DNA of 64,000 bases from Nitratireductor aquibiodomus NL21 = JCM 21793 (GTDB taxonomy: Bacteria > Pseudomonadota > Alphaproteobacteria > Rhizobiales > Rhizobiaceae). The DNA lies in contig NZ_BAMP01000013.1 of NCBI RefSeq assembly GCF_000615975.1, positions 1 through 64,000 of the forward strand, written 5' to 3'. Shown here in pieces: positions 1 to 64,000 of this stretch (its first letter is position 1; every line of letters begins with the position of its first letter). The position numbers and the translations under genes are program-made. The notes beneath the pieces were generated by a model. That model saw only the letters and a program-made list of their open reading frames with translations, was not told where the DNA came from and searched no databases.

Positions 1-1164
1 TCCGCGCGGGCGCGCGACTATCAGCGCAGCAAGGGCGCGCTGATGGCGCCGGTGCTGGAATCCTTCGAACGGCTGCGCAAGGAGGCGGACCTGGTGATCG
101 TCGAGGGGGCGGGATCGCCGGCCGAGATCAATCTGCGTGCGCGCGACATCGCCAATATGGGGTTTGCCACTGAAGCCGACGTGCCGGTGGTGCTGGTGGG
201 CGACATCGACCGGGGCGGCGTGATCGCGGCGCTGGCCGGCACGCATCTGATCCTCGATGAAGCGGACCGGCGCATGATCGTTGGCTATATCGTGAACAAG
301 TTTCGCGGCGATCTCTCGCTGTTCGACGACGGGATTGCCGCCATTCACGATTTCACCGGCTGGCCCTCTTTCGGTGTGGTGCCGTGGCTTTCCGAAGCGC
401 ACCGCCTTCCGCCGGAGGATTCGGTCGCGCTGGCGCGCCGCACGAGTGTGCTGCCGGCTAAGCTCAGGGTCGCCGTTCCGATGCTTTCGCGCATCGCCAA
501 TTTCGACGATCTCGACCCGCTCTCGGCCGAACCCGAGGTGGAGGTGGTGTTTGTGCCGCCGGGCGAGCGCCTGCCGCGCGATGCGGGGTTGATCGTGCTG
601 CCGGGTTCGAAATCGACCATCGGCGATCTCGCCTTCCTGCGCCGGCAGGGCTGGGACGAAGACCTGAAAGCGCACCGGGAGCGCGGCGGGTATATCGTCG
701 GCCTGTGCGGGGGTTATCAGATGCTGGGCCGCAGTGTGGAGGACCCGGAAGGGTTCGAGGGCGCGGCAGGCCGTGTCGAGGGGCTCGGTCTGCTGGATGT
801 CGAGACGGTCATGCAGCATCAGAAAGCGCTGCGCGAGGTGGAGGCCGTCTCGGCCAGATACCGCGTGCCGGTCACAGGATACGAAATCCACATCGGCCGG
901 ACGGAAGGGGAGGACTGCGCCCGGCCCGTTGCCATGATCGGCGACCGGGCAGAGGGCGCGACGTCAGGGGATGGCAGGGTGTCGGGCACCTATCTGCACG
1001 GTCTGTTCGGCTCCGATGCTTTTCGGGCGCGGTTTCTCAGCGAGTTTGGCATCGAGACGGGCGGGGGCAGCTATCGCGCCCAGGTCGAGACCGCGCTCGA
1101 CGACATCGCCCTAAAACTCGAACGGCATCTCGATTGCGATGCCCTGCTGGCCGCGGCGCGCTGA
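1..1164 (+). CDS. cobQ: Cobyric acid synthase, 3' part (5' end outside window)
   Basis: Glutamine-dependent synthase that amidates peripheral carboxylates of adenosylcobyrinic a,c-diamide to give cobyric acid in cobalamin biosynthesis (cytoplasm). The frame is open from base 1, with conserved residues (YQRSKGALMAPVLESF) before the first internal ATG at 43, so the N-terminal ATP-binding part lies upstream. 387 residues are visible out of roughly 480-500 in the family. The C-terminal type I glutamine amidotransferase domain is complete: nucleophile Cys in GLCGGYQ near visible residue 236 and His in YLHGLFG near residue 333. No other cob gene is in the window, so any operon lies to the left. The domain order and triad leave little doubt. 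Confidence 0.93.
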   Translation, partial: SARARDYQRSKGALMAPVLESFERLRKEADLVIVEGAGSPAEINLRARDIANMGFATEADVPVVLVGDIDRGGVIAALAGTHLILDEADRRMIVGYIVNKFRGDLSLFDDGIAAIHDFTGWPSFGVVPWLSEAHRLPPEDSVALARRTSVLPAKLRVAVPMLSRIANFDDLDPLSAEPEVEVVFVPPGERLPRDAGLIVLPGSKSTIGDLAFLRRQGWDEDLKAHRERGGYIVGLCGGYQMLGRSVEDPEGFEGAAGRVEGLGLLDVETVMQHQKALREVEAVSARYRVPVTGYEIHIGRTEGEDCARPVAMIGDRAEGATSGDGRVSGTYLHGLFGSDAFRARFLSEFGIETGGGSYRAQVETALDDIALKLERHLDCDALLAAAR

Positions 1165-1166
1165 CC

Positions 1167-1604
1167 CTACTCGGCGGCAGGGTTTTCATGCGCCTTTGGC
1201 CAGTAGGTGCCAAAGCACCAGACATTGCCTTCGGGATCGGCGCAGATGAAATCGCGGCTGCCATAGTCCGTGTCGCTCAGGTCCTGCAGGATTTTCGCGC
1301 CGGCGCCCCGCGCCCGGGCGTAAAGGAGATCTGCATCGTCGATCGCCACATAGGTGGATTTGCCTCCTGTCGCGCCCGGCGTGCCCACCAGGTCGCCATA
1401 GGCATCGTCGGCCGTTTCGCCGATCATGATCATGGACGACCCAAGGGCAAGCTCGGCATGGACGATGCGACCTTCGCGCTCGTGGCTGGCGTGGACGCGG
1501 AAGCCGAATGCCTCGACAAGCCAGTCGGCCATGCGGGCGGCATCGCGGTAGCGAAAGGTGGGGTAGATGCGTGGGGCCTCAAGCGGGATGATCTGGCTCA
1601 TCAC
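1167..1604 (-). CDS. VOC (glyoxalase/bleomycin-resistance fold) protein
   Basis: A 145-residue single-domain protein of the vicinal-oxygen-chelate superfamily. The opening (RIYPTFRYRDAARMADWLVEAFGF) and the closing segment (ADPEGNVWCFGTYWP) match the two beta-alpha-beta-beta-beta halves of the YCII/PhnB-like group. Substrate cannot be told from sequence; many such proteins are of unknown function. It lies 70 bp downstream of an AraC-type regulator on the same strand, so the two may be co-transcribed and the regulator may control it. Its stop is 3 bp from the convergent cobQ stop. Starting one codon later (MSQ) is equally possible. Confidence 0.75.
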   Translation of the reverse strand: MMSQIIPLEAPRIYPTFRYRDAARMADWLVEAFGFRVHASHEREGRIVHAELALGSSMIMIGETADDAYGDLVGTPGATGGKSTYVAIDDADLLYARARGAGAKILQDLSDTDYGSRDFICADPEGNVWCFGTYWPKAHENPAAE

Positions 1605-1674
1605 TCTCTCCGTTTCTCACGCCGCCACATTGTCACCGGCACGCGGAAACGTCTTGAAGAAATGTTACCGCTGA

Positions 1675-2526
1675 TCAGCTGACGCGGCGTTTCCAGCGGG
1701 ACGGGGTCTCACCGGAAAACTCCATAAAATCGCGGCTCATATGTGCCTGATCGGAAAAGCCGCATTCAAGCGCTACATCAGCCATGGCCCGCCCGCTGCT
1801 CATGGCAAGCTGCCGCACGCGGTGAAATCGCACCATGCGCGCATAGGTCTTGGGCGCGATCCCCACGTTTCGATGGAACATTTCGACGAGGTGCTTGCGG
1901 CTGCAATCGAGTTCGGCAGCGATATCGGCCATGGATGCCGATCCGTGAGAGGTCGCGATGCGCCGCAGGGCGATGGCGGTTTTCCGATCCGGCGCCGACG
2001 CTTCAAGCAGGCGCCGATAGACAATGCTCTCGACGATACCGAGGCGGCGGTTCCAGTCGGGCTCCGCTCCAAGACGCTCGCGCAGGTGCCAGGCAAGCGG
2101 CCCCAGAATGTCGTCGAGCGGAACCATGCGCGCGGCGAGCTCATGCATCGGCACACCGAAGAAGCGGCGTGCGCCGATCGGCGTGAAATCGACCTGGATA
2201 CAGGCGCTGGCGCCGAAGGAGTCGATGACCGCCGGTCCGGCATAGAGGCCTGAAGTGAAACAGGCGAACCGTTCATCCTGCTTCGGTGTGCGGCCAAGCG
2301 CGATGGTGAAAAAAGACGAAAAACTGATGATCAGCGGCACGGCCAGCGGCGCAGCCTGTATCTGACGAAAATGACCGCTCGTGCGCTCGGCATAGCCGGT
2401 GAAGCCGAGGACCGCGTCGCAAAACGCTGGTTGTGGAGGGCGCCTGATGAGGAAAAAGCAGTCAGGATCCGGCGGAAGAAGGCCTGCCGCCGTTTCCAGT
2501 CCTGGAAGTCCTGAAACATCGTACAT
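1675..2526 (-). CDS. AraC family transcriptional regulator
   Basis: A 283-residue regulator. The C-terminal third (about 175-280) is an AraC-type double helix-turn-helix: ASMADIAAELDCSRKHLVEMF is the first HTH, and MADVALECGFSDQAHMSRDF followed by GETPSRWKRR is the second. The N-terminal part resembles the sensor domain found in soluble AraC proteins next to VOC-type genes, with no transmembrane segment. It probably regulates itself and the downstream VOC gene. The ATG at 2526 has no clear ribosome-binding site, and a short inverted repeat (GGCAC-GATA-GTGCC, 2530-2543) sits just upstream. The effector is unknown. Confidence 0.85.
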   Translation of the reverse strand: MYDVSGLPGLETAAGLLPPDPDCFFLIRRPPQPAFCDAVLGFTGYAERTSGHFRQIQAAPLAVPLIISFSSFFTIALGRTPKQDERFACFTSGLYAGPAVIDSFGASACIQVDFTPIGARRFFGVPMHELAARMVPLDDILGPLAWHLRERLGAEPDWNRRLGIVESIVYRRLLEASAPDRKTAIALRRIATSHGSASMADIAAELDCSRKHLVEMFHRNVGIAPKTYARMVRFHRVRQLAMSSGRAMADVALECGFSDQAHMSRDFMEFSGETPSRWKRRVS

Positions 2527-2566
2527 GCAGGCACGATAGTGCCGCGCGCCCTTTCTGGAAAGGACT

Positions 2567-2737
2567 TCAGACGCCTTTCAGCATCGTTCCTCCTGCAAGC
2601 AGGATGTAGGCCAGTGTCATGATCCAGAAAGAGGGGATCGGCACGAAGGACAGCAGGTTCAGAGCCGCGAGAAGCGCGATTACGGCGATAACGAGGCTGA
2701 GAAGGAAAACGAGCTTGGAGGGTGCGTTGAGTGTCAT
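2567..2737 (-). CDS. Small two-helix membrane protein (56 aa)
   Basis: A short gene read directly from the minus strand: ATG at 2737, TGA ending at 2567, 56 residues beginning MTLNAPSKLVFLLSL and ending AGGTMLKGV. Two hydrophobic stretches (about residues 9-30 and 36-50), separated by a proline-containing turn (FVPIPSF), predict two membrane helices with short ends. A GGGGAT sequence lies just upstream of the ATG. Codon usage is GC-rich at third positions like the neighbours. Function unknown. It lies between the AraC gene and the TSUP gene on the same strand. Confidence 0.6.
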   Translation of the reverse strand: MTLNAPSKLVFLLSLVIAVIALLAALNLLSFVPIPSFWIMTLAYILLAGGTMLKGV

Positions 2738-2787
2738 GGGTATCCCCGATCAAGTGTTAGCGGGGAAAAGATAAAGCCAGTTACAAC

Positions 2788-3573
2788 TTATAGGCCAATA
2801 TATCGCAGGAGCGGGTTGTCACCGTCCATCAGGAGCCGCACTGCCAGGGCAACGCAAACCAGAACCAGCAGCGGCTTGATGATGCGCGCGCCCTTCTTCA
2901 TGGCAAAGGCGGCGCCGATGCGTGCTCCGGCGATCTGCGCCAGGCCCATGACCAGCCCCACTTTCCATGCAATTGCCCCGACCGCAGCGAAGGCGGCAAA
3001 ACCGCCGACATTGGATGCGAAATTGAGGAACTTCGTGTGGGCTGTCGCCTTGAGCATGCCCTGGCCGGCGAGGCCGACGAAAGCGAGCATGAAGAACGAT
3101 CCCGTTCCAGGACCGAACGCGCCGTCGTAAAACCCCAGTAGGGGTGCGATGGTCAGGCCAAAAAGGAACGGGGTGATGCGCTGGGCGCGGTCAATGTCGT
3201 TCAAATTCGGTTTAAACGCGAAATAGAGCGCAACCGCTATCAGCAGGAAAGGGAGCATGCCGCGCAGCAGATCAGCCGGCAGAACCGTGGCCACAAGCGC
3301 ACCGGCGATGGATGCCAGGAAAGAGAAAACTGCCGGAAAAATCTGGCTCGAAACGCGGACATGCCCGGCTTTTGCGTAGGCGTATGCAGCGGCTCCGCTG
3401 CCGAACATGCCCTGCAGCTTGTTGGTGCCGAGCGCCAGCACCGGCGGGAAGCCCGCGAGCAACAGTGCCGGGATGGTGACGAGGCCTCCACCGCCGGCAA
3501 TCGCGTCCATGAAACCGGCAAAAAATGCGGCCAGCGTCAACAGCAGGAGAATTTCGAGACTTGCTTCAAACAT
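2788..3573 (-). CDS. TSUP family permease (TauE/SafE sulfite exporter-like)
   Basis: A polytopic inner-membrane protein of 261 residues from the preferred start MFEASLEILLLL at 3573. The frame is open to 3633, but that extension is polar and unlike the family. The family signature near the N-terminus is present (AAFFAGFMDAIAGGGGLVTIP), followed by LALGTNKLQGMFGSGAA and, in the second half, GFYDGAFGPGTGSFF, which repeats the first motif as expected for an internally duplicated 8-TM carrier. Family members move sulfite, sulfoacetate or other organosulfur anions; the substrate here is not determined and no sulfur-metabolism gene is adjacent. Confidence 0.88.
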   Translation of the reverse strand: MFEASLEILLLLTLAAFFAGFMDAIAGGGGLVTIPALLLAGFPPVLALGTNKLQGMFGSGAAAYAYAKAGHVRVSSQIFPAVFSFLASIAGALVATVLPADLLRGMLPFLLIAVALYFAFKPNLNDIDRAQRITPFLFGLTIAPLLGFYDGAFGPGTGSFFMLAFVGLAGQGMLKATAHTKFLNFASNVGGFAAFAAVGAIAWKVGLVMGLAQIAGARIGAAFAMKKGARIIKPLLVLVCVALAVRLLMDGDNPLLRYIGL

Positions 3574-3786
3574 GTTCAGGGGGTAGCCAGCGGTAAGATG
3601 GCTTCTTGCAGCACAACCGGATGCACACCGCAAGGTGGATTTGCGACTGTACAGGAAGCTTTGCGCTGTGGTGCAATGAATGACAGAACTGCCCTGGCGA
3701 AGCTGCTTGTTGAGCCTGTCTGGAAGGGTTGTACTTGATTACTGCCAGAGCGTCATCGTGACGGACGAAGAAACCGGGAGCAAGCC

Positions 3787-4203
3787 ATGTTTGCATCGCC
3801 AGAGTCCGGTTCAGGAGCGGAGGGGCCTTCGATGTCAGCCGCTTTGAATGCCATGGCCGCCGACGTGCTCCTTCTGCTTCGTCTGGCATTGACCGATGAG
3901 GTGCCGGGAAACCGTGAGAAGGCTGTTCTTGGCCGTTTCGCTTCCGCAATGCTCAAGCTTTCCGAGGACGACACCGCGGATATTGTCGGCACGCTCGAAG
4001 CGCTGGCAACGGAGACTGAAGTGATGCAGGCGAGAGCGAGCCTGCGTCAGATGAGCCAGGAGCGTCGGCTGATCCTTGCCGAAACACTGTTCGAACTGGC
4101 GATGCGTGACGCGGAGCTTGCCTCCCGGACCGAGCGACTGACGGCGCGGGTGTGTGACGTGCTGGGCCTAGGCGCAGACGAAGTGGCGCATCTGTCCGGC
4201 TGA
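3787..4203 (+). CDS. Conserved-looking helical protein, possibly TerB-like
   Basis: A 138-residue protein with no signal peptide or membrane segment. GGGAGC lies 5-10 bases upstream of the ATG at 3787. It is almost wholly amphipathic helix: residues 20-60 (ADVLLLLRLALTDEV, KAVLGRFASAMLKL) and 85-130 (RRLILAETLFELAMRDAEL, then VLGLGADEVAHLSG). The pattern of an early helix pair, a late 'D/E-E-L' helix and a C-terminal 'LGL..DEV' resembles TerB-type helical domains, but I cannot confirm that. No partner gene is obvious: the left neighbour is divergent and the right neighbour convergent. Confidence 0.5.
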   Translation: MFASPESGSGAEGPSMSAALNAMAADVLLLLRLALTDEVPGNREKAVLGRFASAMLKLSEDDTADIVGTLEALATETEVMQARASLRQMSQERRLILAETLFELAMRDAELASRTERLTARVCDVLGLGADEVAHLSG

Positions 4204-4283
4204 GGTGAAACCTGCAGGCATGAGAAGAGCCGGCCGGCTGCACTACGACTGCAACGCGCGCGCATACGATGTGAAGCAGGAAC

Positions 4284-5918
4284 TCAGATATGCTGCCTGG
4301 CCAGCCGCGCACTTATGGCTCGCTCCAGATCGGGGGCGGCATTGACAAGCGCCTGGGCCGCTTCCGATTCCGGGTGTCTCAAAACAGTTGCGGTAGGGCC
4401 GTTTTCGACGATGCGTCCCTCATGCATGACCATGACTTCGTCGGTGATTGCGCGGGCAACCGTTAGATCATGCGTGATGAAGAGATAGGTTAGATCGAGG
4501 CGCTTGTTGAGATCGGCGAAGAGGTCGAGAACCTGTGCACGGATCGAGACGTCGAGGGCCGAGACCGGTTCGTCGGCGACGATGAGCTTCGGGCGGGTGA
4601 TGATGGCGCGGGCGATGGAAATGCGCTGGCGCTGACCGCCGGAAAACTCATGGGGGTATTTGCGCATATCACCGGCTGTCAGGCCGACGGATTCGAGCGC
4701 TTCGGCCACCCGTTCGCGGCGCTCGCTGGCCGAGGGTTTCTGATCAAGCAGATGCAGGGGTTCTGCCACCAGCCGCTCCACCTGATGGCGCGGGTTGAAG
4801 GAGCCATAGGGGTCCTGAAACACCACCTGCATGTTGCGGCGGGCGTGGCGCAGCTCATGCTCGCTCTTGCCACCGAGCGCCTCGCCATCGAGCCGGATTT
4901 CGCCCGATGTCGGCGTGTCGAGCGCCAGGATCATGCGGGCCAGCGTGGATTTTCCGCATCCCGACCGCCCGACCAGCGCCACCGCATGACCGGGCATGAG
5001 CGAGAAACTGACATTGTCCACGGCGCGGAAGGGTTCGGGACGGGAAAACAGCCCCCTGCGACGGCCCGGATAATCACGCGTTACGCTGGAAACGGTGAGG
5101 AGCGGCGTCTGACGCCTCTCGCCGTCTGCTTCCTGCGGCCGGGCTCTCGCCGGCACATGGGTGGAGGCTTCGGCGAGCTGACGCGTATAGGGATGTTTCT
5201 GCTGGCTCAGAACGTTCGCGGTGGGGCCGCTTTCCATCACCGCGCCATGACGCATTACGGTCACGCGGTCGGCCATGTCTGCGACGACGGCGAGATCGTG
5301 CGAGATGAGCAGAAGCCCCATGCGGTTTTCTTCCACCAGATCGCGAAGCAGGTCGAGGAATTGCGCCTGAAGCACCACGTCGAGCGCGGTGGTGGGCTCG
5401 TCGGCGATCAGCAGCTTGGGTTTCAACGCGCAGGCAATGGCGATGACGACACGCTGGCGCTGGCCGCCGGAGAGCTCGTGGGGATATCGGGAGAGCGGAA
5501 ATCTGGCCTCAGGCAGACCAACGCGTTCAAGAATGGCGCGGGTGCGTGCCTCGGCATCCGGCCGGTTGGCGCCGGTGTGCCAGCGAATGCCTTCGGCCAC
5601 CTGCTCGCCGATGGTCTTGACCGGATTGAGCGCGGTCATGGGCTCCTGAAAGACCATGCCGAGATCGTCGCCGCGCAGACGGCACATAGCCTCTTCTGGG
5701 GCTGACAGAATGTCGATCCCGTCGAAGACAACGCGGCCCTTTGCCCGTGCAAGCTCAGGCAGGAGCTGCATGACGGTGAGGGCGGTCATCGATTTTCCGG
5801 ATCCGGATTCGCCGACAAGGCCAAGAACCTCGCCGGGCTGGATTTCAAGGTCGATGTCCTTCAAGACCGGATAGCCGGCAATGGAGAGCGACAGGTTTTC
5901 GATCTGGAGAAGGCTCAT
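4284..5918 (-). CDS. Dipeptide/oligopeptide ABC transporter, fused double ATPase
   Basis: A 544-residue cytoplasmic ATPase with two nucleotide-binding domains in one chain, equivalent to DppD plus DppF (YejF/GsiA architecture). Domain 1 (1-255) has Walker A GESGSGKS, signature LSGGQRQR and Walker B LLIADEPTTALD. Domain 2 (about 275-530) has GRSGCGKS, FSGGQRQR and LIVADEPVSALD. Each is followed by the His-switch (SHDL, THDL). The short oligopeptide-type C-terminal extension is present after each domain. It is the last gene of the peptide transporter operon, overlapping the upstream permease by 4 bp (ATGA). Confidence 0.93.
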   Translation of the reverse strand: MSLLQIENLSLSIAGYPVLKDIDLEIQPGEVLGLVGESGSGKSMTALTVMQLLPELARAKGRVVFDGIDILSAPEEAMCRLRGDDLGMVFQEPMTALNPVKTIGEQVAEGIRWHTGANRPDAEARTRAILERVGLPEARFPLSRYPHELSGGQRQRVVIAIACALKPKLLIADEPTTALDVVLQAQFLDLLRDLVEENRMGLLLISHDLAVVADMADRVTVMRHGAVMESGPTANVLSQQKHPYTRQLAEASTHVPARARPQEADGERRQTPLLTVSSVTRDYPGRRRGLFSRPEPFRAVDNVSFSLMPGHAVALVGRSGCGKSTLARMILALDTPTSGEIRLDGEALGGKSEHELRHARRNMQVVFQDPYGSFNPRHQVERLVAEPLHLLDQKPSASERRERVAEALESVGLTAGDMRKYPHEFSGGQRQRISIARAIITRPKLIVADEPVSALDVSIRAQVLDLFADLNKRLDLTYLFITHDLTVARAITDEVMVMHEGRIVENGPTATVLRHPESEAAQALVNAAPDLERAISARLARQHI

Positions 5919-6787
5919 CGCTCGCGCCTCAGCCGCGGGTCGAGAAGGTCGCGCAGGCCGTCGCCCAGAAGGTTGAGCCCCAGCACCGTGATGACGATGG
6001 CAAGGCCCGGAAAAATGGCGAGATGCGGGGCGATCATCATGCGTGTCTGCGCTTCGAACAGCATGCGCCCCCAGGACGGCATGGGAGGCTGCGCGCCGAG
6101 GCCGAGATAGGAGAGGCCGGCTTCGGCCAGAATGCCCAGTGCAAACTGGATCGTGCCCTGTACGAGCAGCAGCGCAACAATGTTGGGCAGGATGTGCTCG
6201 ATGGTGATGAGCGTCTTGCTCTTGCCGGCGGCACGGGCAGCGAGGATGAATTCGCGCGGCCAGATGGACAGCGCGCCGGCACGCGCCACGCGGGCAAAGA
6301 CCGGTACGTTGAAAATGCCGATGGCTATGATGGCGTTGATCGCTCCGGGGCCAAAAATGGCGGTGATCATGATGGCTGACAGAAGGGCCGGGAAGGCGAA
6401 GACGAGATCGTTGAAGCGCATCAGGATTTCATCGACCAGGCCGCCGCGTGCCGCCGCCCATGTGCCGAGCGGCACGCCGAGCCCCATGCCGATGCCGACG
6501 GCAACGATGGCAACTGCGATTGAGTTGCGTGCGCCGATCATGATCATGGAAAGAATGTCGCGGCCGAGATGGTCGGTGCCCAGCGGATGGGCAATCGACA
6601 GGTCCTTCATGCGGTCGGCCACGACAAGATGGGTGATGTCGTAGGGTGTCCACACGAAGGAAAGGAGCGCCATGGCGGCGACAATGGCGGTGATGACAAG
6701 GCCGATCACGAAGGAACGGTTGGCAAGCGCCGCCTGCAGGAAGTGGCGTTCGGGCGGGGCTTCCGGTGCAGGCGCGTCGGGGGTCAT
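5915..6787 (-). CDS. Peptide ABC transporter permease (DppC/YejE type)
   Basis: Inner-membrane subunit of 290 residues. I place the start at 6787 (MTPDAPAP), where ATG overlaps the stop of the upstream permease as ATGA; the frame stays open to 7051 only as an antisense-like extension. The N-terminal cytoplasmic tail is followed by a first membrane helix (FVIGLVITAIVAAMALLSF), the conserved HPLGTDHLGRDI motif of DppC proteins, and five more helices. The EAA loop (EFILAARAAGKSKTLITIEHILP) docks with the ATPase. It pairs with the DppB-type permease just upstream. Confidence 0.93.
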   Translation of the reverse strand: MTPDAPAPEAPPERHFLQAALANRSFVIGLVITAIVAAMALLSFVWTPYDITHLVVADRMKDLSIAHPLGTDHLGRDILSMIMIGARNSIAVAIVAVGIGMGLGVPLGTWAAARGGLVDEILMRFNDLVFAFPALLSAIMITAIFGPGAINAIIAIGIFNVPVFARVARAGALSIWPREFILAARAAGKSKTLITIEHILPNIVALLLVQGTIQFALGILAEAGLSYLGLGAQPPMPSWGRMLFEAQTRMMIAPHLAIFPGLAIVITVLGLNLLGDGLRDLLDPRLRRER

Positions 6788-7730
6788 CGGCGGGTCCTCA
6801 GGCGCGGATCGACGATTGCATAGCCGATATCGACCAGAATGTTGACGGTGATGACCGTGGCGACCAGCAGCATCACCACGCCTTCCACGACGATCAGATC
6901 GCGCTGGGTGATGGCCTGGAAGACAAGACGCCCGAGGCCGGGCAGATAAAACACATTCTCGATGATGATGGTGCCGGCAAGCAGAAAGGCGAATTGCAGG
7001 CCGAGAATGGTGAGAACCGGAATGAGCGCATTGCGCAGCGCGTGGTGCCACAGAACAATGCGGCGCGGCATGCCCTTGGCGCGCGCGGTGCGGATATAGT
7101 CTTCGCCGAGCACTTCAAGCATGGCCGAACGGGTGACGCGTGCGAGGATTGCCGCCTGCGGAAGGGCAAGAGCGATGGCGGGCAGAAGAAGGGCCTTCAA
7201 TCCGGCCCACAGTCCTGCATCCCAGCCCGGAAAGCCGCCGGCAGGCACGAGGCGAAGCCATACTGCGAAGAGATAGATCAGGATGAGCGCGAACCAGAAA
7301 TTGGGGATGGCGACACCGATCTGGCCGCGCCCATGCTGATCGTGTCGGCAGGCTTTCCGCGCCTTGAGGCGGCGAATATGCCGACGGGCAGGGCGATTGC
7401 CGTGGACAGGAAAAGCGAGATGAGCGCGAGCGGCAGCGAGACCATGACGCGCTCGCCGATCAATTCGAGCACCGGCGATGAATAGGTATAGGAATTGCCG
7501 AAATCGCCGGTCGCCATGCCCGAGACCCAGCCGAGATAGCGCATAAGCACCGGCTGATTGAGGCCCATTTCCTCGCGCAGGGCAGCCAGTGCCTCGGGTT
7601 CGGCGTTCATGCCGAGCATCACGAGGGCCGGGTCGCCCGGGACAATCTCAAGAACGAGAAACACGACAGCCGATGCCACGATGAGCGTGACGAGGCCGAT
7701 GGCGATGCGTTTTAAGAGATAGGCGAGCAT
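6784..7730 (-). CDS. Peptide ABC transporter permease (DppB/YejB type), frame broken
   Basis: Partner permease of the same importer. The first half (7278-7730, starting MLAYLLKRIAIGLVTLIV) carries the DppB hallmarks: the N-terminal helix, PGDPA and GLNQPVLMRYLGW. The second half (6784-7320) continues in another frame with VAIPNFWFALILIYL, the EAA loop (YIRTARAKGMPRRIVLWHH) and the FYLPGLGRL motif. The frames join near 7321-7328, where one base is missing inside a GC run: GGCGCGGCCAGATCGG is expected to carry one more base before CAG, giving 'GAAQIGVAIPNFW'. Repaired length is 315 residues, normal for DppB. I read this as a sequence error, not gene loss. Confidence 0.85.
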
Positions 7731-7740
7731 GGGCGACCCC

Positions 7741-7770
7741 GGAACCAGGCCGCGTACGCGGCCTGGTTCC
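7741..7770. repeat. Perfect 30-bp palindrome between binding-protein and permease genes
   Basis: The arm GGAACCAGGCCGCG (7741-7754) is followed by TA and its exact reverse complement (7757-7770). It sits in the 49-bp gap between the binding-protein gene stop (7780) and the permease start (7730). In the minus-strand transcript it forms a very stable hairpin that is followed by G residues, not a U run, so it is more likely a 3'-end stabiliser or partial attenuator that raises binding-protein mRNA over permease mRNA than a full terminator. Confidence 0.7.
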
Positions 7771-7779
7771 TTTCAACGA

Positions 7780-9261
7780 TCAGTCAGTCCACCTGACGTC
7801 CGTAAGGTCATTGGCCTGAATGGGCGAGTTTTCCCACATGCCTTCGAGCTTGGCATCCCAGACGCCGATCTTGGGAAGCTGGAACATGAAACCGTTGACC
7901 GCATCCTGGGCGATGATCTTCTGGGCGGTCTGGTAGAGCTCGATGCGCTTCTCCGGGTCGGCTGTCGCCTCAAGCGCGTTCATGACTTCCTTGAAGGCGG
8001 GGTTCTTATAGTTGAAGTAATAATCGTCGCGGCCATAGATGTTGATGTCGTTCGGCTCCGTGTGGGAGACGATGGTGAGGTCGTAATCCTTGTTCTTGAA
8101 CACCTGTTCGAGCCATTGCGCCCATTCGACCGGAATGATCTCGAGTTCGATGCCGATCTGGCGCAGCTGCGAGGCGACGACCTGTCCGCCATCGCGCGCA
8201 TAGGGCGGCGGCGGGAGCTTGAGCGTCGCCTTGAAGCCATCGGGATAGCCGGCTTCAGCAAGAAGCGCCTTCGCCTTTGCGGGATCGTAAGGATAGGTGC
8301 CGGTCAGATCGACATAGGCCTCGTTGGCGGGCGAGAAATGCGAGCCGATGGGCGTGCCGTAGCCCGAACCGTTGCCGGCGATGATCTCCTCGCGGTTCAG
8401 CGCATGGGCGATGGCCTGACGCACCTTGATGTTGCTGAAGGGTTCCCTGCCATTGTTGGTGGAGAGGATCGTTTCGCCCTCGGTCGCACCGATGGCGACC
8501 ACGAAGCGCGGGTCGCTCTCGATCTGGATGAGGGCGTCGCCGGCGGGCATCTGCGGAAAGGCCTGCACATCGCCCGATAAGAGGGCGGGGATGGCGGCAG
8601 CCGCATCGGGCACGACGCGGAACTCGGCCTTTTCAAGCGCGGCGGGCTCGCCCCAGTAGTCCGGGTTCTTCACCAGCGTGACGGACGATCCCTTTGCCCA
8701 TCTGTCGAATTTGAAGGGGCCTGTGCCGATGGGGTTTTCCTTGTTGGTTTCGGCGGATTCGGGTGCAACGATGACCGCGTCGCCCCAGCCGAGATTGTAA
8801 AGGAAAGAGCCCTGCGGGGCCGAAAGCGTGATCTTCACCGTGGCCGGGTCGACTGCCTCCACGGTATCGATTGCCGAAAAAAGCTGTTTTTGCGCGTTGG
8901 TCGAATCTTCGGCGCGCGCCCGGTCCAGCGTGAACTGCACATCCTCGGCATCAAATGTGGTGCCATCGTGGAAGGTGACACCGGAACGCAGCTTGAATGT
9001 GTAGGTCCTGCCGTCGTCGGAGACTTCCCAGCTTTCGGCAAGAGCGGGCAGGACCTCGCCATTGCGGCCGATGCGGGTCAGGCCCTGGAAGAGATTGGCG
9101 TAGAGGATCTCGTCGATTGCCGCAGCAGCGCTGGCGGTCGGGTCGAGATGCGGCGGTTCCAGAACGATGCCGACGACGAGATCGGTGCGTGCTGCGAGCG
9201 CGGCGGTTCCCGCGGCCAGTAACAGCGTTGCACCGCCGATAATGGACTTGATCGTCTTCAT
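7780..9261 (-). CDS. Peptide ABC transporter substrate-binding protein
   Basis: A periplasmic SBP_bac_5 family protein of 493 residues. A Sec signal peptide spans residues 1-23 (MKTIKSIIGGATLLLAAGTAALA). The mature protein shows the family landmarks: LEPPHLDPTASAAAAIDEIL, PALAESWEVSDDGRTYTFKLR, GVTFHDGTTFDAEDV, GTGPFKFDRW and VRQAIAHALNREEI. Length is typical for dipeptide/oligopeptide or related binding proteins. It follows the M20 deacylase gene on the same strand and precedes the two permeases and the fused ATPase, so all five genes look like one operon for import and cytoplasmic hydrolysis of a peptide or acylated amino acid. Confidence 0.92.
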   Translation of the reverse strand: MKTIKSIIGGATLLLAAGTAALAARTDLVVGIVLEPPHLDPTASAAAAIDEILYANLFQGLTRIGRNGEVLPALAESWEVSDDGRTYTFKLRSGVTFHDGTTFDAEDVQFTLDRARAEDSTNAQKQLFSAIDTVEAVDPATVKITLSAPQGSFLYNLGWGDAVIVAPESAETNKENPIGTGPFKFDRWAKGSSVTLVKNPDYWGEPAALEKAEFRVVPDAAAAIPALLSGDVQAFPQMPAGDALIQIESDPRFVVAIGATEGETILSTNNGREPFSNIKVRQAIAHALNREEIIAGNGSGYGTPIGSHFSPANEAYVDLTGTYPYDPAKAKALLAEAGYPDGFKATLKLPPPPYARDGGQVVASQLRQIGIELEIIPVEWAQWLEQVFKNKDYDLTIVSHTEPNDINIYGRDDYYFNYKNPAFKEVMNALEATADPEKRIELYQTAQKIIAQDAVNGFMFQLPKIGVWDAKLEGMWENSPIQANDLTDVRWTD

Positions 9262-9343
9262 GTCTCTCTCCCGCAGGGCCGTGTGATTTTTCAGGATTGA
9301 AGCGTGATTCAGCGCGGCTGTAAATCACGCATTGAAACGAGGT

Positions 9344-10627
9344 TTATCGAGGTGGCGCTGCGCCGCGCAACAGAACGTCGAGGCTCATGGCCATGACGGT
9401 CGCCGACTGCACCATGTCCTCGATCCCGACCCATTCGTCGGGCTGGTGGGCGAGGTCGAGAATGCCGGGGCCGTAGGCGACGCAGTCGTGCAGGTGCCCG
9501 ATGCGCGAAATGTGCTTCTGGTCATAGGTGCCGGGCGAGATGACATATTCCGGCTCCTTGCCGAAAACCTCACGGATGCCGGCGGCGATGGCGCTCGGCA
9601 CGGGTGCGTCCTCCTCGGTCATCAGCGGCAGGACTTCCATCAGGTCGTGCATGGAGTAGTCGAATTTCGGACGCTCGCGCTTCAGACGTTCGAGGATGGA
9701 AACCACTTCGCCCTTCACCTGCGAAATGTCTTCCTCGATCAGAAACCGGCGGTCGATCACCATGCGGCAGGAATCGGCCACATTGGGCGAGGGCAGTCCG
9801 GGGAAGAAATCTTCCGTCTGGCCGCCGTGGACCGAGTTGATGTTCATGGTGGAGCGGCGCGCGCCTTCGGGCACGACCGGCATGCGGGTTTCCTTGGCGT
9901 CGAGGGCGGGAAAAAGCTCTTCCTCGAAAGCGTGGAGCAAAGCGCCCATGTGGCGGATGGCCGAATCGCCGAGAAACGGCATTGCACCATGGGCGATGGC
10001 ACCACGCGTTTCGATCTCCGCCCACCACACGCCGCGATGGCCAAGGCAGATGCGGTCCTTGTTCAGCGGTTCGGGAATGATGACGTGGTCGACGCGGGGC
10101 TTTGAAAAGAAGCCTTTGCCGGCCAGATAGGCGACGCCGCCATAACCGCCCGATTCCTCGTCGGCCGTCCCGGAAATCTCTATGGCACCGGGAAAGTCCG
10201 GATAGATTTCGAGAAACGCTTCGGCGGCGATGATGGAGGCGGCAAGCCCGCCCTTCATGTCGCAGGCTCCGCGCCCGAAAACCTTGCCATCCTTTACGAC
10301 GGCGGCATAGGGATCGACCGTCCAGCCTTCGCCCGCTTCCACCACGTCGATATGGGAGTTGAAATGAACCGTGGCGCCGGGGCTGCGGCCTTCGCGGCGG
10401 GCAATGACATTGGTGCGGGGGTAACGGTCAGAATCGCCCGGTGCGCCCGTCCCGCGGACGAATTGGGTTGCAAACCCTTTCGCCTTCAGGCGGCGCGCGA
10501 TGTATTCGCAACAGGGCGCATAGGCGTCGCCCGGCGGGTTCACCGTGGGAAATCGGATCAGATCGGAAGTGAGTGCGACGAGGTCGTCCGTCCGGCGGCG
10601 CACTGCCAGGGCAAGCTGTTCGTTCAT
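9344..10627 (-). CDS. M20 family deacylase/peptidase (ArgE/DapE-like)
   Basis: A cytoplasmic di-zinc amidohydrolase of 427 residues. The metal-site motifs are in order: HFNSHIDVVEAGEGW (His ligand and Asp), GRGACDMKGG (bridging Asp), GTADEESGG (catalytic Glu and ligand Glu) and EPLN; an oligomerisation lid domain lies between about 190 and 310. Family members remove acetyl, succinyl or carbamoyl groups from amino acids, or cleave small peptides. It is 82 bp upstream of the peptide-binding protein on the same strand, so it most likely processes what that transporter brings in; an anabolic ArgE role is less likely. Confidence 0.85.
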   Translation of the reverse strand: MNEQLALAVRRRTDDLVALTSDLIRFPTVNPPGDAYAPCCEYIARRLKAKGFATQFVRGTGAPGDSDRYPRTNVIARREGRSPGATVHFNSHIDVVEAGEGWTVDPYAAVVKDGKVFGRGACDMKGGLAASIIAAEAFLEIYPDFPGAIEISGTADEESGGYGGVAYLAGKGFFSKPRVDHVIIPEPLNKDRICLGHRGVWWAEIETRGAIAHGAMPFLGDSAIRHMGALLHAFEEELFPALDAKETRMPVVPEGARRSTMNINSVHGGQTEDFFPGLPSPNVADSCRMVIDRRFLIEEDISQVKGEVVSILERLKRERPKFDYSMHDLMEVLPLMTEEDAPVPSAIAAGIREVFGKEPEYVISPGTYDQKHISRIGHLHDCVAYGPGILDLAHQPDEWVGIEDMVQSATVMAMSLDVLLRGAAPPR

Positions 10628-10815
10628 GTGTGCAATAGAGCGATATGCAGCCGGCTTGGCAAGATCGCTTGCACGCGATTGTGAACAGTGGAAACTTGCC
10701 CGAAAAACAGAGGTATAGTTCTATTTACCAAGGACGTTTGGGGTTTCGTCATGAATTGAAACTAAGCATTCCAAGACTACGGGTAGAAACTTCACACATG
10801 CAGCGGGGGGCGCTC

Positions 10816-11247
10816 ATGAAACGAATTTTCTTTGCTGTAGCCATTGCAGGCCTGATTTTTTCCGGCGGCGTGGCTCAAAGTGTAGCCGCGAGCCTCGTGG
10901 CTAAAGTCAGTGTTTCCAAACAGACGATGACGGTGATGCATCGCGGGCGCGTGCTGCACCGCTGGCGTGTGTCCACCGCGCGGCGAGGCTATGTGACGCC
11001 ACGCGGGCAATGGCGACCGAAGCGCATGCACAGAATGTGGCATTCGCGCAAATACAACATGTCGCCCATGCCGTATTCGATCTTTTACTACGGTGGCTAT
11101 GCCATTCACGGGACCAATGCCGTTTCGAAGCTTGGCAGGCCCGCCTCACACGGCTGCGTGCGCCTGCACACATCCAACGCGAAGCGGCTCTATGCGCTGG
11201 TGAAAAAGATCGGCCCCGGCAACACGCGGATCGTCGTTACGGATTGA
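10816..11247 (+). CDS. L,D-transpeptidase (YkuD domain), exported
   Basis: A 143-residue exported enzyme that makes 3-3 peptidoglycan cross-links or attaches proteins to peptidoglycan. I take ATG 10816 (MKRIFFAVAIAGLIFSGGVAQSVAA), which gives a clean signal peptide; an ATG six codons earlier (10798) is possible. The YkuD active site is intact: GYAIHGTNA (His) then GRPASHGCVRLH (His, Cys). It is one of the short, single-domain, very basic versions common in rhizobia (WRPKRMHRMWHSRKY). It diverges from the M20 gene across a 188-bp gap in which I see no clear operator. Confidence 0.9.
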   Translation: MKRIFFAVAIAGLIFSGGVAQSVAASLVAKVSVSKQTMTVMHRGRVLHRWRVSTARRGYVTPRGQWRPKRMHRMWHSRKYNMSPMPYSIFYYGGYAIHGTNAVSKLGRPASHGCVRLHTSNAKRLYALVKKIGPGNTRIVVTD

Positions 11248-11264
11248 CCGTTCGGGTCCTGACC

Positions 11265-12184
11265 CTAGATCTGCCAGCGCTTGTGGAACCACATCCACTG
11301 GCCAGGATCCTCGCGCACCCAGCGCTCGACCACGTCATTGAGCAACTGGGCGCTGGCCTCGATGTCGATGACGCCATCCGCGTCACGGGGCAGGGTAATC
11401 CTGTCCTCGACGATCAGGCGGTAGCGCCCGCCGGGTAGCCGCTTGCAGCGTGCCGGGTAAATGTCGCAGTCATATTGCCGCGCGAGCTTTGCGAGCAGCG
11501 GATTGGTGCGGCATTCACGGCCGAAGAAGCGCGTCTTCACGCCCTTGCGAAACTTCTGGTCGACGAGAACGCCGATATTACCGCCATCGTCGAGAACGCG
11601 GGCAAGCTGGAGGGCAGCACCCGCCTGGGAGGGCACGAGCCCGCCCATGGCGCTGCGCCGGGTCTCCAGAATGTAGTCGGCCACATAGGGATTGTTGGGA
11701 GGGCGAAAGAGCGACGTGGTGGCAAGATCGAAGCGGGCGGCCGCGATGGGCAGAAACTCGAAATTGCAAGATGGCCGGTGAAGAAAATGTGCGGGACGCC
11801 TTTTTCCTCACGCAGTCGCTTGAATATCTCCACGCCCTCTACCTCGACGCGACCGGGCGTATCGGCTTCGGGATCGAAATCGAACAGCTTGTCGAGAAAA
11901 ACATACTCGACGGCAAGCCGGGCCATGTTGCCCCACATGTCGAGCGCTATGGCCTCGATCTCGGCATCACCCTTTTCAGGATAAGCCTGACGCAGATTGT
12001 CGACCGCCAGCCGGTGCCGCCCCACTTTCGGGCCGAAAATGCGCGCGACTTTCTCGGCCAGATCAAGCGCTTTTTCCGGTGGCAGGCGGCGTAGGAGCGT
12101 GAGAATACCGATCACCAGGCGCGCGGTGAGCCAGTATTCCAGCGTTTTGAGTCGTTTACCGGTTGTGTGGAGAAAGCGCTTCAT
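11265..12184 (-). CDS. lpxXL: Lipid A C28 acyltransferase LpxXL, frame broken
   Basis: Inner-membrane lysophospholipid-acyltransferase-family enzyme that moves the very-long-chain 27-hydroxyoctacosanoyl group from AcpXL to lipid A. The N-terminal half (start MKRFLHTTGKRLKTLEYWL, with a helix at about 20-35) ends in FFTGHL. The second half continues in another frame as GNFEFLPIAAARF. The catalytic H-X4-E motif (HLGNFE) is split by one missing base near 11767, where CTTGGCAAT reads CTTGCAAT. Repaired length is 306 residues, as for LpxXL. It is the last gene of the acpXL cluster, 9 bp after adh2XL. General LpxL/HtrB is the alternative, but the context favours LpxXL. Confidence 0.88.
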
Positions 12185-12193
12185 GGGCGCGGG

Positions 12194-13222
12194 TCAGTCC
12201 ACGCGCAGGATGATCTTGCCGAACACGTCGCGGCCTTCCATGCGGGCGAGCGCCTTGTCGATGTCGGCAAAGCTCACCTCGGTATCGATCACTGGGGAAG
12301 CCAGCCCGCGCGCCATCTTCTGCATGGCGTCTGCCATGTTTTCCATGCGGCAGCCGAAAGATCCGAAAATCTTGAGCTGCTGCTGGAAAAGCTGCATCAG
12401 GTTCATGTTGGTGGAAACACCGGAGGTGGACCCGCAGGTGACGAGGCGTCCGCCGCGCTTCATGGAAAGGAGCGAGCCTGCCCATGTGTCGGCACCCACA
12501 TGCTCGAACACCACATCGACGCCGCGCTTCTTCGTGATCTTGCGCACAACCCCCTCGAAGCGGTCCTCGCGGTAGTTGATCACATGATCGGCACCGAGCG
12601 CCTTTGCCTTTTCCATCTTGTCCTCGGAGCCGACCGTGGTGATGACGGTGCAGCCCATGCTCTTGGCAAGCTGGATGGCGGCGGTGCCAATGCCGGAACC
12701 GCCGGCCTGAACGAGAATGGTTTCGCCTGGCTCGAGCTTCGCATTGTCGAACAGCATGTGCTCGACGGTGCCGAAGGTGACGGGCGCGACCGCTGCACCG
12801 ATCTCGTCAACGCCGGGCGGGGCGGGGACGAGGAGGCGGGCCGGCAGGTTGATCTTTTCCTGCGCAAAGCCGTCGAGGTGGAAACCGTGCACGCCGGAGA
12901 CGTGTTCACACAGATTGTCACGGCCTTCGCGGCAGGGGCGGCACAAACCGCAGGTGCGGGCGCCATAGATGGAAACGAGCTGGCCTGGAAGCAGATTGCT
13001 GACGCCGGGACCGACAGTCTCGACCACGCCGGAGGCTTCCGCGCCAACGACGAGCGGCATCTTGCGCTTGGCAAACGCCATGCCGCGCCAGCCCCAGACA
13101 TCGATGTGATTGAGCGCGACGGCACGGATCTTCAATGTCACCTCGCCCTGTCCGGGAGGGGGCGGCGGCGCAAGATCGACGGTTTCAAGCTTGCGGTCGG
13201 CGACGAGTTGAAGTGCGCGCAT
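12194..13222 (-). CDS. adh2XL: Zinc-type alcohol dehydrogenase of the acpXL cluster
   Basis: A 342-residue MDR-superfamily NAD(P)-dependent oxidoreductase. The catalytic domain has GAEASGVVETVG and a Cys-rich structural-zinc loop (CGLCRPCREGRDNLC). The Rossmann domain begins VQAGGSGIGTAAIQLAKSMG with a GxGxxG-like turn. In rhizobia a gene of this type lies between fabF1XL and lpxXL and is thought to act in very-long-chain fatty acid synthesis, perhaps at an enoyl reduction or an omega-1 oxidation step; its reaction is not proven. It sits 39 bp after fabF1XL and 9 bp before lpxXL. Confidence 0.85.
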   Translation of the reverse strand: MRALQLVADRKLETVDLAPPPPPGQGEVTLKIRAVALNHIDVWGWRGMAFAKRKMPLVVGAEASGVVETVGPGVSNLLPGQLVSIYGARTCGLCRPCREGRDNLCEHVSGVHGFHLDGFAQEKINLPARLLVPAPPGVDEIGAAVAPVTFGTVEHMLFDNAKLEPGETILVQAGGSGIGTAAIQLAKSMGCTVITTVGSEDKMEKAKALGADHVINYREDRFEGVVRKITKKRGVDVVFEHVGADTWAGSLLSMKRGGRLVTCGSTSGVSTNMNLMQLFQQQLKIFGSFGCRMENMADAMQKMARGLASPVIDTEVSFADIDKALARMEGRDVFGKIILRVD

Positions 13223-13261
13223 AATGAATTCCGATGGTTTTGGGCAATCTGAACGGGTCGA

Positions 13262-14529
13262 TTAGACCGGTTCGCGGGCCATGACAAGGCAGGTGTTCTG
13301 TCCGCCGAAGCCGAAGGAGTTCGACAGAACGGTCGAAACCTGCGCCTCGCGCTTCACATTCGGCACCACGTCGAGCTCGATTGCCGGGTCTGGCGTGTCG
13401 TAATTGATGGTGGGCGGAATGACGCCCTCGCGCATGGTCATCAGCGAGAAAACGGCCTCGATGGCACCGGCTGCCGAAAGCGTGTGGCCGATCATCGACT
13501 TGTTGGAGGAGATGGGCGTTGTCTTCATGCGCTCGCCGAAAACGGTCGAGAGAGACAGATGCTCCATCTTGTCGTTTTCCGGCGTAGACGTGCCGTGCGC
13601 GTTGACATATTCGATCTCGTCTTCAGCCATGCCAGCGTCCGCCAGGGCCGCGCGGACCGCTCCGATGGCGGGCGAGCCGTCGGGCTTGGAGCGGGTGCGA
13701 TGGAAATCATCCGCCTTTTCGCCGCAGCCGCGCATGATGCCAAGAATTTCGGCACCGCGCGCAAGCGCGCTTTCAAGCGATTCCAGGACGAGCGCACCGG
13801 CTCCTTCGGCAAGGACAAAGCCGCTGCGGTCCTTAGAGAAGGGGCGCGAGGCCTTTTCGGGCGCATCGTTCTGGGTGGTCAGCGCAGAAAGAAGCGAAAA
13901 GCGGATCAGCGCTTCGGCGGTCGCCGAACCATCCGCGCCTATGGCAAGCGCCCGGTTGCATTCCCCGCGGCGGATCGCTTCAGTGCCGAGCTGGATCGCG
14001 GTTGCGCCCGATGCGCACGCGGTCGACATGGTGATCGGCAGGCCGCTTGTGCCATAGCGCTCGGCGAGGCGATCGGCGATGGTGCCGAACTGGCTTTCCT
14101 CGAAAAGCTCCATGCGCGCGCTTCGCGGGCGGCCTCGATGAGCGAAGGATTGCCGTTGTGAGTGCGGGCTTTGGCATAAAGCGCAAGGCGATGATGCCAG
14201 TCGAGTTCCACTGGAGGAGCGGCAAGAAAGAGCGGACCGCCGAAATCGGATGCGGGCAGGTCGGACTGTTCGATGGCTTCCGCCGCCACGAGATCGGCAA
14301 GATGATGGGTGTGGACGCTGGCACCCCTGGTGCTCGACGGCAGGAAATCGACCATGCCGGAAATGGTGGTCGCCATGTGGTCCGTTGGGAAGCGCGTGAT
14401 GGGGTGGATGCCCGAACGCCCGCTGATCAGCGCGTCCCAGTTTTCCTGTCGGCCCTGGCCGAGAGAGGTGACGACGCCCATTCCGGTTACGGCGATAACG
14501 GGTCTTCCAAAGCTGTCGGTCGTTTTCAC
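13262..14529 (-). CDS. fabF1XL: Beta-ketoacyl-ACP synthase FabF1XL, frame broken
   Basis: Condensing enzyme that elongates the acyl chain carried on AcpXL. Start is GTG at 14529 (protein opens VKTTDSFGRPVIAVTGMGVV). The catalytic triad is complete: Cys in STACASGAT, His in NAHGTSTPEND, then Lys and His in SNKSMIGHTLSAAG. The N-terminal third and the remainder lie in different frames that meet in a GCGCGCG run at 14113-14120, where one base is missing and 'REARA' should continue into 'MELFEESQFG'. Repaired length is 422 residues, normal for a KAS II protein. It follows fabF2XL by 37 bp. Confidence 0.9.
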
Positions 14530-14566
14530 GGGATCGCTTTCTCTAAAATCCTCCGGGCCGGAAGGA

Positions 14567-15754
14567 TCAGGCCTTTTTGACCAGGCCCATTCCCTCGTAG
14601 CAATGATAGCCGATTGCAGTCGCCAGAACTGCGTCAGGGCTTCCGTCGAACGCGGCTTCGCTTGCGCCGTCGAAAGCCGGGTAGGGGCTGCCATGGTGCA
14701 CGGCAAGCGCGGCCAACGCTACGGCGAAGGGAAACTGTGCTTCCTTCATATGGCCGGTGAGCGAAGAGAAGCCGCGCAGCGCGATGTTGTCGTGACGGGC
14801 AAGCGCTTCGCGTTCGGCTGCCGTCGCCGCGTGGGCACCGGATGCGCCTGAAAGGGCAAGAACAGGTGTTTTGGGAAGGGGGAGCTGATCGAGCATCCCT
14901 GCGATACCGTCGGCCAAGGGTTCGCTCTTGCGGCGGGTGCGGCGCGAGACGACCGGGCCGATGGATGCATAGGCCTTGCGTCCACGCTGTTCCGCATGCT
15001 CGCGCGATTCCAGGATCAGGAACGCCGCGCCGGAGCCGGTGACCACACCACCGCCCTCTGCCTCGCTGCGCTGCCATACCGGCTTCCAGTCTTCACGATG
15101 CAGAAAACCGGCAAGCTCATAGGCAAGCAGCATGTCGGAATGCTCGGTCTGGAAGGACGCGCCGACCAGGACATGTGAGGACTGACCGGAGCGAATGCGC
15201 GCGGCGGCGGTCTCAATGGCGGAGACGCCGGCGCCTTCCTCGCCCATGAAAGTGCGCGACGATCCCGTCACCTTGTGGACGATGGAGATGTTGCCGGCGA
15301 GCAGGTTTGAAAGCTGCGCCAGGAAAAGCGTCGGGCGCAGCTCGGTCGTCAGCTTCTCATTGAGCAGGATGTCGTGGTCCTCACGCTCGAGCGATGCGGC
15401 GAGGATGGCCTCGTCCACCGTTTCGTCACGCTCGCCGCCACCGGCGGCGACCACCATGTCCATCGTCGCGCAGAGCGCTTCGTCGTCCTTTAAGCCCGCA
15501 TCGTCGAGCGCCAGGCCCGCGGCATAGGTGCCCAGCCGCTGCCAGGTCTCCATCTGGCGCTGATCGCCGCGGCGCGGGATCTGCTGGCCCCAGTCGATCT
15601 CGGGGAGGGGATGGATGCTGTATGGCGCAAACCGCTCCCTGTCGAGGACGGGAGACGGCGTTTTCGCCGTCAGCGCCTGCCAGTGGGCGTCTACACCCTC
15701 GCCAAGCGAGGAAACGATCCCCATACCGGTGATAACTACGTCGCGCGGGCTCAT
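14567..15754 (-). CDS. fabF2XL: Beta-ketoacyl-ACP synthase-like FabF2XL, catalytic Cys absent
   Basis: A 395-residue thiolase-fold protein opening MSPRDVVITGMGIVSSLGEG like KAS I/II. Where the active enzyme has T-A-C-A-S-G, this protein has G-E-E-G-A-G (171-176), so the nucleophilic Cys aligns with Glu173; the first catalytic His region (NAHGT in FabF1XL) is SGASGAH. The later GH motif (SSLTGHMKEAQFPF) is kept. The gene is intact with a good ribosome-binding site (AAAGGAACGGC-ATG). I infer a non-condensing partner of FabF1XL, comparable to a chain-length factor, though this is untested. It lies between acpXL and fabF1XL. Confidence 0.85.
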   Translation of the reverse strand: MSPRDVVITGMGIVSSLGEGVDAHWQALTAKTPSPVLDRERFAPYSIHPLPEIDWGQQIPRRGDQRQMETWQRLGTYAAGLALDDAGLKDDEALCATMDMVVAAGGGERDETVDEAILAASLEREDHDILLNEKLTTELRPTLFLAQLSNLLAGNISIVHKVTGSSRTFMGEEGAGVSAIETAAARIRSGQSSHVLVGASFQTEHSDMLLAYELAGFLHREDWKPVWQRSEAEGGGVVTGSGAAFLILESREHAEQRGRKAYASIGPVVSRRTRRKSEPLADGIAGMLDQLPLPKTPVLALSGASGAHAATAAEREALARHDNIALRGFSSLTGHMKEAQFPFAVALAALAVHHGSPYPAFDGASEAAFDGSPDAVLATAIGYHCYEGMGLVKKA

Positions 15755-15787
15755 GCCGTTCCTTTAACGGTGCACTGTCAGGAAAAC

Positions 15788-16065
15788 TCAGCCGGCCTTT
15801 GCAGCCACCAGATCGTCGATCTTGGCGCAGAGGTTTTTCATGACGAAATACTCTTCCGTCGAAACCTTGCCGTCATTGACTTCCTGGGTCCACTTTTCCA
15901 GCGGAACCTTGATGCCGAATTCCTTGTCGATGGCAAAGACGATGTCGAGGAAGTCGAGGCTGTCGATGCCAGATCGTCGATGGTGTGGCTTTCGGGGGTG
16001 ATTTTCTCGCGGTCGATCTCGCTGGTTTCAGCGATGATGTCGGCAACCTTGTCGAATGTCGTCAC
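15788..16065 (-). CDS. acpXL: Acyl carrier protein AcpXL for very-long-chain acyl, frame broken
   Basis: Dedicated carrier protein for the C28 hydroxy-fatty acid of lipid A. It starts at GTG 16065 ([20 protein letters not shown]) and ends DDLVAAKAG at 15788. The phosphopantetheine site should read DDLGIDSLDF, with Ser as the attachment residue. One G of a GGG run is missing near 15969, so CTGGGCATC reads CTGGCATC and the open frame stops making sense right at the site. Repaired length is 92 residues, exactly the AcpXL length and longer than ordinary AcpP. GAGGG lies upstream of the GTG. It is the first gene of the cluster. Confidence 0.92.
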
Positions 16066-16172
16066 GTGTGGCCCTCAGTCTGGGGAGATTCTCTTACAAT
16101 AGGATGATCGTGGGGTCTCTAATCGCTTTTTGCCGGCAGGAAAAGGGGTTATAGGCTCCACTGATGGCACGA

Positions 16173-16724
16173 TCAGTTGAATTTGATGCGCGCGGCGGCA
16201 TGCAGATTGTCGCCTCCGCGTGACAAAATAATGGCCTCGCCTTCTCGCGCCGAGGCGCCGATCAGCGCTTCAATGATTTCAAGATGGGTGATCAGGAACA
16301 GGTTTCCCGAGCCGGTGTAGTCGTTGATTCGTGCGAGAAGCTCCGCCTTCTGCTTTTCCATGGCGCTGTCGTCTGCGGGCAGATCAAGCGCGGGAAAGAG
16401 CTCGACCACGTCGGAGCCAAAGGCCTGCGTGGCCGTGTCGCGGGTCCGGCAGTAGCGGCTCGCAAGCACCTTTTCCACCGGCGCAGCGCGGGCATCGACG
16501 AGGGCGCCGATACGGCGGGCCTGCAGGCGCCCGCGCTCGGACAGGTTGCGCTGGGTGCCGCAGTTCTCAATGTCGAAATTGGCCGGGTCACCGCTGCCTG
16601 GAGCAATGGCATGGCGCATCAGCACGACCTGCCCGCCATTGCGCAAAAGCGCCCATCCCGCCTCGGTTGCCTGCGCCGGAAAGACGCTGAAAAGAAGAAT
16701 GATGGCAACGAGCAGGCGAAACAT
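16173..16724 (-). CDS. Exported histidine phosphatase family protein
   Basis: A 183-residue protein with a Sec signal peptide (MFRLLVAIILLFSVFPAQA, cleavage near 19). The branch-2-like phosphohistidine core reads VLMRHAIAPGSGDP (first catalytic His), with LSERGRLQARRIG and SRYCRTRDTA supplying Arg residues and LITHLEII the second His. Close relatives are periplasmic 'histidine phosphatase family' proteins of unknown substrate. It is on the same strand as acpXL, 107 bp upstream of its start, and probably has its own promoter. The gap downstream of it (16066-16172) holds no further gene. Confidence 0.85.
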   Translation of the reverse strand: MFRLLVAIILLFSVFPAQATEAGWALLRNGGQVVLMRHAIAPGSGDPANFDIENCGTQRNLSERGRLQARRIGALVDARAAPVEKVLASRYCRTRDTATQAFGSDVVELFPALDLPADDSAMEKQKAELLARINDYTGSGNLFLITHLEIIEALIGASAREGEAIILSRGGDNLHAAARIKFN

Positions 16725-16854
16725 ATGGCAATCCTCAAACTATTCTTCCTAGCATATAGGCACAGGGACAGCACTTGAAAGCCGCCTTGCTGCCCTGAGT
16801 GGAATTGTCTGACTGATGGTTTCCCTTGGCAACCATTGCCGCTAAACAGGCTGC

Positions 16855-17795
16855 ATGTCTCCACTCGTTGAAACCGTCTCCTTCGTCTTTGGTCTTGTCG
16901 CATTCGGCTATGTCGCCGGATGGAGCGGCCTTTTGAAGCCGCAAACCGGCGATGCACTAAGCGAATTTGCGGTGACCGTCGCGGTGCCGCTTCTGCTTTT
17001 CCGCACCATGGCGGGCGCCGCATTCGACGGAAACCTGCCCTGGGCGCTCTGGACAACCTATTTCAGCGCCGTTGCCGTCGCCTGGGTGGCGGGGCACTTT
17101 ATCATTGTGCATTTTTTCGGGCGCGACGCGCGCGCCGGCGTGGTGGCCGGTCTGTCGACAAGCTTTTCGAATCTCGTCCTGCTGGGAATCCCTTTCATGC
17201 TTGGCGTGTTCGGGCAGGAGGGGTTTGAGGTCCTCTCACTGATCGTTTCGGTTCATCTGCCGATCATGATGGGCATGTCGATTCTGCTTTTCGCGCTCGT
17301 CGGTCGAAAGGGCGGCAGTGCGCTTTCAATTGTCCGCGAGTTTCTGACAAGGCTTTTCTCCAGTCCGCTGATCATCGGCATCATTGCCGGGTTGCTCTGG
17401 CGTTTTTCCGGGCTCGAGATGCCTGCGCTCGGAACCCGTTTCGTGGATGCGCTGGCCAATGTCGCGGGTCCAGTGGCGCTTTTTGCGATGGGGCTTGGGC
17501 TGCGGCGGTTCGGAATTTCGGGCGATGTGCGTCCCGCAATCGTGATCGCTGCGCTGAAACTTTTCCTGATGCCTGCCGTTGCCCTTGGTGTCGCGCTTCT
17601 GATCGGCCTTCCGGTCTTCAGCGCGCAGATCGCCGTCGTTGCGGCGGGGCTGCCTCCGGGGTCAATCCCTATCTGATCGCTTCACGCTTCGGCACGGGAC
17701 AGGCACTCGCCTCCAACGCGATGACCATCGCCACGGCGTTCGCCGTGCTTTCGACTGCGTTCTGGCTTTCCGTGCTCCACTGGACCTATCAATAG
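16855..17795 (+). CDS. AEC family transporter (auxin efflux carrier fold), frame broken near the end
   Basis: Inner-membrane transporter with ten predicted helices. Recognisable segments are VAFGYVAGWSGLLKP, SNLVLLGIPFMLGVFG and the second-half repeat LIGLPVFSAQIAVVAAGLPPG. The family ends with PPGVNPYLIA-type residues; here one G of a five-G run is missing near 17658-17661, so the frame ends early at 17676. Reading on in the next frame gives VNPYLIASRFGTG and a natural stop at 17795, for a repaired length of 313 residues. Relatives move malonate, malate or other small carboxylates; the substrate here is unknown. It is 69 bp upstream of a succinate-semialdehyde dehydrogenase gene on the same strand. 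Confidence 0.87.
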
Positions 17796-17864
17796 GGCCA
17801 GTCAGCCCCTAGCCGGGGCGCCTCGGGACAGTACGGTGCCGCGCAAACAGAGGAGAAGACCCAG

Positions 17865-19322
17865 ATGCTTCAGAAGACCAGTCATTTCATGCGCCAGGCC
17901 AATTTCATCGACGGAGCCTGGGTCGAGGCGGATTCGGGGCAGACCATCGATGTCGTCAATCCGGCCAACGGCCAGAAGATCGGCACCGTGCCACGCGCGG
18001 GCACGGCTGAAACCCGCCGCGCGATCGAAGCGGCCGAAACCGCGTTCCACTCCTGGAAGAAGACATCTGCCGACCACCGCGCAAAACTTCTGCGCAGGCT
18101 CCACGATGTGATCATGGACAATCAGGATGCGCTCGCCGAGCTTCTGGTGATGGAGCAGGGCAAGTCCTTTGCCGAGGCGAAGGGCGAAGTGGGCATGTCG
18201 GCGGCCTACATTCTCTGGTATGCGGAAGAAGGTCGCAGGGTCTATGGCGATGTGGTGCCGTCGCCCTGGGCGGACCGCCGCATTCTGGTGACCAAGGAAC
18301 CGGTCGGCGTCATTGGCGCGATCACGCCGTGGAATTTTCCCTCCTCAATGCTGGCACGCAAGCTTGGCCCGGCACTTGCCTCAGGCTGCACGGCGATTGC
18401 CAAACCGGCGTCGCAGACGCCCTATTCCGGGCTCGCCTGGGGTGTTATGTGCGAAGAGGCCGGATTTCCGAAAGGCGTGGTGAACATCCTGACCGGCTCG
18501 GCCTCCGAGATCGGCGACGAGCTCTGCGAAAATCCGCTGGTGCGCAAGATCACCTTCACCGGCTCCACCGAAATCGGCAAGCTTCTGATCCAAAAGACCG
18601 CGGGCACGGTGAAGAAGGTTTCGATGGAACTGGGCGGCAATGCGCCGTTCATCGTCTTTGACGACGCGGACCTGGACCGGGCGGTCGAGGGTGCCATGGC
18701 CGCAAAATACCGCAACTCCGGTCAGACCTGTGTCTGCACCAACCGCTTTTTCGTGCAGGCCGGCATCTATGACAGGTTTGTGGAGAAGCTTTCGGCGGCG
18801 GCCGAAAAGCTGAAGGTGGGATCCGGTCTCGAGGACGGGACCCAGCAGGGACCGCTGATCGACGAGAAGGCGGTCGAGAAGGTGGAGGAACTGATCGCCG
18901 ACGCTACGGAGAAGGGCGGCAGGGTGACAGCCGGCGGCGCGCGCCATGCGCTGGGCGGCTCGTTCTTCCAGCCCACCGTGATCTCCAACGCCACGCCCGA
19001 CATGCGCTTCATGCAGGAAGAGATTTTCGGCCCGGTGGCACCGGTGTTCCGCTTCGAGACGGAGGAAGAAGCGGTCAAGCTTGCCAATGACACAGTCTTC
19101 GGTCTCGCCTGTTATTTCTACACCGGCGATCTGGGCCGCGCCTTCCGCGTGATGGAGGGGCTGAAATACGGTCTCGTCGGGGTCAATGAAGGGATCATCA
19201 CCACGGTGGAAGCGCCGTTCGGCGGTCTCAAAGAATCGGGCCTTGGCAAGGAAGGCGGTCACCAGGGCATCGAAGACTATCTCGACACCAAATATGTCTG
19301 CATTGGCGGGCTGGGGCTCTAG
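17865..19322 (+). CDS. gabD: NAD(P)-dependent succinate-semialdehyde dehydrogenase
   Basis: A 485-residue aldehyde dehydrogenase oxidising succinic semialdehyde to succinate in GABA breakdown. It has the Rossmann-type coenzyme site (TPWNFPSSMLARKLGPALA, FTGSTEIGKLL), the general-base Glu in SMELGGNAPF (about 255) and the nucleophile Cys in NSGQTCVCTNRFF (about 289), where the second Cys gives the CVC arrangement typical of GabD. A good ribosome-binding site (GGAGAAG) precedes ATG 17865. A terminator follows. The window also holds a second, ectoine-linked paralogue at 38887-40371. Confidence 0.92.
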   Translation: MLQKTSHFMRQANFIDGAWVEADSGQTIDVVNPANGQKIGTVPRAGTAETRRAIEAAETAFHSWKKTSADHRAKLLRRLHDVIMDNQDALAELLVMEQGKSFAEAKGEVGMSAAYILWYAEEGRRVYGDVVPSPWADRRILVTKEPVGVIGAITPWNFPSSMLARKLGPALASGCTAIAKPASQTPYSGLAWGVMCEEAGFPKGVVNILTGSASEIGDELCENPLVRKITFTGSTEIGKLLIQKTAGTVKKVSMELGGNAPFIVFDDADLDRAVEGAMAAKYRNSGQTCVCTNRFFVQAGIYDRFVEKLSAAAEKLKVGSGLEDGTQQGPLIDEKAVEKVEELIADATEKGGRVTAGGARHALGGSFFQPTVISNATPDMRFMQEEIFGPVAPVFRFETEEEAVKLANDTVFGLACYFYTGDLGRAFRVMEGLKYGLVGVNEGIITTVEAPFGGLKESGLGKEGGHQGIEDYLDTKYVCIGGLGL

Positions 19323-19347
19323 GCACCCGAGCCAGGGTCAAGTGGGG

Positions 19348-19377
19348 AAACCGGCGTCGATGCGCCGGTTTTTCTTT
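19348..19377 (+). terminator. Rho-independent terminator after gabD
   Basis: Arms AAACCGGCG (19348-19356) and CGCCGGTTT (19363-19371) enclose a six-base loop and are followed by TTCTTTG, a T-rich tail. It lies 26 bp past the gabD stop and 99 bp before the next gene. Confidence 0.85.
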
Positions 19378-19475
19378 GTCTTTTCCGGCGCCTTTTCCAG
19401 ATTGCGACAGAGTAACTATGGAACAGGAGCGGGGCTGCGGGTTAAGTAGGGCATCTGCCGAGTCGGAGGGAGCAC

Positions 19476-19931
19476 ATGCCGCCACAGCGTGTTAACGGAA
19501 CAAGGCGCTTCATGCTTGCGGGTCTGGGCCTGCTCGCGGCGGCCATCGCGATTTATGCCGCCTACCGTCTCTTCACCCCGCCCGCACCCGAGATCGACAT
19601 CGCCTATAACACGGTGAGCAGGGACGGGCTCTATCAGGTCATGTTCGAGACCGACGCACAGCCCGTACCGGTAAACGAGACCCACGAGTGGGTGGTGACG
19701 GTCACCACGCCCGATGGCGCGCCCGTGACGGATGCTTCGATAGCCGTCGATGGCGGCATGCCGGCCCACGGGCACGGCCTGCCGACCGAGCCGCAGGCAG
19801 CCGAAAACCTGGGAGAAGGGCGTTACCGGGTGGAGGGCATGCGCTTCAATATGGGCGGGCACTGGGAAATCCGCATCGGGATATCGGCCGATCCGGGGCT
19901 CGATGAGGCGGTCTTCAATCTGGATCTGTGA
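19476..19931 (+). CDS. FixH/YtkA-like membrane-anchored periplasmic protein
   Basis: A 151-residue protein with one N-terminal membrane helix (FMLAGLGLLAAAIAIYAAYRLF, about 12-33) and a periplasmic beta-sandwich. Its core (HEWVVTVTTPDGAPV, then GGMPAHGHGLPTEP, then VEGMRFNMGGHWEI) is the YtkA/FixH-type pattern with several His and Met residues that could bind copper. It is followed at 1 bp by a MauG-like di-heme lipoprotein and surely co-transcribed with it, suggesting that both act in the same periplasmic redox or metal-handling process. FixH proper belongs with fixG/fixI/fixS, which are not here. Confidence 0.7.
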   Translation: MPPQRVNGTRRFMLAGLGLLAAAIAIYAAYRLFTPPAPEIDIAYNTVSRDGLYQVMFETDAQPVPVNETHEWVVTVTTPDGAPVTDASIAVDGGMPAHGHGLPTEPQAAENLGEGRYRVEGMRFNMGGHWEIRIGISADPGLDEAVFNLDL

Positions 19932-19932
19932 C

Positions 19933-21150
19933 ATGAAGACGGCGCGCCGCCATGCTGCAATCGGCGCGCTGTGCGGTCTTCTTGCGTTGTCCGCCTGCGA
20001 TTCCGGTGCACTGAGCGAAGATGAGAGGGCGAAGATCGCGTCTCTCTCGATTGATGCGCTGGGGCCCGTGCCACCTTCACCAGGAAATCGCTTTGCGGAT
20101 GATCCGCGGGCGGCGGATTTCGGCAGACGGCTCTTTTTCGATGAGGGGCTTAGCGGCACTGGAACCGTCTCCTGTGCCACATGCCACAACCCCGACCGGC
20201 AGTTTCAGGACGGTCTTCCGCGCGGTGTCGGGGTTGCAGAAACAGACCGGCGCACAATGCCGCTTGCGGGCGCCGCGTGGAACATCTGGCAATTCTGGGA
20301 CGGGCGGCGCGACAGCCTCTGGGCGCAGGCGCTCACACCTCTGGAGGACCAGCGAGAGCATGCCGGCAACCGCACCGCATATGCGCGCTACATCGCCGAG
20401 GCCTACGCCGGAACCTATGAGGAGATTTTCGGCCCCCTGCCGGACCTTTCGCAAGCTCCCGAAAACGCCAGCCCGCTTGGAACAGAGACCGAGCGCGCAG
20501 ACTGGTCTGCAATGGCGCCGGAGCAACGAGAAGCGGTCAACCGGGTGTTTGCCGATATCGGCAAGGCGATTGCTGCGTTTGAACGCACGCTGGCACCGCC
20601 CGAAACCCGCTTCGACCGTTTTGCGCGGGCGATGGCGGCAGGGCAGCAGCCGGCCGGGAATGCAGCCTTTTCTGATCTGGAACTCGAGGGGCTGCGGCTC
20701 TTCATCGGCAAGGCCAATTGCCTTGAATGCCATAACGGGCCGCGTTTAACGGACGATCATTTCCACAATACGGGCGTGCCACCTGCTGAGGGGCTGCCGG
20801 AGGATCTGGGGCGTGCCACGGGCATCGCCACCGTGCAGTCCGACCCTTTCAACTGCCTGGGACGCCATAGCGATGCAACGCCCGAGGCCTGCGAAGCCCT
20901 GCGTTTCATGAAGCGCGACGCGACCGCGATGGAGCGGGCCTACAAGACGCCTTCGCTGCGCGGCGTGGCGGGACGCCCGCCCTACATGCATGCCGGCCAG
21001 ATTGCTTCGCTCGAAGCGGTGATCGACCACTACAGCAGCGCACCCGACGCAGTGTCGGGTCAAAGCGAGATTCGCGGCGTGGTGTTCACCGATCGCGGGC
21101 GGCAGGCGCTCATCGCCTTTCTGAAGACGCTGGACCCTAGCGGTCCTTGA
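19933..21150 (+). CDS. Di-heme cytochrome c peroxidase/MauG-like lipoprotein
   Basis: A 405-residue exported protein. The lipobox LLALSAC (Cys near 20) marks a lipoprotein. Two c-type haem sites are present: CATCH (about residue 76) and CLECH (about 265), with later Met and His candidates as axial ligands (YMHAGQ). Landmarks of the family include GRRLFFDEGLSGTGTVSCATCH, WDGRRDSLWAQALTPLEDQREHAG and TPSLRGVAGRPPYMHAG. Family members are peroxide reductases or MauG-like protein-modifying enzymes. The start ATG at 19933 lies 1 bp past the FixH-like gene. Its 3' end overlaps the convergent putR by 14 bp. Confidence 0.85.
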   Translation: MKTARRHAAIGALCGLLALSACDSGALSEDERAKIASLSIDALGPVPPSPGNRFADDPRAADFGRRLFFDEGLSGTGTVSCATCHNPDRQFQDGLPRGVGVAETDRRTMPLAGAAWNIWQFWDGRRDSLWAQALTPLEDQREHAGNRTAYARYIAEAYAGTYEEIFGPLPDLSQAPENASPLGTETERADWSAMAPEQREAVNRVFADIGKAIAAFERTLAPPETRFDRFARAMAAGQQPAGNAAFSDLELEGLRLFIGKANCLECHNGPRLTDDHFHNTGVPPAEGLPEDLGRATGIATVQSDPFNCLGRHSDATPEACEALRFMKRDATAMERAYKTPSLRGVAGRPPYMHAGQIASLEAVIDHYSSAPDAVSGQSEIRGVVFTDRGRQALIAFLKTLDPSGP

Positions 21151-21589
21151 CCGTTTCCATCGTCACGAATGTCGAGGTGCGGGCGACATGGGGCAGGGCG
21201 GAGATGCGTTCGCCGAGCACCTTTCGATAGCTTGAAATGTCGCGGGTCCGCACCTTGAGCAGATAGTCGAAGCCGGCGGCTGTCATGTGACACTGCTCGA
21301 TCTCGGGCACGGCAAGCACCGCCTTGTTGAAGGCGGCAAGCGCGGATGAACGTGTGTCTTCAAGCTCCACCTGAACGAAGGCGATGTGACCTTCGCCGAT
21401 GCGCGCGCGATCGATGATGGCGGAATAGCCGCGAATATAGCCTTCCTTCTCGAGACGCCGCAGCCGCGCCTGAACCGGCGTCTTGGAGAGGCCCACCCGG
21501 CGTGCGAGCTCGGCGATGGAAAGCCGGCCATCCTTGGTCAGGGCGTCCAGGATATTGCGGTCGATGCGGTCCACACGTTCTGTCACCAT
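21137..21589 (-). CDS. putR: Lrp/AsnC family proline-responsive activator PutR
   Basis: A 150-residue regulator with an N-terminal HTH (DGRLSIAELARRVGLSKTPVQARLRRLEKEGYI) and a C-terminal RAM/Lrp ligand domain (FVQVELEDTRSSALAAF, then GFDYLLKVRTRDISSY). I choose MVTERVDRIDRN at 21589; the frame is open 22 codons further but that extension is unlike the family. It is divergent from putA across 160 bp, the arrangement in which alphaproteobacterial PutR activates putA in response to proline. This fits the fact that this PutA has no N-terminal DNA-binding domain of its own. Confidence 0.9.
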   Translation of the reverse strand: MVTERVDRIDRNILDALTKDGRLSIAELARRVGLSKTPVQARLRRLEKEGYIRGYSAIIDRARIGEGHIAFVQVELEDTRSSALAAFNKAVLAVPEIEQCHMTAAGFDYLLKVRTRDISSYRKVLGERISALPHVARTSTFVTMETVKDR

Positions 21590-21749
21590 GTAGGATGGGC
21601 CTTTCTGGAGCTGATTTTGCCAGAGAAGATAGTCCATATGAACTGGAATGCGCAAGCAATTAGCCCGATCGACCGAACTCGCTGTGCTATGATCGGCTCA
21701 AATGCGGTGACGGGAGCGCCGCGCAAGCCATTCCATATTTGAGGACGTC

Positions 21750-24700
21750 ATGCAGAAGAATGCGCCGGAAAAACTGCGAGAGGACATCAGGGCTCACTAT
21801 CTGGCCGATGAGGCGGAGGCGTTGCAGCGGCTGATCGCCCTGGCCGACCTGTCGAGCGAAGACAGAGGCCGGATCTCGGCCAACGCCGCCGATCTGGTGC
21901 GGGCGGTGCGTTCTTCGAGCGACATGCACATGATGGAGGCATTTCTTTCCGAATACGGTCTCTCGACGCAGGAAGGCGTGGCGCTGATGTGTCTGGCCGA
22001 GGCGCTGTTGCGCGTGCCGGACGCAGAGACGATGGACGATTTGATCCGCGACAAGATCGCGCCGCATGACTGGTCCGCACATTCGGGCGAATCCGCTTCG
22101 ATTTTCGTCAACGCATCCACCTGGGCGTTGATGCTCACGGGGCGGGTGCTCGACGATGAAGGTGAGGGGGTGGAAGCGGTCCTGCGCGGCCTCGTGCGGC
22201 GCATGGGCGAACCCGTGATCCGGACGGCCGTATCGCGCGCCATGCGCGAAATGGGCGAGCAGTTCGTGCTCGGGCGCACCATTGAGGAAGCGATGAAGCG
22301 CGGCCGCTCCATGGTGGAGAAGGGATATACATATTCCTATGACATGCTGGGCGAGGCAGCCCGCACGGAAGTCGATGCGCTGCGCTATCACAAGGCCTAT
22401 GCGGATGCCATTGCCGCACTTAAGCGGTATTCCAACCGGGACGACATCCGGGAGAATCCGGGCATTTCCGTCAAGCTTTCCGCGCTTCACCCGCGCTATG
22501 AGGCGACGCAGAAGGCGCAGATGCTGCCGGTGATGATCGAGCGGCTGAAAAGCCTGGCCCTTGCAGCCCGCGACGCCCGCATGGGGCTGAACATCGACGC
22601 GGAGGAGGCGGATCGCCTCGACCTTTCGCTCGACGTCATCGAAGCGGTGCTGGCGGACGAAGAGCTTGCCGGCTGGGACGGGTTCGGCGTCGTGGTACAG
22701 GCTTATGGCCCGCGCGCGCCCTTCGTGCTGGACTGGCTCTACGAACTTGCAGAACGGCTTGACCGACGCATCATGGTGCGCCTTGTGAAAGGTGCTTACT
22801 GGGATACGGAAATCAAGCGCGCCCAGGTGATGGGGCTCGACGGCTTCCCCGTCTTCACGCGCAAGGTGAACACGGATGTCAGCTATGTTGCCTGCGCCCG
22901 CAAACTGCTTGGCATGACGGATCGCATCTATCCGCAATTCGCGACCCACAATGCGCACACGGCAGCCGCGATCCTCGCCATGGCAACGGACAAGACCCGG
23001 TTCGAGTTCCAGCGCCTGCATGGCATGGGCGAAGCGCTGCACGAAACCGTACGCAAGCGCGAAAACACACGCTGTCGCATCTATGCGCCGGTCGGCGCAC
23101 ATCAGGATCTGCTCGCCTATTTGGTGCGGCGGCTTCTGGAGAACGGCGCGAACTCCTCTTTCGTGCACCAGATCGTCGATGAGGATGTCAGCGCGGAAGA
23201 AATCGCTGCCGACCCTTTTGCAGCCATCGAGGCGAACGGCAAAGCCGCCAACCCGGCCATTGAACGCCCCTCGGAGATTTTCGGGCTTTCCAGAAAGAAC
23301 GCCCGGGGCTGGGACATTACGGACCCCGTGACCATGGCCGAGCTCAATGCGGCCCGCGCGCCCTTTGCCGCGCCGCATGAATGGGAAGCCATCTCCATCA
23401 CGCCGGCAAAGGGAGATGGCGAAAGGCGCGAGGTGGTCAATCCGGCGCGGCTGTCGGAGACCGTTGGCAGGGTACGCGATGCCACGCGGGAGCAGGCGGA
23501 CGCGGCTGTGGATATTGCGCTCGGGGCACAGCCCGGCTGGGCGGAGACGCCGGTTGGAGAGCGCGGCGACATCCTGCGGCGGATTGCCGATCTCTACGAG
23601 GCGCACGCTGCGGAGTTTTTCGCGCTTGCCACGCGCGAGGCCGGGAAGTCGCTTTCAGACGGCATTGCCGAAGTGCGCGAAGCGGTCGACTTCCTGCGCT
23701 ATTATGCCCGCGAGGCGCAGCATGTGGAGAGGGAAACGCAGGCACGCGGCGTCATCGTTTGTATTTCGCCGTGGAACTTTCCGCTCGCCATTTTCACCGG
23801 CCAGATCGCAGCTGCACTTGTGACCGGCAACGCCGTTATTGCCAAGCCGGCCGAGCAGACTTCGCTGATCGCCGCCCGCGCCGTGACGATGATGCATGAG
23901 GCGGGCGTGCCGGCCGATGTGCTGCAGCTTCTGATCGGCGATGGCCCGACGGTGGGCGGTCCGCTGACGGCTGACCCCCGGATCGCCGGCGTGTGTTTCA
24001 CCGGTTCGACCGAAGTGGCGCGGCTGATCGAGCGCCAGCTTGCCGACAATGCCGGTCCGGGCGCAATGCTGATTGCCGAAACGGGCGGGCTTAACGCGAT
24101 GATCGTCGATTCCACGGCACTGCCCGAGCAGGCGGTGCGCGATGTCGTGGCCTCGGCCTTCCAGAGCGCCGGCCAGCGCTGCTCGGCCCTGCGCATGCTC
24201 TATGTGCAGAAGGATGTGGAGCATCGGGTGATCGAGATGTTGAAGGGGGCTATGCAGCGCTCAGCATTGGCGATCCATGGGAGGTTTCGACTGACGTCGG
24301 CCCGGTGATCGACGGTGAGGCACTCGACACGATCGGCAGCTATGCACAGCAGATGTCGGACAAGGGGCGCCGGATCGCGGCACTCGATGTGCCGGATGGC
24401 GGGCGATTCGTGGCGCCATCCGCCTTCAAAGTGTCCGGGATCGGCGAACTGGAGCGCGAAATCTTTGGCCCGATCCTCCATGTGGCGACATTCGAGGCGG
24501 ATGACATAGACATGGTCATTTCCGATGTTAACGCAAAGGGTTATGGCCTGACCTTCGGGCTTCACACGCGCATCGATGCCCGCGCACAGCACGTGATCGA
24601 TAGGGTGCATGCCGGCAATATCTACGTGAACCGAAATCAGATCGGCGCTGTTGTCGGCTCGCAGCCCTTCGGCGGCGAGGGGCTTTCGGGAACGGGGCCC

Positions 24701-25362
24701 AAGGCCGGCGGCCCGCACTATCTGCGCCGCTTCCGGCGTGGTGCGGAGATCGCGCAGGTAGCGCCGTCAGGTCCCGAGCTTGCCGCCGATGCGGTGAGCC
24801 GTCTCCTGCCTGCGATGGATGCAAAGTGGACAGCGCGTGCAGACAGGCTCCCGGTCCTGCGGAAGCTCCTGCGTGGCAGGGCACAGGAAGCGATGGCAGC
24901 CTCGGCGGCGCTGGATCAGGGGCCACTCGATCTGCCGGGACCGACTGGCGAGGCCAACACACTGATGCTGACGCCGCGCGGCCGCGCGCTCTGTCTGGGC
25001 GCTGATGAAGAAGTCCTTCTGGCGCAGGTCGTGCAGGCACTGTCAGCCGGAAACGCGGTGCTCGCAGTGCATCCGGAAGCGCGCCGCATTCTCAGGCCGC
25101 TGCTCGGGCAGGGGCTTCCGCTGGAGGCAGCCGATGGCACCGTGCTCCGGAGACACTCGGCGCTCCTGGCATCGATCTGGTGGCCGCCTGTGGCGGGGAA
25201 GAATGGCTGCGAGACCTGCGCCGGGCGCTTGCCGGGCGCGAGGGGGCGATTGTCCCGCTGATCGTCGAGCCGATCTACCCGGCTGCCTTTGCCCATGAAC
25301 GCGCCATCTGTGTCGACACGACGGCAGCAGGCGGCAATGCGAGCCTTTTGGCTTCGGTTTAG
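21750..25362 (+). CDS. putA: Bifunctional proline dehydrogenase / P5C dehydrogenase PutA, frame broken twice
   Basis: Oxidises proline to glutamate in two steps at the membrane face. The FAD-dependent proline dehydrogenase barrel spans about residues 130-470 (KGYTYSYDMLGEAART, then VRLVKGAYWDTEIKRAQ). The P5C dehydrogenase spans about 530-1000 (SPWNFPLAIFTGQIAAAL, nucleophile Cys in SAGQRCSALRMLY). There is no ribbon-helix-helix domain at the N-terminus. Two single-base losses break the frame: GG to G near 24254 (ATGGCAGCGCTC expected) and CCC to CC near 25147. The C-terminal lobe then continues to GGNASLLASV at 25362. Repaired length is 1204 residues. GAGGACGTC precedes ATG. Confidence 0.94.
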
Positions 25363-25414
25363 GTTGAAATCCTCCACCGCACAGCCCGATGGCTGCGCGG
25401 ACGGTCTGGCGCGA

Positions 25415-26321
25415 TCAACGGCGGAAGGCCAGCGGAACGGTAAAACCCCAGCTCGAACGACCGGCTTCATCCGGAATTCGTGGGAAGGGCGCTGCACGGC
25501 GAACCGTCTCGAGGGCGGCCTGGTCGAGGACACTAGAGCCGGAACTGCGTACAATGCGGATATGCCGCTCACGGAACCGTTCCGCGCGACCGTGAAGCGT
25601 ACGCGGACCTCGCCCTTGAGCCGCTGGCGTTTTGCCGCGCTCGGATAGCGCAGCGAGCGCCGCAGTTTCGAGACGACCTTGCAGGATAGTTGGAGACGCG
25701 CGCATTGCCGCTTTTTGTGGCGCGCGCGACCTGCCGGCCCTTGGAGGCCTGACCGGCATTCTGCTTTCCGGAGGTTGTTCCGCGGCGCGCGTCCTGTGTG
25801 TCGCGGCCCTTTGAGCCGGCGTTGCGCTTTTTGGGCGGTGCCTTTTTGGTCCTCTGGACCTGCTTCTTCTCGACCTTTGGCTTGGGCGGCGGTGTGTAGG
25901 CGGGGCGGGGCGTTGGAACCGGCGCTTCCGAGAGCGCTGCCACGATCTGCGCGTTCTCGACCGGCTCGATAGCCTCTGCTGTCTCTGCCTCCGTCACCTC
26001 GGTAACGGGTTGCTCTGCCTCCAGGACCGGGGTCGGGGCTTCATCAACCACGGTTTCGACCGGTGCCTCGGGGGGCACCTCGCTTGCCGTTTCGGGCTGA
26101 ACCGGCTCTGTCTCCGGCTGCGTTTCCGGCACGACTTCCTCGGTCGTTTCACCGGCGGCGACCATATCGGCAAAGGCGTTGCCGGCGATCGCGATTTCCG
26201 TCGAGCCGCCACCGGCGATCTCGACATCTGTCGGGCGGCTCATCACATAGACCGCCGCACCCGCGTGCAGGCTTAACGATACGGCGAGCGCTACGGCCCA
26301 TTTCCAGGCGCGCATTTTCAT
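25415..26321 (-). CDS. tonB: Energy transducer TonB, frame broken twice
   Basis: Couples the proton-driven ExbB/ExbD motor to outer-membrane receptors. The N-terminal anchor is MKMRAWKWAVALAVSLSLHAGAAVYV, with the conserved Ser/His face. Next comes a Glu/Pro/Val-rich periplasmic spacer (about 45-150), then a basic Lys/Arg-rich stretch. The C-terminal TonB domain (VSKLRRSLRYP, then RIVRSSGSSVLDQAALETV and ending FTVPLAFRR) is recovered only by restoring one G near 25677 and one near 25565, both GGG read as GG. Repaired length is 302 residues. Its start overlaps the exbD stop by 4 bp. Last gene of the haem uptake operon. Confidence 0.9.
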
Positions 26322-26728
26322 TCTGCCGTACGTTCCGTGATGATGCTGATCCTGCTGGCACCGGCTGCCTTGAGGGCGCCGACGATGTCGACGAGTTTGG
26401 CGGCCGGCAGGTCGCGGTCTGCTGCCACCTTGATCTCGAGTTGTCTTGCAGCCTCTTCACCAAGGGTTTCTGCACGCGCGAGCATGAAACCCTGCGCATC
26501 TGTCGCCGTACCGCGCAGGCGCATCTCACCCTCTTCGGTGACGAACAGCGCATTCGGCGGTTCCGACGGATTGGCCTCGACGGTGGAGATCAGGCTGACA
26601 TCATTGTCGAGCGGCGGGGTCAGCGTGCCGGCAACGAGGAAAAAGATCAGCATCAGGAACACGATGTTGATCAGTGCGATCGTGCTTTCCCGCTGGCGGG
26701 GCTGCTTGGGACGGGCAAGGCGGAGCAT
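26318..26728 (-). CDS. exbD: ExbD/TolR family protein (second copy)
   Basis: Stator-motor subunit of 136 residues with a short cytoplasmic tail, one membrane helix (ALINIVFLMLIFFLVAGTL, about 18-36) and a periplasmic domain. Unlike the neighbouring copy, the usual Asp at the start of the helix is replaced by Asn here (LINIVF against LIDVIF). That residue carries the proton in ExbD, so this copy may be structural or specialised. GAGG lies upstream of the ATG. It is 5 bp after the first exbD and overlaps tonB. Confidence 0.85.
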   Translation of the reverse strand: MLRLARPKQPRQRESTIALINIVFLMLIFFLVAGTLTPPLDNDVSLISTVEANPSEPPNALFVTEEGEMRLRGTATDAQGFMLARAETLGEEAARQLEIKVAADRDLPAAKLVDIVGALKAAGASRISIITERTAE

Positions 26729-26733
26729 GGGGA

Positions 26734-27123
26734 TTACCTCGCGACGGAAAGGTTGAGTTCGGTGTTGCGACGAATGTTCTCCACCGCCTCGACCAGCTGT
26801 TGGGATGTAAGCTCGCCGCGCACCAGGAGAACGGCGGTTTCTGCGCCGGCTTCCTTCAGGCGTGCGAGTTCGACGATGGCTGCCTCTTCGGCGAGCGTCT
26901 GGCCATTGACGCGCCAGCCCGCCGGATCATCGACGCGGATCAGCACGTCCGGCGGCTTGCCGCCGGCAGAGGCTGACGCCGGCCCGCCGGAAATCTCGAC
27001 CCTGGCGAAGCGGGTAAAGGTCGAGGTGAGCATGAAGAAGAGCAGCAGGAGGAAGATCACATCGATCAGTGATGTGAGCGACAGGGGCTTTCTCTTCCTG
27101 ACCGCAGCCGCGTCAATGCGCAT
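26734..27123 (-). CDS. exbD: ExbD/TolR family protein (first copy)
   Basis: A 129-residue ExbD subunit from ATG 27123 (MRIDAAAVRKRKPLSL), preceded by GGTGAGAG; a GTG three codons earlier is also open. It has a basic cytoplasmic tail, one helix with the proton-carrying Asp (SLTSLIDVIFLLLLFFMLTSTF) and the periplasmic peptidoglycan-binding-like domain. It overlaps the end of exbB by 11 bp, so translation is coupled. Confidence 0.9.
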   Translation of the reverse strand: MRIDAAAVRKRKPLSLTSLIDVIFLLLLFFMLTSTFTRFARVEISGGPASASAGGKPPDVLIRVDDPAGWRVNGQTLAEEAAIVELARLKEAGAETAVLLVRGELTSQQLVEAVENIRRNTELNLSVAR

Positions 27124-27820
27124 AGCTCTCACCTGTCACAAGCCGTGGCGCGCCGGAATCTGCCGACGTTGCCTGTTCTTCCGCTTTCTCGATCGACGCG
27201 TGCGACAGAACGGTTGCGGTCATCGTCTCGATGGCGACGCGCTCGTTTTCGATGCGTGTTTCGAACCATGTGAGAAGGAGAGAAACGGGCATGGCAACGG
27301 CAAGGCCGCAGGCCGTGGTCAGAAGTGCTACCCAGATGCCGCCGGCGAGCAGTGACGGATCCACTGAATTCCCGGCTTCCTGCAGCTTCTGGAAGGCTTC
27401 GATCATGCCAAGAACCGTGCCGAACAGGCCAAGCAGAGGGGCAACCTGGGCGATGGCGTCGAGCGCGCGAAACCCGCGTTGCAGATCGTGCAGGCGGCCA
27501 AGCGCCAGGCGGCTGACCTCGTCTTCCACGGCGCCTTTGTCGGCTTTTGCCGCGGCAAGCCGCATTGTGGTTGCGAGCGTTTCCTCCAGCGGCGAACGCG
27601 CATTGGCGAGCATCGAGCGTGCCTCGCCCTGGTTGTGGTGGAACCAGGCATGGAGCGCGCGGTTGGAACGCCCGTGCCGGCCGACCCGCTCGCGCTGAAA
27701 CTGCATGAATTTCAGAAGGATGAGCGCCAGAGCGAAGACCGACAGAACAAGCAGGATCGCAACGACGGGGCCGCCGAGCTTGAGAAAGGAGCCTATGGAA
27801 GAGATGACGCCGTCGAACAT
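27113..27820 (-). CDS. exbB: ExbB/TolQ/MotA family proton channel
   Basis: Inner-membrane motor subunit of 235 residues. It has an N-terminal periplasmic stub, a first helix (VVAILLVLSVFALALILLKF), a large cytoplasmic loop, and two further helices containing the family signature IAQVAPLLGLFGTVLGMIEAF and GGIWVALLTTACGLAVAMPVSLLL, with the conserved Thr residues lining the channel. It is in an operon with two exbD genes and tonB, and downstream of the haem receptor, so it powers haem uptake. Confidence 0.93.
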   Translation of the reverse strand: MFDGVISSIGSFLKLGGPVVAILLVLSVFALALILLKFMQFQRERVGRHGRSNRALHAWFHHNQGEARSMLANARSPLEETLATTMRLAAAKADKGAVEDEVSRLALGRLHDLQRGFRALDAIAQVAPLLGLFGTVLGMIEAFQKLQEAGNSVDPSLLAGGIWVALLTTACGLAVAMPVSLLLTWFETRIENERVAIETMTATVLSHASIEKAEEQATSADSGAPRLVTGESYAH

Positions 27821-27853
27821 GGGGGCATTCCTGTGGGGTTTGTTTTGTGAACG

Positions 27854-28315
27854 TTATTTGCCGAAGGTGACAGTGCCGCGGCTGGTTGCTTCCAGCCGGG
27901 CAATACAGTCACCGGGCTCGAGCCCATCGCCTTCGCAGGCCGAAGCGTCGTTGATCAGGACACGCCCGATCGCATCGCAATCGGCATCGGCGAGGTCGAA
28001 CCGCCGCACCTTGGTCTTCTCATTGGGCAGTTCCTGGAAGTCCAGGACCAGAAGCCGGTCAACGAGGCCTTCCTTGCTGAAAAGGGCGATTTCGTAGGCT
28101 GCCCGGGCGATATCCTGGCCCATCGCATTCTCGACCACGAATGCGATGCGGCAGCCCTTTTCGCTTTTTTGAAGAGCGTTGAGCTCCAGCTTGATCGCGC
28201 CGGCGGCAGGGTCCTGCGCGGCCCCTGGCAGGGTTGCTGCCAGCGTGCCGGCCAACGCCAGCGCGATACGGCCAGCGGTGGACAGAAGAGAAGATGGAAG
28301 TAATCGAGACGGCAT
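27854..28315 (-). CDS. Periplasmic protein of unknown function in the haem-uptake/TonB operon
   Basis: A 153-residue exported protein. I use ATG 28315 because GGAGGATAAA lies right before it; this Shine-Dalgarno overlaps the receptor's own stop. The signal peptide runs to about residue 36 (ALALAGTLAATLPGAAA-like, ending GAAQD). The mature part has four Cys residues (KGCRIAF, ADCDAIG, ASACEGDG, GDCIARL), likely two disulfides, and a beta-rich pattern (CRIAFVVENAMGQDI, AAYEIALFSKEG). It is always downstream of the receptor and upstream of exbB here, so a role linked to TonB-dependent haem uptake is inferred. I do not recognise the family's function. Confidence 0.75.
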   Translation of the reverse strand: MPSRLLPSSLLSTAGRIALALAGTLAATLPGAAQDPAAGAIKLELNALQKSEKGCRIAFVVENAMGQDIARAAYEIALFSKEGLVDRLLVLDFQELPNEKTKVRRFDLADADCDAIGRVLINDASACEGDGLEPGDCIARLEATSRGTVTFGK

Positions 28316-28316
28316 T

Positions 28317-30383
28317 TTATCCTCCAAAACGGACGGTTGCGCCGAGCTTTACGGTCAGGCCGGGTTGTGCATGCATACCATCGGAAACGTCAACGATCGG
28401 CAGCACGTAACGCTTATCGAAAAGGTTGTCGACGCGGAAATCAAACCGGAGGTTCTCATTGGGCTGATAGTTCGCATAGAGATTCACCAGCGTGTAATCC
28501 TCGGCGAAGGTCGTGCCGCTGGGAGCCCTGTTGAATTGCACCTCGCCACCGAGTGTCAGGCGACGTTCGAGAAAACGCATGCCGCCATCGAGCGTGACGC
28601 TGGCTGAGGGAATGGTCGTGAGGTCCGAACGCACGCCATCCCTGTCGGTCTGATGACCGTCGATGACGGAGATGCCGAGACCGGCGAAATAGCGCCCGGC
28701 ATCGTAGCGGCCCTCGAGTTCGAAGCCCTGGATTTCTGCAGCATAGACGTTCTGGTACTGCGCACACATGGTGTGACCGAGGCTGGCGCATTCGCTGCCT
28801 GGAATTGCCGGGAAAGTGGGAATGGTAATGTAGTCGTCAATGTCGTTGTGGAAGTAGGCTGCCTTGAGCCGCAGCGTATCCCCGGCATCGAAGATTCCGT
28901 CGGCCTTGTAGTTTATGCCCGCCTCCCACGTCTTGCCGGTCTCGGGCCTGAGGTCGGGATTTGGCAGGAACGCAAAGCTGAAGCCGGGGAAGGAATGGCC
29001 GCCGGTGATGTAGGCCTCCGACGTGTTGGGTGCACGGTAGCCTTCTGCATAGGAGCCATAAAACTGCAGACCGGAAAGAACGCCCTCGCTGAAGGGGGAG
29101 ACGCCAACGCTGAGGCGGGGGGAGAACCGGTCGCCTGAATTCTTGTCGGACGCCTCCAGTTCGTAGGAATCGTAGCGCAGCCCGGCGACGACTTCGAGCC
29201 AGTCATAAGTGAGCTTGTCCTGAACGTAGGCGCCCCAGACCCTGCGGGTGCCGGTCGGGTTGTAAGTGTCGGAGCCGCCTGACGCCGCATTCGAGGTGAA
29301 ATCGTCATAGACCCAGTCGCCGCCCACTGTCAGTTCATGGGCAATCATCCCGGTATCGAAATAGGATGTGTTCCAGATATCGAAACTGGTCGTTCTGAGG
29401 TCGTAGCCCGATGTGCCGGGGCGCCGGCCCGTATCGGTCTGGGTTAGATCGATGCTGTTGACCGCACCCTTGATGTTGAGATTGAGCCACTTCTCCTCGG
29501 CGTCGGAGATCTTGAACTCGCCCGTGAACGTGTCGCTGTCGAGCCGGTAGTCGCGGGTTGCCGTCGAAGACCAGTCGTCGCGGGACCCGGTCCAGCCGAG
29601 CGTCAGCTCACTGTTCTCCGTTGGTCTGATGGTTCCCTTTACATGGCCGCTCAGCACGTCGAAGCCGGAGTTGTCGACGCGTGAACCATCGCCATCCTTG
29701 TAGTCACCATAGTCGCGCCAGACGATGTTGCCGAGAACGGAGGCGGCTTCGTTGAAGCGATAGGCGCCGATCGCGCTCGTGGTCCAGCCGGAACCGTTCG
29801 ATTCATAACGCCCCGTGAGCGACAGCGCGTAATTCTCATCGTCACGCAGGAAATCATCGGGCTTCTTGGTTTCGAAATAGACGACGCCGCCAATTGCGCC
29901 TGAACCAAACGTGTTCGCGCTGGGGCCGCGGATGACGTCCACCTGCTGGACAAGCTGCGGGTCGAGCCAGAACATGCGGGACACTTCATGGCCCGCCTTG
30001 TGGAAATTCTGGCGAGCGCCATCCACGATGACGGAAACGCGTCCGGCGTCCTGAAGGCCGCGGATGTTGATGTTGCTGACCGCCGGGCGTCCGTCGGAAT
30101 AAACCTTGATTCCGGGAACGCCGAAGAAGATGTCGTTGGCGTTGGTCGCCATACGGCGCTCAAGTTCCTCGCCGCTGATCTGGCTTACTGATGCCAGTGA
30201 TTCGAGCGCGCTTTCCTCTGTCCTGCTCACCACCGTTATACGGTCGAGAAGGGTGACCCTGCCTGACGCTTCCGACAAAAGTACCGGCACTTCCTCGGCC
30301 ATTGCGTTCATCGACAAAACCAGCGTCGCCATTGAAGTCCCGCACAGCAAGCCAAGGTTTGTGCGTCGCGCGTAATTTCGCAT
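28317..30383 (-). CDS. TonB-dependent haem/haemoglobin receptor
   Basis: Outer-membrane 22-strand barrel of 688 residues (start ATG 30383, with CTGGAGAC upstream; a TTG at 30401 is unlikely). A signal peptide ends near AMA-EEVPV. It has a TonB-box-like stretch (DRITVVSR), a plug domain (SAVRPAVSNINIRGLQDAGR-like motif, DVIRGPSANTFGSGAIGG), and the two features of haem receptors: a FRAP-like box (GYRAPNTSEAY) and an NPNL-like box (LPNPDLRPETG), with a His nearby. It ends with an aromatic-Gly beta strand (TVRFGG). It is divergent from hemP across a promoter with an IRO-like site. Confidence 0.9.
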   Translation of the reverse strand: MRNYARRTNLGLLCGTSMATLVLSMNAMAEEVPVLLSEASGRVTLLDRITVVSRTEESALESLASVSQISGEELERRMATNANDIFFGVPGIKVYSDGRPAVSNINIRGLQDAGRVSVIVDGARQNFHKAGHEVSRMFWLDPQLVQQVDVIRGPSANTFGSGAIGGVVYFETKKPDDFLRDDENYALSLTGRYESNGSGWTTSAIGAYRFNEAASVLGNIVWRDYGDYKDGDGSRVDNSGFDVLSGHVKGTIRPTENSELTLGWTGSRDDWSSTATRDYRLDSDTFTGEFKISDAEEKWLNLNIKGAVNSIDLTQTDTGRRPGTSGYDLRTTSFDIWNTSYFDTGMIAHELTVGGDWVYDDFTSNAASGGSDTYNPTGTRRVWGAYVQDKLTYDWLEVVAGLRYDSYELEASDKNSGDRFSPRLSVGVSPFSEGVLSGLQFYGSYAEGYRAPNTSEAYITGGHSFPGFSFAFLPNPDLRPETGKTWEAGINYKADGIFDAGDTLRLKAAYFHNDIDDYITIPTFPAIPGSECASLGHTMCAQYQNVYAAEIQGFELEGRYDAGRYFAGLGISVIDGHQTDRDGVRSDLTTIPSASVTLDGGMRFLERRLTLGGEVQFNRAPSGTTFAEDYTLVNLYANYQPNENLRFDFRVDNLFDKRYVLPIVDVSDGMHAQPGLTVKLGATVRFGG

Positions 30384-30504
30384 GCCCGATGTCTCCAGCA
30401 ATTAAACACAGCAACTGGCCGGCTGGCGCTGGCTTGCCGACGATTATCCGGTTAGGAAATTTATCTTGATTATTCCACTCCGGTATTGCGGTGGCTATAA
30501 AATA

Positions 30505-30519
30505 TGATAAGAAAAGTCA
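30505..30519. promoter_or_regulatory. IRO-box-like site (RirA operator) between haem receptor and hemP
   Basis: TGA-TAAGAAAAG-TCA fits the IRO consensus TGA-N9-TCA with an A/T-rich centre. On the minus strand it overlaps a TTGACT -35-like element with TATAGC downstream, which would place it in the receptor promoter; it is 74 bp upstream of hemP. RirA is encoded 4.3 kb away. The consensus is short, so a chance match cannot be excluded. Confidence 0.55.
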
Positions 30520-30592
30520 AGAAAGCGAATGGCAGAAAACATGCTGTCGATGTGAGCCCAAGCCAGTGACCTGAAAATGGAGGTTCTTTCCA

Positions 30593-30793
30593 ATGAAGAC
30601 CTATTTGTCGATCGACCCGCGCGGACAGGCAGACATACAGCATCTGGCCGTCAGGCAAGGCGGCGTTACGCCTGACCGGACGATTTCCAGCACGGACCTT
30701 TTCGGCGGGCGCCGCGAAATCGGAATTGAGCATCACGGTGCTTATTACCGGTTGAAGATTACCCGCCAGGGAAAGCTGATTCTTAACAAGTAG
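30593..30793 (+). CDS. hemP: Haemin uptake protein HemP/HmuP
   Basis: A 66-residue cytoplasmic protein with the HemP signature in its C-terminal half: SSTDLFGGRREIGIEHHGAYYRLKITRQGKLILNK-type residues (about 32-66). In rhizobia HmuP co-activates transcription of the haem receptor gene in low iron. A strong ribosome-binding site (GGAGG) lies upstream of ATG 30593. It precedes hmuS by 10 bp and is first in the plus-strand haem operon. Confidence 0.93.
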   Translation: MKTYLSIDPRGQADIQHLAVRQGGVTPDRTISSTDLFGGRREIGIEHHGAYYRLKITRQGKLILNK

Positions 30794-30803
30794 GTTTCGT
30801 GGA

Positions 30804-31861
30804 ATGAATGTTCAGACAGTACGCGCGCCCGAGGCGATCAGGCGCGCCCGTGACGAAAATCCCAAGATGCGCGAGCGGGACCTGGCGATTTCGCTGGGCA
30901 TTTCTGAGGCCGAACTGCTGGCCGCGCATGTGGGCCATGGCGTGACCCGTATCGAGCCGCGCGTGTCCGATCTTCTCCCGGCCCTCGAAGCCGTCGGGGA
31001 GGTGATGGCCCTGACGCGCAACGAAAGCGCCGTCCACGAAAAGGTCGGCGTTTACGAGAAGATTACCGCCGGCGCGCAGCATGCGCTGGTTCTGGGCCGC
31101 GACATCGATCTGCGCATATTTCCCTCCCGCTGGGCCTTCGGCTTTGCGGTGGAAAAGCGCGATGGAGACGATGTGCGGCGCAGCCTGCAGTTCTTCGATC
31201 AGGCGGGTGATGCCGTGCACAAGGTGCATCTGAGGCCGAAGTCGAACCTCTACGCCTATCAGAAACTCGTCGAGGATCTCCTTCATCCGGACCAGCAGGC
31301 TCCGCTTGAGGTTCAGGCAGAGAAAATTATCGAGGAGATTGTCACCGACGACCTGCCGGCTGCCGACGTGCTGCGCGAGCGCTGGAGCACGATGACGGAT
31401 GTGCATCAGCTCTTCAACATCCTGCGCAAGCTGAAACTGACGCGCCATCAGGCCGTCCACCTGATCGGCGAGGACTACGCCTGGCGGCTGGGGGACGACG
31501 CCCTGACACAGATGCTGCATCAGGCGGTCCGTGAGACAGTGCCGATCATGTGTTTCGTCGGCAGCAGCGGATGTATCCAGATCCATACGGGCGCGATCGA
31601 AACGGTGAAGCCGATGGGACCATGGATCAACATTCTTGACCCCGGTTTCAATCTTCATCTGCGAACAGACCACGTGAAGGAACTCTGGGCCGTTCGCAAA
31701 CCGACCAGAGACGGTCATGTCACCTCCATGGAGCTTATGGCGCCGACGGGCAACTGATCGCCCAGTTCTTCGGGGAACGCCTCGAAGGACATGCCGAGCG
31801 AAGCGACTGGCGTTCCATGGTCGAAGGCTTGCCACGGCGCGAATGCCGGCAGGTGGCCTGA
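30804..31861 (+). CDS. hmuS: Haem-degrading/haemin-transport protein HmuS, frame broken near the end
   Basis: Cytoplasmic haem-handling protein of the HemS/ChuS/HmuS family with two homologous halves: residues 1-150 (AISLGISEAELLAAHVGHGV) and 180-350 (MTDVHQLFNILRKLKLTRHQA, then GSSGCIQIHTGAIETVKPMGPWINILDPGFNLHLR). In rhizobia HmuS opens haem to biliverdin-type products. One T of a TTT run is missing near 31735, so SMELYGADGQ becomes SMELMAPTGN and stops at 31757. In the next frame the protein continues to QFFGERLEGH and a stop at 31861. Repaired length is 352 residues. Confidence 0.92.
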
Positions 31862-31975
31862 CTGACCTTCCTGGACGGGGAGTCTCGCTCCCTGTCTTCG
31901 TCTGGTGAAATCAATTGATTGGACTGTCCCGTGCACTACGGAAATCGGGCCGGGATCCAGGGAGACTGGCGGACC

Positions 31976-32884
31976 ATGCGTGAAGCGATTTCTTCAGTGA
32001 CGCGAAGAGGGTTGGGGCGGCTTGTGGTGAGTGCGCTCATTGCTCTCGGTGCAGCATTCACTCCCGCCGTTGCGGACGAGGCCATTCAGCCGTTCTCCGA
32101 CGCCTCGAAGCTGGTGACGATCGGCGGTGCCGTTACCGAGATCGTCTACAGTCTTGGCGAGGAAGAGCGGCTTGTCGCGCGCGACACGACGAGCACCTAT
32201 CCGCCAGAGGCGGAGGAACTGCCCGATATCGGCTATATGCGAGCGCTTTCGCCCGAAGGCGTGCTCTCCGTCGAGCCGAGTGCCATACTGGCCATGGAAG
32301 GAAGTGGGCCGGTGGAAACGATGGATGTGCTTGAGACGTCCGGCGTGCCCCTCGTAAAAGTTCCGGAAGGCTATGACCGAGAGGCAATCCTGCGCAAGAT
32401 TCGCGTGGTTGGCACCGCTCTGGGCGTTGAAGAAAAAGCCGAAATGCTCGCGCTCCGTGTCAAGGCCGATCTCGATGCCGCCGAAGCGGAAGCGCAGAAG
32501 CAGGCTGACGGGAAGCGCGTGCTTTTCGTGCTCAGCATGCGCGGCGGGCGGGTCATGGCCGCAGGCAGAAATACGGCCGCAGACGGCATCATCCGCATGG
32601 CGGGCGGGGTCAACGTGATGGACACGATGTCCGGCTTCAAGCAGGTGACTGACGAGGCCGTGATTTCGGCGGCTCCGGAGGTTGTTCTCATGATGGAGCG
32701 CGAGGGGCACGGAGGGTGGCCGGATGTGCTGAAACACCCCGCTTTCGCCAGCACTCCGGCCGGAAAGAAGGGAACCCTGATACGGATGGACGGTTCGTAT
32801 CTTCTGGGCTTCGGCCCACGGACTGCAGGCGCGGTGCGCGATCTGGCCAGCGCTCTGAACGGTTCGGAAACGGTGACCGAATAG
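31976..32884 (+). CDS. hmuT: Haemin ABC transporter substrate-binding protein HmuT
   Basis: Periplasmic haem-binding protein of about 302 residues from ATG 31976 (MREAISSVTRRGLGRLVVSA), with GGGAG upstream; the frame opens at 31919. A signal peptide ends at AVA-DEAIQ. It has the helical-backbone (type III) fold: VTIGGAVTEIVYSLGEEERLVARDTTSTYP is the conserved N-lobe start with the Tyr residue used by HmuT-type proteins to bind haem, and GYMRALSPEGVLSVEPSAILA follows. The mature domain ends in LLGFGPRTAGAVRDLA. Directly followed by hmuU. Confidence 0.92.
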   Translation: MREAISSVTRRGLGRLVVSALIALGAAFTPAVADEAIQPFSDASKLVTIGGAVTEIVYSLGEEERLVARDTTSTYPPEAEELPDIGYMRALSPEGVLSVEPSAILAMEGSGPVETMDVLETSGVPLVKVPEGYDREAILRKIRVVGTALGVEEKAEMLALRVKADLDAAEAEAQKQADGKRVLFVLSMRGGRVMAAGRNTAADGIIRMAGGVNVMDTMSGFKQVTDEAVISAAPEVVLMMEREGHGGWPDVLKHPAFASTPAGKKGTLIRMDGSYLLGFGPRTAGAVRDLASALNGSETVTE

Positions 32885-32885
32885 C

Positions 32886-33986
32886 ATGGCGTTACGTGAC
32901 AATGCCGCACCGGCGCCACGATGGCGCTGGCATGTTGATACGAGTGGCGACCGTTCGGCGCGGGCACGGCTGGTCATTCTGGCCCTGATCCTGCTCTACG
33001 CGTTTCTTTTTCTGTTCAGTCTTGGATCGGGTGCATCCGATACGTCGTTCTGGGCGGTGCTTTCGGGCTGGCTGGGCGGTGGAGCAGATGCCCTCTCACT
33101 GCGCGACCGGGTGGTCATCGGCGACATCCGCCTGCCGCGTGTGGTGCTCGGAAGCCTGATTGGCGCATCGCTGGCTGTTTCCGGCGCTGTCATGCAGGGA
33201 CTGTTTCGCAACCCGCTGGCCGACCCGGGCATTGTCGGTGTGGGGTCCGGCGCGGGGCTTGGCGCCATCACGGTGATCGTGCTCGGCAACACGATGCTTG
33301 CTCCGGTGATCGGCATGTTCGGCATTTATGCTCTGCCGCTGGCCGCTTTCTGCGGCGGGCTCGTGTCGACCCTGCTCCTCTACCGGGTGGCGACACGGCG
33401 CGGGCAGACATCGATCGCCACCATGCTTCTTGCCGGCATAGCGCTTGGCGCGCTCGCAGGCGCATTGTCGGGCATGCTCGTCTACGTCGCGGACGATCAG
33501 GAGCTGCGGGACCTGACCTTCTGGGGGCTTGGTTCTCTGGCGGGGGCCACCTGGGCAAAAATCTGGGCTGCCGGGCCGATCATCCTTGCAGCCCTTGCTG
33601 CAGCGCCCTTCCTGGCACGCGGGCTCGACGCGATGGTTTTGGGCGAGACGACCGCCAACCATCTTGGCGTGCGGGTCCAGCGGGTAAAGAACTCCGCCAT
33701 TCTGGCCGTGGCGGCGGCAACGGGCGCTTCGGTTGCCGTGGCCGGCGGCATCGGCTTTGTCGGCATCGTTGTGCCGCATCTTCTGCGGCTGACCATCGGC
33801 CCCGAACATCGCTACCTGCTGCCGGCTTCGGCGCTTCTGGGGGCGAGCCTGCTTCTGGTGGCCGATGCGATCAGCCGTGTTGTGGTAGCACCAGCGGAGC
33901 TGCCGATCGGCATTGTCACGGCGACGCTCGGTGCGCCGTTCTTCCTGTGGATATTGCTGCGCCAGAGGGGGATTCTGGATCTGTGA
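32886..33986 (+). CDS. hmuU: Haemin ABC transporter permease HmuU
   Basis: FecCD-family inner-membrane permease of 366 residues with about ten helices. The family signatures are RLPRVVLGSLIGASLAVSGAVMQGLFRNPLADPGIVG (about 80-115) and GIGFVGIVVPHLLRLTIGPEHR near 280, plus the ATPase-contact loop. The N-terminal cytoplasmic tail (first about 35 residues) is longer than usual. It starts 1 bp after the hmuT stop, and its stop overlaps the hmuV start (TGATG). Confidence 0.94.
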   Translation: MALRDNAAPAPRWRWHVDTSGDRSARARLVILALILLYAFLFLFSLGSGASDTSFWAVLSGWLGGGADALSLRDRVVIGDIRLPRVVLGSLIGASLAVSGAVMQGLFRNPLADPGIVGVGSGAGLGAITVIVLGNTMLAPVIGMFGIYALPLAAFCGGLVSTLLLYRVATRRGQTSIATMLLAGIALGALAGALSGMLVYVADDQELRDLTFWGLGSLAGATWAKIWAAGPIILAALAAAPFLARGLDAMVLGETTANHLGVRVQRVKNSAILAVAAATGASVAVAGGIGFVGIVVPHLLRLTIGPEHRYLLPASALLGASLLLVADAISRVVVAPAELPIGIVTATLGAPFFLWILLRQRGILDL

Positions 33987-34780
33987 TGGCGATCGATGTC
34001 GAAGATCTTTCGGTGCGGGTCGGGCGCAGGCTCATTCTCCGCAATGTGACACTGTCGGTGAAGCCGGGCACCGTGACGGCCATTGTCGGGCCCAACGGAT
34101 CGGGCAAGACCACCTTTCTGAAGGCGGTATCTGGCGACCTGCCATATGATGGCGATGTGCGGATCAATGGCGAAGCGCTCCGGCACATGCAGCCATGGCA
34201 GGCTGCCGCGCATCGGGCCGTTCTGCCGCAGGCAAGTTCGCTCTCCTTCCCTTATACGGTGCGCGAGGTGGTCAAGCTGGGGCTTCTGGGCGGGCGGTCA
34301 GGCGCTGGCCCGGCCGAGCAGACGAGGCTTCCCGAAAAGGCTCTTGAGCGCGTTGATCTCGCAGGATTTGCCGGGCGTTTTTATCAGGAACTTTCGGGCG
34401 GCGAACAGCAGCGTGTCCAGCTCGCCCGTGTGCTCTGCCAGGTCTGGAAACCGGTGCTCGACGGCAGGCCGCGCTACCTTCTGCTCGATGAGCCGGTTTC
34501 AAGCCTCGACATCAAGCATCAGCTGATCATCATGGACATTGCCGCCGGGTTTGCTTCTGCCGGCGGTGGTGTGCTGGCGGTTCTGCACGATCTCAACCTA
34601 ACCGCGCGCTTTGCCGATCAGGTGGCCATGATGCATCGCGGGACGCTGGTCGCGGCGGGAACGCCTGCCGATGTGTTTAACGATCGGCTTGTGTCCGACG
34701 TGTTCGAGTGCCGAATTCAGGTGGGTGTTCCGCCAGGTGGAGATCTTCCCTATGTGCTGCCACAGTCAGCGCAGCTTTAG
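33986..34780 (+). CDS. hmuV: Haemin ABC transporter ATPase HmuV
   Basis: A 264-residue nucleotide-binding subunit. It has Walker A GPNGSGKTTFL, Q-loop VLPQASSLSFPYTVREVV, signature LSGGEQQRVQLARVL, Walker B LLLDEPVSSLD and the His switch (VLHDLN). I start at ATG 33986, which overlaps the hmuU stop; an earlier in-frame ATG at 33947 lies inside hmuU. It ends the hemP-hmuSTUV operon. A hairpin follows. Confidence 0.94.
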   Translation: MAIDVEDLSVRVGRRLILRNVTLSVKPGTVTAIVGPNGSGKTTFLKAVSGDLPYDGDVRINGEALRHMQPWQAAAHRAVLPQASSLSFPYTVREVVKLGLLGGRSGAGPAEQTRLPEKALERVDLAGFAGRFYQELSGGEQQRVQLARVLCQVWKPVLDGRPRYLLLDEPVSSLDIKHQLIIMDIAAGFASAGGGVLAVLHDLNLTARFADQVAMMHRGTLVAAGTPADVFNDRLVSDVFECRIQVGVPPGGDLPYVLPQSAQL

Positions 34781-34803
34781 GGTCAGAACATTTTCGGAGG
34801 ATG

Positions 34804-34825
34804 AGGACCGTCTGCGTACGGTCCT
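34804..34825. terminator. Hairpin between convergent hmuV and rirA
   Basis: Arms AGGACCGT (34804-34811) and ACGGTCCT (34818-34825) with a six-base loop lie between the hmuV stop and the rirA stop. The T tail is poor (TCCTG), so it may act as a weak bidirectional terminator or only as a stabiliser. Confidence 0.55.
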
Positions 34826-34833
34826 TCCTGAGC

Positions 34834-35295
34834 CTAGCGTGCCGCTACACGCTCGGGTAACTCGTCAAGACCGAGCCGTAATCGCATATCCGGCTTGCCG
34901 ACGGCGAGATCGCTGATCGTATAGCCGGCCAGCACTTCGAAGAAGGCGTTCAACGCCTTGCGCAGCGCTTCATTGAGGCCGCAGCTTTCGACCAGCGGGC
35001 ACTCTGCGTCGTCATTCTCAAAGCATTCCGCCATGGCGAAATTGTCCTCGGTGACGCGCACGACATCGAACAGAGTGATGTCGCCGGCCGGTTTCGCCAG
35101 ACGAACACCGCCATGACGTCCACGCACGGTCTCGACAAAGCCGTGCTCGACAAGCGGCTGCAGAATCTTGAACAGGAACAGGTCGGACAGGGAGTATGCC
35201 TCAGCGATGTCCGAGATGCGGCTGAGCCGACCCTCATTGGCGGCGCAATACATCAGAATCCGGATTGCATAATTGGTTTGTCGCGTTAGGCGCAT
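34834..35295 (-). CDS. rirA: Rrf2-family iron-responsive repressor RirA
   Basis: Iron-sulfur-cluster repressor of iron-uptake genes in rhizobia. The 153-residue protein opens MRLTRQTNYAIRILMYCAANEGRLSRI, with the winged HTH that includes SLSDLFLFKILQPLVEHGFVETVRGRHGGVRLAKP. Three Cys residues for the cluster occur at ECFENDDAECPLVESCGLNEALR (about 91, 99, 105), the spacing expected of Rrf2 proteins. The opening, the 'TEDNFAMAECFE' segment and the Cys spacing match RirA better than IscR or NsrR. It is convergent with the hmu operon, which it likely represses when iron is plentiful. Its promoter has Irr- and RirA-like sites. Confidence 0.9.
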   Translation of the reverse strand: MRLTRQTNYAIRILMYCAANEGRLSRISDIAEAYSLSDLFLFKILQPLVEHGFVETVRGRHGGVRLAKPAGDITLFDVVRVTEDNFAMAECFENDDAECPLVESCGLNEALRKALNAFFEVLAGYTISDLAVGKPDMRLRLGLDELPERVAAR

Positions 35296-35336
35296 AACAG
35301 TCCTTTCACATATCGTTCCCGCAATATGGCTTATTG

Positions 35337-35353
35337 TTTAGAATAATTCCAGA
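35337..35353. promoter_or_regulatory. ICE-box-like site (Irr operator) in the rirA promoter
   Basis: TTTAGAA-TAA-TTCCAGA matches 12 of 14 specified bases of the Irr-binding iron-control element TTTAGAA-N3-TTCTAAA. It lies 42-58 bp upstream of the rirA start. Irr represses rirA in low iron in Agrobacterium; the same wiring is inferred here. No irr gene is in the window. Confidence 0.65.
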
Positions 35354-35370
35354 GTGAGTCGGCATAAATC

Positions 35371-35385
35371 TGATAAATTCAATCA
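35371..35385. promoter_or_regulatory. IRO-box-like site in the rirA promoter
   Basis: TGA-TAAATTCAA-TCA is a second TGA-N9-TCA match with an A/T-rich centre, 76-90 bp upstream of the rirA start and 17 bp beyond the ICE-like box. It suggests RirA autoregulation. It could instead belong to the divergent MaoC gene, but that start is 189 bp away. Confidence 0.5.
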
Positions 35386-35573
35386 ACTTTATGCAGGCAA
35401 TCGCTGAGTTGCGCAATTTCACGTATGACCGCTTTGCCTTGTTATTCGTGCTGCAATGCACAATATTCGCGCGACAAATCTGGGAACCGGTCGGCGGGGA
35501 AAGCGCAGCCATGCTCGTTCTGACGCCTCAGACCAGATTTTGCAGACGAATTCATTTCAGAAAGGCATAGACG

Positions 35574-36038
35574 ATGAACGCGCATGTTCTGGAAAATGAG
35601 ATCGGCGTGGACACGACCGTTTCCGACTGGGTGGTCGTCGACCAGTCGATGATCGATCGTTTCGCCGACTGCACCAACGACCACCAGTGGATTCATGTGG
35701 ATCGCGAGCGCACGGAGCGCGAAAGCCCGTTTGGCAAACCTGTCGCGCACGGTTTCCTCACGCTGTCGCTCTTATCGAGCCTGTCTTATGACTGTGGCGC
35801 GTGGCCGGTGCATCTGGGCACGATCATCAATTATGGGCTCGACCGGCTGCGCTTTCTGGCGCCGGTCAAGGCCGGCAGCCGCGTGCGGCTGCGCAGCACG
35901 CTGAAGGGCATCGAGGAAAAGGCGCCGGGCCGGCTTCTCATCCGTCATCACGGCGAGGTGGAAATCGAGGGCGAGGAAACGCCCGCACTTGCCGCTGAAA
36001 CCATCATCATGTTGATTCTCGACGACAAGGCCGCCTGA
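35574..36038 (+). CDS. MaoC family (R)-specific enoyl-CoA/ACP hydratase-like protein
   Basis: A 154-residue single hot-dog-fold protein. The hydratase-2 motif is clear: ADCTNDHQWIHVDRERTERESPFGKPVAHGFLTLSLLSSLSY, carrying the catalytic Asp and His. The rest (NYGLDRLRFLAPVKAGSRVRL) is typical of MaoC/NodN-type hydratases. Substrate unknown; such proteins hydrate enoyl-CoA or enoyl-ACP. It is divergent from rirA across 278 bp and convergent with the zeta-GST gene. Nothing ties it to the ectoine genes. Its 3' end overlaps a hairpin. Confidence 0.82.
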   Translation: MNAHVLENEIGVDTTVSDWVVVDQSMIDRFADCTNDHQWIHVDRERTERESPFGKPVAHGFLTLSLLSSLSYDCGAWPVHLGTIINYGLDRLRFLAPVKAGSRVRLRSTLKGIEEKAPGRLLIRHHGEVEIEGEETPALAAETIIMLILDDKAA

Positions 36039-36045
36039 GCGGCCT
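36028..36045. terminator. Hairpin overlapping the MaoC stop codon, between convergent genes
   Basis: Arms AGGCCGC (36028-36034) and GCGGCCT (36039-36045) enclose a CTGA loop that includes the MaoC TGA. It also covers the first bases of the convergent gene's stop. It can serve both strands as a compact bidirectional terminator, although neither side has a long T run. Confidence 0.55.
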
Positions 36046-36693
36046 ATTCCGCGTCGGGCTGGTTCATCGGCGCGGCCTTCCGGAACGCTTCCAGTTCCAT
36101 GCAGGCGTCGTTGATGCGCTGGATGACGGGATAGGGCGTCATGTCGACGTCGAAGCGTTTGTTGTTGGTAACCTGACCCACAAGGCAGATATCGGCCATG
36201 CCGGGCGTGTCGCCATGGCAGAAGGCGCCGGTCTGCGGGCTCTCGGCGAGCATCTTTTCAAGCGGTTCGAACGTGGCATTCACCCAGTGGCGGAACCATG
36301 CGCCGACTTCGGCGTCGTCTGCGCCGTAACGCTCCTTGAGCGCGTTCAGAATGCGCAGATTGTTCACCGGATGGACTTCACAGGCGATCATCTGGGAGAG
36401 CATGCGAACCCGCGCGCGCCCATGCGCATCGGCGGGCAGGAGCGGGGGCTCGGGCACCGTCTCGTCCAGAAACTCCATGATCGCCATGGACTGCGCGATC
36501 ATCGTACCGTGCTCCACACCAGCGCCGGCACGAGGCCCTGCGGATTGACCGACAGATAAGCCTCGCCGCGATGCTCGCCATGGCGCAGGTGATGCGCGGC
36601 ATAGCGATAGTCGATGCCTTTCATGGCGAGGGCTATTCGCACCCGGTAAGAGGTGGAGGAGCGGAAATAATTGTGCAGGACGATCTCGTTCAT
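36044..36693 (-). CDS. Zeta-class GST, maleylpyruvate/maleylacetoacetate isomerase-like, frame broken
   Basis: Cytoplasmic glutathione-dependent cis-trans isomerase of 216 residues when repaired. The N-terminal thioredoxin-like domain begins MNEIVLHNYFRSSTSYRVRIAL, where SSTSYRVR is the zeta-class active-site motif. The helical C-terminal domain (MIACEVHPVNNLRILNALKE, then MADICLVGQVTNN) is in a different frame. One base is missing near 36517, most likely a GG read as G in 'VPALV-VEHGTM'. It lies 1 bp from the fumarylacetoacetate-hydrolase-family gene, and the pair matches gentisate-pathway isomerase and hydrolase. It ends the minus-strand group that includes the ectoine genes. Confidence 0.82.
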
Positions 36694-36694
36694 C

Positions 36695-37390
36695 TCAGGC
36701 CTCGCCGATGGTGATGGCGATCTCGCCGATGCCGTCGACGCCGCCTTCCACCTGATCGCCCGGCTCAAGCGCGCCGACGCCGGCAGGCGTTCCGGTATAG
36801 ATCAGATCGCCGGCCTTCAGCTCCATGGCCTGGCTGCACAGTGCAATCACGTCGGCCACGGGCCAGATCAGCTCGTCCAGATCGCCTTCCTGGCGGATTT
36901 CGCCGTTGACGGCGAGCCAGACGCGGCCCTCAGACGGGTGACCGGTCTCGGCAACAGGCACGATGGGGCCACAGGGCGACGAGCGGTCGAACGCCTTGCC
37001 CCAGTCCCATGGTCGGCCTTTTTTCTTGGCATCGCCCTGAAGATCGCGCCGCGTGAGGTCGAGACCGACCGCATAACCATAGACGTGGTCGAGCGCATGG
37101 GCCGGGTCGATGTTGCTGCCGCCCTTGCCGATGGCGACGACCATCTCGATTTCGTGGTGAAGATCTTTGGTCAGGCTGGGATAGGGGATCACCGTGTCGG
37201 TATCCACCACGGCGTCAGCCGGTTTGGTGAAGAAGAATGGCGGCTCGCGGTCCGAATCATGGCCCATTTCGCGCGCGTGGGCGGCATAGTTGCGCCCGAC
37301 GCAGAAGATGCGCCGCACGGGAAAGCGCGCCTCGGTGCCGGAAACGGCAACGGAGGGCTGCGGGGCGGGCGGAAAAACGAAATCGGCCAT
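36695..37390 (-). CDS. Fumarylacetoacetate-hydrolase-family protein, fumarylpyruvate hydrolase-like
   Basis: A 231-residue metal-dependent C-C hydrolase from ATG 37390 (MADFVFPPAPQPSVAV), with GGGAGAG upstream. The FAH-fold motifs are present: RIFCVGRNYAAHAREMG, FFFTKPADAVV, the metal-ligand Glu pair in HHEIEMVVAIG, then GYAVGLDLTRRDLQ and GDLIYTGTPAGVGAL. The length and the opening resemble fumarylpyruvate hydrolases (NagK) of gentisate degradation more than the 420-residue homogentisate-pathway FAH. The partner isomerase is 1 bp downstream. Gentisate dioxygenase is not in the window, so the pair's role beside ectoine genes is open. Confidence 0.82.
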   Translation of the reverse strand: MADFVFPPAPQPSVAVSGTEARFPVRRIFCVGRNYAAHAREMGHDSDREPPFFFTKPADAVVDTDTVIPYPSLTKDLHHEIEMVVAIGKGGSNIDPAHALDHVYGYAVGLDLTRRDLQGDAKKKGRPWDWGKAFDRSSPCGPIVPVAETGHPSEGRVWLAVNGEIRQEGDLDELIWPVADVIALCSQAMELKAGDLIYTGTPAGVGALEPGDQVEGGVDGIGEIAITIGEA

Positions 37391-37471
37391 GAAACTCTCC
37401 CAGATGACTGGGAGAAGAGATGGCCGAATTGACGCTCCGGGGCAAGGCCCCGAAGCGCCCAAGTTTGGAGA

Positions 37472-38847
37472 TCAGCCTTGAAGACGCTCTTCACGGCCTT
37501 GGCGGTCGCATCGACAATCGTGTCTGCTTCTTCGCGCGTCAGACAAAGCGGGGGTGCAAAGCCCAGAATGTCGCCCTGTGGCATGGCGCGGCCGATGACG
37601 CCCTGTTCAAGAAGGGCTGCGGCCATCTGCGGGCCGATCTTCTCGGAAGCGTCGAAGAAGGAGCGGTTCTCGCGCTCTTTCACGAACTCGACGGCGCAGA
37701 GCATGCCTTCGCCGCGCACTTCGCCGACATGGGCGTGGTCGCCAATGGCATCACGCATGGCGTTGACGAAATAAGCGCCTGTCTCGCCGGCATTCTTCAC
37801 GAGACCGAGCTTGTCGACCAATTCGAGATTGGCGATGCCGGCTGCCGCGCCGATCGGATGGGCCGAATAGGTCCAGCCATGGCCGATCGGGCCATATTCA
37901 TCCGTGCCGCGCTCGAGCACTTCCCACATCTTCTTGCCGACGATGGAGCCGGAAAGCGGCGCATAGGCCGAGGTGAGGCCCTTGGCGATGGTGATGAGGT
38001 CGGGTTCCATGTCGTAATGGATGGAACCGAACATGGAGCCGAGGCGTCCAAAGCCGGTCACGACCTCGTCGGCGACGAGAAGGATGTCGTGCTTGCGCAG
38101 CACTTTCTGGATCGCGGCCCAGTATCCGGCCGGCGGCGGCACGATGCCGCCCGTGCCGAGCACGGGCTCGCCGATGAAGGCGGCGATGGTGTCCGCGCCC
38201 TCGCGCTCGATCAGCGCTTCGAGCTCCGCCACGCAATGGGCGGTGAACTGCTCCTCGCTCATGGAAAGGACCGGGCGGCGGTAGTAATAGGGCGCTTCGG
38301 TGTGGACCACCTGGGCAAGCGGCAGGTCGAACTTCTTGTGGAAGAGCTCAAGCCCGGTCAGCGAGCCGGTCATCAGGCCGGAGCCATGATAGCCGCGCCA
38401 GCGCGAGATGATCTTCTTCTTCTCGGGGCGGCCTAGTATGTTGTTGTAGTACCAGATCAGCTTGACGTTGGTTTCGTTGGCATCGGAGCCGCCGAGGCCG
38501 AAATAGACCTTGGACATATTTTCAGGCGCGCGGTCGACAATCATCTTGGCGAGCTTGATGGAGGCTTCCGTGCCGTGGCCCACATAGGCGTGGTAATAGG
38601 CAAGCTCCCTGGCCTGCTCGGCAATCGCATCAGCGATCTCGGTGCGGCCATAACCGACATTGACGCAATAGAGGCCGGCAAAGGCGTCGAGCAGCTTCTT
38701 GCCGTCGCGGTCCTCGATATAGACGCCATTGCCGCCGGTCACGATGCGGTTTGCGCTTTCGCCGCGCGCATGCTGGGCCAGGTGGGTCGAGGGGTGGAAG
38801 AAGGCCTCGCGGTCCCACTGGTCGAGTTGGTCGTTCTTCAACAGCAT
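37472..38847 (-). CDS. doeD: Diaminobutyrate transaminase DoeD, last codons shifted
   Basis: Class III PLP aminotransferase that converts L-2,4-diaminobutyrate to aspartate-semialdehyde in ectoine breakdown. It has Schiff-base Lys in DLITIAKGLTSAY, the PLP-phosphate region GLGGSDANETNVK, and VADEVVTGFGRLGSM. The open frame runs past the true end into the FAH gene; restoring one G of a GGG run near 37476 turns the terminal KADLQ into KG and a stop at 37472, giving 458 residues. AGGAGAG precedes ATG 38847. It lies 40 bp after doeC. Beta-alanine-type aminotransferases are close paralogues; the DoeD call rests mainly on context. Confidence 0.83.
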
Positions 38848-38886
38848 GTCACTCTCCTGTTCGTCTCAAACTGTATTCAGCGCTGC

Positions 38887-40371
38887 TCAACCGACGTTGC
38901 GGCAGACATATTTGATGTTGGTGAAGGCTTCCAGCCCATGGCGGGAGCCCTCGCGCTCAAGGCCCGCCTGCTTGACCCCGCCGAAGGGGATGGGCGCGCC
39001 GGTGATCTTGGTGCGGTTCACGGCCACCATGCCGAATTCGAGACCGCGCGAAAGGCGGGCGATGCGGCTGGGGTCCTGCGTGTGCAGATAGGCGGCGAGG
39101 CCGGTTTCGGTGTCGTTCGCCTTTTCGAGCACGTCCGCTTCGTCGTCGAAGGGCGTGAAGGCGGCAATCGGCCCAAACGTCTCCTCGCGGAAGATGAGGG
39201 CTGTTTCGGGCACATCGGCCAGAACTGTGGGGTCGAAAAAGGTGGGGCCGTGCCGCGACACTTTTCCGCCTGTTACGAGCCGCGCACCTTTTTCAAGCGC
39301 ATCGGCGACCTGTTCTTTCTGCTTCGCGACCGCGCGCTCATGGATGAGCGGGCCGATATCGGGATCGGTGAGGCCGTTGCCGACCGTCAGTTCCTCGACC
39401 TTGCGGGCGAATGCGGCGACGAAGGCGTCGTAGATGGGGCGCTCGATATAGAAGCGGTTGGCGGCAAGGCAGTCCTGTCCGGAGGTGGCGAACTTCGCCG
39501 AAATGGCGCTCTCGACCGCGTGGTCGAGGTCGCAATCGGCAAAGGCGATGAAGGGCGCATGGCCGCCAAGCTCCATGATGAGACGCTTCACGGTCGGCGC
39601 GGACTGCGCGTAGAGCAGGCGGCCGATCTCGGTGGAGCCTGTGAAGGAGACGGCGCGCACACGGGTTGAGGCGGTCATCGCGCCGACGACTTCGGCTGCC
39701 TTGCCGGTGAGCACGTTGAAGACGCCTGCCGGCACGCCGGCGCGCTCGGCGAGTTCTGCAAGGGCGAGTGCGGAGAACGGCGTCTCGGAAGAGGGGTGCG
39801 CGACCACGGTGCAGCCGGCGGCAAGGGCGGCTGCCGCCTTGCGGGTGAGCATGGCGGAGGGGAAGTTCCATGGCGTGACGAGGGCCGCGACACCCACCGG
39901 CTCGCGCGAAACCTGCATGTCCGCGCCCGGCAGGTGCGAAGCGACGCTCTCGACCGAAACGCGCTTGGCTTCCTCGGCGTAGAAGGAGACGAAGGAGGCG
40001 GCGTAATCGATCTCGCCGCGCGCTTCGGACAGCGGCTTGCCCTGTTCCAGAACCATGAGATGGGCGAGATCCTCCTTGGCGGCGACGATCAAATCGTACC
40101 AGCGCATCAGGATCTGCGCGCGCTCCTGTGGGAGAAGGGCGGCCCATGCGGGAAAGGCTGCGTGCGCTGCCTCGATGGTCTCACCAACCTGCTCTGCGGT
40201 GAGTGCCGGAACGCAGCCGAGCCGCGCGCCATCGGCCGGATTGTAGACATCCACCACTGGATCGCCGGGGGCGGCGATCCAGTGGCCATTCGCATAGGCG
40301 TATTCGCGGAACAGACGCGGATCGGCGAGATCGGACAGGGCGGTTTTCTGAAGGGCTGCAATAGCGGACAT
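38887..40371 (-). CDS. doeC: Aspartate-semialdehyde dehydrogenase of ectoine catabolism (DoeC)
   Basis: A 494-residue aldehyde dehydrogenase, GabD-like, that oxidises aspartate-semialdehyde to aspartate after DoeD. It has coenzyme site TPWNFPSAMLTRKAAAALA and FTGSTEIGRLL, general base Glu in IMELGGHAPF, and nucleophile Cys in SGQDCLAANRFYI. It differs from the gabD copy at 17865 by a single Cys instead of CVC. GGGAG precedes the ATG. A 127-bp gap separates it from doeX upstream, which may hold a separate promoter. Succinate-semialdehyde dehydrogenase is the alternative reading. Confidence 0.82.
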   Translation of the reverse strand: MSAIAALQKTALSDLADPRLFREYAYANGHWIAAPGDPVVDVYNPADGARLGCVPALTAEQVGETIEAAHAAFPAWAALLPQERAQILMRWYDLIVAAKEDLAHLMVLEQGKPLSEARGEIDYAASFVSFYAEEAKRVSVESVASHLPGADMQVSREPVGVAALVTPWNFPSAMLTRKAAAALAAGCTVVAHPSSETPFSALALAELAERAGVPAGVFNVLTGKAAEVVGAMTASTRVRAVSFTGSTEIGRLLYAQSAPTVKRLIMELGGHAPFIAFADCDLDHAVESAISAKFATSGQDCLAANRFYIERPIYDAFVAAFARKVEELTVGNGLTDPDIGPLIHERAVAKQKEQVADALEKGARLVTGGKVSRHGPTFFDPTVLADVPETALIFREETFGPIAAFTPFDDEADVLEKANDTETGLAAYLHTQDPSRIARLSRGLEFGMVAVNRTKITGAPIPFGGVKQAGLEREGSRHGLEAFTNIKYVCRNVG

Positions 40372-40498
40372 CGGCTCACTCCCAAGCGGATTTCCAGTTT
40401 ATGGATCGACTGGGATTATGCCGTTCGGGTCGCCAAATTTTCTGACGATCTTGGCAGGGCGCACCAAGGTTTCTTCTGAACTTCGTGGCCCGCGCCCA

Positions 40499-40999
40499 CT
40501 ATTCCTTCTGCGCCGTCTCGTCGGTGTTCACCAGAACTCCGAGCGGAAACGCGCCCGGCTGCTTCACCGGCTTGGTGACGATGTAGGTGAAATAGCGCGC
40601 AAGACCCACATTCATCTCAAGAAGCCTGTCGACCAGCCGCTGATAGGCGTCGATGTCGCGTGCGATGATCTGCAGGATATAGTCGAACCCGCCGCCGACA
40701 GCCCAGCAGCCGCTGATTTCATCGATGTCCTGCACGCTGCGTTCGAATCGCTGAAAGTCTTCCGCGCGGTGGCCAGAAAGTTCGGCGGCCATGAAAACGG
40801 CAATGTGGGGCGTGAGCTTCGCCAGCGCCACTTCTGCACGGTAGCCGGTGATGATCCCCGCCTTTTCAAGGCGTTTCAGCCGCTCCCAGCAGGGGGGCGG
40901 CGTCAGGTTGACGCGTTCGGCCAGCGCCGCCTTGGAGATGCGGCCTTCCCTTTGAAGGATACCGAGAATCTTGAGATCGCGATCGTCGAGCTTGAGCAT
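40499..40999 (-). CDS. doeX: Lrp/AsnC family regulator of ectoine catabolism (DoeX)
   Basis: A 166-residue regulator opening MLKLDDRDLKILGILQREG, with an AsnC-type HTH (ISKAALAERVNLTPPPCWERLKRLEKAGII) and an RAM domain (VGGGFDYILQIIARDIDAYQRLVDRL). The C-terminal tail after residue 140 (VTKPVKQPGAFPLGVLVNTDETA) is longer than in Lrp. DoeX-type proteins sit among ectoine-degradation genes and bind L-2,4-diaminobutyrate intermediates. It is translated 2 bp after eutC, so it belongs to the eutBC transcript. Confidence 0.85.
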   Translation of the reverse strand: MLKLDDRDLKILGILQREGRISKAALAERVNLTPPPCWERLKRLEKAGIITGYRAEVALAKLTPHIAVFMAAELSGHRAEDFQRFERSVQDIDEISGCWAVGGGFDYILQIIARDIDAYQRLVDRLLEMNVGLARYFTYIVTKPVKQPGAFPLGVLVNTDETAQKE

Positions 41000-41001
41000 G
41001 G

Positions 41002-41994
41002 TCAGCTCTGGATCGTCGTCCCGGCCTTCGCTGTCAAGGCCCGGGCGCGCGCAAATGTGGCAATGGCCGTGTCTTGCGCGCCCGTTCCGGTGAGGTCGCA
41101 GATGGTGATCTGGTCATCGCCGGTGCGGCCGGTACCGGCTCCAGAAACGATGTCTCCGAGTTCGGGTGGCGTGCCGCCATGCCATACGCCGTCATGAATC
41201 GCGGCTGCCAGTTCGCCGAGTTTTTCGCACTGGCTCACACGGTCGGCGACGTAGAGATCGGCGCGGGTGAGAGCCGTCGGCTCGATCTCGTTCTTGCCTT
41301 CCTGATCGGAGCCCATGGCGGTGATGTGGAGCCCCGGATGCAGCCAATCGGCTTTGAGAACAGGTTCTCGGGCCGGCGTGGTGGTGACGACAAGCTGGCT
41401 TTGGGCGACGAGGCTGGCCGGGTCCGTTTCAGCTCTAACGTTGATGCCGAGGGTTTCGGCCAGTTCGGCGGCGCAGGCTTTTGCCTTTGCCGCATCGCGC
41501 CCCCAGACGAGAAGGCGGGAGAAGTGGCGCACCTGATGCGCGGCGATCATTTGCAGGCGGGCCTGCACGCCGGTTCCCATGACGCCGGCGGTTTCGATTT
41601 CGGGCGGAGCCAGATGGCGGGCGGCGACCGCGCCGGCGGCCGCGGTGCGCAAATCGGTCAAAAAGCCATTGTCGAGCAGAAGCGCCTCCACGAGGCCGGT
41701 TTTTGCGGAAAACAGGATCATCAGGCCATTGAGGCTCGGCAGGCCGATCTTCGGATTGTCGAAGAAACCGGGGCTGACCTTGATGGCGAAGCCTTCAAAG
41801 CCGGGAATATAGGCGGTTTTCACATCCACCTCGCCATGAACCTGCGGAATGTCCATGGAAAGGATGGGCGGCATGATGACCTGGCCGGAGGCGAGCGCGC
41901 GGAAGGCTTCTTCCACCACGTCGATGGCTTCAAGGTCGAGGCGGATGGCCTTGCGCAGATCGGCTTCGGTCAGGACGAGAATGTCATGCGGCAT
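41002..41994 (-). CDS. eutC: Ornithine cyclodeaminase-family protein EutC (ectoine utilisation)
   Basis: A 330-residue protein of the ornithine-cyclodeaminase/mu-crystallin family. The NAD site is GVMGTGVQARLQMIAAHQ. Upstream it has VDVKTAYIPGFEGFAIKVSPGFFDNP with the conserved Lys residue, and downstream SDQEGKNEIEPTALTRADLYVADRVSQ. I place the start at ATG 41994 (MPHDILVLTEADLR); the open frame continues through the overlapping eutB. It overlaps eutB by 11 bp. EutC accompanies EutB in hydroxyectoine/ectoine degradation, but its exact reaction is not settled. Confidence 0.85.
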   Translation of the reverse strand: MPHDILVLTEADLRKAIRLDLEAIDVVEEAFRALASGQVIMPPILSMDIPQVHGEVDVKTAYIPGFEGFAIKVSPGFFDNPKIGLPSLNGLMILFSAKTGLVEALLLDNGFLTDLRTAAAGAVAARHLAPPEIETAGVMGTGVQARLQMIAAHQVRHFSRLLVWGRDAAKAKACAAELAETLGINVRAETDPASLVAQSQLVVTTTPAREPVLKADWLHPGLHITAMGSDQEGKNEIEPTALTRADLYVADRVSQCEKLGELAAAIHDGVWHGGTPPELGDIVSGAGTGRTGDDQITICDLTGTGAQDTAIATFARARALTAKAGTTIQS

Positions 41995-43006
41995 GGGGCG
42001 CTCCCTTGATGATCGTGTCGCCGAGCGCGACATCGCGGCCACAGACGATGTCGGTGAAGATCTGCATATCGACATTGCGTCCGGTGATGAGCGTGGCGGT
42101 GGGGCCGATTCTTCCGGAGATCTTGCCGGCCATGAGGGCGGCGGTACCGACGGCACTCGCCCCTTCGCACACCAGCCGGTCTTCGAAATAATGCGCCTGC
42201 ATGGCGCGATAGATTTCTTCCTCGGTGACGAGCACGACATCATCCAGATGATTGCGGCAAAGGTCGAAGGAATGTCGGTTTTCAAGCCCGATCCCGCCGC
42301 CAAGCGAATCGGCGAGGCTCGCCACCTCGGTGATGGCGACCGGCATTCCGGCGGCAAGCGAGGCGTGCATGGCTGCACCCCGCTCCATGGTGATGCCAAT
42401 GACGCGGATGGAGGGCTTGATCGCCTTCAGGGCAAAGGCGATGCCGCCGGCGAGCCCGCCGCCCGACAAAGGAATGAGCACGGTTTCAAGATCCGGGCGC
42501 TGTTCCAGGAGCTCAAGCCCTATCGTGCCCTGACCGGCGATGACGGCCAGATCGTCGAAGGGCGAGATTTCACAGAAGCCTTCCTCCTCGGCGAGGCGGC
42601 GGCTTTCGACCTGCGCTTCGTCCTGGCTTGCGCCGATGATGCGGGCCTCGGCACCAAGCGCCCTGATGCCGGCGATTTTCGCCTCCGGTACCAGCTTCGA
42701 CATGCAGATGACGGCGCGCAGGCCACGCGCGCGTGCCGCATAGGCAACCGCGCGGCCATGATTGCCGGTCGAGCAGCAGGCCACGCCGGTGGCGTCGCCG
42801 GGCAGGGTGAGGACCGCATTGGCGGCACCGCGCAGCTTGAAGGCGCCGCTTGCCTGTCCGATTTCGAGCTTGAGGAGGACGTCATCACCCGCGAGACGGC
42901 TGAGAAAGGGCGAGGGCGGGAGAGGGGTATCGAGTGTCGCAATACCGGCAATGCGGCGACGCGCGGCCAGAATGTCTGCCAGCGCAAGCGTAGCCCTGTG
43001 GCTCAT
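41984..43006 (-). CDS. eutB: Hydroxyectoine utilisation dehydratase EutB
   Basis: PLP-dependent threonine-dehydratase-fold enzyme of 340 residues from ATG 43006 (MSHRATLALADILAARRR), with GGGAG upstream; the frame stays open to 43348 through the divergent promoter without looking like protein. The PLP Lys is in ASGAFKLRGAAN and the phosphate-binding Gly loop in LIPLSGGGLAGGI. In ectoine-degraders EutB is proposed to convert the hydroxyectoine-derived product so that it joins the ectoine route. First gene of the minus-strand operon and divergent from doeA. Confidence 0.87.
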   Translation of the reverse strand: MSHRATLALADILAARRRIAGIATLDTPLPPSPFLSRLAGDDVLLKLEIGQASGAFKLRGAANAVLTLPGDATGVACCSTGNHGRAVAYAARARGLRAVICMSKLVPEAKIAGIRALGAEARIIGASQDEAQVESRRLAEEEGFCEISPFDDLAVIAGQGTIGLELLEQRPDLETVLIPLSGGGLAGGIAFALKAIKPSIRVIGITMERGAAMHASLAAGMPVAITEVASLADSLGGGIGLENRHSFDLCRNHLDDVVLVTEEEIYRAMQAHYFEDRLVCEGASAVGTAALMAGKISGRIGPTATLITGRNVDMQIFTDIVCGRDVALGDTIIKGAPHAA

Positions 43007-43050
43007 GAAAATCTCCCGGATTGTCTGCGAGGCAGCGTGATGGTGCTGAT

Positions 43051-43060
43051 TTGTACACAA
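43051..43060. promoter_or_regulatory. GntR-type operator, copy 1 (TTGTACACAA)
   Basis: Inverted half-sites TTGT and ACAA with a 2-bp spacer fit the TNGT-Nx-ACNA pattern of FadR/FCD-type GntR operators. It lies 45 bp upstream of eutB. An identical 10-mer occurs at 43145. The GntR gene at 45601, cotranscribed with doeA, is the likely binder. Confidence 0.6.
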
Positions 43061-43086
43061 CATCGTTGGCTCGGGAATAGAAGTAG

Positions 43087-43101
43087 CGACATTCGATGTC
43101 G
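43087..43101. promoter_or_regulatory. Inverted repeat in the eutB-doeA promoter region
   Basis: CGACAT-TCG-ATGTCG is a perfect inverted repeat with 6-bp arms, midway between the two TTGTACACAA sites. It may be a site for the Lrp-type DoeX or another regulator; no direct evidence. Confidence 0.4.
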
Positions 43102-43144
43102 TTTTCCTGCGATTCACCGGCTCGAAAATGTGATCATGGAATAG

Positions 43145-43154
43145 TTGTACACAA
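43145..43154. promoter_or_regulatory. GntR-type operator, copy 2 (TTGTACACAA)
   Basis: Exact copy of the site at 43051, 76 bp upstream of doeA. The two starts are 94 bp apart, near nine turns of B-DNA, which would place them on the same helical face. Confidence 0.6.
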
Positions 43155-43229
43155 GGTTGCGAATTGCCTTTCCGGTGTACGGTTTCGCCGGGTGCAAAAG
43201 CGTCCGGTCTTTCGCTTTTTGGAGGAACC

Positions 43230-44414
43230 ATGCCAGCAGCCGAAATGCCCTTCAGCGCGCAGGAATATGCCGCTCGCCTCGAAAAGACCCGCAACGCCAT
43301 GGAGGCGAAGGGTATCGATGTTCTGTTCGTGGAAGATCCCTCCAACATGGCCTGGCTGACGGGTTATGACGGATGGTCGTTCTATGTCCATCAGGGGGTG
43401 ATCGTCTTCAAGGATGCCGACCCGATCTGGTGGGGCCGGTCGATGGACGGGAACGGCGCCGTGCGCACGGTCTATATGGATGACGACCGGGTGCTGCGCT
43501 ATCCCGACCACTATGTGCAGGCCAACACGCTGCATCCGATGCAGCATCTGGCCGAAATTTTGCGCGCCCACGGCTTCGGTAACAAGCGGGTCGGCGTGGA
43601 GCTGGAGAACTACTATTTCTCCGCCAAGGCCTATCTGGTTTTGAAGGAAGAACTGCCCAACGCCACCTTTGTGGACGCGACGGCGCTGGTGAACTGGCAG
43701 CGTGCGGTGAAATCTGACGAGGAAATCGTCTTCATGCGCCGGGCGGCGCGGATCTCCGAAAAGATGATCGACGGCATTGTCGAGCGCATCGAGCCGGGCC
43801 TGAAAAAAAACGATCTGGTGGCCGAGATCTATGCCGACGCGATCCGCGGCGTCGATGATGACTGGGGCGAATATCCGGCCATCGTGCCGCTACTGCCGAC
43901 GGGCTCCGACGCCGCCGCACCGCATCTGACCTGGGACGGGCGGCGCTTCGAGCAGGGGCATGCGACCTTCTTCGAAATCGCCGGCTGCTATCGCCGCTAC
44001 CACGCGCCGCTCTGCCGCACCGTGTTTCTCGGCACGCCGCCGCAGCACATGCTGGATGCGGAAAAGGCGTTGGTGGAAGGCATCGAGGCGGGATTGGAGA
44101 TCGCGCGGCCGGGCAACCGCGCAGGCCAGATCGCCGATGCGCTCTATGGCGCGCTGGAGCGGGCCGGCATCACGCGGGACGGGCGCTGCGGTTATCCGAT
44201 CGGCATTTCCTATCCGCCAGACTGGGGCGAGCGCACAATCTCGCTGCGCCGCGAGGACGAGACAATTCTGGAAGCGGGCATGACGTTCCATTTCATGCCG
44301 GGCCTGTGGATGGCCGATTGGGGGCTGGAAATCACCGAAAGCATCCTGATCACGGAAGATGGCCCGGCCGAGGCGCTTTGCCGCCGCCCGCGCGAACTGA
44401 TCGTGAAGAACTGA
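43230..44414 (+). CDS. doeA: Ectoine hydrolase DoeA
   Basis: Opens the ectoine ring to N-alpha-acetyl-L-2,4-diaminobutyrate, the first step of ectoine catabolism. The 394-residue protein has the two-domain creatinase/M24 'pita-bread' fold: an N-terminal creatinase domain (EKTRNAMEAKGIDVLFVEDP, then GYDGWSFYVHQGVIVF) and a C-terminal domain from about 165 (WQRAVKSDEEIVFMRRAARI) ending TFHFMPGLWMADWGLEITES. A strong GGAGGAACC-ATG fixes the start at 43230. doeB2 follows by 3 bp. The DoeA call is supported by sequence flavour and by doeX/doeC/doeD/eutBC next door. Confidence 0.88.
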   Translation: MPAAEMPFSAQEYAARLEKTRNAMEAKGIDVLFVEDPSNMAWLTGYDGWSFYVHQGVIVFKDADPIWWGRSMDGNGAVRTVYMDDDRVLRYPDHYVQANTLHPMQHLAEILRAHGFGNKRVGVELENYYFSAKAYLVLKEELPNATFVDATALVNWQRAVKSDEEIVFMRRAARISEKMIDGIVERIEPGLKKNDLVAEIYADAIRGVDDDWGEYPAIVPLLPTGSDAAAPHLTWDGRRFEQGHATFFEIAGCYRRYHAPLCRTVFLGTPPQHMLDAEKALVEGIEAGLEIARPGNRAGQIADALYGALERAGITRDGRCGYPIGISYPPDWGERTISLRREDETILEAGMTFHFMPGLWMADWGLEITESILITEDGPAEALCRRPRELIVKN

Positions 44415-44417
44415 TCC

Positions 44418-45581
44418 ATGCGATCCGAAACGCTGGAAAACACGACGCGCATCCTGTCCGATCTGGTGGGGTTTCCCACCATTTCGGCAGAGAGCAATCT
44501 GGAGATGATCGCCTATGCCAGCGAGCTTTTTAGCGCGCTCGGTGCAAGGCTTTCAATGACGCTGGACGAGAGTGGGCACAAGGCGAACCTGTTTGCCACG
44601 CTTGGGCCCGAAGGGGATGGCGGTATCGTGCTTTCGGGCCATTCCGACGTCGTTCCCGTTGAGGGGCAGGAGTGGACGAGCGATCCGTTCGCCATGCGTG
44701 AAGCAGATGGCAGGCTTTATGGCCGTGGCACGTGCGACATGAAGGGGTTCATCGCCTGCACGCTCGCCATGGCGCCGCACTTTGCCGAGCTGGACCTGAA
44801 ACGGCCAATGCATTTCGCCTTCACCTATGACGAGGAGGTCGGGTGTTTTGGTGCCCGCGCGCTGGTGGAGGAGCTGGAGCGGGCGGAAATCCGGCCCTCC
44901 GTCGCCATCATTGGCGAGCCGACCATGATGCGCATCATCGAGGGTCACAAGGGCTGCTTTGAATACACGACCGAGTTTCGCGGGCTTGCCGGCCATGCCT
45001 CTTCTCCTGAACGCGGCGTCAATGCGGTTGAATATGCGGTGCGCTATATTTCGCGGCTCATGGCGCTGGCCGAGGATCTGAAGACGCGTGCGCCGAAGGG
45101 CAACCGGTTCGATCCGCCCTGGACGACGCTTCAGGTCGGCACGATCTCGGGTGGTGCGGCCCGCAACGTGATTGCCGACCACTGCTCCGTGGAATGGGAA
45201 ATGCGCCCGGTGCGCAATGAGGATGCGGATTTTGTGAAAGACCGTATCCGAGCGTTTGTCGAATCCGAGCTGAAGCCAGTCATGAAGGCGGTTTTTGAGG
45301 GCGCTGACATCGTCACCCATGTGATCGGTGAGGTGGACGGGCTGGAGCCGGTAACCGAATCGGAGGCGCGGCAGATCGTTTCGGAGCTTACCGGTCTCAC
45401 CGAGGCGGAAGTGGTGGCGTTCGGCACGGAGGCGGGGCTTTTCCAGAAAGCGGGGATATCCTCCGTCATCTGCGGGCCGGGCTCCATCGAACAGGCGCAC
45501 AAGGCAGACGAGTTCGTTTCTCTGGAACAGCTCGAAGAATGCCTTGGCATGCTTGACCGGCTGGGCAGAAAGGTGAGCTGA
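44418..45581 (+). CDS. doeB2: N-acetyl-diaminobutyrate deacetylase, M20 type (DoeB2)
   Basis: A 387-residue di-zinc M20 amidohydrolase, ArgE-like. Metal motifs: LSGHSDVVPVEGQEW, GRGTCDMKGF, TYDEEVGCFGA (catalytic Glu pair), IGEPTMM and, near the end, the last His in IEQAHKADEFV. The lid domain is at about 180-300 with GHASSPERGVNA. It directly follows doeA, so it most likely removes the acetyl group from N-alpha-acetyl-diaminobutyrate. Canonical DoeB/EutE is an AstE-type enzyme; the M20 form is a replacement. Biosynthetic ArgE is the alternative. Confidence 0.82.
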   Translation: MRSETLENTTRILSDLVGFPTISAESNLEMIAYASELFSALGARLSMTLDESGHKANLFATLGPEGDGGIVLSGHSDVVPVEGQEWTSDPFAMREADGRLYGRGTCDMKGFIACTLAMAPHFAELDLKRPMHFAFTYDEEVGCFGARALVEELERAEIRPSVAIIGEPTMMRIIEGHKGCFEYTTEFRGLAGHASSPERGVNAVEYAVRYISRLMALAEDLKTRAPKGNRFDPPWTTLQVGTISGGAARNVIADHCSVEWEMRPVRNEDADFVKDRIRAFVESELKPVMKAVFEGADIVTHVIGEVDGLEPVTESEARQIVSELTGLTEAEVVAFGTEAGLFQKAGISSVICGPGSIEQAHKADEFVSLEQLEECLGMLDRLGRKVS

Positions 45582-45600
45582 GGGCGATGGAGCCAGAGCG

Positions 45601-46293
45601 ATGACAGGCGAGGCACGTGCGCGGTTCGAGCGTATCTACACGCTTTTGCGCGAACGCATCTGTCTGCTCGACTATCCGCCGGGCATGCGGCTGCGCGAAG
45701 AAGACCTCGCCGAGGAATTCGACACCAGCCGAACGCCGATCCGCCGGGTTCTGGCCCGGCTCGAGGACGAGGGTTATCTGCGCTCTGTCCATGGCGTGGG
45801 AACCATCGTCACGGATATCGACATCGCCTCGCTGGAACAGGTCTACCGCCTGCGTGTGGAGCTTTCGGAGCTGATCGGCAAGCTTTCACCGATAGAGCCC
45901 GATGAAGACGCCAAACGCGCCTTCGCTGGCATGAAGACGCGCTGTGAGGCTTTGGTGAGAACGCCCAGCCAGCGCGCCTTTGCACAGCTCAATATGGATT
46001 TTTTCCATCTTTTGATGACGCTGACGGAAAACGAGCCTCTGCAGGAGTTTTCCGAACGGTTGTACTATCAGACCACGCGGATCTGGCTAAAGCGTGCGGC
46101 CGGCGAGGACGGCACGGAAGAAACGCTTGCCAGCGAGATCGGCTTTTTCCTGCGCGAAGTCTCCGACATTGCCGCAGCCGTTGCCTGCGGGGCGCTGGAA
46201 AGCGTCGGGCAAATCCGCCGCGCCCATGTGGCCATGAGTTTTGCTCGCCTGAAGGAAAGGGCAGGCGAAGAGGTGGAGGCCGGACCTCTTTAA
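45601..46293 (+). CDS. GntR family regulator, FCD-like
   Basis: A 230-residue regulator with a winged HTH at the N-terminus (YPPGMRLREEDLAEEFDTSRTPIRRVLARLEDEGYLRSVHGVGTIV) and an all-helical ligand domain (about 80-220) of FCD type but divergent. It is 19 bp after doeB2 on the same strand, so it is likely the local repressor of ectoine genes and the best candidate for the two TTGTACACAA sites. It is not the aminotransferase-fused EnuR type. A palindromic terminator follows. Confidence 0.83.
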   Translation: MTGEARARFERIYTLLRERICLLDYPPGMRLREEDLAEEFDTSRTPIRRVLARLEDEGYLRSVHGVGTIVTDIDIASLEQVYRLRVELSELIGKLSPIEPDEDAKRAFAGMKTRCEALVRTPSQRAFAQLNMDFFHLLMTLTENEPLQEFSERLYYQTTRIWLKRAAGEDGTEETLASEIGFFLREVSDIAAAVACGALESVGQIRRAHVAMSFARLKERAGEEVEAGPL

Positions 46294-46359
46294 GCGGCTC
46301 ATCGTTTCACGAAAACGCTGCTCCGCTCAATCTGTATATTTTTCCGCATTTGTGCGAAC

Positions 46360-46379
46360 GGCAGGTGAATTCACCTGCC
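46360..46379. terminator. Perfect 20-bp palindrome between convergent gntR and pfkB
   Basis: GGCAGGTGAA followed directly by TTCACCTGCC. It lies between the convergent gntR and PfkB stops, 11 bp before the PfkB stop, and works for both strands. The plus side is followed by TGCAAAATGC, with no T run, so it may be a weak terminator. Confidence 0.6.
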
Positions 46380-46390
46380 TGCAAAATGCT

Positions 46391-47290
46391 CTAGGAGGCC
46401 GCCTTTACCAGTGCGCTCAGATCGGGCAGGTCGGTTGCGCCGCCAACCCGCATGACGGCTTCGGCCCCGCAGCGATTGCCGGCTGCAAGGCATTGTTCAA
46501 CCGGTTTTCCGGAAAGCCACGCATCGATGAAACCGGCATTGAACGCGTCTCCGGCCCCCGTGGAATCGATTACATTGACGGGCTGCGTCGGCATCGAGAT
46601 GGTGGTTTCGGCGCTGATCGCGATGGATCCTTCCGGCCCGCGCTTGACGATTGTAAGCGGTGCGGGCGGTTTCTTTCCCGGGGAAATGGCAAGCCGCTGC
46701 GCCTCGGTTTCGTTGGGCAGGAATATGTCCACTGCTCCGATCAGCGCGGCAAGATCATCGCGCGCCAGAACCGCATCGTCCCATGAACAGTCGAGCGAGA
46801 TGGAAAGCCCCGCACCGCGCGCCTGTTCGATGAGGAAGGGCGCTTCGACCAGAGTAGCGAGCTCGCCGATATGGAGATGGGCGAAGTCACCGTTGGCGAT
46901 GACTTGCGCAAATGTTTCCGGCACGGCGGGACCGGCGCGGCGCGTGAGGAACGCGCGTTCCGTGCCCGATGTCATGGCCACGGTGATCTGCGGATCGAGC
47001 GTGTCGGGCATGGGCTGCGAGGCCGAAAGATCGACACCGCTTGCCTCAAGCTCTTTCATCAGTGCTGAGGCGAACGGCCCCGAAGGGAGTGCGGAAGCCA
47101 ATGAGACCGGCCGCCCGAGGGCGGCCACATAGGCCGCGGTGATGAACGCGCCGCCGCCTGGCTTGATCGACAGGCCGCCGGCAAAAACTTCTTCACCCAA
47201 CGTTGGCATTTTCGGCAGATCGGTAAAAATCAGATCGCAGTAGAGCCGCCCTACGCTCAGGACGCGGCCCGACCGGTTGGCTTGCGTCAC
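46391..47290 (-). CDS. PfkB family carbohydrate/nucleoside kinase
   Basis: Cytoplasmic ribokinase-fold kinase of 299 residues; start GTG 47290, overlapping the ATPase gene stop as GTGA. It has the N-terminal Gly pair region (SIKPGGGAFITAAYVAALGRPVSLASALP) and the C-terminal PfkB signature with the catalytic Asp (VIDSTGAGDAFNAGFIDAWLSG). The substrate may be a sugar, sugar acid or nucleoside. Last gene in the operon of a carbohydrate-type ABC importer, so it probably phosphorylates the imported compound or its product. Confidence 0.87.
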   Translation of the reverse strand: MTQANRSGRVLSVGRLYCDLIFTDLPKMPTLGEEVFAGGLSIKPGGGAFITAAYVAALGRPVSLASALPSGPFASALMKELEASGVDLSASQPMPDTLDPQITVAMTSGTERAFLTRRAGPAVPETFAQVIANGDFAHLHIGELATLVEAPFLIEQARGAGLSISLDCSWDDAVLARDDLAALIGAVDIFLPNETEAQRLAISPGKKPPAPLTIVKRGPEGSIAISAETTISMPTQPVNVIDSTGAGDAFNAGFIDAWLSGKPVEQCLAAGNRCGAEAVMRVGGATDLPDLSALVKAAS

Positions 47291-48344
47291 GGCAGCGCCT
47301 CCCCGGATTTGGCATCAAAGAGATGCATTTCGCCGGCCTTCGCCGTCAGCTTGACCGTGTCGCCGGCTTTTGGCGGTTTGCGGCCCGATGCCTTTGCGAT
47401 CACCTCATGACCATTGACACCGACATAGACCAGCGTGTCGGCACCGAGCGGCTCGACAATGTTGACGGTGCCCGAGAAAAGCCCGTTGCCGCCGGTGACA
47501 ACGAGATCGTCTGGCCGGATACCAAGGATCACGTCGGCCCCTTCCGAGGCACTGCGTTGGGGCAGATCGATGCCGAGCCCATCCCCGAGTTTCACGCCCT
47601 TTCCGGCCCAGTTGCCCGGCAGCATGTTCATGGATGGTGCGCCGATGAACTGGGCGACGAAGGTGTTTGCCGGCTTGTGATAGACCTCAAGCGGCGTGCC
47701 GACCTGCTGGATATAGCCATCCTTCATGATTACGATCCGGTCGGCCATGGTCATGGCTTCCACCTGGTCGTGCGTCACGAAAATGATCGTGTTTCCAACG
47801 CGTTGGTGAAGCTTCTTGATTTCAAGCCGCATCTGGGTGCGCAGTTGCGCATCAAGGTTGGAGAGCGGCTCGTCGAACAGAAAGACGGCGGGATCGCGCA
47901 CCATGGCACGGCCGATGGCGACGCGCTGGCGCTGCCCGCCCGAAAGCTGGTTGGGGCGGCGCTCCAAGAGGTCGGTCATGCCGAGAATGGCGGCCACCTC
48001 GTCGATGCGCTTGTCCTTCGCCTCTTTTGAAAGCCTGGACGTGCGCAGGCCGAAGCCGATATTCTTGCGCACCGACATGTGCGGATAGATTGCGTAGTTC
48101 TGGAACACCATGCGATGTCGCGCTCCTTGGGCTCCAGATTGTTGACGAGGCGCTCGCCGATGTGGATTTCGCCGCCGCTGATCTCTTCAAGGCCGGCGAT
48201 CATGCGCAGGGTCGTGGATTTGCCGCAGCCCGACGGGCCGACGAAGACGACGAATTCACCATCGGCCACGTCGAGATTGATGCCGTGAAGCACCTCGACC
48301 TTGCCGTAGGATTTGACGAGATTGCGAAGGGACAAGGTGGCCAA
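47287..48344 (-). CDS. Carbohydrate ABC transporter ATPase (UgpC/MsmK type), frame broken
   Basis: Nucleotide-binding subunit of about 352 residues. I place the start at TTG 48344 (protein [14 protein letters not shown]), with GCAGGAG seven bases upstream. Walker A is [16 protein letters not shown], signature [16 protein letters not shown], Walker [14 protein letters not shown], His switch VTHDQ, and a C-terminal OB/TOBE regulatory domain (about 240-350). One base is missing near 48113: [16 protein letters not shown] is split between frames, with GG probably read as G just before ATG. Stop overlaps the kinase start. Confidence 0.9.
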
Positions 48345-48348
48345 GGGT

Positions 48349-49835
48349 CTACTCCTGCAAGAGAGCGCCGAAGGCGGCATCGAGCGCGGCCCCGGCTTTT
48401 TCGGCGCGGGCAAGGTCCGCTGCCTGTTGTTCTGAAAGGCGGGTGAGGGTGGCGCGATAGGTTTGAAGCGCCTCGTTCATGGCGTCGGGGCCCGGACCAC
48501 CGAAACGCTCGCGCACCGCCACGAAATGGCGTGCGCTGACGGCCTCGCTGTAGGCTGCGGGGTCGAGCGTGCTGTCGCGGCCAGAAAGCTCATTGAAAGC
48601 CTTGGAGAAAGCGTCGAACCCTTCGCCGAGTGGTTTGCCATCGGCGATCACGGCGCGGGCCGTGGCGGCTGCGATCTCATGCGCCTGCCGGAAGGACAGG
48701 TTTTCGCGGCGCACCAGCGTGTCGGCGAGTTCCGTGACCGTGATGCAGGCGGCATCGATGTTTTTTGCAACCCGCTCCCCATCGATGGAGACGACGCTGA
48801 TCAGCGCTGCTAGAAGATCGAGCACGCGCGCGCCGCTCTGGAAGGCTGAATAGCCAGCCACCTGAACCTCGCCCTCGCTGTCATTCATGTCGGTGAAGGG
48901 CGTGTTGTGCATCGTGTTGATGACCGCATCGGCGCGCCCGCAGGTCATGGACGCAAGATGGCGCAGATGCTCGATGGGCACGGGATTGCGCTTTTGCGGC
49001 ATGATGGACGAAATCTGCACGAGACTGCCGGGCACATGGAGCTGTCCCACCTCGAAGGCCGACCAGAACTGCATGTCCTGAATGAAACGCCCGAGATGCA
49101 GGAAGGTGAGCTTCATCGGGCTGTAGAGGCCGGTGAGATAGTCGACCGAGGCGATGCAGCCGTAGGAATTGCGCAACGGCTCGGAAAAGCCCAGCAGATC
49201 GGCCATGCGGCCACGGTCGATGGGGAAGCCGCTGGTGGTGATGGCGGCAGCGCCCATCGGGCAATGGTCGATATTGGCGCGGGCCGCCTGAAGACGCTCG
49301 ATGTCGCGCAGAAGCACCTCGACGGCGGCCGAGAGGTAGTGGCCGAACGTCGAGGGCTGTGCCGGCTGGCCGTGCGTGTAGGCAACGATCAGCGTGTCGC
49401 GCTCGGCCTCGGCCTTGGCGATGAGGCTGAAGCCAACGCGTGCGCCTTGCCGATCAGCGTGTCGGCATGGTGCTTCAATGTGAGTTTGAAGACCGTATGA
49501 TCCATGTCATTGCGCGAACGCGCCGTGTGCAGCATGCCGGCGAGATCCGGGCCAAGCCGCTTTTTGAGTTCCGCCTCGACGAGGAAGAAATAGTCTTCCA
49601 CCTCGCCGGTATAGGTGAGGGCATCGACATCGACCGTCTCGTCAATGTCGATGAGGGCTGCGGCGATGCGAGCGGCGTCATCGTAGGCGAGAATGCCGGT
49701 CTCTGTGAGCATCACCAGATGCGCACGGTTGATGGCACGGAACGCACCCACATAATTGGCCTTCACGCCTTCAAAAAGCGGTGCCAGCACCGTGTCCTTG
49801 TAGACGGGGTGAGGGAATTTTTCGTTGAGGCTCAT
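48349..49835 (-). CDS. Argininosuccinate lyase-family enzyme, frame broken
   Basis: Fumarase/aspartase-superfamily lyase of 495 residues when repaired. It has [12 protein letters not shown] (about 106-117; ASL usually has Q at the M), [14 protein letters not shown], and the mobile signature loop [17 protein letters not shown] with the catalytic Ser. The superfamily removes fumarate from an N-linked substrate. One base is missing near 49437, between IGKAHAL and GFSLIAK. It lies inside a sugar ABC operon, not with arg genes, so it may act on a different N-linked compound. Start ATG 49835; ends 4 bp before the ATPase start. Confidence 0.82.
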
Positions 49836-49842
49836 CGTGCGC

Positions 49843-50724
49843 TTATCCCTTGAGGCCGGCCATGACAACGCCGCGAATGATGAAGCGCTGGAAGATGAGG
49901 AAAACGACCAGTGTCGGCAGCGTGGAGATGGCCGCACCCGTCATGATCAGTTCCCAGGCCACATCCACCTCGTCGCCGAAGCTCGAAAGGCCGACCGGCA
50001 GCGTGTACATCTCCACCGAATTGGTGACGATCAGCGGCCAGATGAAGGCGGTCCAGTTGCCGAGGAAAACGAAGATCGCAAGGGCTGCAAGCGCCGGGCG
50101 GACGAGCGGCATGGCCACCTGCCACCAGATCTGGAACTCGTTCAGCCCGTCAATGCGCGCAGCCTCCAGGAAATCGTCCGGAACGGTCTCAAAAAACTGC
50201 TTCATGAGGAAGGTGCCGAAGGCGGTCATGACGCCCGGGAACATGATGCCCCAATAGGTGTCGAGCCAGCCAAAGCTCTTGCTCATGAGATACCACGGGA
50301 TGACCAGCATCTCGGTCGGGATCATCAGCGTCGACAGGATGGCGATGAAGACTAGGTAGCGGCCGGGGAACTTGAATTTGCAGAGCGCGTAACCAACCAG
50401 CGCGTCGAAGAAGACGGCCGACGCGGTGGTGACGATTGCGATGACCAGCGAGTTGATGAACCAGCCGTAGAAGCGCCCGTCCTCGAGAACATAGGTGTAG
50501 TTCTCGATTGTCGGCTCTTCGGGGATCAGGTTCAGATTGTAGACCTCGAAGGGGAATTTCAGCGAGGTGGAGACCATGAACACGATGGGCATGATCATGA
50601 GAATGCCGCCGCCGAACAGGAGTGCCCAGCGGATGAACTGGCCCATATTGCGCCTGGAATTACGCGAGGATCCGGAAAAAAGCGCGTCAGTGGACGCTTT
50701 GACTGCGATGTCCTGACTGGCCAT
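49843..50724 (-). CDS. Carbohydrate ABC transporter permease (MalG type)
   Basis: Inner-membrane permease of 293 residues with six helices. The first is IRWALLFGGGILMIMPIVFMVS. The EAA motif for ATPase docking is EAARIDGLNEFQIWWQVAMPLVRPAL. It has a longer N-terminal tail with a Ser/Arg-rich stretch (SGSSRNSRRNMG). It begins 1 bp after the MalF-type permease stop and ends 7 bp before the lyase start. Confidence 0.93.
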   Translation of the reverse strand: MASQDIAVKASTDALFSGSSRNSRRNMGQFIRWALLFGGGILMIMPIVFMVSTSLKFPFEVYNLNLIPEEPTIENYTYVLEDGRFYGWFINSLVIAIVTTASAVFFDALVGYALCKFKFPGRYLVFIAILSTLMIPTEMLVIPWYLMSKSFGWLDTYWGIMFPGVMTAFGTFLMKQFFETVPDDFLEAARIDGLNEFQIWWQVAMPLVRPALAALAIFVFLGNWTAFIWPLIVTNSVEMYTLPVGLSSFGDEVDVAWELIMTGAAISTLPTLVVFLIFQRFIIRGVVMAGLKG

Positions 50725-50725
50725 G

Positions 50726-51619
50726 TCAGCTATCCTTCAAAAGTCGAAGCTGGATCAGGCTGACGACCAGCAGAATGGTAAAGAGCACGACGGTCTGTGC
50801 TGCCGCATAGCCCATGTTGAAGCCGTTGAATGCGGTGTCGTAGATCAAAAGCACCAGCGGCTTGGTAGAATTCAACGGACCGCCGGGGTTGTTGGTGGTC
50901 ATGTTGAACACCTGATCGAAGATCCGTAGGAAACCGATCGAGGAAAAGACCACGAGAAACACGATTGTCGGCTTAAGAAGCGGGATGGTGATCTCGCTCA
51001 GCACCGTCCATGTGGACACGCCATCGATGCGCGCGGCCTCGTAATAGCTTTGCGGAATGGCGCGCAGGCCGGCCATGAAGATGATGACCTGAAAGCCCAG
51101 ACCCGCCCAGACCGCACAGGCCAGAACCGAGGGAAGGGCGTTGGTTGTCGAGCTCAAAAATTCGATCTGACTGATGCCGAAGCTTGCCAGGAAATTGTTG
51201 AACACGCCGATCGGGACCGGCTGGTAGAACCAGCGCCACACCCAGGCCATGGCCACCGCACTTGTCATGAAGGGCAGGAAATAGAGCGCACGGATGGTGC
51301 CGTGCATGAAGCGCACCTTGTCGAGGTGATAGGCGATGATGAAGGACAGGACGAGGCTGACCGGCGTGCCCAGGATCAGATACATGAAGGTGTTCTTGAA
51401 CACTTTCCAGAAGACCGGATCGCTGAACAGCCTGGTGTAGTTTTCAAGGCCCACATATTTCCGGTCGCCGAGCAGGTTCCATTCCTGAAAGGAAAGAACG
51501 AAGGCATTGGCCGTCGGATAGAAGCGGATGACGACATAGAAGAGAACCGGCAGGGCGAGGAAAATCCAGGCCCAGACGATCTGCTTCTGCGAGATGGTGA
51601 GATTGTTGTAAAAGCGCAT
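50726..51619 (-). CDS. Carbohydrate ABC transporter permease (MalF type)
   Basis: A 297-residue permease beginning MRFYNNLTISQKQIVWAWIFLALPVLFYVV (first helix). The EAA motif is EAARIDGVSTWTVLSEITIPLLKPT. A loop between helices carries the family segment YVGLENYTRLFSDPVFWKVFKNTFMYL. It heterodimerises with the next gene's product. It is separated from the binding-protein gene upstream by 53 bp that contain a strong hairpin. Confidence 0.93.
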   Translation of the reverse strand: MRFYNNLTISQKQIVWAWIFLALPVLFYVVIRFYPTANAFVLSFQEWNLLGDRKYVGLENYTRLFSDPVFWKVFKNTFMYLILGTPVSLVLSFIIAYHLDKVRFMHGTIRALYFLPFMTSAVAMAWVWRWFYQPVPIGVFNNFLASFGISQIEFLSSTTNALPSVLACAVWAGLGFQVIIFMAGLRAIPQSYYEAARIDGVSTWTVLSEITIPLLKPTIVFLVVFSSIGFLRIFDQVFNMTTNNPGGPLNSTKPLVLLIYDTAFNGFNMGYAAAQTVVLFTILLVVSLIQLRLLKDS

Positions 51620-51640
51620 GGCCCCGTCCCGAATTGCGTT

Positions 51641-51664
51641 GGGCGTCCGGCAGGCCGGACGCCC
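51641..51664. repeat. Perfect inverted repeat between binding-protein and MalF-type permease genes
   Basis: Arms GGGCGTCCGGC (51641-51651) and GCCGGACGCCC (51654-51664) with a 2-bp centre, 8 bp past the binding-protein stop on the minus strand. It is followed by AACGC, with no U run, so it likely protects or enriches the binding-protein mRNA rather than ending the transcript. Confidence 0.7.
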
Positions 51665-51672
51665 ATAAGGCC

Positions 51673-52938
51673 TTATTTCTGGTAGTACTCGTCGAGGATT
51701 TTCTGCTCTTCGCCGGCGGCCTGGGAGACGCTCTCTTCAAGCGCCTGACCCTGCAGCTCGATGCGCTGCATCATGTCCACCATCGTCTGACGCTGGGCGC
51801 TCTCATTGGCGAAGACCGTGGTCTTTGCGTATTCGAGACCCTTGATGAAGGGGCCGTAGACGGGATGATTGACGTTCTCGTCGGTCATTGCGGCTGACGG
51901 CTTTGCAGGAAGCTCGCCGACCGTCTCAAGCCAGATCTGCATGGCCTCGTCGGAGGTGAGATACTCCATGAACTTGACGGCGGCATCGAACTTCTCGCCT
52001 TCCGCCTTCGAGGTGATCGCGTTCACCCAGTAGGAGGAATAGTTCGATTTGGTGCCATCAGGACCGGCGGGAAGCTCGGCCACGCCCCATTTGAGGCCGC
52101 GCACGCTTTCCAGCGCGCCGATGCGGAACGAGCCGTCAATGTGCATGCCGGCGCGGCCGGCCTTGAAGGCGGCCTGCGGTTCATCCATGAAGGCGGCCTT
52201 CGTCACGCCGTGCTTGGCCTGCAAATCGTTATAGAAACCAAAGGCTTTCAGTCCGGCCTCATTGTTGTAGTTGACCTTTTTGTAGTCATCCAGATACGGC
52301 TCGCCGCCGAACTGGCGGATCAGCACTTCGCGGATCCAGTGGTGATCCTGCGCGGTCATGCCGGTGGTGATGCCAACGGCGGTGAGGTTCCCGGCACCGT
52401 CCTTCTTGGTCAGTTTTTTCGCGGCTTCAACGAATTCGTCGAGATTTGCCGGTGGGTTCTCGATGCCGGCTTCATCGAACATGCGCTCATTGTAGAACAG
52501 CGCCAGCGAGCGCACGGCAGTGGGCAGTGCCCAGTAGCTGTCGCCCATCCGCATCGCCTTGACCATGGGGAAAAACTCTTCCTCGATCTTTTCCGGCGGG
52601 AAGGTGTCGGCGGGCAGAGGCTGGATGAGCTCGGCTTCCACATAATCGTTCAGCCAGCCATAGAAGAGCTGGACGACATCGGGGCCCTGACCGGCGGGAA
52701 TGGCAGCAGCCACCTTGGTGCGATAGCTGTCATAGGGGAAATGCGTCATCTTGACGGTGATGTCGGGATTGGCTGCCTCGAAATTCTCGATCAGCTTGTC
52801 CATCGCGTCGACGCGCGCTTCGAAGAAGTACTGCCAGTACTCGATCTCGACCGCCGAAGCGCTGCCTGCGCCAGAAGCCATGGTCATGGCTGCCGTGGCG
52901 GCACCCATCATGAAGGTCCGTAGTCTGTTGAGTTTCAT
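51673..52938 (-). CDS. Carbohydrate ABC transporter substrate-binding protein
   Basis: Periplasmic family-1 solute-binding protein of 421 residues. A signal peptide occupies residues 1-29 (ending GSASA-VEIEYW). The mature N-lobe EIEYWQYFFEARVDAMDKLIENFEAANPDITVKM is typical of the MalE/UgpB class; later landmarks include GPDVVQLFYGWLNDYV, ALPTAVRSLALFYNERMFDEAGI and MHIDGSFRIGALES. Substrate unknown. First gene of the minus-strand operon binding protein-permease-permease-lyase-ATPase-kinase, divergent from the ROK gene. Confidence 0.92.
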   Translation of the reverse strand: MKLNRLRTFMMGAATAAMTMASGAGSASAVEIEYWQYFFEARVDAMDKLIENFEAANPDITVKMTHFPYDSYRTKVAAAIPAGQGPDVVQLFYGWLNDYVEAELIQPLPADTFPPEKIEEEFFPMVKAMRMGDSYWALPTAVRSLALFYNERMFDEAGIENPPANLDEFVEAAKKLTKKDGAGNLTAVGITTGMTAQDHHWIREVLIRQFGGEPYLDDYKKVNYNNEAGLKAFGFYNDLQAKHGVTKAAFMDEPQAAFKAGRAGMHIDGSFRIGALESVRGLKWGVAELPAGPDGTKSNYSSYWVNAITSKAEGEKFDAAVKFMEYLTSDEAMQIWLETVGELPAKPSAAMTDENVNHPVYGPFIKGLEYAKTTVFANESAQRQTMVDMMQRIELQGQALEESVSQAAGEEQKILDEYYQK

Positions 52939-53051
52939 TCTGTTCGCTCCCTTTGATCGCCAGCCAAATCCTGTCTGGCAAAGCAGTCACCCTCTGTTCA
53001 CCCGTCTCAATGAGGCGGCATGTCCATTCGCTGACGATTAACTCAATCAAG

Positions 53052-53063
53052 TTGAATATTCAA
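53052..53063. promoter_or_regulatory. Palindrome and repeats in the binding-protein/ROK promoter region
   Basis: TTGAATATTCAA is a perfect 12-bp palindrome; 5 bp later TTGAATTAA repeats its left half (53069-53077), and AATCAA lies just before. The stretch is A/T-rich, unlike its surroundings, and lies 24 bp upstream of the ROK start. It is a likely operator for the ROK regulator and may overlap its promoter. Confidence 0.55.
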
Positions 53064-53086
53064 GTAAGTTGAATTAATAAGCGCAT

Positions 53087-54286
53087 ATGAAGATCAGCAA
53101 CCCCCGTCGCATTGTCGGATCGAACGCTGAACGCACCCGGCTTCACAACCGTCAGGTGGTGCTGGGCCATGTGCGTGAGCGACAGCCCATCGGGCGTGCG
53201 GAGATTGCGCGCATATCGGGCCTGTCGACACAGGCCGTAAGCAACATCATTGCCGAACTGGAGGAGGACCGGCTTCTGATCGAAGCCGGGCGCCAGTCCG
53301 AGGGGCGGGGGTTGCCGGTTCTAAAATATCGGCTCAACGCGGACGGCGCGGTGGCGCTCGGCATCGAGGTCAGGCCGGACGCGATGTTCGGTGCGCTGGT
53401 GAACCTTGAGGGTGAAACGCTGTTCACCACACGCGAGGCGTTGCCGGACAATGCTCCTTCCACGGTTGTTTCCGTTGCCCGGCGTATACGTGCCAGCGCG
53501 CTCGAGGGGCGTTGCGGCAAGACCCAGAAGATTCTGGGCGCCGGCGTGGTGATGCCGGGTCCGTTCGGCAAGGTCGGCATATCGGGTGCCGGACAGTCTG
53601 CGCTTCACGGCTGGGAGGACAGCGACCCCGTTGCCGTGTTCGAGGAAGCGCTCGACATGCCTGTGGTGGTAGAAAACGACGCGACGGCTGCCGCCGTGGC
53701 CGAGCGCGTGCGCGGCGTCGCAACGGGGCTTCGCACCTTCTGCTTCATCTATTTTGGCGCAGGGCTTGGCCTTGGCGTGGTTGCAGAGGGCGAGGTGCAG
53801 CGCGGGGCGTTCGGCAATGCCGGCGAGATCGGCCATGTCATTGTCCGGCCCGGCGGGCGTCTTTGTGCCTGCGGCAATCATGGCTGTCTTGAAACCTATG
53901 CCAGCCGCATCGCCGCCCGCACGCGGCTTGCAGGCGCGGGTATCGAGATCGGCAGCGCCTCCGATATCGAAAACCTCTACAGGGCAGGCAACGCGCATTT
54001 GATGGAGTGGATCGACGAGGCTTCAGGTCCGCTTTCGCAGGCGGTCGGTCTGATCGAGAACCTTTTCGATCCTGAAACCGTCATTCTTGGCGGTGCCATG
54101 CCGGATGCGGTTCTCGATCACCTTATTGCCTCGCTCGATCTTCCTGGCGGCTCTGTTGCTGCACGGGCCGGACGAGCCACACCGCGTGTCCAGCGCGGTT
54201 CCTGCGGGCGCCTCACCGCCGCGCTCGGCGGGGCAGCGCTCGTCATCCACGACACCATCACACCGCGCATTGCCGCAAAAACTTGA
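53087..54286 (+). CDS. ROK family transcriptional regulator (NagC/XylR-type)
   Basis: A 399-residue protein with an N-terminal winged HTH (RQPIGRAEIARISGLSTQAVSNIIAELEEDRLLIEAGRQ) followed by a ROK sugar-kinase-like domain. The ROK ATPase region has the zinc-binding-type motif GRLCACGNHGCLETYAS and a DNDATAAA-like site (VVENDATAAAVAE). These proteins sense a sugar or sugar phosphate. It is divergent from the carbohydrate ABC operon and 19 bp upstream of the PIG-L gene, so it is the probable regulator of both. The ATG has no clear ribosome-binding site. Confidence 0.9.
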   Translation: MKISNPRRIVGSNAERTRLHNRQVVLGHVRERQPIGRAEIARISGLSTQAVSNIIAELEEDRLLIEAGRQSEGRGLPVLKYRLNADGAVALGIEVRPDAMFGALVNLEGETLFTTREALPDNAPSTVVSVARRIRASALEGRCGKTQKILGAGVVMPGPFGKVGISGAGQSALHGWEDSDPVAVFEEALDMPVVVENDATAAAVAERVRGVATGLRTFCFIYFGAGLGLGVVAEGEVQRGAFGNAGEIGHVIVRPGGRLCACGNHGCLETYASRIAARTRLAGAGIEIGSASDIENLYRAGNAHLMEWIDEASGPLSQAVGLIENLFDPETVILGGAMPDAVLDHLIASLDLPGGSVAARAGRATPRVQRGSCGRLTAALGGAALVIHDTITPRIAAKT

Positions 54287-54305
54287 TTCTCTGGGAGGTT
54301 CAGAA

Positions 54306-56658
54306 ATGCCCGTTTCCGATCAGGAGCGTATTGCAACGCAGATGCGCAATCCGCGCATCGTCAGGCTCTGGCAGGCCCTTGCGCCGCTGAGGTCGTGCGT
54401 CTCCTTCATGAACACGGGCGCACATCCCGACGACGAGACGTCGGAAATGCTGGCGGCGCTGGCCTTGCGCGACGGCATCGCGCTCTCCTATGCCTGCGCC
54501 AATCGCGGCGAGGGCGGGCAGAACGCCATCGGCTCCGAGGTGACGCACGATCTGGCGTCGTGCGCACGGCGGAAATGGAGCGCGCGGCCGATGTGCTCAA
54601 GCTCAATCTCTACTGGCTCTCCGAAACGCCCGATGACACGATCTTCGACTTCGGTTTCTCAAAGAGCGGTACCGAGACGCTTGAGAAGTGGGGCCGTGAG
54701 AGAGCGCTCAAACGCTTTGTCGAGATCATCCGTACCGAACGTCCGGACATCATCTGCCCCACATTTCTGGACATACCGGGCCAGCATGGTCACCACCGCG
54801 CCATGACGGGGCTCGCCCATGAGGTGATGAGCGCTGCCGCCGATCCGACATTCCCGGATGTGGATCTGCCTGTCTGGCAGGTGAAGAAGCTCTATCTTCC
54901 GGCATGGTCGGGGGCGGGAGACAATTACGATGACGATCTGCCGCCGCCCAATGCAACCCTGACCGTAAAGGCAAGCGGAGAAGACCCGGTGACGGGCTGG
55001 AGCTGGGCGCAGATCGGTGAACAGTCGCGCGCCTTCCATCTGACGCAGGGCATGGGCGCTGGGTGCCTTATGGCGAGCCGAACGACTGGCCGCTGCATCT
55101 GGTGCGGTCCGAGGTGGACGGGCCCGACAACGAACTGACCGACGGGCTGCCGGCGACGCTCGCCGATCTGGCAGAATTTGCCGGTGCACCTGAAATCGCC
55201 GACCATCTCGAAATGGCGCAATCGGCCTGCGAGGCTGCATTTGCGGCGTTCCCGGATATGAACAGGGTGGCGCTTCAGGCGGCTATGGCACTCAAGGCAG
55301 TCCGCGCCGCCCGCGATGCCTGTCCGGACAGGGCGCGCGGCGAGGTGCACCATCGCCTTGCCGCCAAGGAAATCCAGCTTTCACACGTCATGCGCATTGC
55401 CAGTGGCGTTTCGGTACGCGCAACGCTTGAACGTGATGTTCTGCGTCCGGGCGAAGAGGTTGCCCTGTCTATCGAAACGACGGGTCCAGTGGCCGAGGTC
55501 ACACCCGTTCTGCCGGAGGGCTGGCGGCATTCGGATGGTGTTGTCCATGTTCCGGCGGGTGCACAAAGCACGGTTTGTTATCCGGCGGTTTACCGTCCCG
55601 GTGTCGCCCGCCTGCCAGCCATACGTGTCGGCGTGACCGTCGGCGGGGTTTCGTCAGAAACGCTTCTGCCGCTGGAGCGGGCGCCTGTCGTGCTTCCTGC
55701 GCGGTCGGCCACACTGTCTCCCGACCGCGCATTGATCAACGCGGCGGCTGAAACGCGCCAGATCGATCTGCGCATCTCGGACGTTTTCCCGCATTCCGGG
55801 CAGGCCGCGCTGGCACTGCCCTCCGGCTGGAGCGCAGAACCGGTAGCCGGTGGCCTTCGCGTGGAGGCACCGCAGGATGTTGCATCGGGTCTCTGCAGTC
55901 TTCCGTTGCAGATTGATGGCGCGCACGCCGAAACCGTGAACAGGATCGCTTATCCGCATATCGATGCGCGCGCGCGCACGTTTCCAGCGCAGCTGTCTGT
56001 GCGGGTTCTGGATGTGGCTTTACCGGATGTGCGGATCGGCTATATCGGTGGCGGCAATGACCGCGTTGGCCACTGGCTGCGTGCGCTGGGCCTGGATGTG
56101 ACCGATCTCGCCGATAATGACCTGACGGCTGACAGCCTGAGAAGCGTCGACACGGTGGTGGTCGGCATCTTTGCGATGCGTGCGCGACCGGCGCTGAAGG
56201 ACGCCATGCCGCAGGTGAAGGCCTGGGTGGAGGCCGGTGGCAATCTGGTCACGCTTTATCATCGACCGTGGGACGACTGGGACCCGGAGAAGGTGCCGCC
56301 GCGCCGGCTGGAGATCGGCAAACCGTCGCTGCGCTGGCGCGTGACCGACGAGAACGCGGAGGTGACCCATCTTGTGCCCAGCCATCCGCTGCTCAACACG
56401 CCAAACCGCATCACGGATGAGGACTGGAAGGGCTGGCACAAGGAGCGCGGGCTTTATTTTGCCAAGAGCTGGGACGAGGCCTATGAGCCGCTTCTCTCCA
56501 TGGCCGATCCCGACGAGGCGGCGCATGAGGGCGCGCTTCTTTCGGCCCGCATCGGCAAGGGGCGGCACACGCATGTGGCGCTCATCCTGCACCATCAGAT
56601 GGAGAAGCTTGTGCCGGGCGCGTTCCGCCTGATGGCGAACCTCGTGGCCAGGCCGTGA
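54306..56658 (+). CDS. Large PIG-L family deacetylase with C-terminal beta and amidotransferase-like parts, frame broken twice
   Basis: Repaired length 784 residues, far above the roughly 250 of a simple PIG-L (LmbE) protein. Residues 1-270 hold the zinc deacetylase domain, with TGAHPDDETSEM (His, Asp, Asp) and a later HGHHRAMTG motif. Residues about 380-560 are beta-rich (SIETTGPVAEVTPVLPEGW), resembling NEW3/NPCBM-type sandwich domains. Residues about 580-780 (VRIGYIGGGNDRVGHWLRALG, VKAWVEAGGNLVTLYH) resemble a ThuA/class I amidotransferase-like fold. Missing bases: GGG to GG near 54554 and one C near 55059. There is no signal peptide. It follows the ROK gene. Confidence 0.8.
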
Positions 56659-57542
56659 GCGCAGGAGCAACCGCAAAGGACAATCTGCGCGCCGGCGCAT
56701 GGCTTCTGGCGGATATGAGCCTCAACATCTGGGCCATATCCATCGTCAAGGCGCTGGGCGCTGGCTATCCGCCGTGGCAGCTCGTCTTCCTGCGCGCGCT
56801 GGTCGGGTTCTGCCTGATTTTGCCGTGGCTCGCGCGTCAGCCCGCCGTGCTGGCGCGGATCGACCGGGTGCCACTGCATGTGTTCCGTGTGATTCTTTCG
56901 GCGGTGGCGCTGACGGGCGGGTTTTACGCGGTCGCGCATCTGCCGCTCGCGCTCTACATGACGATGAATTTCACGCGGCCGGTGGTTCTTGTTGCGCTCT
57001 CGGCTCTGATCCTGCGCGAAGCTGTTTCCGGTTCGCGCTGGCTGGCGGCAGGGCTGGGCCTCGTGGGCGCGTTCATTGCCGCAAATCCGGGCAATGTGCC
57101 GTGGACGCCGGCCCTTCTGGCCGCACTCGCTGCCGTTCTGGCCGGAACCGGCGCCATCATCGTCACAAGACAGCTCAAGGGAACGCCACCGGTCGTCATG
57201 ATGCTGTTCTATACGGGTGGGCTTGCGCTGATCACCGCGTGGCCGGCGCTCTCGGGCTGGCAGCCGGTCGCTGCGGGGCACTGGCCGTTTCTTCTTGCGG
57301 TGGGCGTTTTTTCGCAGGCCGCACAGTTCTGTTTCCTGCGCGCCCACTGGCTGGGCGATGCCGGTTTTCTCGGGCCGCTTGGCTATTCAAGCCTCATTCT
57401 TTCCGGGCTTGTCGGCTACGTCTTCTTCGGTGAAATACCCAGCCTCAACACGGTGATCGGCGCGGCCATCATCGTTCTTGCAACGGGGTTCCTGACATTG
57501 AGAACGGCGCGGCTCAGGAGCCACGCCGCCTCAGGCAGTTGA
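56655..57542 (+). CDS. EamA/DMT family transporter
   Basis: Inner-membrane protein of 295 residues with ten helices in two EamA repeats (first repeat ends near GLVGAFIAANPG; second from TPALLAALAAVLAGTGAII). The start is GTG 56655 overlapping the PIG-L stop as GTGA, so translation is coupled. It may export a product or by-product of the sugar pathway; relatives also export amino acids or drugs. It is convergent with tctA. Confidence 0.85.
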   Translation: MSAGATAKDNLRAGAWLLADMSLNIWAISIVKALGAGYPPWQLVFLRALVGFCLILPWLARQPAVLARIDRVPLHVFRVILSAVALTGGFYAVAHLPLALYMTMNFTRPVVLVALSALILREAVSGSRWLAAGLGLVGAFIAANPGNVPWTPALLAALAAVLAGTGAIIVTRQLKGTPPVVMMLFYTGGLALITAWPALSGWQPVAAGHWPFLLAVGVFSQAAQFCFLRAHWLGDAGFLGPLGYSSLILSGLVGYVFFGEIPSLNTVIGAAIIVLATGFLTLRTARLRSHAASGS

Positions 57543-57556
57543 TCTGAAAGCGCCGG

Positions 57557-59092
57557 TCAGTCGGGATCGGCGCCTTCCGCGATGGGTTCATCGGCGATTT
57601 TTGGCCGGAAGTAACGGCCGACGATGAGCGGCAGGACAAAGCCGACAATGGCAAAGGTCCAGAGGCCGATGGCCAGCCACGAGTTGAACAGCATCGTCCA
57701 GTCGCCATCATGAATGGTCATGGCGCGGCGCAGATTCTTCTCCATCTGATCGCCCAGCAACACGCCGAGAATGATTGGCACCAGCGGTACGTCGAGCTTT
57801 CGCAGGACCCAGCCCATCACACCGAAGATGACCATCACCACTAGATCGAAGGTGGATCCTGAAATGCCGTAGATGCCGACGAAAGAAATCATCGCCACGG
57901 CAGGCATCAGATAGCGTGTCGGGATCAGGAGAACCCGCACGAACAGCGAGACCAGCGGCAGGTTCATCGCCAGAAGCATGATGTTGCCGATGAAGAGCGC
58001 GGCGATCAGGCCCCAGACCACATCCGGGTTTTGCTGGAAGAGCAGGGGGCCGGGCGTAATGTTGAGCGCAAGCAGCATGGCGAGCAGCACGGCCGTTGTG
58101 CCGGAGCCGGGAACGCCAAGCGCCAGCATCGGCACCAGTGCGCCGCCAGCCGCCGAATTGTTTCCGGCTTCCGGTGCTGCCACGCCGCGCGGGTCGCCCT
58201 TTCCGAACGTGCCGTTGCGGTCGGAGATGCGCTTTTCGAACGTGTAGGAGATGAAGGAGCCGAGCGAGGCACCGGCTCCCGGCAGCACGCCTGCAATGAA
58301 GCCGAAGATCGTCGAGCGGCCCATGGCGGGGATCGTCTCGCGCACCATCTTCCATGGCGGCACGATGCGGCCCACCTTCACGGCCTTGTCGCCGGCACCG
58401 CTTCCCGCCCGGTGTTCCAGGAAGATGAAAACCTCCGAGAGTGCGAAGAGGCCAACGATGGCGACCAGAAAATCGATACCATCGTAAAGATGCACTTCAC
58501 CGAACGAGAAGCGCGGAACGCCCGTCTGGCCATCGACGCCGATGGTGGCGATGCCCAGTCCGAGAACGGCGGCGAGTGCCGCTTTTGCCTGGTTTCGGCT
58601 CGCAATGCCGCCAAGTGTGGCAAAGGCCAGCACGAACAGCGCGAAATACTCGGCCGGTCCGAACAGCAGCGCGACCTTGACGAGCTGCGGTGCCAGGAAG
58701 ACCAGCCCCCAGGTGGCGAAGAAGGCGCCGACAAACGAGGCGAGACCGGAAATGGCAAGCGCTTCGCCGGCCTTGCCGGCCTTCGCCATCGGGTGCCCGT
58801 CGAGCGTTGTCATGAGGGCCGGTTCGTCGCCTGGAATGTTAAGCAGGATTGACGAGATACGGCCGCCATACATGGCGCCGTAATAGACGCTGGTCAGAAG
58901 GATGAGCGCTGGCGTGGCCGGCAGGCCAAGTGTGAAGGCGAGCGGTATGAGGATCGCAACGCCGTTTGAAGGGCCGAGACCCGGCAGAGCACCGATGATG
59001 GTGCCGAGAAAGCACCCGATCAGAGCCAGAAAAAGGTTCTGCCAGGTGAGCGCGACGGCAAATCCGTCTGCGAGTGAAGCAAGTGTGTCCAT
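57557..59092 (-). CDS. tctA: Tripartite tricarboxylate transporter large permease TctA
   Basis: A 511-residue polytopic permease with about 11-12 helices. TTT-family marks: GTIIGALPGLGPSNGVAILIPL, YYGAMYGGRISSILLNIPGDEPA and GVLPGAGASLGSFISYTFEK, the Gly/Pro-rich reentrant motifs repeated in each half. GACGGGAGG precedes the ATG. It forms the carrier with TctB and is fed by TctC. It is 15 bp downstream of tctB. The substrate (citrate, other carboxylates) is not readable. Confidence 0.92.
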   Translation of the reverse strand: MDTLASLADGFAVALTWQNLFLALIGCFLGTIIGALPGLGPSNGVAILIPLAFTLGLPATPALILLTSVYYGAMYGGRISSILLNIPGDEPALMTTLDGHPMAKAGKAGEALAISGLASFVGAFFATWGLVFLAPQLVKVALLFGPAEYFALFVLAFATLGGIASRNQAKAALAAVLGLGIATIGVDGQTGVPRFSFGEVHLYDGIDFLVAIVGLFALSEVFIFLEHRAGSGAGDKAVKVGRIVPPWKMVRETIPAMGRSTIFGFIAGVLPGAGASLGSFISYTFEKRISDRNGTFGKGDPRGVAAPEAGNNSAAGGALVPMLALGVPGSGTTAVLLAMLLALNITPGPLLFQQNPDVVWGLIAALFIGNIMLLAMNLPLVSLFVRVLLIPTRYLMPAVAMISFVGIYGISGSTFDLVVMVIFGVMGWVLRKLDVPLVPIILGVLLGDQMEKNLRRAMTIHDGDWTMLFNSWLAIGLWTFAIVGFVLPLIVGRYFRPKIADEPIAEGADPD

Positions 59093-59107
59093 GAAGGGCC
59101 TCCCGTC

Positions 59108-59539
59108 TCAGAAGCCCCAGGGGCCGCGTGCCAGCGACAGCCCCAGGACGAGATGGAAAATGACATAGATGCCGACGGCAATCATCACGCCGGCGGTGAA
59201 GGCGGCTACCGGATGGGAGCCCAGGCGCCAGGAGAGATAGCTCGCCGCAACAGCGGTGCAGGCGACGAAGCCGTATTCTTTGAGAAACAGCGCATAGGCG
59301 ACCATCACCGCGGTGGCCATGCCGATCTCGAAAAGACGTGAGAAAGTGGGCCATTCGGGCTCGGTGTCCGGCTTGAGGACGATGATCACGCTGGAAATCG
59401 CCAGCACTGTGCCGATCATGAATGGAAAGGCCTTTGGTCCGAACGGATCGGAAATGAAGCTCAGCTCGATCTGCGTTGCCTGCCACATATAGAAGGCGGC
59501 GAGAAGGAAGCCGAAGACCCCGAAGATACGGTCGCTCAT
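59108..59539 (-). CDS. tctB: Tripartite tricarboxylate transporter small permease TctB
   Basis: A 143-residue four-helix membrane subunit, MSDRIFGVFGFLLAAFYMWQATQIE. It is located between tctC and tctA as expected, and its C-terminal helix (AAFTAGVMIAVGIYVIFHLVLGLSLA) is typical. An 82-bp gap with a strong hairpin separates it from tctC. Confidence 0.88.
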   Translation of the reverse strand: MSDRIFGVFGFLLAAFYMWQATQIELSFISDPFGPKAFPFMIGTVLAISSVIIVLKPDTEPEWPTFSRLFEIGMATAVMVAYALFLKEYGFVACTAVAASYLSWRLGSHPVAAFTAGVMIAVGIYVIFHLVLGLSLARGPWGF

Positions 59540-59573
59540 GACGGACGCGCTCCCCTATTGTTCTTGATACAAT

Positions 59574-59604
59574 TCGGGCCTGCGGGATGTCCCGGCAGGC
59601 CCGA
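59574..59604. repeat. Stem-loop between tctC and tctB
   Basis: Arms TCGGGCCTGC (59574-59583) and GCAGGCCCGA (59595-59604), with an inner GGGA-TG-TCCC pairing, form a long stem 17 bp past the tctC stop on the minus strand. No U run follows. It probably raises tctC mRNA over tctBA. Confidence 0.65.
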
Positions 59605-59621
59605 GTGAGTTCTGTCGCGTG

Positions 59622-60596
59622 TTACTTCACGATGCCGATCTGCTTCGACAGATCGGTGATGGAAGCGATGGATTCCTTCACGAAGGCCTGAAACTCCTCA
59701 CCCTGCAGGTTGAGCGGGGCGAGGCCGTTCTGTGCCATGACTTCCTTCCACTCGTCGGATGCATAGACCTTGCTGACGGCATCGACCCAGTAGGCGTAGG
59801 CGTCATCCGACATGTCGCCGGGCGCGTAGAAGCCGCGCCAGTTGGCGCCGATCACGTCGATGCCCTGCTCCTTTGCCGTCGGGAAGGACGCGAAATCGCC
59901 TTCGAGGCGTTCCGGCGCGAGAACGGCAATCACCTTGATATCGCCGGAATCGACGAAGCCCTTGGCCTCCGAAGCATCACCCGTGAAGGCCTGCACGGAA
60001 CCGGCCAGAAGCTGCGTCACAGCCTCGCCGCCACCGTCGAAGGCAACGTATTTCACCTGACGAACATCCTCGATGCCGGCCTTGGACGCAGCGATAAGAA
60101 CCTTGAGGTGATCCCAGCCGCCAACGGCGGAACCGCCCGCGACCGATACCGCAGAGGGATCAGCCTTGATCTTGTCCATCAGTTCAGGAAGCGTGTTGAT
60201 CGGCGAATCCTTGGCAACCGCGATCACGCCGTAGTCCGCACCGACCGAACCCACCCAGCGCACCTGGTCCATGGTGTTGCCGGGGAAGGCGCCCTGTGCG
60301 AGGCGTGTGGCTGTGGCCGAAGAGGCGGCGACGATCAGGTTGTTCTCGGCATTGCGCTTGCCGACCACTTCAGCAAAGGCAACGCCGCCGCCACCGCCGG
60401 CAACGTTGGAAACCTGCATCGTGCCGGGCACAAGCTTCAGATCCTGAAGTGTCTTGCCGACCTGGCGGCAGGTGAAATCCCAGCCGCCTCCGGGATTGGC
60501 GGGGGCGATGCACTCAGTGTTGTTCGGTTCGAACGCGAACGCCGACAGGCTGGATGCGAGCGTGAAGACGGCCGCGAGGCCGAGCAGCTTTTTCAT
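59622..60596 (-). CDS. tctC: Tripartite tricarboxylate transporter substrate-binding protein TctC
   Basis: Periplasmic Bug/TctC-family receptor of 324 residues from ATG 60596 (MKKLLGLAAVFTLASSLSAFA), fixed by GGAGGAGAAAATCG; the open frame runs 33 codons further up without a good start. The signal peptide cleaves near AFA-FEPNN. Bug-family segments: ECIAPANPGGGWDFTCRQVG (ligand loop), VSNVAGGGGGVAFAEVVGKR and VAKDSPINTLPELMDKIKADPS. First gene of the minus-strand tctCBA operon; divergent from tctDE. Confidence 0.92.
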   Translation of the reverse strand: MKKLLGLAAVFTLASSLSAFAFEPNNTECIAPANPGGGWDFTCRQVGKTLQDLKLVPGTMQVSNVAGGGGGVAFAEVVGKRNAENNLIVAASSATATRLAQGAFPGNTMDQVRWVGSVGADYGVIAVAKDSPINTLPELMDKIKADPSAVSVAGGSAVGGWDHLKVLIAASKAGIEDVRQVKYVAFDGGGEAVTQLLAGSVQAFTGDASEAKGFVDSGDIKVIAVLAPERLEGDFASFPTAKEQGIDVIGANWRGFYAPGDMSDDAYAYWVDAVSKVYASDEWKEVMAQNGLAPLNLQGEEFQAFVKESIASITDLSKQIGIVK

Positions 60597-60764
60597 CGAT
60601 TTTCTCCTCCTTGAGTGATTCCACCGAGACATGGCGAAATCGTCCTCAAACTTTTCAATACCGCCGCCCTCCCATTGGCCGGAACGGTATGACACGAGAT
60701 TGTTCTCATGACGAATGAGAGCCTATAGGGTAAGCCTGTCAACAAGCTGTCATTGTCTGGAAAA

Positions 60765-61442
60765 ATGCATTTCTTGATTGTCGAAGATACGCGCGATGTC
60801 GCTGAGGCCATAGAACGGCGGCTTGAGAAGGCCGGCCATGTGAGCGATCGCGCTGAAACGCTTGAGGACGCGGAGCATTTCGTTGCCATGGCGCGCCACG
60901 ATCTGATCGTGCTCGACATCAACCTTCCGGACGGGTCGGGGATTGCGTTCCTCAAAAAGCTACGGGCAGCGGGAAACCGCGTGCCGGTGCTTGTGCTGAC
61001 GGCCAGGCTTGCCGTGAATGACAAGATCGATGCGCTTGATCTGGGCGCCGACGACTACATGATCAAACCATTCGATCTGGGCGAGCTTGAAGCGCGCATT
61101 CGCGCGATCATCCGCCGGCGCAGCGGTGATGCCGACCGCACACTGGCCGTGGGGAAGCTGACCTTCGACATGGCCGCCCGCCGGGTCCTGATCGATGGAG
61201 AACCCTGCGAACTGACGCGAAGAGAGCAGACACTTCTGGAGATCTTTCTCACCAACCGCGATCGGGTGCTTGAGAAAGAAGACCTGCTGACACGGCTCTT
61301 CGGCCATGACGAAGAACGCAATCCAAATGCGGTCGAGCTCTATGTCGGGCGCCTGCGGCGCAAGATCGAGGGATCGGGCCTGGAAATCCGGACTTTGCGC
61401 GGGCTCGGCTATCAGGCGGTTACGATGGGGCCGGGGACCTGA
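60765..61442 (+). CDS. tctD: Response regulator TctD (OmpR type)
   Basis: A 225-residue response regulator from ATG 60765; a TTG four codons earlier is open. Receiver domain: EDTRDVAEAIERRL, phosphorylated Asp in LIVLDINLPDGSG, then LVLTARLAVNDKIDALDLGADDYMIKPF with the switch Lys. C-terminal OmpR winged helix: LTRREQTLLEIFLTNRDRVL, LYVGRLRRKIEGSGLEIRTLRGLGY. It activates the divergent tctCBA in the known TctDE system, and its stop overlaps the tctE start. Confidence 0.9.
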   Translation: MHFLIVEDTRDVAEAIERRLEKAGHVSDRAETLEDAEHFVAMARHDLIVLDINLPDGSGIAFLKKLRAAGNRVPVLVLTARLAVNDKIDALDLGADDYMIKPFDLGELEARIRAIIRRRSGDADRTLAVGKLTFDMAARRVLIDGEPCELTRREQTLLEIFLTNRDRVLEKEDLLTRLFGHDEERNPNAVELYVGRLRRKIEGSGLEIRTLRGLGYQAVTMGPGT

Positions 61443-62851
61443 TGGCGCATCCCGTGCGTCAGGCCGTGCCCGGTCGCAGCCTGTCGATCGCCTATCGCCT
61501 GACGATCTCGCTCACCCTGGTGCTCACGCTGGCTGTCGGCGCCACCATCTATGCGGCCTATGGCTATGGACGGCAGGCGGCCAATGAAGCGTTCGACCGA
61601 CTGCTTCAGGGGGCCGCGCTGCAGATTGCGGAGCGCATCTTCGTCATCGAGGGCGAGGTGCGCGTCGACATACCGGTTTCGGCGTTTGAACTCCTGTCGC
61701 TCGCCAAGGATGAGCGTGTGTTCTACCGCGTTGCGCAGCCCGACGGGGCGACCCTTACGGGTTACGAGGACTTTCCGATGCCCGAGGCGGACACGATCCC
61801 TGAGGGCGGTTTTGCCTATGAGGTGGATTTCGGCGGCGAGCGGGTGCGCGCGCTTGCCATGTTGCGCAGGCTTGCCGAACGCGCGGTGAGCGGCGACATA
61901 TACATCGTTGTCGCCCACACGACCGGAAGCCGCGAGCAGCTGGCCCGCAGCATGGCCACGCAGGCGGTTGCGGTCATCGCCGGCGCCGGTTTTGCCATCC
62001 TTATCCTGGCGCTGCTTGCAATGCGCTATGCCATGCGGCCGCTGGAACGCATTCAGACGGCGATTCTCGAGCGGGACCCGCTCGATCTCTCGCCCTTTTC
62101 CATGCATGCGCCCGACGAGGTGTCGGCGCTGGTGGCCTCCATCAACCGGTTCATGGGTCGTCTCGACCGGCGTGTGCGTGCCATGCAGGATTATGTTGCC
62201 GATTCCGCCCATCAGATACGCACCTCCATCACCGCCCTGAGGGCGCATAGCGAACTTGCGCTGGATGAAGACGACCCGCAGCGGCTGAAAGCGCTGCACC
62301 GCCGCATTCGCAGCCGCGCCATCGGTCTGAACCGCCTGACGGACCAGCTCCTGAGCCATGCGCTCGTGACGCATCGCGCCGACACCGCCCGCCTCGAGCC
62401 ACTCGATCTCCGGCGCATCGCTGTCGGCGCGGAACGCGATTTCGTTCAGATCGTGGGTGGCCGAAAACCGCGCATACGGCTCGACCTGCCGGAAGAGCCC
62501 GTCATGGTGCATGGAGATGCGTTCAGCCTGCGTGAGGCGGTCAAGAACCTGTTGAACAACGCTCATGCGCATGGAAAACCGCCCATTGATCTGGTGGTCG
62601 CATTGAGCGACGACCGTGCACACATCGCGGTTACCGATCAGGGTGAGGGGCTGCCCGCCAGCGATCCCGCGGATATCGGCCGCCGTTTCGCAATCAATCC
62701 CAACAAGCCGGAAAGCGCCGGGCTGGGGCTCGCAATCGTGCGGGAGGTGGCGGAGTTCCACCATGGGCGCATCATGCTGGGTCGCGATGCAGGAGGCTTT
62801 ACCATCAGCCTCCATCTGCCGCTCGCACAGGAAGGAGCGGAAGCGCCATGA
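61442..62851 (+). CDS. tctE: Sensor histidine kinase TctE
   Basis: A 469-residue membrane kinase. Two helices (TISLTLVLTLAVGATIYAAYG near 25, and AVIAGAGFAILILALLA near 180) flank a periplasmic sensor with the TctE_N type (residues about 47-175). HAMP region, then the H-box DSAHQIRTSITALRAH with the phosphorylated His, the N-box EAVKNLLNNAHAHG and the G-box VTDQGEGLPAS with GLGLAIVREVAEFHHGR. It starts at TGATG overlapping tctD and overlaps the next gene by 4 bp. Confidence 0.92.
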   Translation: MAHPVRQAVPGRSLSIAYRLTISLTLVLTLAVGATIYAAYGYGRQAANEAFDRLLQGAALQIAERIFVIEGEVRVDIPVSAFELLSLAKDERVFYRVAQPDGATLTGYEDFPMPEADTIPEGGFAYEVDFGGERVRALAMLRRLAERAVSGDIYIVVAHTTGSREQLARSMATQAVAVIAGAGFAILILALLAMRYAMRPLERIQTAILERDPLDLSPFSMHAPDEVSALVASINRFMGRLDRRVRAMQDYVADSAHQIRTSITALRAHSELALDEDDPQRLKALHRRIRSRAIGLNRLTDQLLSHALVTHRADTARLEPLDLRRIAVGAERDFVQIVGGRKPRIRLDLPEEPVMVHGDAFSLREAVKNLLNNAHAHGKPPIDLVVALSDDRAHIAVTDQGEGLPASDPADIGRRFAINPNKPESAGLGLAIVREVAEFHHGRIMLGRDAGGFTISLHLPLAQEGAEAP

Positions 62852-63930
62852 GACGCCTGATTGCCGGCCTTTTTCTGCTTCTCATCTCGTTCGCGCCGGC
62901 GGCGGGCATGGCTGAAGACACACTGTTTGAAGCGACCGGCGAGGGGAGCGAGACCCTTGTTATCGGCAGCGTGACGGATCTGGTCTTCATAGAGCCGCTG
63001 ATCCGTGAATTTCAGCGCGCGAATCCCTCGACAGCGGTCGTCTATCGTCAGATGACCAGTCTCGATCTCTATGCGGCTGTCGCGGAGGCCTGCGAAGCCG
63101 GGACATTCTTCGCCGATACGGTGATTTCATCAGCCATTCCCGAACAGGTGCGCCTCGTCAACGATGGCTGCTCGGAGCCGTTCCGTTTCAGTCTGCCCCC
63201 GGATCTGCCGGACTGGGCGTCCTGGCGCAACGAGCTTGTCGGTTTGACCTTCGAGCCCGCCGTCATCGTCTATGACAGGCAGGGATTGAGACCCGGGGAA
63301 GTGCCCCGCAACCGTTTCGAACTGGTTGACCTTCTGCGCCAGACGGAGCGCTTTCGCGGCCGCATCGGCACCTACGATATCGAGAGCTCGGGCGTCGGAT
63401 ACATCTTCGCATTCGAGGATGCCGCGCAGGCTTCCACATGGGGGCGGTTGCTGGAAAGCCTTGGGCAGAATCAGGCAAAACTTTTCTGCTGCAGTTCCGA
63501 GGTGATCGACGGTGTGCGGACCGGGCGTCTGGTGCTCGGCTACAACGTTCTGGGCTCCTATGCCCTTGCCCGACAGGAAGAGGACCCGCGGATCGGCATC
63601 ATCTTTCCGTCCGACTATACGCTCGCCCTGTCGCGCGCTGCGTTCGTCTCGCGTCACGCGCGCAACAAGCGTGCTGCCAACGCGCTGATCGCACTTGCAC
63701 TGACCGATACCGGACAACGGCTTCTCTCCGGACCGTCACGTTTGTTTTCATCGCTCAACGGTCCCGAAATGCTCAATCTCATCGACACCGGGTCCGGACC
63801 GACAGCGGGAGAGGCTGCATTCCGGCCCATAGCGCTTTCTCCAGCACTTCTGGTTGGCCTTGATCAGGCCAAGCGCCGGGCGTTTCTGGACCAGTGGCGC
63901 AAATCCTTCCAGGCAGGCGGCGGAGAGTAG
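62848..63930 (+). CDS. Extra periplasmic substrate-binding protein in the tctDE operon
   Basis: A 360-residue type 2 (iron/anion-like) periplasmic binding protein with a signal peptide (MRRLIAGLFLLLISFAPAAGMA). Mature segments: LVIGSVTDLVFIEPLIREFQRANPSTAVVYRQM, IGTYDIESSGVGYIFAFEDA and ARNKRAANALIALALTDTGQRLL, which match the extracellular-binding-protein class that includes PgtC-like sensors. It starts inside the tctE stop (ATGA), so it is co-translated with the kinase and may present the ligand to TctE. No permease or ATPase partner is adjacent. Confidence 0.8.
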   Translation: MRRLIAGLFLLLISFAPAAGMAEDTLFEATGEGSETLVIGSVTDLVFIEPLIREFQRANPSTAVVYRQMTSLDLYAAVAEACEAGTFFADTVISSAIPEQVRLVNDGCSEPFRFSLPPDLPDWASWRNELVGLTFEPAVIVYDRQGLRPGEVPRNRFELVDLLRQTERFRGRIGTYDIESSGVGYIFAFEDAAQASTWGRLLESLGQNQAKLFCCSSEVIDGVRTGRLVLGYNVLGSYALARQEEDPRIGIIFPSDYTLALSRAAFVSRHARNKRAANALIALALTDTGQRLLSGPSRLFSSLNGPEMLNLIDTGSGPTAGEAAFRPIALSPALLVGLDQAKRRAFLDQWRKSFQAGGGE

Positions 63931-63969
63931 GCGGGACCCTATTTGCTTTCCTAAGGAGCTTGGCTAATC

Positions 63970-64000
63970 ATGCGGCTCAACACCGGAGGGGGATCGGGAG
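63970..64000 (+). CDS. Possible start of next gene, cut by window end
   Basis: ATG at 63970 opens MRLNTGGGSG and runs to the last base. AAGGAG lies 11-16 bases upstream. Only ten residues are visible, so nothing can be said about its function, and it may not be a gene. Confidence 0.35.
   Translation, partial: MRLNTGGGSG

Follow-up and report, generated by a model that had tools for sequence, protein, structure and literature searches.

Atu1419 of Agrobacterium fabrum is an FCD-type GntR regulator of the VanR group, a group which, in the account of PMC7797058, has six helices in its C-terminal domain where the FadR group has seven. According to the same account, Atu1419 is a tetramer in which each dimer binds ATGTATACAT, and one of its intergenic regions contains two palindromes 190 bp (18.1 helical turns) apart. 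In another region a degenerate second site lies 109 bp away (10.4 turns, hence no whole number), and looping across the 190 bp was proposed from the tetramer and not from the spacing (PMC7797058). Structures are available as PDB entries 6Z74, 6ZA0, 6ZA3, 6ZA7 and 6ZAB.

Pairs of palindromes in divergent promoters are described for the FadR subfamily, where a class with constant distance was read as cooperative; the FCD operator rule given in the same source consists of TKGT and ACMA boxes with GT and AC 2–3 nt apart (PMC4494728). A word search of the main text of that paper gave no hit for period, helical turn, DNA turn, same side or face of, and none for ectoine. The known repressor of ectoine catabolism, EnuR (also EutR), is described as a MocR/GabR-type protein with the operator ATTGT-N6-ACAAT (PMC8739950, PMC5320631, PMC5924519). 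The regulators found in PMC13188858 are EnuR, AsnC and, for Bacillota, PucR; the words GntR and FCD were not found there. No FCD regulator of ectoine catabolism was found in the open-access literature searched.

Short loops formed by the Lac repressor depend on helical phase, as is known from engineered spacers, and one of its natural operator distances is near 92 bp. The Lac repressor belongs to an unrelated protein family, and its phase dependence was read from engineered spacers, whereas the present analysis draws on natural variation.

Here we describe a pair of identical sites between eutB and doeA in a 64,000-nucleotide stretch of Nitratireductor aquibiodomus DNA (the window). Like the Atu1419 system, the locus combines a six-helix FCD GntR protein with a 10-bp palindrome of core TGTAYACA and two palindromes per intergenic region; unlike the window locus, Atu1419 controls hydroxycinnamate genes, and its 190 bp compare with 94 bp in the window. 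The two proteins are about 22–24% identical in a fold alignment. With EnuR, which in many clusters is encoded beside an AsnC protein, the locus shares the pathway and the linked genes; EnuR has an aminotransferase domain with PLP, whereas the window protein has an FCD domain, and a Pfam scan found no aminotransferase domain in it at E 0.001. The palindrome pair in divergent promoters recalls the double sites of the FadR subfamily. Paired operators with a probable loop are of a kind known already, while the regulator for the ectoine pathway and the natural record of helical phase appear to be new within the literature searched.

The gene cluster and its paired sites

The rightward run of genes begins with doeA (eutD), encoding ectoine hydrolase (43230–44414, plus strand; NCBIfam TIGR02993, 629 bits against a cut-off of 613). 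It continues with a doeB-like gene for an M20 deacylase (44418–45581, plus strand; NCBIfam name acetylornithine deacetylase), called doeB from its position beside doeA, and ends with the gene for the FCD-type GntR regulator, the proposed binder of both sites (45601–46293, plus strand). The three genes lie on the same strand with gaps of 3 and 19 bp, an arrangement that agrees with their predicted cotranscription as a doeA–doeB–gntR operon. The leftward run, on the minus strand, begins with eutB, encoding hydroxyectoine utilisation dehydratase (41984–43006; NF005680 and TIGR02991 both above cut-off), divergent from doeA. It is followed by an ornithine cyclodeaminase-like gene that we take, from gene order, to be eutC (41002–41994), by a gene for an AsnC/Lrp-type regulator (40499–40999; PF01037 and PF13412; asnC/doeX by position), by an aldehyde dehydrogenase gene (38887–40371; best NCBIfam match NF008415, below its cut-off), presumably doeC/ssd, and by the gene for a doeD-type aminotransferase (37189–38847). 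The names doeC and doeD are our assumption from position and, in the case of doeD, from homologs. The doeD frame extends about 95 codons beyond the roughly 457 aa aligned in relatives and overlaps an open reading frame at 36695–37462, which hints at a frameshift or a lost stop in the draft genome.

The gap between the ATG of eutB (43006, minus strand) and the ATG of doeA (43230) spans 223 bp (43007–43229). Two identical copies of TTGTACACAA were confirmed inside it: a left candidate operator on the eutB side (43051–43060, core TGTACACA at 43052–43059) and a right candidate operator on the doeA side (43145–43154, core TGTACACA at 43146–43153), 94 bp apart from start to start. The TTGT and ACAA arms are perfect and the central AC is not self-complementary; in its letters, TTGT-AC-ACAA with a GT-to-AC gap of 2 nt fits the FCD rule.

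In the draft genome of the window (4,513,145 bp, 86.6% complete), TTGTACACAA occurs in 3 exact copies, as does the same pattern read backwards as a control, and genome-wide word count was therefore dropped as evidence. Because the genome holds no more copies of the word than of the control, the signal is the pairing in the gap and not the word itself. The genome has 35 occurrences of TTGTNNACAA and 25 of its control; two of the 35 lie in the eutB–doeA gap, where the density of TTGTNNACAA predicts about 0.002 sites per 223 bp. The pair is thus far beyond chance, as the earlier note had argued, and the above-average A+T content of intergenic DNA does not alter this.

Both cores are present in all ten genomes of the window's genus group (G000, the window's own, to G009), always 94 bp apart, and the 84-bp stretch between the sites has diverged among them to 55–95% ungapped identity with its length fixed. 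At one locus of this group (L041), the core pair lies well over 100 bp farther from doeA and the spacing is still 94 bp. Three more loci from records also named Nitratireductor (L061, L067 and L080) have core spacings of 93, 93 and 94 bp. At another locus (L040), the operon divergent from doeA starts with an ABC transporter, which from sequence and gene order is read as ehu, followed by eutB, and the operator pair stays with doeA. In a search for an ectoine ABC transporter outside the cluster, the ehuB-like protein of that locus, used as a query, found one 39% relative in the window's genome and none at E 1e-25 in six sister genomes.

The regulator and its co-occurrence with the sites

The GntR protein scored 63.1 bits against PF00392 (cut-off 27) and 27.6 bits against PF07729 (cut-off 24.3), and thus has the N-terminal GntR winged helix and C-terminal FCD domain that characterize the FCD subfamily. 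In its predicted model (mean pLDDT 89.4), the C-terminal helices span residues 76–91, 102–120, 124–139, 145–167, 173–195 and 199–227, so that by its modelled fold the protein falls in the VanR group. Atu1419 is its top match in the PDB by sequence, narrowly (E 5.8e-11, against 1.1e-10 for the runner-up), and its top Foldseek match by E-value. By VIA-align, McbR, AlkR and six other entries (Z 20.8–17.8) are nearer to the model than Atu1419 (Z 16.5). Because these eight entries are structurally closer, a tetramer is not readable from the fold, and the tetrameric state suggested by analogy with Atu1419 is a lead rather than a result.

A doeA search returned matches at E 0.001 in 90 of 100 genomes, counting weak paralogs; the window's locus and the 29 other loci with the best matches were then compared over the 400 bp upstream of doeA. 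A gntR ortholog lies beside doeA at 16 of these 30 loci, and every one of the 16 carries TGTRYACA upstream; the core is found at none of the 14 loci that have no gntR ortholog (Fisher p 7e-9, with relatedness ignored). The earlier note had named absence of the site upstream of orthologous eutB/doeA genes as a refutation; this check did not refute its reading. With a single-protein query the gntR orthologs scored 246–494 bits, and the next best match was a paralog in G034 at 103 bits. With a profile, the ortholog of G079 scored 270 bits and G096 gave a 155-bit match on another contig than doeA; the other profile matches listed were under 90 bits. At the G079 locus (L029), the core was seen before the genome had been searched for GntR, and the gene was then found close behind doeA. 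A scan of genome contigs with a GntR alignment yielded 73 loci, of which 69 have a doeA, doeB, eutB or eutC match (at least 37% identity over at least 100 aa) in the stretch examined. This co-occurrence, the core TGTRYACA and the binding of ATGTATACAT by the FCD relative Atu1419 together support the proposal that the sites are FCD-type GntR operators.

The relationship to EnuR was examined in the same 30 loci. The exact pattern TTGT-N6-ACAA occurs in none of the 30 doeA upstream regions, the window's included. The protein beside the L053 cluster, which has GntR and aminotransferase domains, served as the EnuR-like query. Matches of at least 50% identity on the doeA contig were found in 4 of the 14 GntR-less genomes (one of them the query's own) and in 0 of the 16 GntR-positive ones, and because of this distribution the FCD protein may replace EnuR, standing in for it in these clusters. 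Weaker MocR-type matches (29–40%) occur in GntR-less and GntR-positive genomes alike. The window's genome, at 86.6% completeness, gave no EnuR-like gene at E 1e-50, and 10 of the 14 GntR-less genomes showed neither GntR nor an EnuR-like match of at least 50% identity on the doeA contig. Six proteins near GntR-less clusters were scanned, giving one MocR-type protein (L053), one ROK protein (L050) and four with no regulator match.

Enrichment of the core in a wider set of loci

Wider searches covered the family (394 genomes), the class (385) and the family to which the genome of locus L113 belongs (394), and gave matches in 74, 12 and 46 genomes, respectively. About 80 stretches were taken by score (from ~190 bits up) and filled to 100 with G079, G099 and two weaker matches, the remaining weaker matches of about 140–180 bits being left out. 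Subtraction of 7 loci without gntR and 41 with identical gntR from a total of 194 left 103 doeA-anchored and 43 gntR-anchored loci. All 103 doeA loci with non-identical gntR have at least one exact core within 450 bp, and 93 of them, the window included, have two, that is, two palindromes in the regulated intergenic region as described for Atu1419. In the controls on the 103 loci, the reversed pattern was found at 4 (at one of them twice), the count inside doeA was 0 and mononucleotide shuffles gave 1.9.

At loci with a single exact core, a partner was sought with a weight matrix built from the exact pairs, irrespective of phase, at more than 15 bp from the core and within the 450-bp upstream region or within 320 bp. 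The score limit was set at ~7.6 (weakest exact site 7.63; the partner of L222 lies at the limit). Ten doeA loci have one exact core; six of them have a partner, at 105, 95, 83, 103, 104 and 86 bp, and none was found at the score limit in the other four (L043, L186, L209 and L220). For the 29 lone cores at gntR-anchored loci, 11 partners were found (95, 96, 96, 74, 96, 97, 95, 97, 85, 95 and 94 bp). The 18 cores with no partner at the limit have several weak candidates in phase and several out of phase, none of which was counted. The partners at the score limit are in phase in 17 of 17 instances, which are not 17 independent cases, the gntR-anchored group being largely one related set. Six loci (L117–L121 and L123, four of them named Roseovarius) belong to a more distant GntR set (42–45% identity) and have a single CTGTATACAG-type core before gntR, with no second site at the score limit.

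Helical phase of the spacing

The earlier note had remarked that 94 bp is close to nine helical turns, so that both sites would face the same side of the DNA, as suits looping. The exact adjacent pairs no more than 300 bp apart number 104, of which 92 fall into three narrow classes: 15 at 82–85 bp, 52 at 93–97 bp and 25 at 102–107 bp. None of the 104 lies at 86–92, 98–101 or 108–115 bp, and the pairs outside the three classes are spaced by 23, 63, 73, 74, 116, 125, 129, 218, 234, 294 (two pairs) and 297 bp. Within a quarter turn of whole 10.5-bp turns lie 100 of the 104 pairs, where about half would be expected by chance, and the four out of phase are at 102, 129, 234 and 297 bp. The sites are thus mostly whole turns apart on one face of the helix, as the operators of a looping repressor would be, and this quantisation across loci supports the suggestion of same-face binding or looping.

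The resultant R is 0.77 at 10.5 bp for the 104 pairs. Rayleigh p-values overstate independence on related loci; when each GntR cluster at 80% identity contributes a single value (58 clusters; median over 500 draws), R comes to 0.72 with p 6e-14, and at 70% identity (32 clusters) and 65% identity (13 clusters) p is 1e-7 and 0.003, the worst draw of the latter giving 0.06. When periods between 5 and 21 bp are scanned, the 58 clusters give a peak at 10.55 bp; the 90 doeA pairs of 60–140 bp give a flat maximum at 10.7–10.8 bp. In the controls, the distances that separate each site from the start codon of doeA, phase is absent (R 0.12 and 0.07; with clusters as units, R 0.20 and 0.23 with p 0.12 and 0.08).

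The most cautious figure comes from a quick tree of 101 GntR proteins, taken from loci with a single spacing of 50–300 bp; L125 (23 bp) and L225 (two spacings) were left out, 16 distances were taken by hand and turn classes were obtained by rounding the distance at 10.5 bp. The number of turns changed at least 16 times on this tree, and 13 of the 16 changes are within a quarter turn (Rayleigh p 8e-4, V-test p 1e-4). When only the 13 changes under 150 bp are used, the Rayleigh and V-test values are 5e-4 and 5e-5. Two spacings stand out. The cores of L125 (Hoeflea marina) are 23 bp, or about two turns, apart, unlike those of the other 103 exact pairs. L178 and L179 have 294 bp (28 turns) compared to 102–103 bp in the same 70%-identity GntR cluster, an insertion of ~191 bp with the phase kept.

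Proposed mechanism and alternatives

A leftward TTGAC is located 29–31 bp from the start of the left core at 59 of 90 loci, which would place this core close to the beginning of a leftward promoter. Among the cluster representatives, the right core precedes the start codon of doeA by 18 to 198 bp. No conserved –35 element is seen for the rightward promoter: across the 90 spacers, TTGAC turns up at 4 scattered positions. A search of the window itself found no consensus sigma-70 promoter, and the eutB-type clusters closest to it have not retained the TTGAC of the relatives.

We consider it probable that a VanR-group FCD repressor holds both divergent ectoine-catabolism promoters from one face of the DNA, most plausibly by looping. 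The gap would hold back-to-back promoters, one for eutB leftward and one for doeA–doeB–gntR rightward, and the cluster's own VanR-group FCD GntR protein is predicted from the sequence to bind both 10-mers as paired operators. We infer that it acts by repression rather than activation, so that occupation of both sites would shut both operons, including the regulator's own gene. By analogy with EnuR, an intermediate of ectoine breakdown, either N-alpha-acetyl-diaminobutyrate or diaminobutyrate, might act as the inducer that releases it. Contact between the two bound dimers would explain why the sites stay on the same helical face, mostly at 8, 9 or 10 turns according to lineage (9 in the window), and the simplest form of such contact would be a dimer of dimers that closes a small DNA loop. 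A short loop requires a spacing of whole turns; other same-face contacts would fit it as well.

The same GntR protein might instead use two independent operators, each blocking RNA polymerase with no contact between dimers, the phase then following from the back-to-back layout of the promoters. We regard this as unlikely. One palindrome is reported to suffice for binding by Atu1419 (PMC7797058), and the fixed distance between left core and TTGAC makes the phases of site and promoter inseparable on that side; yet independent operators need no whole-turn spacing, and the phase is kept from 63 to 125 bp and at 294 bp. Nor does the rightward side offer a conserved –35 element to which the right site could be tied, and the distances from site to start codon are free.

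It is still less probable, and in our view only a slight possibility, that the sites are owned by another regulator, be it EnuR/MocR, AsnC/DoeX or an FCD paralog encoded outside the cluster. GntR/FCD relatives are indeed common (tens of first-look candidates per genome) and asnC is also part of the clusters, but the sites track the presence of gntR (16/16 versus 0/14), and asnC is present in the GntR-less, motif-free clusters L049 and L053 (doeA upstream regions L020 and L024). The spacing of the EnuR operator differs (N6), its pattern is missing from the 30 upstream regions, and the incomplete genome of the window gave no EnuR-like gene at the threshold used. With the operator mismatch and with asnC in motif-free clusters, ownership by EnuR or AsnC is unsupported. 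That the 10-mers are chance or merely inherited, functionless sequence has a negligible probability. The word is not enriched genome-wide and the ten genus-group genomes are related, but their spacers have diverged (55–95% identity) at a fixed length, and cores occur at 103 of 103 doeA loci with gntR, next to different divergent genes, against 4 for the reversed pattern. We judge this reading refuted by the helical spacing pattern and the core enrichment.

Such a repressor, acting from one face, and its sites would be concrete candidates for the regulator and operator of ectoine-eating clusters that showed no EnuR gene. On the wider scale, we lean towards the view that a separate FCD-GntR lineage replaces EnuR in many Alphaproteobacteria, with a tiny whole-turn loop whose length has shifted in whole-turn steps about a dozen times during evolution. 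The loci provide a comparative record of a probable loop, in which spacer length varied across natural promoters and helical phase was mostly kept. If this view is correct, natural genomes amount to a helical-phasing experiment for a protein group whose looping has apparently only been proposed so far, and the natural spacers of 63, 73, 84, 94, 105, 116 and 125 bp make looping by FCD repressors directly testable.

Additional sites

The third copy of TTGTACACAA in the window's genome, read as AGTTTGTACACAAGTG at G000:C206:75704–75713 (stretches L003 and L229), lies upstream of a binding protein gene that we take to be of the LivK type. It is identical in all ten genus-group genomes, but conservation extends to its flanks, and a second TGTRYACA was not found in the stretches around it. 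The LivK-type gene is a candidate for a second member of the regulon. Its frame in the window's genome (1448–2892 of L003) looks broken, with two overlapping frames and 338 aa compared to 465–505 aa in nine relatives, perhaps through an assembly error.

Between the paired operators lies a separate inverted repeat, CGACATTCGATGTCG (43087–43101, CGAC-N7-GTCG). The earlier note had placed it midway; the repeat is present, and its centre is ~8 bp to the left of the midpoint between the sites. In every one of the ten genus-group genomes, CGAC-N7-GTCG recurs at a constant offset of 35 bp from the left core; it was not found at L061, L067 and L080, from the further Nitratireductor records. Across the 103 doeA loci with gntR, CGAC-N5-8-GTCG occurs at 19, of which 10 are those of the genus group; shuffles gave 4.4. 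The repeat is a possible site for a second factor or regulator, for which no candidate protein was found. CGAC/GTCG look-alikes end 18 bp ahead of a core at L197, L218, L219 and L222.
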